Source: Sulfuritalea sp.
GTDB lineage: Bacteria; Pseudomonadota; Gammaproteobacteria; Burkholderiales; Rhodocyclaceae
Assembly (NCBI GenBank): GCA_030651305.1
Contig: JAUSCI010000025.1
Coordinates: 1 to 50,284 of the forward strand
Length of the DNA stretch: 50,284 nucleotides
Direction: 5' to 3'
In this document: piece by piece, positions 1 to 50,284 of the stretch
Layout: each line of letters opens with the position of its first letter
Numbering within the stretch: position 1 is the stretch's first letter
Made by a program: the position numbers and the translations under genes
The notes under the pieces: generated by a model
What the model was told of the DNA's origin: nothing
Seen by the model: only the letters and a program-made list of their open reading frames with translations
Database searches by the model: none

Positions 1-75
1 CACGGACCACGCGGCCTGGCCTATTTCACTCCCGAGGGGAGGCCCATCACCGATGAATCGCAACAGGCCGCCTGA
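1..75 (+). CDS. 3' end of an unidentified gene
   Basis: An open frame runs from the left edge to a TGA at 73-75 and encodes 24 residues, ending DESQQAA. The fragment is too short to assign to a family. It is called a gene end because the frame is open to the edge with typical local codon use, and a strong hairpin follows at 95-149. It could be a chance open frame. Confidence 0.45.
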   Translation, partial: HGPRGLAYFTPEGRPITDESQQAA

Positions 76-94
76 ACCGTCCGCCAGGCGCGCC

Positions 95-149
95 GTTGGG
101 GGCGGAAACCGGCTTCGGGCTCCGCCCTCCGCCGCTTCCCGCCCCCAAC
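95..149. repeat. Inverted repeat downstream of the first gene end
   Basis: GTTGGGGGCGG (95-105) is perfectly complementary to CCGCCCCCAAC (139-149), and the pairing continues inward after one mismatch. It lies 20 bp after a stop codon, so it may act as a transcription barrier. No T-run follows, so it is not a classic intrinsic terminator. Confidence 0.6.
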
Positions 150-279
150 AGAAAAAGCGGACAATTCATGTGCTACAGAACCGGACAAGTCTAAAAACCC
201 GAGACACACCGCCACCCAGCCCTTGATCGTGTATCTCAATTGCGATACAATCGCTTCCTTGAAATCCCAGGAGAAAGCC

Positions 280-558
280 ATGGCGGCGACAACGATGGTT
301 CATGTCCGCGTGGACGATGAAACCAAGGTGCAGGCGACAGAGGCACTGGCGGCGATGGGTTTGTCGGTTTCGGATGCGGTAAGAATTTTCCTCAAGCGCG
401 TGGTGGCCGATCAGGCCATGCCGCTTGAACTCAAAGTTCCAAATGCCGAAACGCGGGCGGCGATGGAGGAATCCCGTGCCATCCTTCGTGCCCACCGTGC
501 GCGGTTCGCTTCCGCCAGAGAACTGTTCGATGACCTTAAAAAAGGCAGCAAGCAGTAA
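280..558 (+). CDS. RelB/DinJ-type antitoxin
   Basis: A 92-residue protein with an N-terminal ribbon-helix-helix (HVRVDDETKVQATEALAAMG, then LSVSDAVRIFLKRV), typical of RelB/DinJ antitoxins. The C-terminal half is charged and would wrap the toxin. The start at 280 follows a CAGGAGA site; the frame is open upstream to 223, but that extension lacks family similarity. The toxin frame overlaps its 3' end by 29 bp, an arrangement usual for translationally coupled toxin-antitoxin pairs. A TACAAT-like -10 about 30 bp upstream (near 244-249) may be the promoter, which antitoxins of this type normally autorepress. The family is clear; the exact subfamily is inferred. Confidence 0.85.
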   Translation: MAATTMVHVRVDDETKVQATEALAAMGLSVSDAVRIFLKRVVADQAMPLELKVPNAETRAAMEESRAILRAHRARFASARELFDDLKKGSKQ

Positions 559-862
559 GCGGGCGGCTTTGCCGCGAGCCTCCGATCATACGAAAAGGTT
601 TGCCAAGGACTGGGCGCGACTAAGCGAGTCCGGGCGCTACGACATGAAGCGCCTCAAGGAGGCGATGCTGCTGCTCATTGCCAACGATGAGCCCTTGGGG
701 CCGGTGTGGCTTGATCACGCACTGAAAGGTGACTGGGCCGACCATCGGGAGTGCCACAGCGGCGGCGATTTCTTGCTGATCTATCAGCTTCAGGACAGTG
801 GCAACAACGGGATGCTGATCTTTGTGCGTGCCGGTACCCACGCCGAGCTTTTCGAGTCATGA
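530..862 (+). CDS. YafQ/RelE-type mRNA interferase toxin
   Basis: A 110-residue protein. The core from about residue 20 matches the YafQ branch of the RelE superfamily: KRFAKDWARL near the N-terminus, DHALKGDWADHRECH in the middle, DFLLIYQL, and a C-terminal FVRAGTHAELF. The HREC and GTH histidines correspond to catalytic positions in YafQ, which cleaves mRNA on the ribosome. The ATG at 530 overlaps the antitoxin gene by 29 bp. The first ~18 residues are basic and less conserved, so a downstream start is possible. It forms a pair with the antitoxin at 280-558. Confidence 0.82.
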   Translation: MTLKKAASSKRAALPRASDHTKRFAKDWARLSESGRYDMKRLKEAMLLLIANDEPLGPVWLDHALKGDWADHRECHSGGDFLLIYQLQDSGNNGMLIFVRAGTHAELFES

Positions 863-943
863 AGATCGGCTCGATGACAAAGGGCTCCTGTCTCCTGTGG
901 CATTCTCGACCCTCGGCCGAAAAGATGAGCGGAGCGAATTGAA

Positions 944-2218
944 ATGATGGGAAAAGAGCTTGCCAGCCTCTGGCGGGAAGTCCTGGTCGATCTGCGCGAA
1001 CCGGATCTGGTCTGGCAACTCCTTGCACTCGCGGCCTGCCTGCTGCTGGCCAAGCTGGGCGAGCGTCTATTGCCCGGTCGCCAGGCAGGCGACGGGCGGG
1101 CCTGGGAGCTGGGTCGCGGCGGCCTGAAACGCATCGCCTTCCCGCTGCTGGCGCTGGTTCTCGTGCTGCTGGTGCGCCCCCTGGCGCAACAGTGGATTCA
1201 TGTGACATTGTTTTCGTTGGCTTTGCCGCTGCTGTCCTCGCTGGCGGTGATTCGCGTGGTGTTCTACGTGTTGCGACTGAGCTTCGTCGATTCCGCCTGG
1301 CTGGTCCAGTTCGAGCGCATCTTTGCCGGGCTGGTCTGGGCCATCGTCGCCTTGCATATCACCGGTCTGCTGCCGGAGGTGATCGACGTGCTGGAATCGG
1401 TCAGGTTCAGCGCCGGCAAGCAGAAACTGACGTTGTGGAATGTGCTGCAGGGCCTTGGCGCGGTCTTGACCACCGTTCTGCTCGCACTCTGGTTTTCCAG
1501 CGCGATCGAGGCGCGACTGCATGCGGCGGTCGGGCTCGACAACAACCTGCGGATGGTCCTGGCCCGGCTGTCCAAGGCGATGCTGCTGCTGCTGGCGGTG
1601 CTGATCGGCTTGCCCATGGTCGGCATCGATCTCACCACCTTGTCGGTGTTCGGCGGTGCGCTCGGCGTCGGCCTTGGTTTCGGCCTGCAGAAGATTGCCA
1701 GCAACTATGTCTCAGGCTTCATCATCCTGCTCGATGATTCGATCCGCATCGGCAACATCATCACCGTCGGCAATGATCGTGGCGAAGTGACGCGCATCAC
1801 CACGCGCTATACCGTGCTGAAAAACCTGAGCGGCGTCGAGGCACTGGTGCCCAACGAACTGCTGGTGGGCTCGGTGGTGCAGAACGAGTCCTACAGCGAT
1901 CCGCATGTGCGCCTTGCACTACCGGTACAGGTCAGCTATGACAGCGACCTGGAGCGGGCCATGAGCATCATGGTTGCGGCGGCCACGGCGCAGTCGCGTA
2001 TTCTGGCCGAGCCGGCGCCGGCGGTGTTTCTCGTCGGCTTTGCCGATTCCGGCATCAATCTTGAACTCGGCTGCTGGGTAGGCGATCCGCAGACGGGTGT
2101 CGGCAGCTTGCGCTCCGACATCAATCTCGCGATCTGGCGTGACTTCAAGCGGGCCGGCATCGCGATTCCCTTTCCGCAACGCGAAGTTCGAATTCTTGGT
2201 GGAGTAGAGCATGGCTGA
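944..2218 (+). CDS. MscS-family mechanosensitive ion channel
   Basis: A 424-residue inner-membrane protein. The first ~210 residues hold several hydrophobic segments ([26 protein letters not shown] and others). The MscS pore helix and beta domain follow: [18 protein letters not shown], then [13 protein letters not shown] and [14 protein letters not shown]. These glycine/alanine-rich pore residues and the beta-domain motif define the family, which releases solutes on hypo-osmotic shock. It is longer than E. coli MscS (286 residues) because of the extra N-terminal helices, as in YnaI/YbdG-like members. An ATG at 947 is an alternative start. Its 3' end overlaps rlmB by 8 bp, suggesting co-transcription. 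Confidence 0.9.
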
Positions 2219-2948
2219 CACCCGACTGATCCACGGTTTTCATGCCATTACCGCCAAGCTGCGCAATGCCGCCGATGACGTCAGGGAAATCAGCGTCGCC
2301 GAGGGACGTCAGGACGGCCGCATGCGCGAGCTGTTGCGCCTGGCCGAAGCCCATGGCGTGCGCGTGATCATGTCCGATGCCAAACGCCTGGACGGCATGA
2401 CTGGCGGCACGCAGCATCAGGGCGTGGTGGCGCGGGTTGCGGCGCAGGCAAAGCACGTGACGCTGGACGACGTACTCGACGGCCTGAGCGAGCCGGCCTT
2501 GCTGCTGGTGCTCGATGGCGTCACCGACCCGCACAATCTCGGCGCTTGTTTGCGTGTCGCCGATGCCGCCGGCGCGCATGCGGTGGTGGCGCCGAAGGAC
2601 AAGGCCTGCGGTCTCAATGCGACGGTGATCAAGGTCGCCAGCGGCGCTGCGGACACCGTGCCCTACATAGTGGTGACGAATCTGGCGCGGTCCCTGCGCG
2701 AGATGCAGGAACGCGGGATATGGGTCATCGGCGCCGCCGGTGAGGCCGAACGCGAACTCTATGCCATCGACCAGAAGGGTCCGTGCGCCTGGGTACTCGG
2801 TGCCGAGGGCGACGGCATGCGCCGCCTGACCCGCGAGACCTGCGACGAACTGGCACGGATTCCGATGCACGGCAGCGTGGAAAGCCTCAACGTCTCTGTC
2901 TCTGCCGGCATCTGCCTGTTCGAGGCGCGGCGGCAACGCGGCGTTTGA
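2211..2948 (+). CDS. rlmB: 23S rRNA (guanosine-2251-2'-O)-methyltransferase RlmB
   Basis: A 245-residue SpoU/TrmH-class methyltransferase, close to the 243 residues of E. coli RlmB. It has the N-terminal substrate-binding domain ([14 protein letters not shown]) and the knotted catalytic domain with [39 protein letters not shown] and [20 protein letters not shown], the three SpoU motifs that bind S-adenosylmethionine and RNA. It methylates the ribose of G2251 in the peptidyl-transferase loop. The ATG sits inside the 3' end of the channel gene with a GGAG site just upstream. Confidence 0.95.
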
Positions 2949-2975
2949 GACGGGCCAGCAGCCGGAGGCTTCGGC

Positions 2976-3632
2976 CTACTTCTTCTGGTAGGTATCCAGT
3001 TTGATCCCTTCGCGGGCAATGGCGGCTGCTACCGCAGGCACCGCTGCGAGACGATCGACGTAAGCCTTGTAAGTCGGCAAGGATGCCGGATCGATACCGG
3101 CGAGACCTCCCCAGCGCAGAAAGACCAGCGCATAGGCATCGATGAAGGAAAGTTTTTCGCCGAGCAGGAACGGGGCGGCCTTTTCCGTCATTCCCTGGAT
3201 GCGTTCCAGGTGTCCGCGGAACATGCCCTGGGCGATTTGCCTGACTTCCGCCTGCGCGGCTTCGCCGGCGGCGAAATTCTGCGAACGGAAGATGTGGGTG
3301 AAGGTCGGATGGACGGTGTTGTTCATCCAGGCGAAGGTAGACATCGCTTGCGCACGCTGCCAGGGATCGGCCGGCAAGAGTCCGGCCTGGGGATAACGCC
3401 GGTCGAGATAGTCGCAGATTGCCAAGATCTGGCTCAAGGGTTTGCCATCAACCACCAGCAGCGGGACCAGACCCAGGGGATTTAGTTCCAGATACTCGGG
3501 CGACCGCTGTTCTCCCTTGTGCAGCTTCAGCGGCCGGGGCTCGAAGGCCTCTCCGGTGGCGGCCCTGATCGCCTCCAGGCCGACATGGGGGACAAGCGAA
3601 CAGGCACCGGAACCGTAGTAAAGCTCAATCAT
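2976..3632 (-). CDS. Glutathione S-transferase family protein, beta-like
   Basis: A 218-residue two-domain protein. The N-terminal thioredoxin-like domain begins MIELYYGSGACSLVPH; the Cys at residue 11 matches the glutathione-reactive cysteine of bacterial beta-class enzymes. The cis-proline region (LGLVPLLVVDG) and SQILAICDYLDRRYP follow, then an all-helical C-terminal domain. The start at 3632 has a GGAGAC site upstream on the minus strand. It probably conjugates or reduces electrophiles with glutathione in the cytoplasm; the substrate cannot be told. It is convergent with rlmB and lies 36 bp downstream of the AIM24-like gene on the same strand. Confidence 0.88.
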   Translation of the reverse strand: MIELYYGSGACSLVPHVGLEAIRAATGEAFEPRPLKLHKGEQRSPEYLELNPLGLVPLLVVDGKPLSQILAICDYLDRRYPQAGLLPADPWQRAQAMSTFAWMNNTVHPTFTHIFRSQNFAAGEAAQAEVRQIAQGMFRGHLERIQGMTEKAAPFLLGEKLSFIDAYALVFLRWGGLAGIDPASLPTYKAYVDRLAAVPAVAAAIAREGIKLDTYQKK

Positions 3633-3668
3633 GAAATGTCTCCTTTGTCAGTGCGGAAAGAACGGGTT

Positions 3669-4463
3669 TCACTCGTCGCCGATGAAAACATTGCCGAGCA
3701 CGCTGCCCTGCTCGCCACCCTTGCCGCCGCCGCCCTTGCTTACCGGCGCCGCGGCGAAAATGCGGGATGCCAGACGGGCGAAGGGCAGGGACTGCATCCA
3801 TACCGTACCCGGACCGCGCAGCACGGCGAAGAAGAGTCCCTCGCCGCCGAACAGGGCGGTCTTGATGCCGCCGACGAACTGAATGTCGAAGGCCACGCCC
3901 GGTGTGTGGGCCACTATGCAACCGGTATCGACGCGCAGCACTTCGCCTGGCGCCAGATTGCGTTCGATCACCGTGCCGCCGGCGTGCGCAAAGGCCATGC
4001 CGTCGCCTTCGAGCTTTTCCATGATGAAGCCCTCGCCACCGAAGAAACCGGCGCGCAACTTCTTCTGAAAGGCGATCCCGAGTGAAACGCCCTTTGCCGC
4101 ACAGAGGAACGCGTCCTTCTGGCAGATCATGGTGCCGCCATGTTTTCTCAGGTCGAAGGCAATGATCTTGCCGCTGTAGGGTGCGGCGAAGGCGACGCGC
4201 TTCTTGCCCTGGCCCCTGTGCGTATAGACCGTGATGAACAGCGACTCGCCGGTAAGCAGGCGCTTGCCGGCCCCGACCAGCTTGCCGAACAGGCCGGATT
4301 GCGGCGCGGAAGCATCACCGAACACGGTATCCATTTCGATGCCGTCTTCCATGTACAGCATGCTGCCGGCCTCGCCGATGGCTGCTTCGCCCGGATCGAG
4401 TTCGATTTCGACGAACTGCATGTCGTCGCCGTGAATAAAATAGTCAATCACATCCATGCCCAT
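3669..4463 (-). CDS. AIM24/TIGR00266-family protein
   Basis: A 264-residue protein of the AIM24 family, a beta-barrel fold of unknown biochemical role. Visible family traits are the opening [34 protein letters not shown], a glycine-rich [20 protein letters not shown], and a C-terminal [17 protein letters not shown] tail. The start at 4463 (MGMDVIDYF) is chosen because upstream residues lack family similarity; the Met at 4457 is an alternative. It begins 7 bp after the thioesterase stop codon, so it is likely the last gene of the hydroxyacyl-CoA dehydrogenase-thioesterase operon. Confidence 0.85.
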
Positions 4464-4470
4464 GGCGCGC

Positions 4471-4908
4471 TCAGCCTCCTGCCTCGTAGTTTTCGATGGC
4501 CTGACGGAGTTTGTCCGGGAGGCGCCGTGATGTCCTGCTTTCCGGGTCGGCATTGACATAGACCACCTCGCCGCTGACGAGGCGCTCACCGTCGCGGAAG
4601 ATGCCCATTTCAAACGTCATGCTCGAATTGCCGAGCTTTTCGGCGCGCACGCAAACGTCGAGAAACTCGTCGTAGTGGGCCGAGGCGTGATAGTTGATCA
4701 CGCTCCTCACCGCGAACAGGTCGCCGCCGGTGCCGGCGATGCCCTCCGGGTAGGGCAGGCCGATGGTGCGCCAGTACTCGGTGATGCCGATGTCGAAGTA
4801 GGTCAGGTAGTGGCCGTTGAAGACGATCTGCTGGGCATCGATTTCTGCCCAGCGCACGCGCAGCCGATGGCGCATGCGGAAAGCGGCAAGCTCCGACGGA
4901 TTCTTCAT
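4471..4908 (-). CDS. Hotdog-fold acyl-CoA thioesterase
   Basis: A 145-residue single-domain protein of the 4-hydroxybenzoyl-CoA thioesterase/YbgC type. The catalytic segment reads [20 protein letters not shown], where the Asp and the aromatic-rich helix match the family active site. It continues with [20 protein letters not shown] and [10 protein letters not shown]. Such enzymes hydrolyse acyl-CoA to free acid and CoA. It starts one base after the stop codon of the upstream dehydrogenase, implying translational coupling and a role in acyl-CoA turnover. The substrate chain length is unknown. Confidence 0.87.
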
Positions 4909-4909
4909 C

Positions 4910-6448
4910 TCAGGTTTCCTCGGTGAGCAGCGAAACGCCGAGCAAAGCGCGGCGTTTCAGCCACGGGCTGGGGCGATAGCGCGGGTCGCCGTAGAAACTC
5001 TGCATGGCTTCGAGGATCGCCAGCACGTTTTTCGCGCCCAGCGCATCGCCGAAGGCCAGCGGTCCTCTGGGGTAGCCGAGGCCGAGGGTGACCGCGCGGT
5101 CGATGTCGGCCGGGCTGGCGACGCGTTGCTGGGCGATGTCGCAGCCGATGTTGACGATGCAGGCGATGATGCGCTGGGCGACAAATCCGGCGCTGTCGCG
5201 GATCACGCTGACCGGGGTGCCGTCGGCGGCAAACAGGGCATGCGCTGCATCGCGCATCGCGGCGGTGGTCAGCGGCGTGGTCATCAGGGTGCGGCGCGCC
5301 GTCCCGCCGGCGCCGACTTTCAAAAAGCAGTCGATGGCGACGGTGCGTGCGGGGTCGAGGCCTTGCAAGACACAGGACGTGGTGGTATCGACGCCCAGCG
5401 GGGTGACGATGCACAAGGCCGCATCACCGGGCATGTAGTCGGTTTCGACCGCGATGCCCGCTGCGGCGGCGACCTCGCGCACGGCTGCGGCCCATTCCGG
5501 ATGGGTCTGGCTGACCCAGACGCTGTCCGGTTTCGCAGTCGGCACGTCGGCCACGGGGATCGCTTCGATGGTAGCGTTGGCGTAGTTGTAGAAGCCGCGG
5601 CCGGTCTTGCGCCCCAGCAATCCGCCGGCCAGTCGCTGCGCCGCCAACGCCGAGGGCCTGTAACGCGGCTCCTGATAGTACTGGTGGTAGATCGATTCCA
5701 TCACCGGCTGGGAAACATCGAGGCCGGTGAGATCCATCAGCTCGAAGGGCCCCATGCGAAAGCCCGCAGCTTCACGCATGATGCGGTCGATATCCCAGAA
5801 TTCGCAGATGTTTTCACCGAGTACGCGCAAGGCTTCGGTAACGAAACCGCGGCCGGCATGATTGACGATGAAGCCCGGCGTATCCCTGGCTCGCACCGCC
5901 GCGTGACCCATGCGCTGGCCCAGTGCCAGCAGTGCCGCGGATACCCACGGCGCGGTGACCAGGCCGTCGACGACCTCGACAATTTTCATCAGCGGTACGG
6001 GATTGAAGAAGTGAAAGCCGACGACGCGTTCCGGCTGCTTGCAGGCGGCGGCGATCGAGGTCACCGACAGCGATGAGGTATTGGTGGCAAGGATGCAGTC
6101 GGCGGCAATGATGTCTTCCAGTTGCTGGAACAAAGTCTTCTTGACATCGAGATTCTCGACGATGGCCTCGACGATGATTTGTGCCGAAGCCAGTTCTTCG
6201 AGTCTGGGTACGACCTCCAGTTTGGCCGACGCCGCGGCGAGCGCGGCGGCGGAGATCTTGCCTTTATCCGCCAGCTTGCCCAGCGTGCCGACCACGGTGT
6301 CGCGCGCGCTGATCGCCGCGCCATGCAGGGCGTCGTAGAGCAGTACGCGGATGCCGGCCTGCGCGGCGATCTGGGCAATGCCGCGACCCATGGCGCCGGT
6401 GCCGACGATGCCGATGCAAAGGGAGGACGACTGGATGTCGACGGACAT
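4910..6448 (-). CDS. 3-hydroxyacyl-CoA dehydrogenase, PaaH-like
   Basis: A 512-residue NAD-dependent dehydrogenase. The N-terminal Rossmann fold carries GIVGTGAMGRGIAQIAAQAG and the conserved NTSSLSVTSIA and GFHFFNPVPLMKIVEVV. A C-terminal helical domain is present twice, the layout of PaaH/PaaC-type enzymes acting in phenylacetate or fatty-acid beta-oxidation. It oxidises 3-hydroxyacyl-CoA to 3-oxoacyl-CoA. One stretch near residues 377-385 reads KVGAGGTA and is encoded by a copy of a 25-bp element repeated elsewhere in the window (5297-5321). It heads an operon with the thioesterase and AIM24 genes. Confidence 0.92.
   Translation of the reverse strand: MSVDIQSSSLCIGIVGTGAMGRGIAQIAAQAGIRVLLYDALHGAAISARDTVVGTLGKLADKGKISAAALAAASAKLEVVPRLEELASAQIIVEAIVENLDVKKTLFQQLEDIIAADCILATNTSSLSVTSIAAACKQPERVVGFHFFNPVPLMKIVEVVDGLVTAPWVSAALLALGQRMGHAAVRARDTPGFIVNHAGRGFVTEALRVLGENICEFWDIDRIMREAAGFRMGPFELMDLTGLDVSQPVMESIYHQYYQEPRYRPSALAAQRLAGGLLGRKTGRGFYNYANATIEAIPVADVPTAKPDSVWVSQTHPEWAAAVREVAAAAGIAVETDYMPGDAALCIVTPLGVDTTTSCVLQGLDPARTVAIDCFLKVGAGGTARRTLMTTPLTTAAMRDAAHALFAADGTPVSVIRDSAGFVAQRIIACIVNIGCDIAQQRVASPADIDRAVTLGLGYPRGPLAFGDALGAKNVLAILEAMQSFYGDPRYRPSPWLKRRALLGVSLLTEET
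5297..5321. repeat. 25-bp dispersed element copy inside the hydroxyacyl-CoA dehydrogenase gene
   Basis: It matches the element at 10120-10144 at 21 of 25 positions, including the core GGCGCCGACT (AGCGCCGACT in the reference). Read in the gene's direction it encodes KVGAGGTA. The same peptide, with D for the second G, is encoded by the copy at 43479. Confidence 0.55.
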
Positions 6449-6523
6449 GGGGGAGTTCTCCTGAAGTGTTACGCGTCCGGTCGGCCTGGAATGCAGACCG
6501 GGTCAAGAGCGTCTTTCAGCGAG

Positions 6524-7348
6524 CTACCAGAGCCGCCACCAGGGCAGCGTCTTGTCGAGGCCACGCGTGTAGTACTCGCTCTTGGGGAAGTTCTTGCGCA
6601 TGACGCGTTCGGCGTCGTCGCGCAGGTCATTCATGCCGAGCAGATCGTAGGCCTTGACCATGATGAACAGCGCCTCCTCGTTGGCGGGAGCCCCCGGATA
6701 GGTCTTGACCGCGGTCTGCGCGCGGTTGACTGCGGCGACGTAGGCCTCCCGCTTCATGTAGTAGCGCGCAACATGCACCTCATGCGAGGCCAGGGCGTTG
6801 ACCAGATACTTCATGCGCGCCGTGGCGTCCGGCGTATAGCGGCTTTCGGGATACTTGTTCACCAACACCTTGAAGGCATCGAAAGATTCGCGCGCCGCCT
6901 TGGGGTCGCGTTCGGTGAGATCCTGCAGGCTGACATAGCCCAGCAGTCCGAGATCCTCGTTGAAGTTGGTCAGCCCCTTCAGGTAATAGGCGTAGTCGAC
7001 GTTGGGATGATTCGGATGCAGGCGGATGAAGCGATCGCAGGCGGCAATGGCGGATGCGGCTTCGGTCTGACGGTAATAGGCGTAGGCGACTTCGAGTTGC
7101 GCCTGTTGCGCGAAACGGCCATAGGGAAAGCGCGCTTCGAGCTTTTCGAAATACTTGATGGCCTTGTCGTAGGCGCCTTCGTTCATGGCGTCCTTGGCTT
7201 CAGTGTAGAGCTTGTTGGGCGTCCAGCCGGCAGTTTCATCGATCTCGCCGGGCAGAAGGCTGCAACCGCCGAGCAGGGTCGTGCCGAGACTGGCGCCAAT
7301 GACTACTATCGGGGCGATTGCCCTGAGGAATGCCGCTACACTACGCAT
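6524..7348 (-). CDS. bamD: Outer-membrane protein assembly factor BamD
   Basis: A 274-residue lipoprotein of the BAM complex, which folds beta-barrel proteins into the outer membrane. A signal peptide ends in the lipobox LLGGC (about residues 25-29). TPR repeats follow, with family landmarks LYTEAKDAMNEGAYDKAIKY, FEKLEARFPYGRFAQQAQLE, VAYAYYRQTEAASAI, IRLHPNHPNVDYAYYLKGL and YPESRYTPDATARM. It is slightly longer than E. coli BamD (245). Its ATG shares the tetranucleotide CATG at 7346-7349 with the divergent rluD start, so the two genes have overlapping start codons. Confidence 0.95.
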   Translation of the reverse strand: MRSVAAFLRAIAPIVVIGASLGTTLLGGCSLLPGEIDETAGWTPNKLYTEAKDAMNEGAYDKAIKYFEKLEARFPYGRFAQQAQLEVAYAYYRQTEAASAIAACDRFIRLHPNHPNVDYAYYLKGLTNFNEDLGLLGYVSLQDLTERDPKAARESFDAFKVLVNKYPESRYTPDATARMKYLVNALASHEVHVARYYMKREAYVAAVNRAQTAVKTYPGAPANEEALFIMVKAYDLLGMNDLRDDAERVMRKNFPKSEYYTRGLDKTLPWWRLW

Positions 7349-8360
7349 GGTGAAAACCTCGCATGAACACTCGGCGGATTATAGCCGAAGCTCCAGCCAG
7401 CCTCCGGGCACCGAAATCCCCGCGGAATGCGCCGGCTGGCGGCTTGACGCGGCGCTGGCGAAGCTCTTTCCGGAGCACTCGCGCAGTCGCTTGCAGGGCT
7501 GGCTCAAGCAGGGTCTGATTCGCCTCGACGGCAGCGCGGCGGAGTCCAAACGCAAGGTCTATGGCGGCGAACGCATCGAGTTCGACGCGAGTGCCGCCGT
7601 ACCGCCAGCGCCGTCCGCAGGGGATACCGTGTCCGGCTTCGCCGGACACATAACTCTTGCCAATGCCGCCGAGGATATTGCGCTGAACGTCGTGTTCGAG
7701 GACGAGCACCTGATCGTGATCGACAAACCGGCCGGACTGGTGGTGCATCCGGGCAACGGCAATGCGTCGGGTACGCTGATGAATGCGTTGTTGCACCATG
7801 AGCCGCAACTTGCTGCAATACCGCGTGCCGGGATAGTGCATCGACTCGACAAGGACACCAGCGGCCTGCTGGTGGTGGCGAGGACGCTGACAGCGCAAAC
7901 CGATCTGGTGCGTCAGATGCAGGCGCGGTCGGTGCAGCGGCACTACCTCGCGCTGGCGCTGGGTACGGTCGAGCGCGACGGCACGGTCGACGCGCCGCTC
8001 GGGCGCCATGCCGTGCAGCGCACGAAAATGGCCATCGTGCGCGCCGGCGGCAAGGAGGCGCGCACGCATTACGCGGTGCGCGAGCGCTTCGCCAAAGCCA
8101 CGCTGCTTGAATGCCGGCTGGAGACCGGGCGCACCCATCAGATTCGTGTCCACCTCGCATCGATCAAGCATCCCCTGGCCGGTGATTCCGTCTACGGCAA
8201 GACCAGGAGTGGCGATGCCCGGCTCGATGCATTTCCGCGGCAGGCGCTGCATGCGTGGCGGCTGGCTTTGCGGCATCCGGCAACAGGCGCCGAAATGGCC
8301 TGGGAATCGGCGCTGCCCACCGATTTCGCGCAACTGCTGGAAGATCTGCGGCATGAGTAG
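7347..8360 (+). CDS. rluD: 23S rRNA pseudouridine synthase RluD
   Basis: A 337-residue RluA-family synthase with an N-terminal S4 RNA-binding domain (LDAALAKLFPEHSRSRLQGW, then LKQGLIRLDG) and a catalytic domain. The catalytic Asp is in IVHRLDKDTSGLLVVA; FEDEHLIVIDKPAGLVVHPG and LETGRTHQIRVHLASIKHPL are also present. RluD makes the pseudouridines of helix 69 in 23S rRNA. The start is ATG 7347 or the adjacent GTG 7350. No later start is in frame before the S4 domain, so the coding region must begin almost exactly where bamD begins on the other strand. It overlaps pgeF by 8 bp; bamD/rluD/pgeF is a common proteobacterial order. Confidence 0.94.
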   Translation: MVKTSHEHSADYSRSSSQPPGTEIPAECAGWRLDAALAKLFPEHSRSRLQGWLKQGLIRLDGSAAESKRKVYGGERIEFDASAAVPPAPSAGDTVSGFAGHITLANAAEDIALNVVFEDEHLIVIDKPAGLVVHPGNGNASGTLMNALLHHEPQLAAIPRAGIVHRLDKDTSGLLVVARTLTAQTDLVRQMQARSVQRHYLALALGTVERDGTVDAPLGRHAVQRTKMAIVRAGGKEARTHYAVRERFAKATLLECRLETGRTHQIRVHLASIKHPLAGDSVYGKTRSGDARLDAFPRQALHAWRLALRHPATGAEMAWESALPTDFAQLLEDLRHE

Positions 8361-9078
8361 CTTGATCGTGCCGGGATGGCCGGCGCCGCCTGGCGTGCGC
8401 GCGCTGGCGACGACACGGCGGGGCGGCGTCAGCCGCACGCCGTGGCACAGTTTCAATCTCGGCGCTCACGTCGGTGACGATCCGCAGGCCGTGGCAGCGA
8501 ACCGGGCGCTGCTGCGCCGCGAGTTGCCCGCCGAGCCGGTGTGGCTGGCCCAGGTGCATGGCGCAAGCTGCGTCGATGCGGCCCTGGCGGCGCCCGGCGT
8601 GGAAGCCGATGCAAGTTTCACGCGGCAGCGCGGCGTGGTCTGCGCCGTACTCACCGCCGACTGCCTGCCGGTGCTGCTCTGCGATGATCAGGCCAGCGTG
8701 GTGGCGATTGCCCATGCGGGCTGGCGCGGGTTGGCAGCGGGGGTGATCGAGGCTACGGTGGCCGCGCTGGGCGAGCCCGGGATGCGTCTCATGGCGTGGC
8801 TCGGGCCGGCCATCGGGCCGCAAGCCTTCGAAGTCGGCGGCGAAGTGCGCGAAATATTTGTCGCCCACGATCCGCAGGCGGCGAGCGCGTTTGCAGCTTC
8901 CGCCCACGGCAAATGGCTGTGCGATATTTATCAATTGGCGCGCCAGCGGCTCGATGCCCTGGGCATTCACCGTACCACCGGCGCCGACTTTTGTAATGCC
9001 AAGGACGAGCAGCAATTCTTTTCCTATCGCCGCGACGGAGTTACCGGTCGCATGGCCAGCCTTATCTGGCTGGAATAG
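8353..9078 (+). CDS. pgeF: PgeF/YfiH (LACC1-like) purine nucleoside phosphorylase family protein
   Basis: A 241-residue protein of the YfiH family, described as polyphenol oxidase, purine nucleoside phosphorylase/adenosine deaminase, or peptidoglycan editing factor. Metal-site landmarks are visible: QVHGASC, CAVLTADCLPVLLCD, AIAHAGWRGLAAGV and WLGPAIGPQAFEVG, with a C-terminal FFSYRRDGVTGRMASLIWL. The conserved His and Cys residues of the zinc site are present. The ATG overlaps the end of rluD by 8 bp, so the two are translationally coupled. Confidence 0.9.
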   Translation: MSSLIVPGWPAPPGVRALATTRRGGVSRTPWHSFNLGAHVGDDPQAVAANRALLRRELPAEPVWLAQVHGASCVDAALAAPGVEADASFTRQRGVVCAVLTADCLPVLLCDDQASVVAIAHAGWRGLAAGVIEATVAALGEPGMRLMAWLGPAIGPQAFEVGGEVREIFVAHDPQAASAFAASAHGKWLCDIYQLARQRLDALGIHRTTGADFCNAKDEQQFFSYRRDGVTGRMASLIWLE

Positions 9079-9082
9079 CGCC

Positions 9083-9088
9083 TATAAT
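9083..9088 (+). promoter_or_regulatory. Candidate -10 box for the ZIP transporter
   Basis: A perfect TATAAT lies just after the pgeF stop codon. A start site 6-7 bp downstream would be within about 3 bp of the ZIP ATG at 9098, implying a nearly leaderless message or use of the next in-frame ATG at 9125. No good -35 is visible. Confidence 0.35.
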
Positions 9089-9097
9089 TTCACGTCC

Positions 9098-9889
9098 ATG
9101 TCAGTACTTTCCTGGATCATCCTCATGTCATTGGCCGGCGGCGCGCTGAGCGTTCTCGCCGCGGCAGCGTTCGCCTTCAGGGCGAAGACGCAATGGGTAT
9201 CCCTGCTCATCAGCTATGCCATCGGTGCACTGCTCGGGGCGTCTTTCCTCGAAGTGCTGCCGCATGCCATCATCGCCGGCGGCGATGCGTCGACCACCAT
9301 GGCGACGGTACTCGGCGGCATCCTGGCCTTCTTCGTGCTGGAAAAGCTGGTGCTGTGGCGCCATTGCCATGTCGAGGAATGCGAAGGGCATGAGCCGCTG
9401 GTGCACGCCCACGGACATGAGCACGATCACGGCCGCAGCGGCCTGATGATCCTGGTCGGCGACACCTTCCACAACACGGTCGACGGTGTGCTGATCGCTG
9501 CGGCGTTCATGGAAGACGTGCGCCTCGGCATTGTCACGGCGCTGGCGATGATTGCGCACGAGATTCCGCAAGAGGTGGGCGACTTCGTGATCCTCCTGCA
9601 TTCAGGCTATTCCAGGGGCCGCGCGCTGGCGTTCAACCTGCTCTCCAGCCTGGCGACGCTGGTGGGAGGCTTGCTGGCCTATGTGGCGCTGGGCCAGGTG
9701 CAAAGCGCCGTGCCGGTGTTGCTGGCACTGGCGGCAGCGAGCATGATCTATGTCGCCGTGGCCGATCTGATTCCCGGCCTGCACAAGCGCCCGGAAATTC
9801 GCGCCACTGTGCAGCAGGTGCTATTGATCGCGGCGGGCATCGGCACCATCGTCCTCACCGACCGCATCGTCGATCGCTTCGCCGGATAA
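9098..9889 (+). CDS. ZIP-family divalent metal transporter
   Basis: A 263-residue inner-membrane protein with about eight hydrophobic segments. A His-rich cytoplasmic loop (HCHVEECEGHEPLVHAHGHE) lies between the third and fourth segments. The transport signatures are in the next helices: GDTFHNTVDGVLIA and AHEIPQEVGDFVILL. These match ZupT/ZIP transporters importing zinc and related ions. The ATG at 9098 was chosen for the hydrophobic N-terminus that follows; 9125 is an alternative. The gene stands alone, 19 bp after pgeF. Confidence 0.9.
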   Translation: MSVLSWIILMSLAGGALSVLAAAAFAFRAKTQWVSLLISYAIGALLGASFLEVLPHAIIAGGDASTTMATVLGGILAFFVLEKLVLWRHCHVEECEGHEPLVHAHGHEHDHGRSGLMILVGDTFHNTVDGVLIAAAFMEDVRLGIVTALAMIAHEIPQEVGDFVILLHSGYSRGRALAFNLLSSLATLVGGLLAYVALGQVQSAVPVLLALAAASMIYVAVADLIPGLHKRPEIRATVQQVLLIAAGIGTIVLTDRIVDRFAG

Positions 9890-9901
9890 GCGTCAGCGGC
9901 C

Positions 9902-9930
9902 AAGTCGCCGTCACGCCAGCGCCGACTATT
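9902..9930. repeat. Partial copy of the 60-bp repeat, right half
   Basis: These 29 bp match the right half of the repeat at 11027-11086 at 28 positions, including CGCCAGCGCCGACTATT. The left half (GACAGACCACG...) is absent here. It lies 13 bp after the ZIP stop codon. Confidence 0.75.
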
Positions 9931-9974
9931 GAGCGGCTATACTCGTCCAAGCAAACCGTATCGGGAAAAGCGCG

Positions 9975-10067
9975 ATGAACATTGTTGTTGACGTGCCATC
10001 CAACCTGCCGGATGCCGTGCAATGCACCCCGCTCGAGTTTTCGCGTGAGGCCAAGCTGGCGACGTGA
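9975..10067 (+). pseudogene. Truncated UPF0175-like antitoxin remnant
   Basis: A 30-codon frame begins MNIVVDVPSNLPDAVQCTPL and continues EFSREAKLA before a stop. This resembles the N-terminus of UPF0175-family antitoxin proteins, which are normally about 80-90 residues. The frame ends 18 bp before the 60-bp repeat at 10085, so the remainder appears lost at or near the repeat boundary. No partner toxin is present. The family assignment rests on a short stretch and is tentative. Confidence 0.45.
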
Positions 10068-10084
10068 AATAGCGTGAAATAGGG

Positions 10085-10144
10085 GACAGACCACGTTTTT
10101 CTGTCTCCGGCAATCAAGCCGCCGTCTCGCCAGCGCCGACTCTT
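10085..10144. repeat. 60-bp repeat, copy A
   Basis: It is identical to the copy at 11027-11086 at 56 of 60 positions. The left third holds an inverted repeat (GACAGA/TCTGTC around a 9-base loop). The right third holds the dispersed core CGCCAGCGCCGACT. The two copies flank the hemerythrin gene in direct orientation. Confidence 0.9.
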
Positions 10145-10156
10145 GCGGCGCCTGCA

Positions 10157-10237
10157 ATGAGAGCAGATCCCGAAACCCAGTTCTGGAACGAAGTCAAAAC
10201 CAGCGGCACACGGGAATTGATCGTCACGATCTATTAG
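10157..10237 (+). other. Small open frame of 26 codons, unassigned
   Basis: ATG to TAG encodes a 26-residue peptide ending TSGTRELIVTIY. It follows the 60-bp repeat directly and may be the tail of a gene disrupted by it. No family is recognised and no ribosome site is evident, so it is probably non-functional. Confidence 0.2.
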
Positions 10238-10301
10238 AGATCGAACCGGATCACGTCGAATGCCGATTTCAGGCAGCGTCCACGCTGTCAGGAATCACTT
10301 G

Positions 10302-10697
10302 TTAGCCTGCAACGTACTTCCGAATCTTGATATCGTGTTTCAACATGTGACCGACAATCCATTGTTTTACCAACCCGGCAGCCTCAGACAGTGCCTTGGG
10401 TTTATCTGCCATTAGATCGAGATTGAGTTGAGTGTACTGATTACGAATAGCGCTGTGCGCTTGGACATGCACGATAACGTCGTCGTCTGGCATACCGCAA
10501 GATCTTAGAAACTGTTCCTCATTCTCGAAATGCTTGGCGAGTTGGGTGCCTAATTGATCCAGGATTTCTGAAAGACGCGCCGATTGTGAGGGCATTCCAT
10601 TGTAGAAGATAAGGCGATCTAGGAGCGTCAAGAGGTCTTGATGTTCCCTGTCAATGGACGAAACACCGATTAGTAACTCGGGGGAAAGGTTGATCAC
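10302..10697 (-). CDS. Bacteriohemerythrin
   Basis: A 131-residue single-domain hemerythrin. The di-iron ligands are all in place: SIDREHQDLL, HFENEEQFL, HVQAHSAI and HMLKHDIKI, the standard His/Glu/Asp spacing of the four-helix bundle. Such proteins bind oxygen reversibly and may deliver or sense oxygen or nitric oxide in microaerobic and denitrifying bacteria. The gene is visibly less GC-rich than its neighbours, stands alone, and is bracketed by 60-bp direct repeats about 1 kb apart. This suggests it arrived as or within a mobile segment. Confidence 0.92.
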   Translation of the reverse strand: MINLSPELLIGVSSIDREHQDLLTLLDRLIFYNGMPSQSARLSEILDQLGTQLAKHFENEEQFLRSCGMPDDDVIVHVQAHSAIRNQYTQLNLDLMADKPKALSEAAGLVKQWIVGHMLKHDIKIRKYVAG

Positions 10698-11026
10698 GGT
10701 GGCTAAGTTCTGACGTCAAGAATGGCGCACGTGCCATGGCAAGCGGGATCAGAGGCCATTGTAGTAGGGAGGTTGATTCTTCTCTCCTCCAAACTTCGCC
10801 ATTGAGTTCGCCAGCGGATCCATAGAGAAACTCCTTGCGGTTGCAGCGAGCAGTTCTTTCCAGTCGTAAACCTGAAAATATTTTCTTGTAGTCCGGTTAT
10901 TGGGCTATCGATTGGGAAAAAGCGTACATATCATACGCCACTATGCAACTTGGAAAAATCAAAGGAAAATCAAAGGGGCCAGGCTCGAATTAAATGTCAT
11001 GCAAGAATAATCGGGAGATAATCGGC
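10698..11026. other. AT-richer gene-free stretch upstream of the hemerythrin gene
   Basis: No convincing coding frame is seen on either strand. The stretch is clearly AT-richer than the rest of the window (around 10860-11020). It contains one member (10968-10987) of a 19-20 bp direct repeat whose second member is at 11093-11111. It probably includes the hemerythrin promoter, but I see no confident box. Confidence 0.5.
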
Positions 11027-11111
11027 GACAGACCACGGTTTTCTGTCTACGGCAATCAAGCCGCCGTCACGCCAGCGCCGACTATTAAAAGGAATCAAAG
11101 GGACAGGCTCG
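10968..11111. repeat. Direct repeat AATCAAAGGG(GC/A)CAGGCTCG flanking copy B
   Basis: AATCAAAGGGGCCAGGCTCG at 10968-10987 and AATCAAAGGGACAGGCTCG at 11093-11111 differ only where GC is replaced by A. They bracket the 60-bp repeat copy B. The arrangement looks like a small non-autonomous element with its own terminal repeats. Confidence 0.65.
11027..11086. repeat. 60-bp repeat, copy B
   Basis: It matches copy A (10085-10144) at 56 of 60 positions, with differences at element positions 12, 23, 43 and 58. It has the same GACAGA/TCTGTC inverted repeat and the same terminal core. Confidence 0.9.
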
Positions 11112-11135
11112 ATATAGTTCACTGGAGGACAGCTA

Positions 11136-11638
<503 letters not shown>

Positions 11639-11704
11639 GCTTGCCGCTTCGGCACGACACGCTGCTCCCGTCCGTCGCCAGCTTCTGCGCCCTGAGAAAC
11701 AATT

Positions 11705-11747
11705 GGGGACGTTTCTACTTTGGTCAAAGGGGACATTACGACTTTGG
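11705..11747. repeat. Tandem GGGGAC-N6-ACTTTGG pair
   Basis: Two 19-bp units (11705-11723 and 11729-11747) share GGGGAC, a 6-base spacer and ACTTTGG, 24 bp apart in direct orientation. Paired units of this kind resemble transposase-binding ends of insertion sequences. No transposase gene is nearby, so this would be a leftover end. Confidence 0.4.
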
Positions 11748-11770
11748 CTTAACAGCTGCCGTAACCTTGC

Positions 11771-11799
11771 TTGACACCCGTTATTGTGCAGTGCAAAAT
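11771..11799 (+). promoter_or_regulatory. Candidate promoter for the PHA operon
   Basis: TTGACA (11771-11776) is a perfect -35. After a 17-bp spacer comes CAAAAT (11794-11799), four of six for a -10. The phaC ATG is about 87 bp downstream. The spacer contains GTGCAGTGCA, a TGCA-rich stretch of the sort PhaR-type repressors bind; that link is inference. Confidence 0.5.
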
Positions 11800-11885
11800 A
11801 AACCCCGTTTCAGCTCCGGCGGCATCTCTTAACCTCGCTGTTATTGGCTCGGCCTGCGCTGAAAATTCGTCTTCAGGAGTCATGG

Positions 11886-13619
11886 ATGTCCGTTCCCCCC
11901 GATCAGAATGCCGCGCTTCACGCCATGTTTCAGGCGGGAAGTGCCATGGCTCAAGGCTTTAACCAGTTTCTTGCCGAACAGCAAAAGTTGGCGGCGACGC
12001 CCCCCGGCGCTAATTCGGTGGCGTGGAATGCGGAGTCGGAAGAACTCAAGACCCTGCAGCAGGAATGGATGGGGCGGCACGTCCAGCTCTGGCAAGGCAT
12101 GCTGGGCAAGGCGGGCGATCAGTCGGCACCTCAAGTGGCAGGCGCGACAACCGGCGACAAGCGTTTCGATCACCCGGCGTGGGGCGAAAGTCCGGTCTAT
12201 GACTATCTGCGCCAGGCCTACCTGATCAATTCCGAATACATGAAGCGCATGGCCGACGCGGCGCCGCTGGCGGATGGCCAGGCGAAGAACCGCATGCGTT
12301 TTCTGACGCGGCAGCTGGTCGACGCGATGGCGCCGTCCAATTTCCTCGCCACCAATCCCGAGTTCGTCCAGAAGGCGCTGGAAACCAAGGGTGAGAGTAT
12401 CCAGCAGGGCATTCAGAACCTGCTCGGCGACCTGGACAAGGGTCGCATCTCGATGACCGACGACAGCGCTTTCGAGGTGGGACGCAATCTGGCGGCCACT
12501 CCCGGCGCGGTGGTATTCGAGAACGAGGTGATGCAACTCATCCAGTATTCGCCGACGACCGAGAAAGTGTCGGAGCGGCCTTTCCTGATGGTGCCGCCGT
12601 GCATCAACAAGTATTACATCCTCGATCTGCAACCGGAAAACTCGCTGGTGCGCTATGCCGTGGAGCAGGGCAATACTGTGTTCCTGGTTTCCTGGCGCAA
12701 TGTGCAGGCCGATCTCGGGCATCTGACTTGGGACGACTATATCGAGCACGGGGCGCTGACGGCGATCAAGGTGGTGCGGGATATCTGCAAGGTAAAGCAG
12801 ATCAACGCCCTGGGTTTCTGCGTCGGCGGCACGATACTCGGCGCCGCGCTCTCCGTCGCGCGCATTCGCGGCGAGAACCCGGTCGCCTCGCTGACCCTGC
12901 TGACGACGCTGCTGGATTTTTCGGACACCGGAGAGATCGGTTACTTCATCGACGAGCAAGCGGTTCAGGCACGCGAGGCCGGCATCGGCAAGGGCGGCCT
13001 GCTGCGCGGCAGCGAACTGGCGACGGTTTTTTCGGCGCTGCGCGCCAACGACCTGATCTGGCAATACGTGGTGGGCAATTACCTCAAGGGCAACAAGCCG
13101 CCGGCCTTCGATCTGCTGTACTGGAATTCCGACGCGACCAATCTGCCGGGGCCGTTCCTCGCCTGGTATTTGCGCAATATGTATCTGGAAAACAATCTGC
13201 GGGTTCCCGGCAAATTGGAAATGTGCGGGGTCAAGGCCGACCTTGGCCGGGTGGACATGCCGGCCTTCCTCTACGCCAGTCGCGAAGACCACATCGTGCC
13301 GTGGAAGACTTCCTACCTGACGCGCAGCCTGCTCGGCGGCGAGACCACTTTTGTTCTCGGCGCTTCGGGGCACATTGCCGGCGTCATCAATCCGGCGGCG
13401 AAGAACAAGCGGAACTACTGGCTCAGCGACAGCCCGACCGCCAACGCCGACGAATGGTTTGACGCCGCGACCGAAGTCAAGGGCAGTTGGTGGCCGGTGT
13501 GGGCGAAGTGGCTCAAGAGCCACGGCGGCAAGGATGTGCCGGCGCGCGCGCACCTCGGCAGCAAGGCCTGTCCGCCGGGTGAGCCTGCCCCGGGGCGCTA
13601 CGTCAGGGAAAAGGCATAA
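11886..13619 (+). CDS. phaC: Class I poly(3-hydroxyalkanoate) synthase PhaC
   Basis: A 577-residue enzyme that polymerises (R)-3-hydroxyacyl-CoA into PHA on the granule surface. It has the helical N-terminal domain of class I synthases and an alpha/beta-hydrolase core. The lipase-like box is GFCVGGT with the nucleophile Cys at residue 312. The catalytic Asp is in SREDHIVPW and the His in GASGHIAGVINP. Its length is normal for class I (about 560-600). The ATG at 11886 follows a CAGGAG site; a longer frame upstream is not needed. It is followed at 87 bp by phaB, and no phaA thiolase gene is seen in the cluster. Confidence 0.96.
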   Translation: MSVPPDQNAALHAMFQAGSAMAQGFNQFLAEQQKLAATPPGANSVAWNAESEELKTLQQEWMGRHVQLWQGMLGKAGDQSAPQVAGATTGDKRFDHPAWGESPVYDYLRQAYLINSEYMKRMADAAPLADGQAKNRMRFLTRQLVDAMAPSNFLATNPEFVQKALETKGESIQQGIQNLLGDLDKGRISMTDDSAFEVGRNLAATPGAVVFENEVMQLIQYSPTTEKVSERPFLMVPPCINKYYILDLQPENSLVRYAVEQGNTVFLVSWRNVQADLGHLTWDDYIEHGALTAIKVVRDICKVKQINALGFCVGGTILGAALSVARIRGENPVASLTLLTTLLDFSDTGEIGYFIDEQAVQAREAGIGKGGLLRGSELATVFSALRANDLIWQYVVGNYLKGNKPPAFDLLYWNSDATNLPGPFLAWYLRNMYLENNLRVPGKLEMCGVKADLGRVDMPAFLYASREDHIVPWKTSYLTRSLLGGETTFVLGASGHIAGVINPAAKNKRNYWLSDSPTANADEWFDAATEVKGSWWPVWAKWLKSHGGKDVPARAHLGSKACPPGEPAPGRYVREKA

Positions 13620-13706
13620 TGAAAAAGCCGGGTGTTTGCGAGGGGCGCAGCAGCCGGCATGGCAATCCGATCGCCCCGCCTAAATAAAAACGACAGGAGA
13701 CATAAC

Positions 13707-14447
13707 ATGCAACGAGTGGCACTGGTAACGGGTGGCATGGGCGGTCTGGGTGAAGCAATCTGTATCAAGCTGGCGGCGCTCGGCTACAAGGTGGTAACGA
13801 CGCACAGCCCGACCAACACCAAGGCGCACGAATGGCTGCGCGCCATGAATGACATGGGCTACGGCTTCAAGGCCTACCCGTGTGACGTCGGTGACTATGA
13901 GTCGTGCAAAGCCTGCGTCGCGCAGGTGACCAAGGATATTGGCGCGGTGGATGTGCTGGTAAATAACGCCGGCATCACCCGCGACATGACCTTCAGGAAA
14001 ATGACCAAGGCCGACTGGGATGCGGTGATGCATACCAACCTGGATTCCGTGTTCAACATGACCAAGCAGGTGATGGACGGCATGACGGAGCGGAACTGGG
14101 GCCGGGTGATCAACATCTCCTCGGTGAACGGACAGAAGGGCGCTTTCGGCCAGACCAACTACTCGGCGGCCAAGGCCGGCATGCACGGTTTCACCAAGGC
14201 GCTGGCGCTGGAAGTGGCGAAAAAAGGCGTCACGGTGAATACCATTTCGCCGGGCTACATCGGCACCAAGATGGTCATGGCGATCCCGCAGGAAGTGCTC
14301 GACAGCAAGATCCTGCCGCTGATTGCGCAGTCGCGTCTGGGCAAGCCGGAAGAAGTCGCCGGCCTGGTGGCCTATCTGTCGTCCGAAGAGGCGGCCTTTG
14401 TTACCGGCGCCAACATTTCAATCAACGGTGGTCAGCACATGTACTGA
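13707..14447 (+). CDS. phaB: Acetoacetyl-CoA reductase PhaB, copy 1
   Basis: A 246-residue short-chain dehydrogenase that reduces acetoacetyl-CoA to (R)-3-hydroxybutyryl-CoA with NADPH. The cofactor loop is TGGMGGLGEAI. The Ser-Tyr-Lys catalytic set lies in NISSVNGQKGAFGQTNYSAA and AKAG, and the family-specific NAGITRDMTFRKM is present. A strong AGGAG site precedes ATG 13707. It is the first of two tandem paralogues, 81 bp apart, of equal length but clearly diverged in the N-terminal half. Confidence 0.95.
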   Translation: MQRVALVTGGMGGLGEAICIKLAALGYKVVTTHSPTNTKAHEWLRAMNDMGYGFKAYPCDVGDYESCKACVAQVTKDIGAVDVLVNNAGITRDMTFRKMTKADWDAVMHTNLDSVFNMTKQVMDGMTERNWGRVINISSVNGQKGAFGQTNYSAAKAGMHGFTKALALEVAKKGVTVNTISPGYIGTKMVMAIPQEVLDSKILPLIAQSRLGKPEEVAGLVAYLSSEEAAFVTGANISINGGQHMY

Positions 14448-14528
14448 TCCACCTCGAGCCGACGGCTGCGGCTTGCAGCGCGCCTTCCGCTCGCAAAGGT
14501 TTTTTAGTCGTTATAGGAAGTTGCAAAA

Positions 14529-15269
14529 ATGGCAAAGAGAATTGCATTGGTAACGGGCGCGATGGGCGGTCTGGGCACGGCGATCTGCAAGGCGCTGTCG
14601 CAAAGCGGGTTCACGGTGGTGGCGAACTGTCTGCCGAATTTTCCGCCCAAGGACGAGTGGCTGGCGAAGATGACGGCGGAAGGCTTCGATTTCATCGTCG
14701 CCGAGGCGGATGTCACCGACGACGAGGCCTGCGCCCTGATGGTCAAGAAAGTCGAAGCCGAAATCGGACCCATCGACGTGCTGGTGAATAATGCCGGCAT
14801 CACACGCGACTCCGTGTTCAAGAAAATGGACAAGGGCCAGTGGGACGCCGTGTTGTCGACCAACCTCGACTCGGTGTTCAACATGACGCATCAGGTGCTA
14901 GGCGGCATGGCTGACAGAGGCTGGGGCCGTGTCATCAACATGTCGTCGGTGAATGGCATCAAGGGGCAGTTTGGCCAGGCCAATTACTCGGCGGCAAAGG
15001 CCGGCATCCTCGGCTTCACCCGCGCGATTGCGGCCGAAGTGGCGAAGAAGGGCGTTACCGTCAACGCCATCGCCCCCGGCTATATCGGCACCGACATGGT
15101 CATGGCCATCAAGCAGGAAGTGCGTGACTCGATCGTGGCGACCATACCGGTCGGCCGTCTGGGCAAGCCGGAAGAAATCGGCGCCTTGTGTTCTTACCTG
15201 GTGTCGGATCTGGCCGGGTACATGACGGGAGCGACCTTGAATATCAATGGGGGATTGCATTACTGCTGA
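14529..15269 (+). CDS. phaB: Acetoacetyl-CoA reductase PhaB, copy 2
   Basis: A second 246-residue PhaB. Motifs are TGAMGGLGTAI, NAGITRDSVFKKM and the Ser-Tyr-Lys set in NMSSVNGIKGQFGQANYSAA. It differs from copy 1 mainly around residues 33-75, where substrate loops lie, so the two copies may differ in substrate preference or regulation. That is inference. The duplication is within one operon, between phaB copy 1 and phaR. Confidence 0.94.
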   Translation: MAKRIALVTGAMGGLGTAICKALSQSGFTVVANCLPNFPPKDEWLAKMTAEGFDFIVAEADVTDDEACALMVKKVEAEIGPIDVLVNNAGITRDSVFKKMDKGQWDAVLSTNLDSVFNMTHQVLGGMADRGWGRVINMSSVNGIKGQFGQANYSAAKAGILGFTRAIAAEVAKKGVTVNAIAPGYIGTDMVMAIKQEVRDSIVATIPVGRLGKPEEIGALCSYLVSDLAGYMTGATLNINGGLHYC

Positions 15270-15356
15270 TTCCGCCGAATTTGAAGATGCACCCCTTGGC
15301 AGCGAGGGGGGCGTCTACTACCCTGGTAGTAAAATGGTTTCATGGAGGGAAGCACA

Positions 15357-15908
15357 ATGGCCGCACAGAGCCGATTGATAAAGAAATACCCGAATCGCCG
15401 CCTGTATGACACCCGCACCAGCACCTACATCACGCTGGCCGATATCAAGCAACTGGTGCTGGCTCACGAAGGTTTTCAAGTGGTCGACGCGAAATCCGGC
15501 GACGATCTGACGCGCGCCATTCTGTTGCAGGTGATTCTCGAGGAGGAAGCTGGCGGTGCGCCGATGTTCTCTTCCGAGCTGTTGGCGCAGATGATCCGCT
15601 TTTATGGCAATGCCATGCAGGGCATGATGGGCAACTACATCGGGGACAACATCAAGTCGTTCACCGAGGTGCAGGCCAAGCTCAAGGAGCAGGCCAAGGG
15701 TCTGTATGGCGAAGGCGCGGGCGACAGCCAGGATCTGTGGGCGCAGTTCCTCAAGTTTCAGGGGCCGGCCATGCAGCACATGATGGGCACCTACGTCGAG
15801 CAGAGCCAGAAGATGTTCCAGCAGATGCAGGACACCATGCAGGAACAGACGCGCAAGATATTTCCCGGCATCTACGTCAAGCCCGAAGAAAAAGCCGAGA
15901 AGAAGTAG
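15357..15908 (+). CDS. phaR: PHA synthesis repressor PhaR
   Basis: A 183-residue regulator. The N-terminal DNA-binding domain is unmistakable (RLIKKYPNRRLYDTRTSTYI). It is followed by the PHB-accumulation domain (FSSELLAQMIRFYGNAMQGM) and a C-terminal helix rich in Gln and Met. PhaR binds both nascent PHA granules and the promoters of phasin and phaR genes, releasing DNA when polymer is present. ATG 15357 is preferred to 15342 because a GGAGGG site lies 7 bp upstream of it, overlapping the earlier codons. It lies directly downstream of phaCBB. Confidence 0.94.
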   Translation: MAAQSRLIKKYPNRRLYDTRTSTYITLADIKQLVLAHEGFQVVDAKSGDDLTRAILLQVILEEEAGGAPMFSSELLAQMIRFYGNAMQGMMGNYIGDNIKSFTEVQAKLKEQAKGLYGEGAGDSQDLWAQFLKFQGPAMQHMMGTYVEQSQKMFQQMQDTMQEQTRKIFPGIYVKPEEKAEKK

Positions 15909-15914
15909 GGTCCT

Positions 15915-17261
15915 TTGACGCGACGTAAAGCCAAGGCGCCGACAGTCGGCTTCGTGTCGCTGGGGTGTCCCAAGGCGGCGTCCGATGCGGAACAGATTCT
16001 GACCCGGCTGCGTGCCGAGGGTTACGAAATCTCCGGCAGCTATGACGGCGCCGATCTGGTGGTGGTCAATACCTGCGGCTTCATCGATGCGGCGGTCGAG
16101 GAATCCCTCGACGCCATCGGCGAGGCCCTCGCCGAAAACGGCAAGGTCATCGTTACCGGTTGTCTGGGCGCGAAAACGGATGCGGCGGGCAATGACATCG
16201 TGCGCGCCGTCCACCCCAGGGTGCTGGCAGTCACCGGGCCGCATGCCTTGCAGGAAGTCATGGCTGCCGTGCATCTGCACCTGCCTCCCCTGCATGACCC
16301 CTTCGTCGATCTGGTGCCGCCGCAGGGAATCCGCCTGACGCCGGATCACTACGCCTATCTGAAGATCTCCGAAGGTTGCAACCATCGCTGCACTTTCTGC
16401 ATCATTCCCTCGCTGCGCGGCGATCTCGTTTCGCGCCCGATCGGCGAGGTGCTGCGCGAAGCGGAAGTCCTGGCGAATGCAGGGGTGAAGGAATTGTTGG
16501 TGATCTCGCAGGACACCAGCGCCTACGGGGTCGATGTCAAGTACCGCACCGGCTTCTGGGGCGGCAGGCCGGTGAAGACGCGGCTCTACGAGTTGTGCAG
16601 CGAACTCGGCAAGCTCGGCCTGTGGGTCCGCCTGCATTATGTCTATCCTTACGCCAGCGTCGATGACCTGATTCCGCTGATGGCCGAAGGGAAAATCCTG
16701 CCCTATCTTGACGTGCCCTTCCAGCATGCCAGCCAGCGCATTCTCAAGCTGATGAAGCGCCCGGCGTCGGCCGAGAAGGTGCTTGACCGCATCGCCGCCT
16801 GGCGCAAGGAGGTCCCTGATCTGACCATCCGCAGCACCTTCATCACCGGCTTTCCCGGAGAGACCGAGGCCGAGTTCAACGAACTGCTGGATTTTCTGGA
16901 CGAGGCTCAGCTCGATCGCGTCGGCGCGTTTTCCTACTCGCCGGTGGCAGGGGCCACTGCCAACCAGTTGCCCGGCGCCCTGCCGGAGGAACTCCGCGAA
17001 GAGCGCAAAGGGCGCCTGTTGCGGCATCAGGAAGACATTTCGACGCAACGACTCGAAAGAAAGATCGGCCGTCGCCTCAAGGTACTGGTCGACGAGATCG
17101 ACGAGGACGGCGCCATCGCCCGCTCGGAAGGTGACGCGCCGGATGTCGATGGTCTGGTCTACGTCACGGACGGCCACGATCTGGAGATTGGCGAGTTTGC
17201 CGAGGTCAGCGTCATCGATTGCGATGTGCACGATCTCTACGCGACGCTGGCGCTGCCATGA
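15915..17261 (+). CDS. rimO: Ribosomal protein S12 methylthiotransferase RimO
   Basis: A 448-residue radical-SAM enzyme that methylthiolates an Asp of ribosomal protein S12. The N-terminal UPF0004 domain gives [24 protein letters not shown] and VTGCLGAK, whose three Cys bind one iron-sulfur cluster. The radical-SAM motif is [20 protein letters not shown] domain ends the protein. Translation probably begins at TTG 15915, 6 bp after phaR, with only a weak ribosome site. A ycaO gene, whose product assists RimO in E. coli, is at 38264-39976. It overlaps the next gene by 4 bp (ATGA). Confidence 0.95.
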
Positions 17262-18643
17262 TCGGTGAATTGCGCAGACTGCTCGGCGAGCGCCATGTGC
17301 TAACGGCGGCAGACGATATCGCCCCGTATTGCACCGACTGGCGCGGTCGCTATGTCGGCAACGCCCTGTGCGTGGCACTGCCGGGCAGCACGGAAGAAGT
17401 GGCCACCGTGGTGCGCGCCTGCACCACAGAGGGCATCGCCATCGTGCCGCAGGGCGGCAACACGGGGCTGTGCGGCGGGGCGACGCCGGTGGGCGGTGAA
17501 GTGGTGGTCAGCCTGCGGCGGCTGAACCGCATCCGCGCCGTCGATGCCGACAACAACTCGATGACCGTCGAGGCGGGCTGCATGCTGCAGGCGGTGCAGG
17601 AAGCCGCGACGGCGGCGGATCGTCTGTTCCCGTTGTCGCTGGCGGCGGAAGGCAGCGCCACCATTGGCGGGAATTTGTCCACCAACGCCGGCGGGGTGCA
17701 GGTGCTGCGCTATGGCAATGCCCGCGAACTGACGCTGGGCCTGGAGGTGGTGCTCGCCGACGGCCGCATCTGGGACGGCTTGCGCGCCTTGCGCAAGGAC
17801 AATACCGGCTACGACCTCAAGCACCTGTTTATCGGCGCCGAAGGTACCCTGGGACTGATTACGGCGGCAACGCTGAAGCTTTTTCCGCGGCCGCGCACGC
17901 ATGCCACCACCTGGGTCGCCGTACCCGATCCCGCCGCTGCGGTGCGCCTGCTCGGGCGCTTGCGCGATGCGGCCGGCGACAATGTCACGGCTTTCGAAAT
18001 CGTCGGCCGTCCAGCCCTCGAACTCGTCCTCAAACACATACCGTACGCGCGCGATCCGCTCGCCGGCAAACCCGCGTGGCAAATACTGATCGAACTCAGC
18101 GGCTCCCGTGGTGATCTGGCCGACACCCTGGAGCAGGCGCTGCACCAGGCCGCCGAAGACGGCGTCATCGACGACGCCGCTGTGGCCAGCAGCGAGGCGC
18201 AGACGGAGGCGCTATGGGCGCTGCGCGAGAACGTCTCCGAGGCGCAGAAGATCGAGGGTGTTTCGATCAAGCACGACATCGCCGTCCCGGTATCGCGCAT
18301 TGCCGAATTCATTGCGCGCGCCGACGCCGCTTTGCTGGCCGCTTTCCCGGCGGTGCGCATCGTCTGCTTCGGCCATATCGGCGACGGCAACCTGCATTAC
18401 AACCAGTCCCGGCCGGATGCCCAGTCGAATGTCGAATTCATCGCACAGACCGGGGTTGTCAACCGCATCGTGCATGATCTGGTGCACGAACTCGGCGGCT
18501 CGATTTCCGCCGAACACGGCTTGGGACAGTTGAAGCGCGAGGAAGTGCTGCGCTACAAGAGCGCGACCGAGATGGGCTTGATGCGCGCCGTCAAACAGGC
18601 GCTCGACCCCAGCGGCTTGATGAATCCGGGCAAGTTGCTGTGA
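17258..18643 (+). CDS. FAD-linked 2-hydroxyacid dehydrogenase (GlcD/D2HGDH type)
   Basis: A 461-residue flavoprotein of the vanillyl-alcohol-oxidase fold. The FAD-binding domain has [15 protein letters not shown] and [20 protein letters not shown]. The C-terminal domain has the metal/substrate motifs [12 protein letters not shown] and [14 protein letters not shown]. These fit D-2-hydroxyglutarate or D-lactate dehydrogenases, which pass electrons to quinone or electron-transfer flavoprotein. The start codon overlaps the rimO stop as ATGA. The true substrate cannot be decided from sequence alone. Confidence 0.9.
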
Positions 18644-18660
18644 GAAATCAGGACAGGGGC

Positions 18661-18689
18661 TTTACACACAGACCCCGCCTACCTATAAT
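18661..18689 (+). promoter_or_regulatory. Promoter of the tRNA operon
   Basis: TTTACA (18661-18666), a 17-bp spacer and a perfect TATAAT (18684-18689) are followed at once by GCGCGC. A GC-rich discriminator like this is typical of stable-RNA promoters under stringent (ppGpp/DksA) control. Confidence 0.8.
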
Positions 18690-18703
18690 GCGCGCTCTCT
18701 TGT

Positions 18704-18779
<76 letters not shown>

Positions 18780-18787
18780 AACGATCA

Positions 18788-18863
18788 GTCCCTATCGTCT
18801 AGAGGCCTAGGACATTACCCTTTCACGGTAAGTACCGGGGTTCGAATCCCCGTGGGGACGCCA
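18788..18863 (+). tRNA. tRNA-Glu (TTC)
   Basis: A 76-nt cloverleaf, 8 bp after tRNA-Ala and surely co-transcribed. The acceptor GTCCCTA pairs with TGGGGAC. The anticodon arm ACCCTTTCACGGT carries TTC and the T-arm is CGGGGTTCGAATCCCCG. The 3' CCA is encoded. Confidence 0.97.
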
Positions 18864-18870
18864 CAAAATC

Positions 18871-18899
18871 CCCGGCTGCAGTCTTGACTTGCAGCCGGG
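18871..18899 (+). terminator. Hairpin after the tRNA operon
   Basis: CCCGGCTGCA and TGCAGCCGGG form a perfect 10-bp stem around a 9-base loop, 7 bp after the tRNA-Glu CCA. Position and strength suggest a terminator or 3' processing structure. No T-run follows, so termination here would not be a classic intrinsic type. Confidence 0.6.
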
Positions 18900-19013
18900 C
18901 GATGAGCGCGGTCGGACATGAACCGATCCCTCCACCATGCTGTCGACTCTTCCTTGAGGGCGTTGCCGTGGATCACGGCAGGTGTTCCTCCAGGGTTGCC
19001 GCTTTGTGGGCGA

Positions 19014-19301
19014 CTACTTCTCCGGCAACTGATGGTGGTAGTGCAGGATGTTGAGGTAGCGCGCTACAGCGTCGATGTCGTCGCGACTCCAATCCAGATT
19101 GCCGTTGGTTTGCCAACGGCGCACTTCCGCGACCAGGCGGGTCCAGTTCGTCGCGACTTGCTTCTCGCGCCAGTGCAACTGCTCGGTGTGGCAAGTGACG
19201 CAATAGGTCGTGTATAGCAGTTCGCCGCGCCCGGATTGCGCCGTAGCGCACGTGCCGTACAGGGCCAACACCCACAGGCATTTTCTCCAGTGCCGAGTCA
19301 T
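19014..19301 (-). CDS. Small periplasmic c-type cytochrome
   Basis: A 95-residue protein with a signal peptide (KCLWVLALYGTCATAQ, cleavage near residue 20) and one heme motif CVTCH at about residues 34-38. The C-terminal helix reads LDWSRDDIDAVARYLNILHY. One heme and a small size fit an electron-shuttle cytochrome. ATG 19301 is chosen because it gives a proper signal sequence. It stands alone; the redox partner is unknown. It is transcribed divergently from the broken response regulator. Confidence 0.82.
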   Translation of the reverse strand: MTRHWRKCLWVLALYGTCATAQSGRGELLYTTYCVTCHTEQLHWREKQVATNWTRLVAEVRRWQTNGNLDWSRDDIDAVARYLNILHYHHQLPEK

Positions 19302-19351
19302 TTCGTTCTCCCGTTCGCCGACATGTGCTTCATGGATCGACCGGACTATAA

Positions 19352-19695
19352 ATGAAATGCATTCGTTCCATGTGCGCCAGCACATTAATTCTGCCTTATT
19401 CCGGATATCACCCCGATCTGATTCTGATCGATAGTCAATTGCCCGGCATGAGGGATCTGGAGGCCTTGAAAATCTTGCGCGAAGACCAGGCTACTGCCCG
19501 CATCCCTGCCTGGCGATGTCGGCCAGAACCAAGCCGCGTGATGTCGAGAAGGGGATTGCGGCCTGCTTTCGCCGCTACCTGACCAAGCCGATCAATGTCA
19601 TCGAATTCATGGATGCGCTTGATGCCAGGCTGAGGTGCGATGGGCAGGAGATTCCGTTGCCCTTATCCCCCGAGCAAGCGTTCCGCTTGATGTAG
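19352..19695 (+). pseudogene. Response-regulator receiver domain, truncated and frameshifted
   Basis: The first frame reads YHPDLILIDSQLPGMRDLEA and LKILREDQATARIP, which includes the phospho-acceptor Asp segment of a receiver domain. The rest, from about 19516, continues in another frame: MSARTKPRDVEKGIAACFRR, YLTKPINVIEFMDALDARL. A one-base loss near 19510-19515 accounts for the break. The N-terminal beta strand and acidic pocket are missing upstream. What remains suggests the C-terminal receiver of a hybrid histidine kinase. Confidence 0.75.
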
Positions 19696-19781
19696 CGCTG
19701 AATCGCCCACCGCCGCGTCCTGCTGGCCGGACACAGTCGGGAAGGCGCTGCAACTCGATAGCGCGCCTCTGGGGATGAAGG

Positions 19782-20504
19782 TCAATGGCCGGGACTTGGG
19801 GCGTCCGGGTTGGCGAACAGTTCCTTCATCAGCGCGGTCTCGCGCTCGATCACGATCTGAAGGAATTCGTCGGCACCTCTCATGAAACTGAAGGCGTCGA
19901 ATCCACGTTGCAGGAAGGAGTGCAGGGCTCCGAGCCCGGCGAGATGGGCGGGGCCGCTCATCATCTTCAGCGAGAAATGGATCAGCGGCATGCGCGTCAG
20001 GCGATCCAGAGTCTTGCCGATCTTGTCGATCAGGGCGATCTGCAACTCGCGATCCTTCTTCCGTCCGCAGCTGCGATAGGCGGCGACGTAGGCGGGCCAG
20101 TCGATGTTCCTGCTCTTGCCGACCTTGCGCAGGGCCAGCACCATCGCGGTGTCCAGCGATTCGGAGAGCGTGTCCATCTTCACCGCTTCGAGAAGTGTCA
20201 TCAGGGCACGTGCCGGCAAGACGCGAACCATGATGGGCACCACACGCGCCAGTTCTTCGTCGCGGGTGCGGAAATCCTTGGGACCGTAGAGATCGCTGAG
20301 GAAGAACTCCGCCGCCGGCTTGTAGCGCTCGCTGGCCAGCAGATCGGCATAGCCGCGGGCAAGTCGCGCCGCCTGCCACTCCTTGAGTCGCGGAAAATCG
20401 TCGGGCGCGGGATCGCTCGTCCGTGCGGCGCGCAGTTCGCGCGCCTCGGCGATGCAGGCCGCCAGTTCGTGGCCGATCGCTTCCTTGTCGAGTTCCTCTT
20501 CCAT
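19782..20504 (-). CDS. Conserved hypothetical protein, helical
   Basis: A 240-residue soluble protein, strongly helical, without signal peptide or membrane segment. A striking internal motif is AAEFFLSDLYGPKDFRTRDE, followed by LARVVPIMVRVLPARAL. I believe this FFLxDLYG motif is shared by uncharacterised proteobacterial proteins, but I cannot name a function. It is transcribed divergently from the aldehyde dehydrogenase, with a 117-bp space between their starts. Confidence 0.75.
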   Translation of the reverse strand: MEEELDKEAIGHELAACIAEARELRAARTSDPAPDDFPRLKEWQAARLARGYADLLASERYKPAAEFFLSDLYGPKDFRTRDEELARVVPIMVRVLPARALMTLLEAVKMDTLSESLDTAMVLALRKVGKSRNIDWPAYVAAYRSCGRKKDRELQIALIDKIGKTLDRLTRMPLIHFSLKMMSGPAHLAGLGALHSFLQRGFDAFSFMRGADEFLQIVIERETALMKELFANPDAPSPGH

Positions 20505-20621
20505 AGGGGCGGATTATCCATCGGGCCGGCACACGGCCGTTAGAGGGCCTTGCCTAATTCGCAGGCTCCCCCGCGCATAAACTGCCAAAATACGCTGTAC
20601 CCATCCAGGAGGAGCCTTGGA

Positions 20622-22055
20622 ATGAACGCTATAGAACCGGCAGCGCATACAGTGGCAGACGCCGAAACATTCACGCGGGTCTTCGAGCGCATGCACGCCG
20701 CGACGCGGCGCAGCGCGCTAGTGGAACGCTGCGTCCGGCAGGCGCGGCTGGATGCGCTGGCGGCGCTGGTGCATGACAACGCCGAGCGCTTCGTCACGGC
20801 GATTTCAGCCGACTTCGGCCATCGCTCGGCACATGAAACCCGGCTGCTGGAACTGTTTCCCAGCCTTGAGTCGATTCGCCACACGCGTTCCCATTTCGGC
20901 GCATGGATGAAGCCGCAGCGCAAGGCGGCATCTATCTGGTTCCGTCCGGGGCGGGCGCGCATCATCCCGCAGCCGCTGGGAGTGGTCGGCATCATCGTGC
21001 CATGGAACTATCCGCTGTTCCTCGCCGTTTCGCCGCTGGCGGCGGCGCTGGCGGCCGGCAACCGGGTGATGATCAAGATGTCGGAATTCACGCCGCGCAC
21101 CGGCGAACTGCTGGCCGAACTGGTGGCGAAGTATTTCGCCGCCGACGATGTCTCGGTGGTGCTGGGCGATGCGGCGGTCGGCGCTGATTTCGCCCGTCTG
21201 CCCTTCGACCACTTGCTGTTTACCGGATCGACCAAGGTCGGCCACGACATCATGCGCATGGCGGCGGACAAGCTGACGCCGGTGACGCTGGAACTCGGCG
21301 GCAAGTCGCCGGCGATTGTCGGCCCCGACTATTCGATGGAAAAGGCCGCCGAGCGCATCATGGTCGGCAAGCTGCTCAACGCCGGGCAGACCTGCATCGC
21401 GCCCGACTACGTGCTGGTGCCGGCCGGCCGCGAGCAGGCTTTCGTGGACGCCGCGCGCGCCGTTGTGGCGAAGTGCTTCCCGGCAATGGCGACGACGCCG
21501 GATTACACCTCGATCGTCAATGACCGCCACTACCAGCGCCTGCAAGCTTACGTTGCCGACGCGCAGGCGCGCGGCGCGAAGATCGAGCCGCTGTCAACGG
21601 CGAATGCGGACGACGCGCGGCGCAAACTGCCGCCGCTGGCGCTGCTGAATGTCGATGACGGCATGCGCGTGATGCAGGACGAGATCTTCGGCCCGCTGCT
21701 GCCGGTTTTGCCTTACACGGATCTCGACGCCGCGATCGCCTACGTCAACCAGCATCCGCGCCCCTTGGCGCTGTATTGCTTCGAGAACGACGCCGGTCGT
21801 CGCGATCGCGTGCTGAACGAGACGGTGGCCGGCGGCGTCACGGTCAATGACACCATCCTCCACATTGCGCAGGAAGAACTGCCCTTCGGCGGCGTTGGCC
21901 CGAGCGGCATGGGACATTACCACGGCATTGAGGGCTTCAAGACCTTTTCCAAGCAGAAAGCAGTCTTCTATCAATCATGGCTTAATGGCATGTCGTTGTT
22001 CAATCCGCCCTATGGCGCGTTGTTCGAGCGCCTGACCAAGTTCCTGATTCGCTGA
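20622..22055 (+). CDS. Coniferyl-aldehyde-type aldehyde dehydrogenase
   Basis: A 477-residue NAD(P)-dependent aldehyde dehydrogenase. The cofactor segment is VVGIIVPWNYPLFLAVSPLA. The general-base region is LELGGKSPAIVGPDYSME and the catalytic Cys258 is in NAGQTCIAPDYVLVP. It ends with LPFGGVGPSGMGHYHGIEGF. The length and the GQTCIAPDY signature fit the class-3-like group that includes coniferyl and long-chain fatty aldehyde dehydrogenases. ATG 20622 follows an AGGAGGAG site. The lipase gene starts 9 bp after it, so a role in oxidising fatty aldehydes from ester or alcohol breakdown is the contextual inference. Confidence 0.9.
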   Translation: MNAIEPAAHTVADAETFTRVFERMHAATRRSALVERCVRQARLDALAALVHDNAERFVTAISADFGHRSAHETRLLELFPSLESIRHTRSHFGAWMKPQRKAASIWFRPGRARIIPQPLGVVGIIVPWNYPLFLAVSPLAAALAAGNRVMIKMSEFTPRTGELLAELVAKYFAADDVSVVLGDAAVGADFARLPFDHLLFTGSTKVGHDIMRMAADKLTPVTLELGGKSPAIVGPDYSMEKAAERIMVGKLLNAGQTCIAPDYVLVPAGREQAFVDAARAVVAKCFPAMATTPDYTSIVNDRHYQRLQAYVADAQARGAKIEPLSTANADDARRKLPPLALLNVDDGMRVMQDEIFGPLLPVLPYTDLDAAIAYVNQHPRPLALYCFENDAGRRDRVLNETVAGGVTVNDTILHIAQEELPFGGVGPSGMGHYHGIEGFKTFSKQKAVFYQSWLNGMSLFNPPYGALFERLTKFLIR

Positions 22056-22078
22056 AAGTCGGCGATGGCGGCACGGCA
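22054..22078. repeat. Element-like 25-mer over the lipase start codon
   Basis: In the opposite orientation to the other copies, this stretch matches the element at 10120-10144 at 19 of 25 positions. AGTCGGCG is intact and ATGGCG stands where the element has CTGGCG. The ATG is the start codon of the hydrolase. The similarity may be chance. Confidence 0.25.
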
Positions 22079-22982
22079 AATGCGGTGGCTACTGTTCAGC
22101 GAACTGCTGATCTACAGCTTGTTCGGCAACTGGCTGGTAGCGCGTGGCTGGACGCCGCTTGAGGCGGCGGGTTTTGGTTTGGCGGGCTTTCTCGCCGTGC
22201 GCCTGTGCCTCGTCCTGGCGACCTTCGGCTTCATGCTGAAGGGGTCGAACGTGGTCCCCGAGAAATTGCGCATCGGTCCGCTGCAGGCGTTGCGCATGGT
22301 GCTCGAGGAATATGCGGCTCTGATCGTCCTGTTTACCGTGATCCAGCCTTTCGAGAAATTCTGGATGGGCCCCGACCGGCTCGGCCATTGCGCGACGCGC
22401 CCGCTGCCCCTGCTGCTGCTCCACGGCTACCAGTGCAATCGCGGCTTCTGGATATGGATGCGGTCGCGCCTCGAAGTGGCGGGCTGGACCGTGGCGACCC
22501 ACAGCATGGAACCGGTGTGGACCGAAATCGACAACTACGCCGACGGCATTGACCGACGCATCGACGAGGTGCTGGTGGCCACCGGTGCGCCGCAAGTGAT
22601 CCTGATCTGCCACAGCATGGGCGGCCTGGCCGCGCGCGCCTACCTGCGCCGCCACGGCAAGGCCAAGGTGGCGCGCATGATCACGTTGGGCTCGCTGCAT
22701 CATGGTACCGAACTAGCCAGCCTCGGCGTGGGCCCCAACGCCCGCCAGATGCGCATCGGCAATCCTTGGCTGATCGCGCTCGGCGCGCCCGGCGCGGTGC
22801 CCCTGCCGCAGGGTTCCGTGTCGATCTTCAGCTACCACGACAACTACGTGTTTCCGCAGGAGACCAGCTCGCGGCTGGAAGGCGCCACCAACATCGCCAG
22901 CAGCGGCGTCAGCCATCTGGGCATGGCCTTTTCGCCTCGGGTGCTGGGCAGTTTGAAGGAAGCGCTCGAACCATCGGTTTGA
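22065..22982 (+). CDS. Membrane-anchored lipase-like alpha/beta hydrolase
   Basis: A 305-residue protein. Two N-terminal hydrophobic segments (about residues 7-50) anchor it in the membrane. The hydrolase core has the oxyanion motif LLLLHGYQCNRGFW and the nucleophile box ICHSMGGLAARAYLRR. LGSLHHGTELASLG follows as in triacylglycerol lipases, and a late His lies in SSGVSHLGMAFSP. It probably hydrolyses fatty esters. It is sandwiched between aldehyde dehydrogenase and GMC oxidase genes with gaps of 9 and 22 bp, so wax-ester or triacylglycerol turnover is the likely setting. Confidence 0.85.
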   Translation: MAARQMRWLLFSELLIYSLFGNWLVARGWTPLEAAGFGLAGFLAVRLCLVLATFGFMLKGSNVVPEKLRIGPLQALRMVLEEYAALIVLFTVIQPFEKFWMGPDRLGHCATRPLPLLLLHGYQCNRGFWIWMRSRLEVAGWTVATHSMEPVWTEIDNYADGIDRRIDEVLVATGAPQVILICHSMGGLAARAYLRRHGKAKVARMITLGSLHHGTELASLGVGPNARQMRIGNPWLIALGAPGAVPLPQGSVSIFSYHDNYVFPQETSSRLEGATNIASSGVSHLGMAFSPRVLGSLKEALEPSV

Positions 22983-22993
22983 TTTTCAATTGA
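22979..22993. promoter_or_regulatory. Palindrome-like site before the GMC gene
   Basis: TTGATTTTCAATTGA ends 11 bp before the GMC start codon. It matches TTGATGTTCAATCAA (25961-25975), before the acyl-ACP-reductase-like gene, at 12 of 15 positions. It could be an operator shared across the cluster. Confidence 0.3.
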
Positions 22994-23004
22994 TCGGGAA
23001 CGTC

Positions 23005-24600
23005 ATGAAGGAGTTCGACTACATCGTAATAGGCGGCGGCGCAGGGGGCTGTGCCGTGGCGGGGCGTCTTTCGGAGGATCCCGACATCAGCGTATGCCTT
23101 CTCGAAGCCGGGAAGAGCGATGACCAGACCTTGATCAAGGTGCCCTTCTGCACCGCGCTGATGCTGCCCACCACACTCAATAACTGGGCCTTCGAAACCG
23201 TTCCCCAGCCGGGCCTCAACGGCAGGCGCGGCTATGCGCCGCGCGGCAAGGCCCTGGGTGGATCGAGTTCGATCAACGCAATGGTGTATACGCGCGGCCA
23301 TGCCTGGGACTACGACCATTGGGCAGCGCTGGGCAATGACGGCTGGTCCTGGCGGGAAGTGTTGCCATATTTCAAAAAATCGGAACACAACGAGAATTTC
23401 CAGGATGAGTATCACGGACAGGGCGGGCCGCTCAATGTCGCCAATCTGAGATCGATGAATTCCTTCCAGGAAATATATCTTGAGGCCGCCCGGCAGGCGG
23501 GATTCCCGGTGATTGCCGATTTCAACGGCGCCGACCAGGAAGGCATCGGCATCCATCAGGTCACCCAGAAAAATGGCGAGCGCTGGAATGCTGCGCGCGC
23601 CTATCTGACTCCGCATTTGGCCAGTCGCCCCAACTTGACCGTGATCACGCAGGCGCGGGCGCGGCGCATCCTGTTCACCGGCAAACGCGCCAGCGGCGTG
23701 GAATTCCTGCAAGGAGGGGGAATCCAGACGTTCCAGGCGAGGCGCGAACTGATCGTCAGTGGCGGGGCATTGCAATCGCCCCAGCTGCTGCAGCTTTCAG
23801 GCATTGGCGCCGGCGCCGAACTGCAGGAATTCGGCATTCCCGTGATCCACGATTTGCCGGGCGTAGGCAAGAATCTCCAGGACCATCCGGACTATATTTT
23901 CAACTACCGGGCCAAGTCCCTCGATCTTCTCGGCATCTCCCTGGGCGGCTCATTGCAATTGATAAAGGAGATCGGTCGCTACCGCAAGGACCGCACCGGA
24001 ATGATGACGTCGAACGGCGCCGAAGGCGGCGGCTTCATACGGCGATTTCCGGATTCACCGGCGCCGGAATTCCAGGTGCATTTCGTTATTGGCATGATCG
24101 ACAGTCATGCTCGCAAGTTGCACCTGGGGCACGGTTATTCCTGCCATGTCTGCCTGTTGCGGCCCAAGAGCATCGGCACGGTGGGTCTTGCCAGCGCCGA
24201 TCCGGCGGCGGCGCCCAACATCGACCCGAAGTTTTTCGACCATCCCGACGATCTCGACGCCATGGTTGATGGCTTCAAACTGACCCGGAAACTCATGGAT
24301 GCCCCCGCTCTCGCAAATATCCGCAGCGCAGAGCTTTACACCGCGAATGTGCATTCGGACGACGAAATACGCGAAGAACTGAGGAATCGTTCGGACACCA
24401 TCTATCACCCGGTCGGCACCTGCAAAATGGGCGCCGATGCGCTGGCTGTGGTTGACGCGCGCTTGCGCGTGCATGGTCTCGAAGGTCTGCGAGTGGTGGA
24501 TGCCTCCATCATGCCGACGCTGATCGGCGGCAACACCAACGCACCGACCATGATGATCGGCGAAAAGGCCGCCGACATGATACGGGCCGATGTTGGGTGA
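23005..24600 (+). CDS. GMC-family alcohol oxidase/dehydrogenase
   Basis: A 531-residue FAD enzyme. The N-terminal dinucleotide fold is [20 protein letters not shown]. The first GMC signature is [19 protein letters not shown] and the second is [17 protein letters not shown]. The C-terminus has the catalytic His region [10 protein letters not shown] and [22 protein letters not shown] members oxidise choline, glucose, sterols or long-chain alcohols. Next to aldehyde and alcohol dehydrogenases and a lipase, a fatty-alcohol substrate is plausible but not shown. ATG 23005 is preferred to the upstream TTG at 22990. Confidence 0.9.
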
Positions 24601-24658
24601 TACAGTTAAGATCGCGGCAGCCTTTTATGGTGGGCGGTCGTTTTAAAGGAGAGTTCTC

Positions 24659-25933
24659 GTGATATCTGACTTGCTGAGCCAGTCACTTCGCACCACCGCT
24701 CTGAGTGCCGCTATGCGCGGCGCCGGACTGGCCGTGCGCTTTCTGCCCATACCGCAGCCTACGATCCTGGTGGGACCGGGTTCCAGCGGCAGGCTGGGAC
24801 AAACCATCGCCGGGTTTGGTCACGCCAGGATTCTGATCGTCACCGACAGCATCATCTCCAAGCTGGGGCTGCTCGACGACCTGACCAAGGCCCTGACCCT
24901 GGGTGGTACCGAATATGTGATATTTGATGCCATAACTCCTGACGCACCGATTCCCCTGATAGAAGAAGGGATAGATTTTTATTGGGAACACGGTTGCGAC
25001 GCCATTGTGGCGTTCGGGGGTGGTTCCTCGATGGATGCCTCCAAGGCCATTGCAGCGGCAGTCTCCAATCCCGGCAAGACGCTGCGCGAGTTGGCCGGCT
25101 ATTTCAAGGGACTGCAAACGCCTGTCAAGATCTACGCCGTTCCTACCACCGCCGGCACTGGCTCGGAGGTGACCGTTGCCGCCGTCATCTCGGATCCGAA
25201 AAGCCATACCAAGCTGGTGATCGTTGATACGCGCCTGGTGCCAAAGATGGCGGCGCTCGATCCTTGCCTGATGACCGGACTGCCGCCCCATATCACTGCA
25301 GCGACAGGCATTGACGCACTGACGCACGCCATCGAAGCCTTTGTCGGGCATTGGGCCAATCCCTACACGGACGACATGGCCTTGTCAGCGGTCGGGCTGA
25401 TATTCGAAAACCTGCGAGTGGCGTACACCGACGGAAAGAACCTGGGAGCGCGGGAGAAAATGTCCCTCGCCGCCACCTACGCCGGATTGGCCTTTACCCG
25501 TGCCAATGTTGGCTATGTGCATGCCATTGCACATCAGTTTGGCGGCAAATACCACACTCCCCACGGCCTTGCCAACGCCATCATGCTGCCGTTGGTTCTG
25601 AAGTATTCGCTCCCGGCCATAACGGACAGGCTGGCCTTGCTGGCGGTGCGCGCCAAACTTGGCCAGGAGAATGAAGCGGACGACGTATTGGCGCAGAAGT
25701 TTCTGGATGCGGTGGATCAACTCAATCTTGACCTGGGGATACCGACCTTCTTGTCAGCCTTGAAGGAGTCCGATATTCCTCAACTGGCCGAAGCCGCATG
25801 CCATGAAGCTCATACTGGCTATCCGGTACCACGCTATATGACGCAAGCCGTTTGCGAAGACATCATCCGCCAGGTGTTGCCGCCCGTCGCTTCAGTAAAG
25901 AAACCGGCTCGGCGCGGAAAGAAAATTGGATAG
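24659..25933 (+). CDS. Iron-containing alcohol dehydrogenase
   Basis: A 424-residue group III alcohol dehydrogenase, starting at GTG behind AAAGGAGAG. The NAD(P)-binding domain has AFGGGSSMDASKAIAA and PTTAGTGSEVT. The metal-binding histidines are in DALTHAIEAFVGH and VHAIAHQFGGKYHTPHGLAN. It interconverts alcohols and aldehydes. It lies 61 bp ahead of the acyl-ACP-reductase-like gene, so the pair could carry acyl to aldehyde to alcohol. A basic C-terminal end (KKPARRGKKIG) echoes, in short form, the lysine tails of its neighbours. Confidence 0.9.
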   Translation: MISDLLSQSLRTTALSAAMRGAGLAVRFLPIPQPTILVGPGSSGRLGQTIAGFGHARILIVTDSIISKLGLLDDLTKALTLGGTEYVIFDAITPDAPIPLIEEGIDFYWEHGCDAIVAFGGGSSMDASKAIAAAVSNPGKTLRELAGYFKGLQTPVKIYAVPTTAGTGSEVTVAAVISDPKSHTKLVIVDTRLVPKMAALDPCLMTGLPPHITAATGIDALTHAIEAFVGHWANPYTDDMALSAVGLIFENLRVAYTDGKNLGAREKMSLAATYAGLAFTRANVGYVHAIAHQFGGKYHTPHGLANAIMLPLVLKYSLPAITDRLALLAVRAKLGQENEADDVLAQKFLDAVDQLNLDLGIPTFLSALKESDIPQLAEAACHEAHTGYPVPRYMTQAVCEDIIRQVLPPVASVKKPARRGKKIG

Positions 25934-25960
25934 TACCCGTCATCCCGAAGCAAACATGGA

Positions 25961-25975
25961 TTGATGTTCAATCAA
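25961..25975. promoter_or_regulatory. TTGAT-N5-ATCAA palindrome before the reductase-like gene
   Basis: TTGATGTTCAATCAA is an inverted repeat with a 5-base centre, 19 bp before the chosen start. FNR-type sites have a 4-base centre, so another regulator is more likely, possibly the TetR protein encoded 3 kb downstream. A related site precedes the GMC gene, and TTCAATCA recurs before the phasin gene (28374-28381). Confidence 0.35.
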
Positions 25976-25994
25976 ATTGATGAGGCCAGAGACT

Positions 25995-28202
25995 ATGAAG
26001 AAAGTAGTTACCGTGACGTTGGGACCGTCCAGGAAGGATTTTGAATTCAAGACACGATTTCTGGGTCAGGAGTTCTCGGTCCGCCGTTTGGGCGCCGACA
26101 AGGACAGCAGCAAGGCCTGGGAGTTGATGCGGCGCCAGCAAGCCAATTCGGATGCCATCGCTTTGAGCGATATGGCCGACCACTATCATGTCGGATTACG
26201 CACGATCGTCAACAAGGAATCGCAGCGCCTGATGCAGGTCGTGACGCGGGTACCGGTCACCACGGGCGCCAGCTTGCGCCGACTGCTGCAAGTGCGGGCC
26301 ATACGCCATGTGCAGAAGGAGTTGGGCAATTACTTCAACAACAATCTGGTTCTGTTTTTGTCCGGCATGCGCAACTACGACATGGCGGTCGCCTTGTCTG
26401 ATTACACCAGGAACCTGAGCTTTGCCGATCCGGTATTCCAGGCGGGTTCGCCTCTTCTGCTGGGTTCGCTCGAGCAACTTGAACTCTACGCCAAGGGCAA
26501 GGAACTTATTTCCGACTTCCTGCCGGGCAAATTCCTGAAGTCCGTCCTGAGCCCCCTGAAGAACAAAATCGTCGCCAATGCCGTCGCCAAGTCCCACGTT
26601 GTTGTCGGCACCTTTCGGGAAATTGAGGCGGTTACCTCTGGCGGCAATCTGGAGGGCAAGACCCTCATCACGTCGGCCGTGGATGACGAGCGACTTGCAT
26701 TTTTCACGAGGCACAAAGTCAATCTGGTGGTGGATGTTTCGCCAAAGCTGTTCGACAAAGTGGTGGGTATCAGCACCATCTCTGCCATGATCCTTGCAGC
26801 GCTGGAAAAGCCGGAATCAGAACTGACCGACCACGATTTTGAGGAAATAATCAACGAACTTGACATCAAGCCGCGCTTGCTCCACCCCACCGGGCATTTC
26901 CGCAACATCCGCCGTTTTGCCTTTGTCGTGCATCCGCTCAGCCAGGAGTACATCAAAAAGGGCTTTCCGCTTCCCAAGGCCACGCCCAAGGTCATCATGG
27001 ACGGGGTCGAGACGCTCGCCGCCTATCTGCCGCCGATGGTCTATTGCAAGATGAGCAACATCATCTCGCCCACGGGCGCCGAGGCCGAAGGCTGGCTGAT
27101 TTCCGTGGGTGGAACGCCCAAGGAAATGCTCTCGCACAGCCCTGAATTTACTTACCGGCGTTTGCTGCATGCATCGAGGATTGCCGAAGGGCTGGGAGCC
27201 CAGATCATGGGTTTGGGTGCCTTCACCAAGGTCGTCGGCGATGCAGGGATTACCGTGGCGCGCCGCGCCAGCATTCCGATTACCACCGGCAATAGCTACT
27301 CCGCATCGGGCGCGCTGTGGGCCGCGGCCGATGCCATGCGACGCATGGGTCTGGTTTCGGTGAAGAAGGATGCCAAGAAAGTACCGGCCAAGACCATGGT
27401 GATTGGTGCGACAGGCTCCATCGGGTCGGTAAGCGCCCGTCTGCTGGCCATGGCCTTCGACGAAGTCGTCATCGCCGGTCGCGACATCAAGAAACTCAAT
27501 GAACTGAGGGACTCCATTTTGGAGGACACACCGGACGCCAAAGTCACTGCATCGACTGATTATGACAGTCTGCTGGGTGATATGGACATGATCGTGACCT
27601 CCACTTCGGGGGCCGGCAAGAAGATTCTGGACATAACCAAAGTCAAGCCGGGTTGCGTCATTACCGATGTTGCCCGTCCGCTGGATCTGCCGGCCGAGGA
27701 GGTGGCCAAGCGTCCTGACGTGCTGGTGATCGAATCGGGTGAAATCGAACTGCCAACCCCGGTCAAGGGCATGAAGTCCATCGGCCTGCCAAAAAACGTC
27801 ATTTACGCCTGCCTGGCGGAAACCATCGTGCTGGCGCTGGAAGGTCGATTCGAGGTATTCACCATCGGCCGCGATACCGTGTGGGAAAAGGTCAAGGAGA
27901 TCTACAAACTCGGCACCAAGCACGGCATGAAGCTGTCGGCCATATCGGGTGTCAAGGGCGTGTACTCCGACGAAGATATTGCCCGGGTGGTGGCCCTCGC
28001 CAGAAAGGCGCGTCTGACCTGGAAGAAATCAGGCGGCACTACGTCGGCAAAGGCTGTGTCGAAGAAGGCCACGGTAAAGAAGGCTGTGGCAAAGAAAGCC
28101 CCAGCCGAAATCAAGACCGCGTCGAAGAAGGTCGCCGCAAAGCGGGCACCGGCAAAGAAAGCGGCGGGCAAGACCATTGTCAAGAAGAAGACAACGGCAT
28201 AG
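25995..28202 (+). CDS. Acyl-ACP-reductase-like protein with N-terminal extension and lysine-rich tail
   Basis: A 735-residue protein. Residues ~330-685 resemble cyanobacterial long-chain acyl-ACP reductase (AAR): LGAFTKVVGDAGITVARRAS then IPITTGNSYSA; the NADPH loop VIGATGSIGS (471 on); IVTSTSGAGK; and YACLAETIVLALEG, whose Cys606 aligns with the acyl-thioester cysteine of AAR, followed by RDTVWEKVKEI. AAR makes fatty aldehyde from acyl-ACP or acyl-CoA. Residues 1-330 are an extra domain I cannot name. Residues ~689-735 are a histone-H1/PhaF-like tail of KKA-type repeats, likely to bind nucleic acid or granule surfaces. ATG 25995 is chosen; ATG 25980 is possible. The enzymatic role is inferred from motifs. 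Confidence 0.75.
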   Translation: MKKVVTVTLGPSRKDFEFKTRFLGQEFSVRRLGADKDSSKAWELMRRQQANSDAIALSDMADHYHVGLRTIVNKESQRLMQVVTRVPVTTGASLRRLLQVRAIRHVQKELGNYFNNNLVLFLSGMRNYDMAVALSDYTRNLSFADPVFQAGSPLLLGSLEQLELYAKGKELISDFLPGKFLKSVLSPLKNKIVANAVAKSHVVVGTFREIEAVTSGGNLEGKTLITSAVDDERLAFFTRHKVNLVVDVSPKLFDKVVGISTISAMILAALEKPESELTDHDFEEIINELDIKPRLLHPTGHFRNIRRFAFVVHPLSQEYIKKGFPLPKATPKVIMDGVETLAAYLPPMVYCKMSNIISPTGAEAEGWLISVGGTPKEMLSHSPEFTYRRLLHASRIAEGLGAQIMGLGAFTKVVGDAGITVARRASIPITTGNSYSASGALWAAADAMRRMGLVSVKKDAKKVPAKTMVIGATGSIGSVSARLLAMAFDEVVIAGRDIKKLNELRDSILEDTPDAKVTASTDYDSLLGDMDMIVTSTSGAGKKILDITKVKPGCVITDVARPLDLPAEEVAKRPDVLVIESGEIELPTPVKGMKSIGLPKNVIYACLAETIVLALEGRFEVFTIGRDTVWEKVKEIYKLGTKHGMKLSAISGVKGVYSDEDIARVVALARKARLTWKKSGGTTSAKAVSKKATVKKAVAKKAPAEIKTASKKVAAKRAPAKKAAGKTIVKKKTTA

Positions 28203-28391
28203 TCAGGCCGTTGGCTCCGTCTGTGGCATCCTATGCCGAATGATTCACAAGGCGGGGTACTAGAGGGTTTCCCCTAGGACATTAGTGTGACCTCTCTAAT
28301 CCGAGTCGATAGACTGATCTCTGTGGCGGGCAGAGTGTCTGCCGGGCCTTGACTTCGAGGCAAGCGGGATTACTTCAATCAGGAGATTGTT
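28203..28391. other. Gene-free region before the phasin gene
   Basis: 189 bp without a coding frame. It contains TTGACT (28349-28354) as a possible -35, with only a weak -10 about 17 bp on. TTCAATCA lies at 28374-28381, overlapping the ribosome-site region (CAGGAG). This is probably the phasin promoter. Confidence 0.4.
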
Positions 28392-28850
28392 ATGGTAAAG
28401 AAGCTCGTGGTAAAGAAACTCAAAGGCATCGGCGAAGACAGTCAGCTTTCCGCCACAATTCGTGAATCCGCCCAGCAGATATGGCTGGCCGGGCTTGGTG
28501 CGTTCGCCAAGGCACAACGGGAAGGCAACAAGGTATTCGACGCGCTGGTTCGCCAGGGAGAGTCGATCCAGCAGAAAACCCGCAAGGTGGCCGAGGACAA
28601 GGTCACCGAAATGGCTGCCAAGGCGACCGGTACCTGGGACAAACTCGAACAGGTTTTCGAGAATCGGGTGGCTCGTTCGTTAAGCAGTCTGGGTGTGCCG
28701 ACGAAAGGTGATGTCGCGGCGCTGGCCAAGCGCGTGGCGGAATTGAAGGCGGCGGTGGATAAACTGAACGCCAGCTCAGCCAAGGCCGTTAAGCCGAAAA
28801 GCGCAGCGGTTAAGCCCGCGCGTAAGGCAGCACCCAAGTCGGCCTCCTGA
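28392..28850 (+). CDS. Phasin (PhaI/PhaF-type) with basic C-terminal tail
   Basis: A 152-residue phasin-family protein. The central amphipathic helix has IRESAQQIWLAGLGAFAKAQ followed by REGNKVFDALVRQGE, the hallmark of PhaI/PhaF phasins that coat storage granules. A heptad-like coiled coil (LAKRVAELKAAVDKLNA) follows, and the last ~30 residues are an AKP-rich basic tail (PKSAAVKPARKAAPKSA). In pseudomonads such tails tie granules to the nucleoid. ATG 28392 has a CAGGAG site. It directly follows the reductase-like gene, whose tail is similar, suggesting both sit on one lipid or PHA granule. Confidence 0.88.
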   Translation: MVKKLVVKKLKGIGEDSQLSATIRESAQQIWLAGLGAFAKAQREGNKVFDALVRQGESIQQKTRKVAEDKVTEMAAKATGTWDKLEQVFENRVARSLSSLGVPTKGDVAALAKRVAELKAAVDKLNASSAKAVKPKSAAVKPARKAAPKSAS

Positions 28851-28941
28851 AAGGTAAACGCTTTGTAGGTGAAGCTGCGGCCGAATCAGGTAGCAGCGGT
28901 GTTTCTGCTATCCTCGAAGGAATAGTGGAAACGGGTGAGTG

Positions 28942-29589
28942 ATGGAAAGAAAGCCGAAGCGCCGCACGCGAGAGCGAATTCTGGAAACTGCCTTGGTGCT
29001 GTTCAACGACTTCGGCGAACCGAATGTCACCACGCAACTGATCTCCGACGAAATGGGGATCAGTCCGGGCAATCTTTACTACCATTTCCACAACAAGGAC
29101 GAGATCATCGAGTCCCTGTTTGCCGATTTCGAGCGCGGCATAGACGAAACCCTTACGGCTCCCGTACGGCGTCCGCCCAACGTCGAGGATATCTGGCTGT
29201 TTCTGCATTTGCTGTTCGAGAATATCTGGAAGTTTCGCTTCCTCTACCGTGACATCAACGAACTGCTGTCACGCAACCGGATACTCGAAACGCATTTCAA
29301 GCGCATCGTTGCCCACAAGATCAATACTGCAACCCTGATCTGCAAAGGTTTGGTGGCGACCGGCGACATGAAGGCGACACCGGCCGAGATCCAGGCACTG
29401 GCCGTCAACATGACCGTCATTGCGACATACTGGCTGTCGTTCGAATTTGTCAGTGACCCGCGGAAAACGATCAATGGAGAAAGTTTGTCGCGCGGCGCAT
29501 TTCAGGTCATGGCACTTGCTGCCCCCTACCTGGTGGGGCGTTCGCGCAAGTTGTTCGAGGAAGTATCAAGAAATTACTTGACTGCTTGA
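28942..29589 (+). CDS. TetR-family transcriptional regulator
   Basis: A 215-residue regulator. The N-terminal helix-turn-helix is typical: RERILETALVLFNDFGEPNV, then TTQLISDEMGISPGNLYYHF and HNKDEIIESL. The C-terminal ligand-binding domain is helical (IWLFLHLLFENIWKFRFLYR). Its place between the phasin and TPR genes suggests it senses an acyl-type ligand and controls this lipid cluster. A preceding in-frame GTG gives one more residue. The 15-bp palindromes at 22979 and 25961 are candidate operators, but this is not shown. Confidence 0.87.
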   Translation: MERKPKRRTRERILETALVLFNDFGEPNVTTQLISDEMGISPGNLYYHFHNKDEIIESLFADFERGIDETLTAPVRRPPNVEDIWLFLHLLFENIWKFRFLYRDINELLSRNRILETHFKRIVAHKINTATLICKGLVATGDMKATPAEIQALAVNMTVIATYWLSFEFVSDPRKTINGESLSRGAFQVMALAAPYLVGRSRKLFEEVSRNYLTA

Positions 29590-29608
29590 GGGCAAGAGAA
29601 TATCCATC

Positions 29609-30391
29609 ATGGCAAAGCCGGTCTGGAATAAGTTTTCGCATGCGAACAATGCGTTCGTTTACGCGGGTGCCGCACTGAAGAAAAACTGGGAGCGCCTGCA
29701 TTGCGGCGATTGCGAACCCTTTCCTGCTGATGCCGCTGTTCAGGAGGCATGGCGGCTCTATCATCACGGCGAATTCCACAAAGCCTGCGAGGCAGCGTTG
29801 GCTGTCGGCCTCGACGGCTATAACGCCGCCAACAAGGCTGCCATGATTTACGCCACCTATCTCGAAGACGATGACCAACGAAAGCTGGAGTTGTTTCAGG
29901 CCATTTCCGCGCGCTGCGAAGAACTGCAGCAGGCGCAACCGAAGAATGCCAACGCGTACTACTTCCAGGCCTACGCGCTAGGCCGCTACAGTCAGGGCAT
30001 CTCGGTGCTCAAAGCCCTGACACAGGGACTGGGCGGCAAGATCAAGGCAGCGCTGGATGCAGCCCTGACGCTCGAACCGAATCATGCCGAGGCCCATACC
30101 GCTCTGGGCGCCTACCATGCCGAGGTAGTGGACAAGGTCGGCGCGTTGATTGGCAAGCTGACCTATGGTGCGAGCAAGGACTTGGCCGTGAAGCACTTCG
30201 AGTCGGCGCTGAAACTCGCACCGAATTCAGCCATCGCCCGCATCGAATATGCCAACGCGCTGGTCATGCTGTTCGGCCAGAGCCGCATGGATGAAGCGGT
30301 CAAGCTCTACGAAAAGGCGGCGGCGGCAACACCGGTCGATGCCATGGAATGTCTTGACGTCGAGCTGGCCAAGTCGGAGCTGGAGGACTGA
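29609..30391 (+). CDS. TPR-like hypothetical protein
   Basis: A 260-residue soluble protein of helical repeats: AWRLYHHGEFHKACEAALAV, NANAYYFQAYALGRYSQGIS, ALTLEPNHAEAHTALGAYHA and LAVKHFESALKLAPNSAIAR. These are TPR-style helices, resembling RMDN-type TPR proteins. No signal peptide is seen. It starts 19 bp after the TetR stop codon and is probably co-transcribed. TPR proteins act as scaffolds; a link to the granule proteins around it is contextual. No enzymatic motif is visible. Confidence 0.75.
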   Translation: MAKPVWNKFSHANNAFVYAGAALKKNWERLHCGDCEPFPADAAVQEAWRLYHHGEFHKACEAALAVGLDGYNAANKAAMIYATYLEDDDQRKLELFQAISARCEELQQAQPKNANAYYFQAYALGRYSQGISVLKALTQGLGGKIKAALDAALTLEPNHAEAHTALGAYHAEVVDKVGALIGKLTYGASKDLAVKHFESALKLAPNSAIARIEYANALVMLFGQSRMDEAVKLYEKAAAATPVDAMECLDVELAKSELED

Positions 30392-30484
30392 TGCCCGTTC
30401 GCGGCGGTCGTCGAGGGGTGGTCAACTGAGCGCCGAATAGCCATTCTTTCTCTGTGGCCAATCCCGGCATAAGATTCGATCCCT

Positions 30485-30880
30485 ATGCCATCCTGTTTTC
30501 TACGCGCTGCCATTTTCGCCGTCGTCACGGTCGGTGCCTCGCTCGCCCATGCCCAGCAGGCGCAGCCGGGCCTGTTCGAATCGATCGGCGGCCTGTTCAA
30601 ACCGGCCGATAGCCGGGCGGCCAGCGAAGAGAAACCCGCCCCCGCCACGCCCAATCTCTCCGCGGTAATTCCGCAGGGCGAACGCCGCGTCGCGCTGGTC
30701 ATCGGCAACAACGCCTACCGCCACGTCAAGCCGCTGGACAATGCCGTCGCCGACGCCAAAGCCATGGCGCGCGAATTCCGTGCCCTCGGCTTTCGTTTTG
30801 CCAGCACGCTTCCCATTGCCGGAGCCGCTGAATTCACGGATGCGGCGGGTGTGCCTGGAAGCATCCACGGGCCGTCATGA
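30485..30880 (+). pseudogene. Truncated caspase-like (peptidase C14) gene
   Basis: The frame encodes a signal peptide (AAIFAVVTVGASLAHAQ), a short linker, and then only the first strand and helix of a caspase domain: RRVALVIGNNAYRHVKPLDN and AVADAKAMAREFRALGF. Homology ends there. The remaining 28 residues are unrelated and the catalytic His and Cys are absent. A complete bacterial metacaspase would need at least 150 more residues. The remnant abuts a strong hairpin at 30896-30930. Confidence 0.75.
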
Positions 30881-30895
30881 TGAGTGCGGGACTCC

Positions 30896-30930
30896 GCCCC
30901 TGTCTTGCCGGTGAATGCCGGGACGGGGGC
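30896..30930. repeat. Hairpin after the caspase remnant
   Basis: GCCCCTGTC (30896-30904) pairs with GACGGGGGC (30922-30930) over 9 bp with one G-T. It lies 16 bp past the remnant's stop codon and 124 bp beyond the 3' end of the convergent acyltransferase gene. It may be a bidirectional terminator or a repeat tied to the deletion. Confidence 0.5.
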
Positions 30931-31053
30931 GGGTTTATCGGGAGCGTGTTGTCAGTTCAGCCGGGCGCCCCGTTCCGTCGTCGCCTGCATCGAATGAGTC
31001 GCTCGATTCGTCATGCCATTTGGCATGTGCAAGACAGTCGCCGTCGCATGGCG

Positions 31054-32700
31054 TCAGGCGATGTTGCGAAAGCGCTTCGGTACGCGTGCCGCAGGTTCCG
31101 GGGCAGGGATTTCCTGCGGCTGCGCGACAGTCTCGACAGTTGGTTTTGTAGCGGGGGCCTTGGCGGCCTTCGGCCGGGCCTTGGTCGCCGCGGATCGCCG
31201 TCTCACCAGCGCCGATTTTTCGGGTTTGCCCGCGACAAGCGGCGGCGGCATCTGTTTGCCGAACAACTGCTGCTCGACTTGCGCCAGGTCAAACGGCTCT
31301 TCCCAGTCGAGCATCAGCAGCGCCAGCATCATCTTGTCGAATTCGGCGGCGAACAGCGGCGTGATGGCTTCCGGATCAGGAACGAAATGACGGTCGGTGA
31401 TCAGGCCGAACTGAACGTTGTCGTTGTAGCTCAGAATCGAGACGCCAATGCCGATGTCGCCTGACTGCGGGACCCAGAACATCACCTGATCGAGACGCGA
31501 GCCCGCCAGATACAGGGGTTGCCTCGGTCCCGGCACGTTGGTCATCACCATGCTGGCCTTGGCCGCAAGAATGTCGAGAAACTGCTGCTGCGCGATCTTC
31601 GGCGCAACACCGACCGCGCCGAGCAGCGCCAGGGTGAGCGGGGGTTGATACGAGCCCTTGAGCGCATTCATGCGTTCCCGCACCAGGAACAGGCGCGCGA
31701 AGGGATTGCCTTCATGCAGGGGCAGCAGCAGCGTGCCGAGGCCAAAGCGATTGCCCAGCGTGCCTTCGTGTCTGGCTGAGCGCAGATTGACCGGAATCAT
31801 GGCGCGGACTTCCACATCGCGCACCGACTCGCCCTTTTGCAGAAAATAGGCACGAAATGCGCCGGCCACCGCCGACAACAGAATGTCGTTGACCGAGCAG
31901 CGGAGTGCTTTGCCCAGCGCCTTGACCTCGGCCAGCGGAATCAGGTCCGACCACGCGACGCGCTTGAAAGTGCTGGTCTTGCCCTTGAGCCTGGTGGCCG
32001 AATCCGCGGGCATCGCGAGCAACTTGGCGAGTTCGGTGAGGAGGCCTATGCCGTGCCTGCCATAGGTCACAAGACGATCCCGGTCAGACGCCAGATCGAG
32101 TGCCTTGCCGCCCAGTTTGGTGCCCATGCTGAGCGCCGACGCAACTGCCTCGGTCAGCGTTTCAAGCAGGCCGCCGGACACCTCGTCGGCGTCGGCTTCT
32201 GCCTGGTCAGGAGCAAGCTGTTTCTGCGCCACGGCGGTGGGCGAAAGGTCCGTCAGGGAGAGGATGACGCCGACCAGCGCAATGCCGTCAGCGATGCTGT
32301 GATGGATGCGCACCACCATTGCCGAACCGCCGTCGTAATCCTCGATCACGTCGAAGCGCCACAGCGGCTTGCCTGGATTGAGTGGCTGCACGGCCAATTC
32401 GCTGGCCAGCGCCTGCAATTCCTGCTTGCCTGCGGAGGCAGGCAGGGCGCGGCGTCTCAGGTGTGCGTCGAGATCGAAATCGGGATCATCCTGCCACCAT
32501 GCACCGGTAAGCTCTTGCACCGCGCACTGGCGAAAGCGCCGGTAGCGACCGACCAGACGCGCTTCCACCGTGTTGCGCAGCCGGTCGAAGTCAAGCCGCT
32601 GATTGAATACCATGACGCCGACAATCATCATCAGATTGGTCGGGCGATCCATCCGCAGCCAGGCCGTATCGACGGCTGACATTCTTTCACGTTGGAGCAT
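31054..32700 (-). CDS. Wax ester synthase/diacylglycerol acyltransferase (WS/DGAT)
   Basis: A 548-residue bifunctional acyltransferase. The catalytic HHSIADG lies at residues 133-139 (HHxxxDG). The C-terminal half has NVPGPRQPLYLAGSRLDQVM and DIGIGVSILSYNDNVQFGL of the WS/DGAT C-terminal domain. It joins acyl-CoA to a fatty alcohol or diacylglycerol. ATG 32700 follows a GGAGGA site. After about residue 490 comes an atypical K/A/P-rich tail (TKARPKAAKAPATKP and more). The junction with the conserved part is encoded by a copy of the 25-bp dispersed element (31196-31220). It is divergent from an acyl-CoA-binding protein gene. Confidence 0.93.
   Translation of the reverse strand: MLQRERMSAVDTAWLRMDRPTNLMMIVGVMVFNQRLDFDRLRNTVEARLVGRYRRFRQCAVQELTGAWWQDDPDFDLDAHLRRRALPASAGKQELQALASELAVQPLNPGKPLWRFDVIEDYDGGSAMVVRIHHSIADGIALVGVILSLTDLSPTAVAQKQLAPDQAEADADEVSGGLLETLTEAVASALSMGTKLGGKALDLASDRDRLVTYGRHGIGLLTELAKLLAMPADSATRLKGKTSTFKRVAWSDLIPLAEVKALGKALRCSVNDILLSAVAGAFRAYFLQKGESVRDVEVRAMIPVNLRSARHEGTLGNRFGLGTLLLPLHEGNPFARLFLVRERMNALKGSYQPPLTLALLGAVGVAPKIAQQQFLDILAAKASMVMTNVPGPRQPLYLAGSRLDQVMFWVPQSGDIGIGVSILSYNDNVQFGLITDRHFVPDPEAITPLFAAEFDKMMLALLMLDWEEPFDLAQVEQQLFGKQMPPPLVAGKPEKSALVRRRSAATKARPKAAKAPATKPTVETVAQPQEIPAPEPAARVPKRFRNIA
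31196..31220. repeat. 25-bp dispersed element copy inside the WS/DGAT gene
   Basis: It matches 10120-10144 at 22 of 25 positions. In the gene's direction it encodes roughly KSALVRR, a different frame from the copies at 5297 and 43479. It sits exactly where the conserved enzyme ends and the low-complexity tail begins. Confidence 0.6.
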
Positions 32701-32817
32701 GGCGCGTGTCCTCCAGGTTGACGGCATACTCCCGGGATACCGTCCCCGCTTCCAGCGGAGACATATAATAGTCGAAGCCAAATTCGGGCGACCAATTTTA
32801 TTGCGACGAAGGACGAT
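32701..32817. promoter_or_regulatory. Divergent promoter region, WS/DGAT and acyl-CoA-binding protein
   Basis: 117 bp separate the two start codons. On the plus strand TATAAT (32764-32769) is a good -10 for the acyl-CoA-binding protein gene. On the minus strand GGAGGA serves the WS/DGAT start. Shared control of the two genes is likely. Confidence 0.5.
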
Positions 32818-33075
32818 ATGAGCAAACTCAAGAAAACATTCGAAGCCGCGGTGGCCGATTCCAAGAAGCTGCCGGAGCGGCCCTCGAACGATGTGCTGTT
32901 GCAACTCTACGCACTCTACAAGCAGGCGACCGACGGCGATGTCGAGGGCAAGCGTCCCGGCTTCACCGACATGGTGGGTCGTGCCAAGTACGATGCCTGG
33001 GCGGCGATCAAGGGCACCACCGGCGATGACGCCATGACGCGCTATGTTGGACTGATCAGTTCCCTGAAAGACTGA
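32818..33075 (+). CDS. Acyl-CoA-binding protein (ACBP)
   Basis: An 85-residue four-helix protein matching eukaryote-type ACBP throughout: FEAAVADSKKLPERPSNDVL, LYALYKQATDGDVEG, RPGFTDMVGRAKYDAWAAIK. The YKQATxGD and KYDAW residues that grip the CoA adenine and phosphate are present. ACBP buffers and delivers long-chain acyl-CoA. It is uncommon in bacteria and here is divergent from WS/DGAT, implying supply of acyl-CoA for ester synthesis. Its TGA abuts the PilZ gene's stop codon. Confidence 0.93.
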   Translation: MSKLKKTFEAAVADSKKLPERPSNDVLLQLYALYKQATDGDVEGKRPGFTDMVGRAKYDAWAAIKGTTGDDAMTRYVGLISSLKD

Positions 33076-33501
33076 TCAAAGCAGCAGTTTCGGCAACTCG
33101 TCGCCTTCAGGATCGGAAGGCAGGCTGTCGCCGGAAAGGTCAAGGGTGCCGAGGATTGCGCGCAGTTTGTCGAGCTCGGAATCCTGGATGAAACTCAGGC
33201 CAAGGCGGAAGCCTCCCCGGAACGGCATCGACGACATGACAACCGACTTGAGTTTGACGACTCTTGGCGGAATGCCGTCCATTGGCGGGAGGCGCAACAG
33301 CAGTGTCAGGACGGCATTGAGCTTTTCATTAGTATCGCACTGCAACGATGTTCCGTTCATCGACAGGTCGTGGGTCAAGGTCTTGAACATCGGCTTGCCG
33401 GGCGTACCGTCGAACACCAGCGCCACCTTCCAGCGAGCACGGTAGCGCTTGGCTTCCCGTCGCGAACTTTGTGCTTCTTCCCATCCATCTGGCGTAGGCA
33501 T
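33076..33501 (-). CDS. PilZ-domain protein
   Basis: A 141-residue protein with a PilZ domain. The c-di-GMP motifs are SRREAKRYR near the N-terminus and DLSMNGTSLQC about 30 residues later, close to the classic RxxxR and (D/N)xSxxG. FRGGFRLGLSF supplies a conserved later strand. It probably binds cyclic di-GMP; the partner is unknown. It is convergent with the ACBP gene (stop codons adjacent in TGATCA). Confidence 0.85.
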   Translation of the reverse strand: MPTPDGWEEAQSSRREAKRYRARWKVALVFDGTPGKPMFKTLTHDLSMNGTSLQCDTNEKLNAVLTLLLRLPPMDGIPPRVVKLKSVVMSSMPFRGGFRLGLSFIQDSELDKLRAILGTLDLSGDSLPSDPEGDELPKLLL

Positions 33502-33528
33502 GACGGGGATTCTACGTCAACCGCCTGG

Positions 33529-33813
33529 CTAGGCTTCAGGTCCGAAGTGCTCGTCGCAGAAACGATTGATTTCGTGCTCGATGCGCGGTCCCAGCGCCAT
33601 GAGCAGGAAGCCGAGCTTGACGTAGATCTCGACTTCCTTCTTGCCTACCTCGATATGCCCGGCAACACCCATGCGCTGAAAGCGCAGGGTGTCGCCATCC
33701 CACTCATGGTCGAGGCCGAACTCCTCGCCCAGTTCCTCGGCAATTTGCTCGGCACCCTTGCGCGCCCGCTTGAGTGTTACGCCGTGCGTGCGGACGACCC
33801 TGATCTCGCTCAT
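33529..33813 (-). CDS. PHA system (PHA_gran_rgn) family protein
   Basis: A 94-residue protein of the polyhydroxyalkanoic-acid-system family: RVVRTHGVTLKRARKGAEQI, AEELGEEFGLDHEWDGDTLR, then GHIEVGKKEVEIYVKLGFLL. Family members are linked to PHA granules, function unknown. ATG 33813 is chosen for the family N-terminus. It lies 28 bp downstream of fadD on the same strand, so it is likely co-transcribed. Its presence adds a second granule-associated protein to this lipid region. Confidence 0.85.
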   Translation of the reverse strand: MSEIRVVRTHGVTLKRARKGAEQIAEELGEEFGLDHEWDGDTLRFQRMGVAGHIEVGKKEVEIYVKLGFLLMALGPRIEHEINRFCDEHFGPEA

Positions 33814-33841
33814 CTTCGCATCTCCGTAGTGCGGGCCGGCG

Positions 33842-35506
<1,665 letters not shown>

Positions 35507-35587
35507 GATGTGTTCCTCCCAAAATTTTCCTGCATTGTAGTCTCAACAAAAAGCCGATGCTCGGGCTGCGGACGCTTCGTTCACAGC

Positions 35588-36799
35588 TCAGCAGAGCCAT
35601 TTGCGCAACTGCTCGCATACCTTGGCGTTATCAAGCAGATCCAGGTGATTCATGCCGTGGCCGATCCACCACTGCGATTCGGGAAAATCCAGGCACCGCT
35701 TCGCATCCTTGTGCCGGCCCAGTGCGCTGCGCAAAGGCACCAGCCCGTCGCCCAGCAGCGGTTCGCCCGGATTGTCCGCCGCTTTCGCGATCGTGACGCC
35801 TGCCGCGTAGCACTTCACGCCCTCCGGCAACGCGACGAACGTGCCTTTCATCGAGCGCGCAAAGCGGTCGCCATGTTGCCAGTCGGCATCGAGGATGCTG
35901 CCGTGGCGAAGATCGGTAATGCCCGCACTGCGAATCTTCGCCAGGCGGGCCAGCGCAGCCGTATAGGGACTGACTTCGAGCACCATATTGACCCAGTTGC
36001 CGCCGCGCTCCAGCGGGGCGCCGTGATGCGGGGTGCCGAGAAATACCATTTGCCGCAGGTGTTGCAGCCATGTCTGTCCGGCCAACTCGCCGTAGTGGCA
36101 GGCACTGCGTGCAACCAGTCCGCCCATGCTGTGCCCCACGATTACCAGCCTCTCCACGGGGACGGGCCAGGCCTGCAACAAGGTTTCGATGATGTCGGCA
36201 AAGCCACGGCCGTTGCGCGAAACATGCTCGCCGCTGTTGTAGTGCAGATAGAGCGGAGTGAAGCCGGCCGCGCTCGCCAGTGATTCGCCATGGTCGTGCC
36301 CGTTGCGACGCCATTGCAGATCGTTCATGCAAAGCCCGTGCACCAGCAGCAGTATCCTGCCGCCGGGCTTCGCAATGTCCGCCGCCAGACTTTGCGCCGT
36401 CAGGGACAGCGGACGCCCGTCGTGGCGCAACTGCATCATGATGGCCAACGGGTTCTTGCTGGCGGCGAGGTGATCGCCCAATACGCCGTTGAGCGCGGCA
36501 AGCACTGCTTCGCGCTGGCTTGATGACGATGCCGGTTGCCGGTCGAGAAGCGGAGTCAACTGGGCGAGCAGCGCATCGATGCCGCTGCCGACCAGCCGTG
36601 TCGTGCCCTGTATGGTGCGATAGACCAGCCCGGTAATTCCCCTGGTCGGTTCCTGGCTATGCTTTCCGACTATTCCCGGGGCGCGCGAGATGTTGTGGTG
36701 CATGGTCTCGACCAGTCGGGTCAGACCGAGCGTTGCATCGATGGCGAGGCGGCTCAAGCCGCGGACGTCGGCAGGACGGATATGGGATTGTTTGCTCAT
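35588..36799 (-). CDS. PGAP1-like alpha/beta hydrolase (lipase/esterase)
   Basis: A 403-residue hydrolase. A ~150-residue N-terminal helical region precedes the core. The core has LLLVHGLCMNDLQW (oxyanion), the Ser nucleophile in IVGHSMGGLVARSAC, FLGTPHHGAPLERGG as in lipases, an Asp region GDGLVPLRSALG and the His in GHGMNHLDLLD. The triad is complete. It may act on lipid esters in the cell envelope or on stored lipid; no signal peptide is clear. It is the second lipase-type gene in this region. Confidence 0.85.
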   Translation of the reverse strand: MSKQSHIRPADVRGLSRLAIDATLGLTRLVETMHHNISRAPGIVGKHSQEPTRGITGLVYRTIQGTTRLVGSGIDALLAQLTPLLDRQPASSSSQREAVLAALNGVLGDHLAASKNPLAIMMQLRHDGRPLSLTAQSLAADIAKPGGRILLLVHGLCMNDLQWRRNGHDHGESLASAAGFTPLYLHYNSGEHVSRNGRGFADIIETLLQAWPVPVERLVIVGHSMGGLVARSACHYGELAGQTWLQHLRQMVFLGTPHHGAPLERGGNWVNMVLEVSPYTAALARLAKIRSAGITDLRHGSILDADWQHGDRFARSMKGTFVALPEGVKCYAAGVTIAKAADNPGEPLLGDGLVPLRSALGRHKDAKRCLDFPESQWWIGHGMNHLDLLDNAKVCEQLRKWLC

Positions 36800-36859
36800 G
36801 GCAGAATTGCCGGTTCGCGCATCGTTAAAATGCTTTGTCTGTCATTGGCCTATTATCCC

Positions 36860-37753
36860 ATGCGCCACTTGTTGTCTTCGCAGCTGCAACTCGTTGTTGC
36901 CGTTCTCGTCTGCCAGCCGGCGCGTGCCGAAATAGTTGTTACCGATGCCGGTGGCGTCAGTCTCAAGCTCGTCGCGCCGGCGCGGCGCATCGTCAGCCTG
37001 GCGCCGAACATTACGGAATTGTTGTTCGCCGCCGGCGCGGGAGATCGGGTGGTGGGGAATGTCGATTACGGAAACTATCCGCCGGCGGCGAAAGCCCTGC
37101 CCAAGGTGGGAGGATCTTCCAATCTCGATCTGGAAGCCATCGTTGCCCTCAAACCCGATCTGGTAATGGGCTGGGAAAGCGGCAACTCTCCGGCTTCGAT
37201 CTCCCGTCTGCGAAGCATGGGTTTGAAAGTTTACCTTTCCGAGCCGAACCGGATTCAGGACATTGCCGGCGACCTGGAGCGCATCGGCCATCTGGCTGGA
37301 ACGGAGGTGACGGCCAACGCGGCAGCCAAGGCATTTCGCGAACGCTATTCAAGCCTGGAGGACCGCTACAGCCTGCGACCGCCGGTGAATGTGTTCTATC
37401 AGATATGGAAGCAGCCCCTGATGACCGTCAATGGCAAGCAGATCATCAGCGATGCCATTCATCTGTGCGGTGGACGCAACGTGTTTTCCCAACTGCCGAT
37501 ACTGGCGCCGACCGTCACCGTGGAAGCGGTCATCGCCGCCAATCCCGAGGTCATCGTAGCCAGCGGCATGGGCGAGGCGCGGCCGGAATGGCTGGACGAC
37601 TGGAAGCGCTGGCGCACCCTGTCCGCGGTGGCGCGGGACAACCTGTATTTCGTCCCGCCGGACCTGATCCAGCGCCACACGCCGCGCGTTCTGGATGGCG
37701 CCGAAAAGCTCTGCATGCATCTGGAAGCAGCGCGCGGCAAACGTGCCAGATAG
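36860..37753 (+). CDS. btuF: Periplasmic cobalamin-binding protein, BtuF-like
   Basis: A 297-residue substrate-binding protein of the helical-backbone metal/cobalamin class. A signal peptide (QLQLVVAVLVCQPARAE) is followed by RRIVSLAPNITELLFAAGAG, VGNVDYGNYPPAAKALPKVG, LDLEAIVALKPDLVMGWESG and a C-terminal lobe with NVFYQIWKQPLMTVNGKQII. It would feed the BtuCD transporter at 45042-46836. BtuF is not next to btuCD here but 7.3 kb away. The start is uncertain: ATG 36860 gives a good signal peptide, while ATG 36830 adds ten residues. Iron-siderophore or heme binding is the alternative. Confidence 0.82.
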   Translation: MRHLLSSQLQLVVAVLVCQPARAEIVVTDAGGVSLKLVAPARRIVSLAPNITELLFAAGAGDRVVGNVDYGNYPPAAKALPKVGGSSNLDLEAIVALKPDLVMGWESGNSPASISRLRSMGLKVYLSEPNRIQDIAGDLERIGHLAGTEVTANAAAKAFRERYSSLEDRYSLRPPVNVFYQIWKQPLMTVNGKQIISDAIHLCGGRNVFSQLPILAPTVTVEAVIAANPEVIVASGMGEARPEWLDDWKRWRTLSAVARDNLYFVPPDLIQRHTPRVLDGAEKLCMHLEAARGKRAR

Positions 37754-37773
37754 GGGTTGCCGGAAGAGCGGAC

Positions 37774-38175
37774 TCAGCGGGAGTTGAATGTCTCTACCAG
37801 CTTGAGGAGTTTTTGCTGATGCTCTTGCGCCTGGAGTTCGGCTTTGCGCCGCTCGGCCTGTTTCCGGAAGCGCTCGCGCAGACTGTCGACGGCCTGCTTT
37901 TGCTGTTCGGGAGTCACGATTCCGGCGGGGTTGCCGTCGAGGTCGAAGCGGGTTGTTCCCTGTGACAGGGCCTTGAGATAACGGGTGGATGCGGTGTGGG
38001 TTTTGAGGGCATGGTGCAACTGCCCGGCGCCGATGCCTTGCAGGCGCTCACGGATGGACTTGTGAACTCCAATGGCGAGGGGCTGGCAATCGCGGAAGAC
38101 CGCGAACGTCGCGATCAGGGTTTCCAGAGCGGTGTTCTTCGGACGACGGGGAGGCAAGGGCGCGATATCGGTCAT
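37774..38175 (-). CDS. ProQ/FinO-domain RNA chaperone
   Basis: A 133-residue protein that is almost entirely a ProQ/FinO domain: PLAIGVHKSIRERLQGIGAG, LHHALKTHTASTRYLKALSQ, FDLDGNPAGIVTPEQ. A charged helical tail rich in Arg, Lys and Gln follows. Minimal ProQ proteins of this size bind structured small RNAs and mRNAs. It is convergent with the btuF-like gene. Its regulatory targets cannot be told. Confidence 0.9.
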   Translation of the reverse strand: MTDIAPLPPRRPKNTALETLIATFAVFRDCQPLAIGVHKSIRERLQGIGAGQLHHALKTHTASTRYLKALSQGTTRFDLDGNPAGIVTPEQQKQAVDSLRERFRKQAERRKAELQAQEHQQKLLKLVETFNSR

Positions 38176-38263
38176 GCGGACGAAGCTATGCGGATAACAA
38201 GATGTCTACGGTATCAGAGGTGACAGCGGGAGCGAAGAATTGTTGAGCAGAGCCTGCTGATTT

Positions 38264-39976
38264 CTAGTGGCGCAACTTGGCGTAAGCCGCCAGCAATCGC
38301 TGGTGCAGATCGCAGCCCTTGAGACCCATGCCCGGTGTCTCGATGCCGAAGAAGCGTTGCTCCTGCCGCAGCATGGCCTCGGCCGTCGCTACGCTGGCGC
38401 GGCCGTAAAGATGTTCCAGCGCATTGCGGTGTCCGTCGGCGCTGCCTAGCTCCATCAGGGTCTCGATGCAGCGATAAACGAGGCGGCGGTTGGTGTCGAG
38501 CTGCTCGAAGTGGCGCACCCATTCGCAACCATCGCGGATCGCCTCATCGTCACCGATGGCCAGGGCCAGCAGGGTCTTCAACTCGCCCACCCGCAGGTCG
38601 CTCCATAGCGAGCCTTCATCGGCGGCCAGCCCGATCAGCGCAGCGACGGGCTTCTGGTCCTGCAGGTCAAGCTCCGTCAGCGTCTCCAGCAGATCGGCGC
38701 ATTCGTCGTCGTCCAGTTCCGGCAGGTGCAGGATGGCCTCGCGGATCGTGTTGCCGACGCTGTTGTTCTCCCATTCCAGATCATCCAGCGGGTAGATTTC
38801 CGACATGCCCGGCACCAGAATCCGGCAGGCATAGACGCCGAGGTGACTGAAGTCGGCGATGTAGATGTCGTGGCCGGTGCGATGCACACAGTCCACCAGC
38901 CACCGGTAATCTTCCGCGGTGGTGTCGCTGAAATTCCAGTCGCAGAATTCGAAATCCGGCCTGTCGCCGAGAAAGTTCCAGCTGATGATGCCGCTGGAAT
39001 CGACGAAGTGGATTTCGATATTGGGCGAGGCGGCGATTTCGTCGAGATCGAAGCCGGGCGCAGGGAAGCCGGCGAGCGCGTCGAGGCCACGGCCCTGCAG
39101 CAGTTCGGTGAGGGCGCGTTCGAGGGCGATCTCGAAACGCGGATGGGCACCGAAGCTGGAGAAGCAGCCTTGATCATCGGGGTGGAGCAGGGTGACGTTC
39201 ATCACCGGATATTCGCCGCCGAGCGAGGCATCCTTGACCAGGATGCCGAATCCCGCCTGGCGCAGGCCGCCGATGCCGGCCGCGATGCGCGGATAGCGGG
39301 CAACCACCTGCTCCGGCACATCCGGCAGGCAAAGGCCTTCGCTGATGATGCGAAACTTGATGTGGCGTTCGAGAATTTCCGACAGGGCCTGGGTGCGGGC
39401 CTCGGTTTCCGTGTTGCCGGCCGACATGCCGTTGCTGACGTACAGGTTGCCGATGATATTGACCGGAAACCAGACAGTCGCGCCGTCGCGCTGTCGAACG
39501 TAGGGCAGGGAGCAGATGCCGCGCTCTGCATTGCCCGAATTCAGGTCTATGAGGACATCGGCATCGATGGAACTGTCTGGGTTGTAAAGCTGGCGCAACT
39601 CGGGGGTCAGCAGTTGTTCCGGCCATTCACCGTTTTCGCCGGGCTGAAACCAGCGTTCCCGCGGGTAGTGGGCAAAACTGCGTCGGGCAAACTGATCGCC
39701 CAAGTAATAGTGCGTCCAGAAATAGTTGCAGGAAAGGCGCTCGAAGAATTCGCCCAGGGCGCTCGCCAGGGCGGCCAGCCGCGACGCCCCCTTGCCATTG
39801 GTGAACAGCAGCGCACAGTCCCGGTCACGCACATGCACCGACCAGACGCCATCCACCGGATTCAGCCAGGAGCGCTCCTCGACATGAAAATCGAGGGCTT
39901 CGAGCTTGCCCTGCATGGTGGCAATCGACGATTCGAGCGAGGCATCCTTGCCCGGGATGAAGCTTTCTGTTCGCAT
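38264..39976 (-). CDS. ycaO: YcaO-domain protein (S12 methylthiotransferase accessory factor)
   Basis: A 570-residue protein close in length and layout to E. coli YcaO (586). It opens SFIPGKDASLESSIATMQGK and continues with ALLFTNGKGASRLAALASAL, GEFFERLSCNYFWTHY and NIIGNLYVSNGMSAGNTETE, followed by FGAHPRFEIALERALTELLQ, HFVDSSGIISWNF and HLGVYACRILVPGMSEIYP. The ATP-binding Glu residues of the YcaO fold are in these segments. A helical C-terminal domain follows. E. coli YcaO stimulates RimO, and rimO is at 15915-17261. It is not next to a natural-product cluster. Confidence 0.93.
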   Translation of the reverse strand: MRTESFIPGKDASLESSIATMQGKLEALDFHVEERSWLNPVDGVWSVHVRDRDCALLFTNGKGASRLAALASALGEFFERLSCNYFWTHYYLGDQFARRSFAHYPRERWFQPGENGEWPEQLLTPELRQLYNPDSSIDADVLIDLNSGNAERGICSLPYVRQRDGATVWFPVNIIGNLYVSNGMSAGNTETEARTQALSEILERHIKFRIISEGLCLPDVPEQVVARYPRIAAGIGGLRQAGFGILVKDASLGGEYPVMNVTLLHPDDQGCFSSFGAHPRFEIALERALTELLQGRGLDALAGFPAPGFDLDEIAASPNIEIHFVDSSGIISWNFLGDRPDFEFCDWNFSDTTAEDYRWLVDCVHRTGHDIYIADFSHLGVYACRILVPGMSEIYPLDDLEWENNSVGNTIREAILHLPELDDDECADLLETLTELDLQDQKPVAALIGLAADEGSLWSDLRVGELKTLLALAIGDDEAIRDGCEWVRHFEQLDTNRRLVYRCIETLMELGSADGHRNALEHLYGRASVATAEAMLRQEQRFFGIETPGMGLKGCDLHQRLLAAYAKLRH

Positions 39977-39988
39977 GGGGATGTCCCT

Positions 39989-40858
39989 CTAAGCTTCCTG
40001 TGACAATTCGGTGAAATCGCGGATAAGTTCATCCAGCTTTTGCTGGGCATGGGCGCGCTGCGCCGCTGTGCTCATGGCATGGATGGCCACGGCGATTTCC
40101 GCCGAGGCGCGACGCAGGGCAACCGCCCGAGCCAGTCGCGTTGGATCAGTAGGCATGTCGAAGCGCGCCGCGTAATCGCGCAGCAACTCAATGATTCGCT
40201 CGCGCGGCGGGCGCTCGTGCTGCACCTGGCGCACCAGGACGAGCCAGTCGCGCTGGCGTCGCAGTCGTTCTTCGTACCAGAACTGGCTGCCTGCGCTCTG
40301 GCCGTTGATGAGTTGTCGCAGCGTTTCCTTCTGTTCGCCGCTGAAGTCGCCGAACCAGTATTCGGCCCGCTCCAGCACGCGCTTGTAGCGCGCCTTGCGC
40401 CGCCCGCTTTCGCCCTCGGCGAGTTGCGCCTCCTTGGCATGATCGGCGTTCTTTTCCGCCTGGCGCCCGGCCATGCGCTCGATCTGCTCGGTGCTGACGG
40501 TAAGCAGGAAGTCGGCGATGTCCGGCGTCGCCTGTTCGGCCAGCGTCCTTCCGCGGCGGATGATGCCGTCGCCGAGCAGTAGCGCATCGGCGGCCGTGGG
40601 TTTGCCGGCGACGAACTTCCGGCCCTGGCGCAGCAAGGCAAGGTAATCCGGCAACTGGGTCTTGCGGTGCCAGGCATGGAAGCTGGCCAGACGCTCGCGC
40701 GCCAGTGCGTCCTGTTCCGGCGACATGGCGAGGTAGTTGTCAATCCACCAGCGGACCAGACTGTCGGCATTGGCATAACCGAGGCGCGCTCCGCTGCAGC
40801 CCTGCATGAGCAGGCCGGCGATGAGAATGGGCAGCAGGTGAGGGATAAAACGGTGCAT
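39989..40858 (-). CDS. DUF6279-family lipoprotein
   Basis: A 289-residue lipoprotein. The signal peptide ends in the lipobox LLMQGC near residue 21. The mature part begins ARLGYANADSLVRWWIDNYL and AMSPEQDALARERL, the recurring opening of DUF6279 lipoproteins, then long charged helices. ATG 40858 gives the proper signal; longer frames do not. Function is unknown. The stop codon lies 12 bp ahead of the ycaO start on the same strand, so the two may be co-transcribed. Confidence 0.82.
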   Translation of the reverse strand: MHRFIPHLLPILIAGLLMQGCSGARLGYANADSLVRWWIDNYLAMSPEQDALARERLASFHAWHRKTQLPDYLALLRQGRKFVAGKPTAADALLLGDGIIRRGRTLAEQATPDIADFLLTVSTEQIERMAGRQAEKNADHAKEAQLAEGESGRRKARYKRVLERAEYWFGDFSGEQKETLRQLINGQSAGSQFWYEERLRRQRDWLVLVRQVQHERPPRERIIELLRDYAARFDMPTDPTRLARAVALRRASAEIAVAIHAMSTAAQRAHAQQKLDELIRDFTELSQEA

Positions 40859-40955
40859 GGAGGATGAGAAATTCAAGGTGTCCGGGGAATCCGGATCGTG
40901 GCCGTTAGTTTGCAGGCTGCGAGCGGGTGCCACTGCCGCAGAGGCCGGCAGCTTT

Positions 40956-41621
40956 TCACTTGATGCGCTTGGCGCTCCGCCCGCGAAACGCCAGGGCCAT
41001 TTCAAATGCCGCGCGCGTGAATGTCAGAACTTCGGCGAACTCCTTGTCGGTCAGGCTGCGCGCCTCGTCATCACCCCGGTAGATATTGGCGAACTCGCGT
41101 TCGCGCGCGGACTGGATCAGCAGCTTGCCGACACCGAGTCCTTCCAGACTGCGCCACAGGTCCGGATTGGAACTGCGGGTGAACTTCATGACGAAGCCGA
41201 CCGGGTCGTTGCGGCCAAGGACTGCGGCCAGGCGCAGAATGAGTTCGAAGGGAACGGCGATGCGGCCATTTTCCCAGGCTTCGATCAGGGACGGGTCCTT
41301 GAGGTTGATCGCCGTCCCCACTTCGGTGATGGTCAGGCCTGCCGCTTCGCGTATGCGGCGCAGAGTCGCTCCCGTCCTGGTCCACACACCGGGTTCGGAC
41401 AAACCCGGCAGCAGCGCCCTGGCGATCTCGGTCGCGGTGCGCAAGGTTCTTGCGGCGCCAACCGTGGTGGCGCCCATGTCGAGTACCTTGCCGGCCATCG
41501 CGCGCATCTGATCGACCAGGCCCGACTCGGCGTGCTCTGGCGCGGGTGTTTTCGACGTCGGCTTTGCCGCCCCGTGCTTTCTCGCGGGCGCCTTGCGCTT
41601 GGGGGTTGTGCTGCCGACCAT
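40956..41621 (-). CDS. XRE-type helix-turn-helix protein
   Basis: A 221-residue protein. The first ~30 residues are Lys/Pro/Ala-rich. A helix-turn-helix lies at about residues 83-137: TGATLRRIREAAGLTITEVG, TAINLKDPSLIEAWENGRIA and VPFELILRLAAVLG. The C-terminal half is helical without a recognised ligand domain. It probably binds DNA, but the target is unknown. It is 34 bp downstream of dksA on the same strand. Confidence 0.8.
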   Translation of the reverse strand: MVGSTTPKRKAPARKHGAAKPTSKTPAPEHAESGLVDQMRAMAGKVLDMGATTVGAARTLRTATEIARALLPGLSEPGVWTRTGATLRRIREAAGLTITEVGTAINLKDPSLIEAWENGRIAVPFELILRLAAVLGRNDPVGFVMKFTRSSNPDLWRSLEGLGVGKLLIQSAREREFANIYRGDDEARSLTDKEFAEVLTFTRAAFEMALAFRGRSAKRIK

Positions 41622-41654
41622 GACGTCTGTTCTGCGGAAGCGATGCGTGCCTGA

Positions 41655-42080
41655 CTACTTGCCTTGTATCCGCTGGCGGGACTCGTGGCGCTCCTGGGCC
41701 TCGATCGAGAACGAAGTCGTCGGACGCGCCAGCAGGCGTTTCAGGCCGATCGGATCGCCGGTCTCCTCGCAGAAGCCGAATTGGCCGCTTTCGATGCGCC
41801 TCAACGCGGCTTCGACACGCGGCAGCATCTTGCGTTCACGATCGCGGATGCGCAGCTCGAGTGCGTTTTCCTCTTCTATGGTGGCGCGGTCGTTGGGGTC
41901 GGCTTCTGCCTCGCCATCACGCAGATGATCGATGGTCATGGTGGCGTTGTCGAGAAGATCCTGGCGCTGCCTGCGCAACAGATCGCGGAAAAAGTCGAGC
42001 TGTTCCGCGTTCATGTAGGAACGAACGGGCATCGCCAGCAGGGCTTTCTCGCTCAGTGGTTTGGTTGTTGTGGTTGGCAT
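41655..42080 (-). CDS. dksA: DksA transcription factor, single-cysteine type
   Basis: A 141-residue RNA-polymerase secondary-channel factor. The coiled coil carries DHLRDGEAEADPNDRATIEE, whose D...A tip residues are needed with ppGpp. The globular end reads FGFCEETGDPIGLKRLLARP and TTSFSIEAQERHES, with one Cys where E. coli DksA has four, so no full zinc site is present. Single- and two-Cys DksA proteins are known and less redox-sensitive. ATG 42080 is chosen; an upstream extension to 42167 is not family-like. It would act on promoters such as the tRNA promoter at 18661. Confidence 0.92.
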   Translation of the reverse strand: MPTTTTKPLSEKALLAMPVRSYMNAEQLDFFRDLLRRQRQDLLDNATMTIDHLRDGEAEADPNDRATIEEENALELRIRDRERKMLPRVEAALRRIESGQFGFCEETGDPIGLKRLLARPTTSFSIEAQERHESRQRIQGK

Positions 42081-42278
42081 CGGGTGTTTTCCTGGGGCTC
42101 TGTTCGGTAGCGGGTGGCAAGGCGGACATTCGACTGGCGGTGAATATGCCGTTCGTGGTAGTAGCAAGGGGGCACTTCATTTGCCGCCCCCGGAAAGTCG
42201 ATACTCGCTACTCTATCGAAAGTCCGGGCGCACGTCAGAGGAATCTGTCCGATTGTTTTTGCCAGGGCAGTCGCCGCT
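42081..42278. other. Gene-free stretch between iorB-like and dksA genes
   Basis: 198 bp upstream of dksA and past the 3' end of the molybdenum hydroxylase gene. I see no coding frame or strong hairpin; it presumably carries the dksA promoter. Confidence 0.5.
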
Positions 42279-44432
42279 TCACGCCCGGCCCAGATCGTGG
42301 TGCTTGAGCGGCAGCGAGCGGATGCGTTTGCCGGTGGCGGCAAAGAGGGCGTTGCACACGGCCGGGGCCAGCGGCAGGATGGCCGGCTCGCCGTGTCCGC
42401 CCCAGAAGCCGCCGGTCGGCACCAGCACGGTTTCAACCTTGGGCATCTCGGCCATCTGCGGCAGACGGAAATCGTGGAAGTTCGATTCCACGATGCGCCC
42501 GTTCCTGACGTTGTTCTCCTGGTAGAGGATGGCCCCGAGGCCGTAGATCACGTTGCCCTCCGCCTGCGCGCGGCAGGTATCGGGGTTCACCACATGACCC
42601 GAGTCGATGGCGACGACAATGCGCTGCACCTTGACCTCCCCCTTGGCGCTGACCGATAGCTCGGCCACCATTGCAGAGAAACTGCCGAAGCCGTCGGCGA
42701 GCGCAAGACCGCGATGAACACCCGGCGCCAGCGGTGTTCCCCAGGCCGCCGCCTTGGTCACGGCTTCGAGGACGAGACGGTTCTTGTCGTCTGGCTTCAA
42801 CATCGCCAGCCGGTATTCGAACGGATCCCGGGCCGCGGCGACGGCCAGCTCGTCGATGAAGCACTCGCGGTAGAAGGCATTCTGCTGGCCCGGAGCGCGC
42901 CAGAAGCCGACCGGAACGTGGCCATTGCGCATGGCGTAGTCGACCTGCTGATTCGGCACCGCATAGGGCATGTCGGTGAACGAGCGCACCGCCGTAAAGT
43001 CGATGCCCTCCTTGTTGAGCGCTCCCGGCATCAGAACCTTGAGGATCGACGGACAGGCGATCCGGGTGTGCATCGCGATGAGATTGCCGCTGGCATCGAG
43101 ACCGGCCTTCATGCGCACCACGCTGGCCGGACGATAGTAGCCGTGCTGCATGTCTTCGGCGCGCGACCACATCGTCTTCACTGGCGTTCCCGGCATCGCC
43201 CTGGCGATCATCACGCCGAGCTTGACAAAGTCCTGCGGCCCGCCGCGGCGACCGAAGCCGCCGCCTAGCATCATCTTGTGCACTTCGATCTTCTCCAGCG
43301 GCAGGCCGGAGGTCTCCGCCGCGGCGGCCATCGAGGCTTCGCCGTTCTGCGTCGAGGTCCACACTTCGAGAAATCCCTCCGGCTTCAGCCACGCCGTGCA
43401 GGTTTGCGGTTCCATGGTGGCGTGGTTGAGGTAGGGCGATGAATATTCGGCCTCCATCACCATCTTTGCTGTGGCCAGCGCCGTATCGCCAGCGCCGACT
43501 TTTCTGGCCTGCGGCAAGTTCGGATCGGCCAGGCCTTCGCGCAGCATGGCCATGATGCTCGCCGTCGACGCTTCGCCGTTGGCGCCTTCATCCCATTCGA
43601 TCTTGAGCGCCTTCAGTGCCTGGTCGGCACGCCACCAGCTGTCGGCAACGACGGCGACGAAATCGGCCTCGCGCACGATCTTCTTCACGCCGCGCATTTT
43701 TTGCGCCATGGCGGCATCGAGACTCTTCAGCGTGCCGCCGAATACCGGGCACTGCGCCACCGAGGCGTGCAGCATGCCGGGCAGCGCCACATCGACACCG
43801 AATACCGGCTTGCCCATCACCTTGTCCGGGATGTCGAAGCGATGCACCGGCTTGCCGGCGATCTTCCAGTCCTTCGGGTCGCGCAGGACAATGTCCTTGG
43901 GCGGCGCCAGCCGGGCGGCCTCGGCCGCCACCTCGCCATAGCGCAGCTTGCGCTGGCTCGGGCCGTGAGTGATGACGCCGCGGTCGACGGAGCATTCGGC
44001 CGCCGGCACCTTCCAGCGCGCGGCGGCGGCGCTGATCAGCATCATGCGCGCGGCAGCACCGGCCTTGCGCACGTAATCCTGCGAGCTGCGCACACCCTGG
44101 CTGCCGCCGGTGGACATCGAACCCCAGATGCGCTTGCGGCGAATGTGTTCGTTCGGCGAAGCAAACTCGGAACTGACCCTGGCCCAGTCGCAATCCAGCT
44201 CTTCGGCCACCAGTTGTGCCAGCGCCGTGTAGGTGCCCTGTCCCATTTCCGAGCGGGCGATGCGCACCACTACCCGGTCATCGGGATGGATCACCACCCA
44301 GGCATTGACTTCGGTGACCGGTGCCCGCGGGGAAATCGATGCCCTGGCAAGCAGCGGGAAGGAAAATTCGAGCGAGAGTCCGCCGCCCAGCGCAACGGAT
44401 GCCTTGAGAAATTCGCGACGAGTGATGATCAT
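42279..44432 (-). CDS. iorB: Molybdenum hydroxylase large subunit (isoquinoline 1-oxidoreductase beta-like)
   Basis: A 717-residue molybdopterin-binding subunit of the xanthine oxidase family. The N-terminus carries a Tat signal (TRREFLKASVALGGGLSLEF), placing the enzyme in the periplasm. Cofactor segments include SEMGQGTYTALAQLVAEEL, GGGFGRRGGPQDFVKLGV and GFWRAPGQQNAFYRECFIDE. It probably hydroxylates an aldehyde or N-heterocycle; the substrate is unknown. It begins 5 bp after the small-subunit stop codon. Residues near 310-317 read KVGAGDTA and are encoded by a copy of the 25-bp dispersed element (43479-43503). Confidence 0.9.
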   Translation of the reverse strand: MIITRREFLKASVALGGGLSLEFSFPLLARASISPRAPVTEVNAWVVIHPDDRVVVRIARSEMGQGTYTALAQLVAEELDCDWARVSSEFASPNEHIRRKRIWGSMSTGGSQGVRSSQDYVRKAGAAARMMLISAAAARWKVPAAECSVDRGVITHGPSQRKLRYGEVAAEAARLAPPKDIVLRDPKDWKIAGKPVHRFDIPDKVMGKPVFGVDVALPGMLHASVAQCPVFGGTLKSLDAAMAQKMRGVKKIVREADFVAVVADSWWRADQALKALKIEWDEGANGEASTASIMAMLREGLADPNLPQARKVGAGDTALATAKMVMEAEYSSPYLNHATMEPQTCTAWLKPEGFLEVWTSTQNGEASMAAAAETSGLPLEKIEVHKMMLGGGFGRRGGPQDFVKLGVMIARAMPGTPVKTMWSRAEDMQHGYYRPASVVRMKAGLDASGNLIAMHTRIACPSILKVLMPGALNKEGIDFTAVRSFTDMPYAVPNQQVDYAMRNGHVPVGFWRAPGQQNAFYRECFIDELAVAAARDPFEYRLAMLKPDDKNRLVLEAVTKAAAWGTPLAPGVHRGLALADGFGSFSAMVAELSVSAKGEVKVQRIVVAIDSGHVVNPDTCRAQAEGNVIYGLGAILYQENNVRNGRIVESNFHDFRLPQMAEMPKVETVLVPTGGFWGGHGEPAILPLAPAVCNALFAATGKRIRSLPLKHHDLGRA
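43479..43503. repeat. 25-bp dispersed element copy inside the iorB-like gene
   Basis: It matches 10120-10144 at 23 of 25 positions, the best match outside the 9.9-11.1 kb patch. In the gene's direction it encodes KVGAGDTA, in the same frame as the copy at 5297. A further partial GCCAGCGCCG lies immediately to its left (43474-43483). Confidence 0.65.
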
Positions 44433-44437
44433 GGCGC

Positions 44438-44920
44438 TCACCCCCGACCTTTCTTCACTGCCGCCGGCGACAGCGGCTGGGCAGCGACGGCATGGATTGC
44501 CGCGCGCACCCTGGTGTAGGTTCCGCAGCGGCACAGGTTGGTCAACGCCTGGTCGATCTCGGCGTCCGAAGGCTTGGGCTTCTCCTTCAGCAGCGCCGCC
44601 GCAGACATGATCATGCCGGTCTGGCAATAGCCGCACTGCGGCACTTCGTGCTCGATCCAGGCTTCCTGCAGGCGGTGCAGACCGCTCTTGGCGAGGCCCT
44701 CGATGGTGACCACCTTTTTTCCCACCGCGGCTGAAGCCGGCACCACGCAGGAGCGCACTGCCACGCCGTCGACATGTACCGTGCAGGCGCCGCACAGCGC
44801 AACACCGCAGCCGTACTTGGCGCCGAGCAGGCCGAGGTGGTCGCGCAACACCCACAGCAGAGGCATCTCCGGCTCGACATCGACCTGATGCGGCTTGCCG
44901 TTTACGTTCAGCTTGAGCAT
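44438..44920 (-). CDS. iorA: Molybdenum hydroxylase 2Fe-2S subunit (isoquinoline 1-oxidoreductase alpha-like)
   Basis: A 160-residue protein with two [2Fe-2S] domains. The plant-ferredoxin-like part has [17 protein letters not shown]. The helical part has [17 protein letters not shown] and [14 protein letters not shown]. These eight Cys match xanthine-oxidase-family small subunits, which carry electrons from the molybdenum centre. ATG 44920 is preceded by a GGGGAGG-like site. The large subunit follows 5 bp downstream and carries the Tat signal for the complex. No cytochrome c partner gene is adjacent. Confidence 0.92.
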
Positions 44921-45041
44921 GGGACCTCCCCTGGAGATGTGACGTTGCCATTGGCGCAGGAGCTGGGAACAACGGATCCGACGGCGCCAAGACAAGTATT
45001 TCCCGATTGACCACGACGGTCAAGCGCCGGCCATGGAGGCC

Positions 45042-45845
45042 TCAGCAGGGCACGAACCAGCGGTTGCCATCGGCGCAGAGTTCGCGCAGGGGATGGCCGT
45101 AGAGCCGCGTCATATTTGTCGCCGTAATCACTTCATCGGCGCGACCGGCCAGCCACTCGCCGTTGCCGAACAGCAGCAGGGCCTGGCGGCAGTAGCGGGC
45201 GGCGAAGCCGGGATCGTGCAATACGGCGACGATGGCGGCACCCTCGGTCGCGCGACGGGTTAACAACTCCATCACCGCCACCTGATGCGACAGATCGAGA
45301 TGGGTCAGAGGTTCGTCGAGCAGGAACAGTTGCGGCTCCTGGCCCAGCAGTTGCGCGATGGCCAGACGCTGGCGCTCACCGCCTGAAAGCGTTTGCACTT
45401 CACGTTCGGCAAAGCCGCCGAGATCGACCTCATTCAGCGCGGCGCCGGCGATGCGCCGGTCCTCGGCCGATTCCCAGTCCCAGCGGCCCAAATGCGGATG
45501 GCGACCGACCAGTACGGTTTCCATCACGGTGGAGGCAAAGGGGTCGATCTGGTGTTGTGACAGATAGCCGCGGACACGGGCAATTGCCCGCGCACCCGCA
45601 CCCGCGCTGGCATGCGGCAGCGCCAGACCGGCGATGCTCAGGCGGCCGCGGTGCTGCGGCCGCAAGCCGGCCAGGGTGGCGAGCAGCGTCGATTTGCCGG
45701 CGCCGTTGCGGCCGAGAATGGCCCACGACTCGCCGGCGTCGATGCGCCAATTCAAATCATGGCAGACCCGATGGCCGCCGATGTTGACCGCAAGCTGTCC
45801 GGCTTCCAGCAAAGGCGCGTTCATCGCGGGCTCACTGGCGGTCAT
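45042..45845 (-). CDS. btuD: Cobalamin ABC transporter ATPase, BtuD-like
   Basis: A 267-residue ABC ATPase. Walker A is GRNGAGKST, the Q-loop region is YLSQHQIDPF, the signature is LSGGERQRLAIAQLL and Walker B is LFLLDEPLTHLDLSHQ. This fits the FecE/BtuD group that pairs with FecCD-type permeases. The start at 45845 overlaps the btuC-like stop by 14 bp; ATG 45824 is an alternative. It is the third gene after the cobalamin riboswitch. Confidence 0.88.
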   Translation of the reverse strand: MTASEPAMNAPLLEAGQLAVNIGGHRVCHDLNWRIDAGESWAILGRNGAGKSTLLATLAGLRPQHRGRLSIAGLALPHASAGAGARAIARVRGYLSQHQIDPFASTVMETVLVGRHPHLGRWDWESAEDRRIAGAALNEVDLGGFAEREVQTLSGGERQRLAIAQLLGQEPQLFLLDEPLTHLDLSHQVAVMELLTRRATEGAAIVAVLHDPGFAARYCRQALLLFGNGEWLAGRADEVITATNMTRLYGHPLRELCADGNRWFVPC

Positions 45846-46836
45846 TCGGCTGGCGCCCGAGCAGGAAAAGAAACACCGGCACGCCCAGCAGTGCGGTCAG
45901 CACGCCGACGGGCAACTGCTGCGGCGCGATCACGGTGCGCGCCAGCGTGTCGGCGAGCACCAGCAGGCTGCCGCCGGCAAGCGCCGATGCAGGCAGCAGC
46001 AAGCGCTGGTCGTTGCCCCAGCCCAGCCTGATCATCGCCAGCCGGACCAGATGCGGCACCACCAGGCCGATAAAGCCGATGCTGCCGGCCGTCGTAACGG
46101 CAACTGCGGTGAGCGTTGACGCCACCAGGTAGATGCCGTGCTTGACCGAACCCACCGATACGCCCAGCGCCTGGGCCAGCGTGTCGCCGCGTGCCAGCAG
46201 GTTGAGTTCGCGGGCAAACGGCAGCGTCACCAGAAGACCCAACGTCAGCACGACCAGAGCCGGCCAGGGGCTGGTGGCCTGCCCCAGATCACCCATGAGC
46301 CAGAACAACATGCCGCGCAATCCGTCGTCCGGCGCAATCGACAGGATCAGCGCGACCACCGCGCCGCAGCCGGCGGCGACGATGACTCCGGTGAGCAGCA
46401 GGCGCGAGCGGGTCCAGCTGCTGTCGCCGTGCGCCAGGCCGAATACCAGCAGCATGGCGGCCAGTGCGCCGGCGAAGGCGGCGAGGTTCATCAGGGCCAG
46501 CGTCAGGCCCGCCAGCATGGCCGACAGCGCCCCCACCGCGGCACCGCCCGAGATGCCCAGGACATAAGGATCGGCCAGCGGATTGCGCAGCAGCACCTGC
46601 ATCAGCGCACCCGCCAGCGCCAGCAGGCCGCCGCAGGCAAATGCCGCCAGCGCGCGCGGCAGGCGCAGGCCCCGGATCACCTCGACCGCCAGCCCGCCTT
46701 GTTCCCCGCTCAGCGCGCACAGGACATCGCCGGCCGAGACCGGCAGGCTGCCCGCAGCCAAGGCCACCAGCAGGCTCAGCAGCGCCAGTCCGACCAGGAC
46801 GGCAAGGACCAGCAGGGCGCGGCGGCGGGTCGGCAT
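45832..46836 (-). CDS. btuC: Cobalamin ABC transporter permease, BtuC-like
   Basis: A 334-residue FecCD-family permease with about ten hydrophobic segments. Family landmarks are LRLPRALAAFACGGLLALAG, ALMQVLLRNPLADPYVLGIS, GGAAVGAL, AGSIGFIGLVVPHLVRL and ELPVG-type near the end (QQLPVGVLTALLGVPVFLFL). It forms the membrane channel for BtuD. It lies 55 bp downstream of the TonB receptor. Position behind a B12 riboswitch favours cobalamin over siderophore. Confidence 0.9.
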   Translation of the reverse strand: MPTRRRALLVLAVLVGLALLSLLVALAAGSLPVSAGDVLCALSGEQGGLAVEVIRGLRLPRALAAFACGGLLALAGALMQVLLRNPLADPYVLGISGGAAVGALSAMLAGLTLALMNLAAFAGALAAMLLVFGLAHGDSSWTRSRLLLTGVIVAAGCGAVVALILSIAPDDGLRGMLFWLMGDLGQATSPWPALVVLTLGLLVTLPFARELNLLARGDTLAQALGVSVGSVKHGIYLVASTLTAVAVTTAGSIGFIGLVVPHLVRLAMIRLGWGNDQRLLLPASALAGGSLLVLADTLARTVIAPQQLPVGVLTALLGVPVFLFLLGRQPNDRQ

Positions 46837-46891
46837 GGATCAGCCGGCGCGGCGGACGACGGCCAGGCGAGGTGGACGGGGCATGGACGGG

Positions 46892-48832
46892 TCAGAGCTT
46901 GAGTTCTGCGGAGAGCATGACACGGCGACCGAGTTCGGGATAGGCGTTGAAGCTGGTGCCGGCGCCGTTGCGAATTCCGTAACTGTAGTAGCGCTTGTCG
47001 AACAGGTTGTCGGCCGAAATTCCCCAGTTCCAGTTTCCCGTCGCGTAGGAATACTTCAGATCGACCAGGCTATAGGTCGGCATCAGGGCGAAGCTGTTGA
47101 TCTGGTCGTTGTCGTAGCGCTGGGCGCCGACGTAGCGACTGCTGGCAGCGAGGCTGTGCCCGCCGCCGATGCGCCACGCGGCATTCAGGGTCAGCAATTG
47201 GCGCGGCACCAGCGGCACTTCCTTGCCGGCCAGGTTGATGCCTTCGTAATTGCCCGAGCGGAAGCTCGACCGCGTGTGGCGATAGCTGGCGCCGAGGGTC
47301 AGTGACGACATGGGATGCCAGTTGCCGTCGAGCTCGAAGCCGGTGCGCTGGGTCGGCGCCAGGTTGGCGTTGGCGCCGAAGCCGAAGGTTGGCGTGCCGT
47401 TCAGGACCAGCAGGTGGATTTCATTGCTCAGATAGGAAGCGAAGGCGCTCGCCCGCAGCCGCGCCGAGCGATTGCGAAACTCGACGCCGAGTTCGCCGTC
47501 ATGCGACTTCTGTGGCAGCAGCAGCGTCACCGCTCCGGTGAACACGTTGTAGTTTTCGTTGGCCGTGGCGACGCGGAAGCTCTGGCCCCATTTTCCATAG
47601 GCATCCCAGCCCGCCAAAAGTTGCTGGCGCAGGGAAAGCTCAAAGGCATTCAGCGTGTCGCGCCGCGCCGCGGTGGCCGGCTGCGAGAAGCTGTCCTTAT
47701 GTGAACTGGTACGCAAGCCGGCGGCCATATCGGTTCCCGCCGTGGGCGTCCAGGTTTCCTGCGCATAGAAGGCGTCATTGGTCTGGCTGGCGTTGGCCAG
47801 GCCGAACAGGTCGACATTGCTGTAGTTCCAGCGCGAGCTGTCAATGCCGAGGACCAGACTTCCGTTGCGGTGCGGAATGCGCAGACGAGGACTGACGGTG
47901 AAAGTATCCGAATCCGTGGCGTTCGCCGAGAACAATGCAGGAAACTTGTTGTCGGCCTTCTTGTTGCGGTAGTCGATGTCGACCGCCAGTTCGCCGATGC
48001 CGACCGAGCGGGTGGCACCGATGCCGATGTTCCAGGTGTCGGTCAGGCCGTGGTCGCTTTGAGTCGCCGACCCGGCCGGGTCCGATGCCAGTTGCGCCGC
48101 CGTGCGGGCTCCGGGAAAGCGGATCTTCTGCCGGCTGCTGCCGAAGCGCAGCGCCGCTGTGGCATCTGCGTCCTGCCAACGTGCGACGCCATCGAACTTG
48201 TCCTCGCGATCGTGATTGTTCACCCGGTAGTTCGACGATACGTAGCGGTTGGCGTTGAGCAGCACGCCGACCGCGCCGCTGGCGAACTCAATCGTGGCGC
48301 GGACGTCGCTGGTGCCGTAATCGCCGTAGGCGGCGCGCAGCGATGCGAGCCGGCCTTCGCTGGCCGGGTTGCGCGTGATTATGTTGATGGTGCCGGCGGT
48401 GGCGCCGCCGCCATAGAGCACTGCCCCGGAACCGCGCAGGATCTCGATGCGATCGATCGCATTGAGCGGGATCGCCGAGAGCAGCGCCGGCGTTAGCTCA
48501 TTTTCACTGAGGCGCCGGCCGTCAAGGAGGATCAGCGTGTTCTGGTCTCCGGACATGCCGAAGCCACGCAGGTCGATTTGCCAGTTGTTGCTGCCGGAAC
48601 TGTTGCGCACATGAACGCCGCCGAGCTTGGCCAGGATCTCCGGCACGCTGGTCGCAGACGACTGGGCAATGGCGGCTGCGCCAATTACCGTTGCTCCGGC
48701 TGCGGTTGGGCCGGGACTTCCTGCGAAGCGCGTGGCGGTGACGACCACGGCCGCCGGATCATCCGCAGCGATTGAAACACAAGGAGAAATCAGGATTGCC
48801 GCGCAGGCGGCGATGACGAAACGGTTGTGCAT
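46892..48832 (-). CDS. btuB: TonB-dependent cobalamin receptor, BtuB-like
   Basis: A 646-residue outer-membrane receptor. The signal peptide (FVIAACAAILISPCVSIAA) is followed by a TonB box (AAVVVTATR). The plug domain reads SVPEILAKLGGVHVRNSSGS, LILLDGRRLSENELTPALL and RIEILRGSGAVLYGGGATAG, then TINIITRNP, the landmark of TonB plugs. The rest is barrel strands ending at MLSAELKL. The length is near that of E. coli BtuB (614). A cobalamin riboswitch lies directly upstream on the same strand, strongly supporting vitamin B12 as ligand. Confidence 0.93.
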   Translation of the reverse strand: MHNRFVIAACAAILISPCVSIAADDPAAVVVTATRFAGSPGPTAAGATVIGAAAIAQSSATSVPEILAKLGGVHVRNSSGSNNWQIDLRGFGMSGDQNTLILLDGRRLSENELTPALLSAIPLNAIDRIEILRGSGAVLYGGGATAGTINIITRNPASEGRLASLRAAYGDYGTSDVRATIEFASGAVGVLLNANRYVSSNYRVNNHDREDKFDGVARWQDADATAALRFGSSRQKIRFPGARTAAQLASDPAGSATQSDHGLTDTWNIGIGATRSVGIGELAVDIDYRNKKADNKFPALFSANATDSDTFTVSPRLRIPHRNGSLVLGIDSSRWNYSNVDLFGLANASQTNDAFYAQETWTPTAGTDMAAGLRTSSHKDSFSQPATAARRDTLNAFELSLRQQLLAGWDAYGKWGQSFRVATANENYNVFTGAVTLLLPQKSHDGELGVEFRNRSARLRASAFASYLSNEIHLLVLNGTPTFGFGANANLAPTQRTGFELDGNWHPMSSLTLGASYRHTRSSFRSGNYEGINLAGKEVPLVPRQLLTLNAAWRIGGGHSLAASSRYVGAQRYDNDQINSFALMPTYSLVDLKYSYATGNWNWGISADNLFDKRYYSYGIRNGAGTSFNAYPELGRRVMLSAELKL

Positions 48833-48949
48833 GGAAAACTCCCAATACCCGGCGAGCGTCCCCGCAGCCGGTAGGTGGCAATTGAATGTCTGGGAGGTGA
48901 GGGTGATGGACGGGGTCGGAACAAACCCCCGGCACGCCGCAACCCCGCA

Positions 48950-49155
48950 ACGCATTCGCTGGTTTGTCCCTGGCCGGTCTCCGGGCTTGAAAGTCTTGGT
49001 TCATCGCCTTCCCGGGTTGGTCCCAGTGGCTACTTGATGAACCCGCACTTCCTTACCGTTGCGGGGGCAGCGCCGGAATCGAGTTGTTGACTCTCACCGG
49101 CTTCCCGTTTCACCCGGCACGGAAAACCATGCACGGGCACCACGAACGGGAAGCA
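48950..49155 (-). ncRNA. Cobalamin riboswitch
   Basis: Read on the minus strand, the region has the class-defining elements in order: GGTGCCCGTG, GGGAAGCCGGTG, CGCTGCCCCCGCAACGGTAA, CCACTGGGA, GGGAAGGCGATGA and the B12 box AGCCCGGAGACCGGCC (48972-48987 on the plus strand). CGTTCG and CGAATG at the ends can form stem P1. A GGGG/CCCC hairpin between it and the btuB start may be the expression platform. On binding adenosylcobalamin it should turn off btuB and the downstream btuCD. Ends are approximate. Confidence 0.93.
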
Positions 49156-49267
49156 GTATAGCGCGGCAAGAGCCATTTGCGGCCGAGCGCCTTCATGCCG
49201 CAGTCGACGGGCGTGCCCGGTGCCGAGGCGGAGCCGATCATCGAAGTCCCTGGACTTGGCACAAGAC

Positions 49268-49281
49268 TTGATGCATGTCAA
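49268..49281. promoter_or_regulatory. FNR/DNR-type box upstream of nirS
   Basis: TTGATGCATGTCAA matches the FNR-family consensus TTGAT-N4-ATCAA at nine of ten fixed positions. It lies 104 bp before the nirS ATG. It probably binds an FNR or nitric-oxide-responsive DNR regulator and activates nirS under low oxygen. No clear -10 is seen at the expected distance. Confidence 0.75.
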
Positions 49282-49349
49282 GGATATTGGGGGTGGCCGG
49301 ATGCACTCTGGCGACCATCACGTCGTTAGGGCTTTCAGTCCTGGCCTGA

Positions 49350-50284
<935 letters not shown>

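Follow-up and report, generated by a model that had tools for sequence, protein, structure and literature searches.

The gene at 25995..28202 (+) probably encodes a fatty-acyl thioester reductase for wax esters, built from two tandem copies of the acyl-ACP reductase (AAR) type. In this joint reading the C-terminal copy would be the working enzyme and the N-terminal copy a degenerate pseudoreductase, and basic lysine- and alanine-rich tails, on this 735-residue protein and on its neighbors, would gather the pathway at an inclusion. The reductase family, the cysteine alignment, the duplication evidence, the gene neighborhood, and the recurring tails were computed, and from them we infer catalysis, substrate, the role of the N-terminal copy, and localization. 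The gene lies in a window of 50,284 nucleotides, the whole stretch of Sulfuritalea sp. DNA that was analyzed, and the assembly that contains it has 3.9 Mb in 82 contigs and is 97.6% complete. The coordinates and motifs of the open reading frame are real. The ATG at 25995 is the start in relatives too; the in-frame TTG at 25977 is not.

The C-terminal half as an AAR-type reductase

Sequence comparison indicates that residues ~306-665 (26910..27989, +) are an AAR-type thioester reductase, and that among curated families the PigE reductase half comes closer than AAR proper. In a phmmer search of the PDB the best sequence match was PigE (4ppm, E 7.5e-30), and AAR (6jzq) matched at E 1.2e-12. The NCBIfam PigE model (NF053554) matched residues 307-679 at E 2.8e-53. 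The PigE match covers only model positions 1-364 of 837, and its 181 bits fall below the curated cut-off of 850. The model of cyanobacterial AAR proper, AcACP_reductase (TIGR04058), matched residues 346-646 at E 6e-18, also below its cut-off (65.3 bits against 449.7). These four E-values put the AAR-type match beyond chance. The sequence-only reading had placed an AAR-like part at residues 330-685 and proposed a profile search against the AAR family. The likeness is borne out by phmmer, NCBIfam, and the fold; the limits had to be moved, and the PigE model fits better than that of AAR. A stand-alone AAR-type reductase gene without the N-terminal domain (L012/L130, genome G348) begins at the ~306 boundary. 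This stand-alone gene is broken by an apparent frameshift in its assembly.

The landmarks named earlier are all present in the translation: LGAFTKVV at residues 407-414, the dinucleotide loop GATGSIG at 471-477 (27405..27425, +), and YACLAETIVLALEG with Cys606 (27810..27812, +). The domain also has a PITTG motif at 428-432 (27276..27290, +). Cys606 had been assigned to the position of the thioester cysteine, and the alignments agree: it corresponds to AAR Cys294, as counted by hand from residue-by-residue alignments, and to PigE Cys296. All 50 rows of alignment A1, made up of the window protein and 49 of the 80 relatives kept, have this cysteine. The roles of the AAR and PigE cysteines are known from the literature, here from the accessible portions of three reports (PMC8341465, PMC8187606, PMC9594044). 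The domain has three features of the AAR-type superfamily, namely the AAR fold, the position of the acyl-carrying cysteine, and a GxxGxxG loop. As to a place of the cysteine beside the nicotinamide, the predicted structure contains no cofactor, and several of its loops have pLDDT below 50. Among Pfam matches of the whole protein up to E 10 there was no aminotransferase domain, and Pfam gave no match to the phasin domain PF05597. Larger open reading frames of 845-2655 residues, some of assembly-line size, also have AAR-type reductase domains (L151 in G118, L144, L141, and L147), and all four have Cys at the Cys606 position.

A probable degenerate copy in the N-terminal half

The best reading of residues 1-300 (25995..26894, +), from profile and model comparison, is an AAR-type copy without the cysteine and some of the cofactor glycines, a putative pseudoreductase. 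This region had been described as an unknown domain. It has no Pfam match in the window protein and is likely a degenerate copy of the reductase. Other members gave scattered Pfam matches (best E 0.016), PHROG gave one weak match (E 0.23), and the best match in a PDB profile search was a PLP homeostasis protein (E 0.037).

Structure comparison gives the region the AAR fold. By Z score, AAR and TAD reach 12.9-14.3, and proteins of the periplasmic-binding or dehydrogenase-like kind 9.9 and less. TAD (9e4s, 9e56) is, as we take it from the PDB titles alone, a domain of the carmabin biosynthetic pathway. An alternative is unlikely, in which the region would be an alpha/beta domain of other descent with two lobes (periplasmic-binding-protein or dehydrogenase-like) and would regulate the reductase by sensing a ligand. 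Foldseek E-values lean toward such a domain, with sugar-binding periplasmic proteins slightly ahead (6hb0_A 1.0e-5, TAD 6.2e-5, AAR 7.4e-5). By TM score AAR and TAD lead only narrowly (0.43-0.50, against 0.42 for the best other row shown). The lead of AAR and TAD by Z is clear, however, and in hhalign the N-terminal copy matches a diverse reductase profile collinearly, above shuffles and controls. The duplication signal is clear only with this diverse profile; with a narrow one the two copies align weakly, at a probability of 2.3% and a score of 24.1, and 5 of 200 shuffles scored as high as 24.0.

The proposed pseudoreductase retains parts of the reductase pattern. Its PVTTG motif at residues 87-91 (26253..26267, +) is the counterpart of PITTG at 428-432 and forms the best local hhalign match. 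In the hhalign register, residues 124-127 (GMRN; 26364..26375, +) occupy the position of the active copy's cofactor loop. Gly124, the counterpart of Gly474, is kept and is invariant in A1, while Asn127 replaces the counterpart of Gly477; L145 and L146 keep glycine there, giving GxxG. Cys606 is aligned with Ser260 (26772..26774, +) in the window protein and with Ser, Asn, or Asp, mostly Asn, in the relatives shown. The copy thus lacks the combination of cysteine and cofactor glycines that marks a working reductase. A free-standing family for this domain was considered and rejected: it was found in 3 of the 398 genomes of the phylum sample, including the source genome, and always within a frame of 695-745 residues.

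Distribution and gene neighborhood

The contig scan gave 199 relatives, and because the best 80 of the 199 were kept, the distribution and neighbor figures are skewed toward close relatives. The closest named records are from Sulfuritalea, Rhodocyclales, and beta-proteobacterial MAGs, with 84-90% identity. By title the best 80 are mostly of Burkholderiales/Rhodocyclales type, with some labeled Gammaproteobacteria, Acidobacteria, Thermoanaerobaculia, or Desulfobacterales; culturable carriers include Inhella and Comamonas strains. Within the genus, 17 of 31 genomes have the reductase gene. The E-value threshold was passed by 31 of the 300 genomes sampled from the order, but only the source genome, G578, and G542 match most of the protein. 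Of 369 genomes sampled from the class, 16 passed, and two of these (the source genome and G201) match at full length. A plasmid search gave 16 records, most of them annotated as class III aminotransferases, and in no case did the match extend over 80% of the query.

A conserved partner of the reductase gene is an Fe-containing alcohol dehydrogenase (Fe-ADH), identified by Pfam 61 bp upstream (24659..25933, +) and proposed to convert aldehyde to alcohol. Of the 80 loci, 75 could be scored: in 65 it lies immediately upstream, no more than 600 bp away, in 5 it is at another place in the locus, and in 5 it is absent. Downstream in the window are a phasin (PF05597) with a basic tail (28392..28850, +), a WS/DGAT wax-ester/TAG synthase with a K/A/P-rich tail and an uncertain start codon (31054..32904, -), and a FadD-type long-chain fatty-acid-CoA ligase, a possible source of acyl-CoA (33842..35506, -). 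The window also has a PHA-system protein nearby. Upstream are genes for an aldehyde dehydrogenase (ALDH), an alpha/beta hydrolase, and a GMC alcohol dehydrogenase (20550..24600, +), a set that recurs in Sulfuritalea-type loci.

This upstream set would also suit breakdown, in which a wax-derived fatty alcohol is oxidized to aldehyde by the GMC enzyme or Fe-ADH and then converted to acyl-CoA by the window protein. That direction is improbable. GMC was not found outside the Sulfuritalea-type loci (L030-L042), and beyond them ALDH-like hits occur only in L079, L081, L082, L094, and L099, and the hydrolase in L081 and L082, whereas Fe-ADH is conserved across loci. ALDH already provides an oxidative route, and characterized relatives act as reductases in the portions of the reports at hand (PMC8341465, PMC8187606, PMC9594044). 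The AAR-type fold and cysteine would equally fit conversion of the aldehyde to alkane by an aldehyde-deformylating oxygenase (ADO), as in cyanobacteria. This is very improbable and was rejected: PF11266 (ADO) has no match in the 97.6% complete source genome, and the control matched in Synechococcus elongatus.

For the favored direction, toward wax ester, WS/DGAT would be the terminal enzyme. Of 67 scorable loci, 13 have it immediately downstream and 12 at another position, and in 42 none was found within the limited flanks. There are at least three kinds. One is co-directional with the reductase and has 64-77% mutual identity (L003, L057, L071, L081, L089, and L101); that of L078 is 32-35% identical to this kind; and the window type has relatives of 48% and 46% identity in L069 and L073, where they lie beside the reductase and point toward it. 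The presence of WS/DGAT is by itself no sign of wax, because it is universal in the genus (31 of 31 genomes), including 14 genomes without the reductase, and its strong-scoring type is absent from the source genome. Matches with E <1e-70, a class to which the WS/DGAT next to the G012 reductase belongs, were found in 10 of the 17 genomes of the genus with the reductase and in 2 of the 14 without it (p 0.024), which is only suggestive because the threshold was set after inspection of the list and the source genome has no member of the class. Two further WS/DGAT genes of the source genome are close together in L132 (G000:C59:33000-47000), with a TetR-like gene nearby. PF07993 has seven matches above cut-off in the source genome (best E 1.8e-12) but also matches in all 14 control genomes, and so cannot settle the presence of a second fatty acyl reductase. 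In the open-licence literature no paper was found joining Sulfuritalea with wax esters, or joining Fe-ADH, wax ester synthase, and acyl-CoA reductase.

Other features of the window include a cobalamin riboswitch (Rfam, 110 bits; 48955-49159, -) immediately ahead of the gene for a TonB-dependent receptor (46892-48955, -), tandem tRNA genes (18704-18776 and 18788-18860, +), and a YcaO accessory factor for ribosomal protein S12 methylthiolation (38264-39976, -) that passes the NCBIfam cut-off. The short open reading frame at 30485-30880 (+) resembles the start of a caspase-family protein, seemingly cut off beside a TPR gene.

Basic tails on the reductase and its neighbors

The tail of the reductase (residues 678-735; 28026..28199, +) recurs in most relatives. 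It had been noticed as a KKA-repeat tail of about 47 residues; it is present and not a one-off, and it is about 58 residues long. At least 25 residues follow position 677 in 70 of the 76 relatives with an available C-terminus (mean 74). The other six are L107, which is N-terminally truncated and mis-registered, and L097, L100, L103, L104, and L109, which are truly tailless. When anchored on the last Trp, which left 9 of the 80 relatives unanchored or unscored, the tail is found in 67 of 71, always net positive (median charge +18). The composition in these 67 is K 22%, A 33%, P 11%, and D+E 2%, whereas the body has K 7% and A 10%; base drift would not be expected to enrich lysine in high-GC genomes. 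Fe-ADH is in the locus in 65 of 66 scorable tailed loci and 1 of 5 tailless ones, an association confounded by phylogeny. L131, L145, and L146, outside the best 80, have no K/A-rich tail, and Fe-ADH was not found in their loci.

Similar tails occur on particular neighbors. Among 31 window open reading frames picked as likely genes, the three C-termini richest in K+R+A+P are those of the reductase, the phasin, and WS/DGAT. Across loci, a threshold of K+R+A+P of at least 60% and net charge of at least +5, with hits above 100 bits except for phasin, was passed by all 15 phasins, by 15 of the 25 WS/DGATs, and by 34 of the 71 Fe-ADHs, but by 0 of 76 neighbors of six other families (TetR, GMC, ALDH, ACS, ABH, and TPR); these counts are not independent because the sequences are related. 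The phasin result is less surprising than the tailed enzymes, since PhaF-type tails are already known (PMC3574117, as far as accessible). Without the score filter, 35 of 67 Fe-ADHs co-directional with the reductase had such a tail, and of the 5 on the opposite strand none did, the copy of L078 falling just below threshold. The opposite-strand Fe-ADHs of L090, L100, L102, and L108 are tailless, and the reductases of L090, L102, and L108 are tailed despite this. The WS/DGATs of L069, L073, L078, and L083 have no basic tail.

The tail may bind nucleic acid, polyphosphate, or acidic acyl carrier protein and not a lipid or PHA inclusion, a possibility to be taken seriously although it falls short of probable. 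The likeness to PhaF and H1-like proteins seen in the sequence-only reading holds for the K/P/A composition, while the HC2 and histone-H1-like matches of the reductase protein, which point toward polyanions, are sub-threshold. In the accessible parts of PMC9239181 and PMC3574117, the K/P/A-rich domains of AlgP and PhaF bind DNA, AlgP is on polyphosphate granules, and its KPAA domain is required for granule spacing. The occurrence of tails on phasin, WS/DGAT, Fe-ADH, and reductase, and on none of the 76 other neighbors, argues against such binding as the purpose of the tail. This restriction could still be compatible with polyanion binding as a route to a granule, and by analogy placement through a polyanion is as possible as direct placement on lipid.

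Proposed pathway

In the proposed wax-ester pathway, Cys606 would accept a long-chain acyl group delivered as acyl-CoA or acyl-ACP, and the thioester would be reduced by NAD(P)H to release a fatty aldehyde. These steps are patterned on AAR, PigE, and TamH. In the accessible text on TamH, C12-CoA gave no product and NADH was required (PMC9594044), so neither the carrier nor the cofactor of the window enzyme can be assumed. The N-terminal copy may be a built-in dimer partner, or it may dock the acyl carrier or the enzyme that acts next. Gene order suggests that Fe-ADH would then convert the aldehyde to alcohol and WS/DGAT the alcohol to wax ester. Through their basic tails, the reductase, the dehydrogenase, WS/DGAT, and the phasin would be kept together at a storage inclusion or on a polyanion that surrounds it. 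A bolder version is tentative: the K/A/P-rich tail would be a shared address bringing the consecutive enzymes and the phasin to one inclusion, so that the reactive aldehyde is contained, and the dead copy of the fused pair would be a carrier dock or an aldehyde hand-over port.

Comparison with known systems

The closest characterized systems are the thioester reductases at the N-terminus of PigE and the C-terminus of TamH, from prodigiosin and tambjamine synthesis. PigE-type rows have their cysteine and cofactor loop at the same aligned positions, but the window protein has no aminotransferase; it has a degenerate AAR-type N-terminal copy and a basic tail, and its context is Fe-ADH and WS/DGAT. 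Cyanobacterial AAR (6jzq, 6jzu, 6jzy, and 6jzz) is 21% identical in the alignment. It differs in that the window protein is a tandem with a tail and the source genome has no ADO. The open-licence literature gave no description of an AAR tandem of active and degenerate copies with a basic tail, and for acyl-ACP reductase with Burkholderiales only a cyanobacterial study was found. The tails resemble the K/P/A-rich domains of PhaF and AlgP in composition, but here the tail, with a putative binding role, is on an enzyme without a phasin domain.

Wax-ester gene clusters with Maqu_2507-type reductases have been described in Pseudomonadota, and the accessible part of that report has this fatty acyl-CoA reductase feeding fatty alcohol to WS/DGAT (PMC10351704). 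There a single SDR-type reductase is reported, whereas an AAR-type reductase and a separate Fe-ADH are proposed here. If this is correct, AAR-type chemistry would gain a likely role in wax-ester formation in Betaproteobacteria, and the protein would be an active/pseudoenzyme fusion within the AAR fold. The recurring tails offer a simple hypothesis for placing several enzymes on one inclusion, and the conserved pair of reductase and Fe-ADH would be of interest for fatty-alcohol and wax engineering. AAR-type chemistry itself is known already; what would be new is its proposed arrangement as tandem active and degenerate copies with a basic tail.
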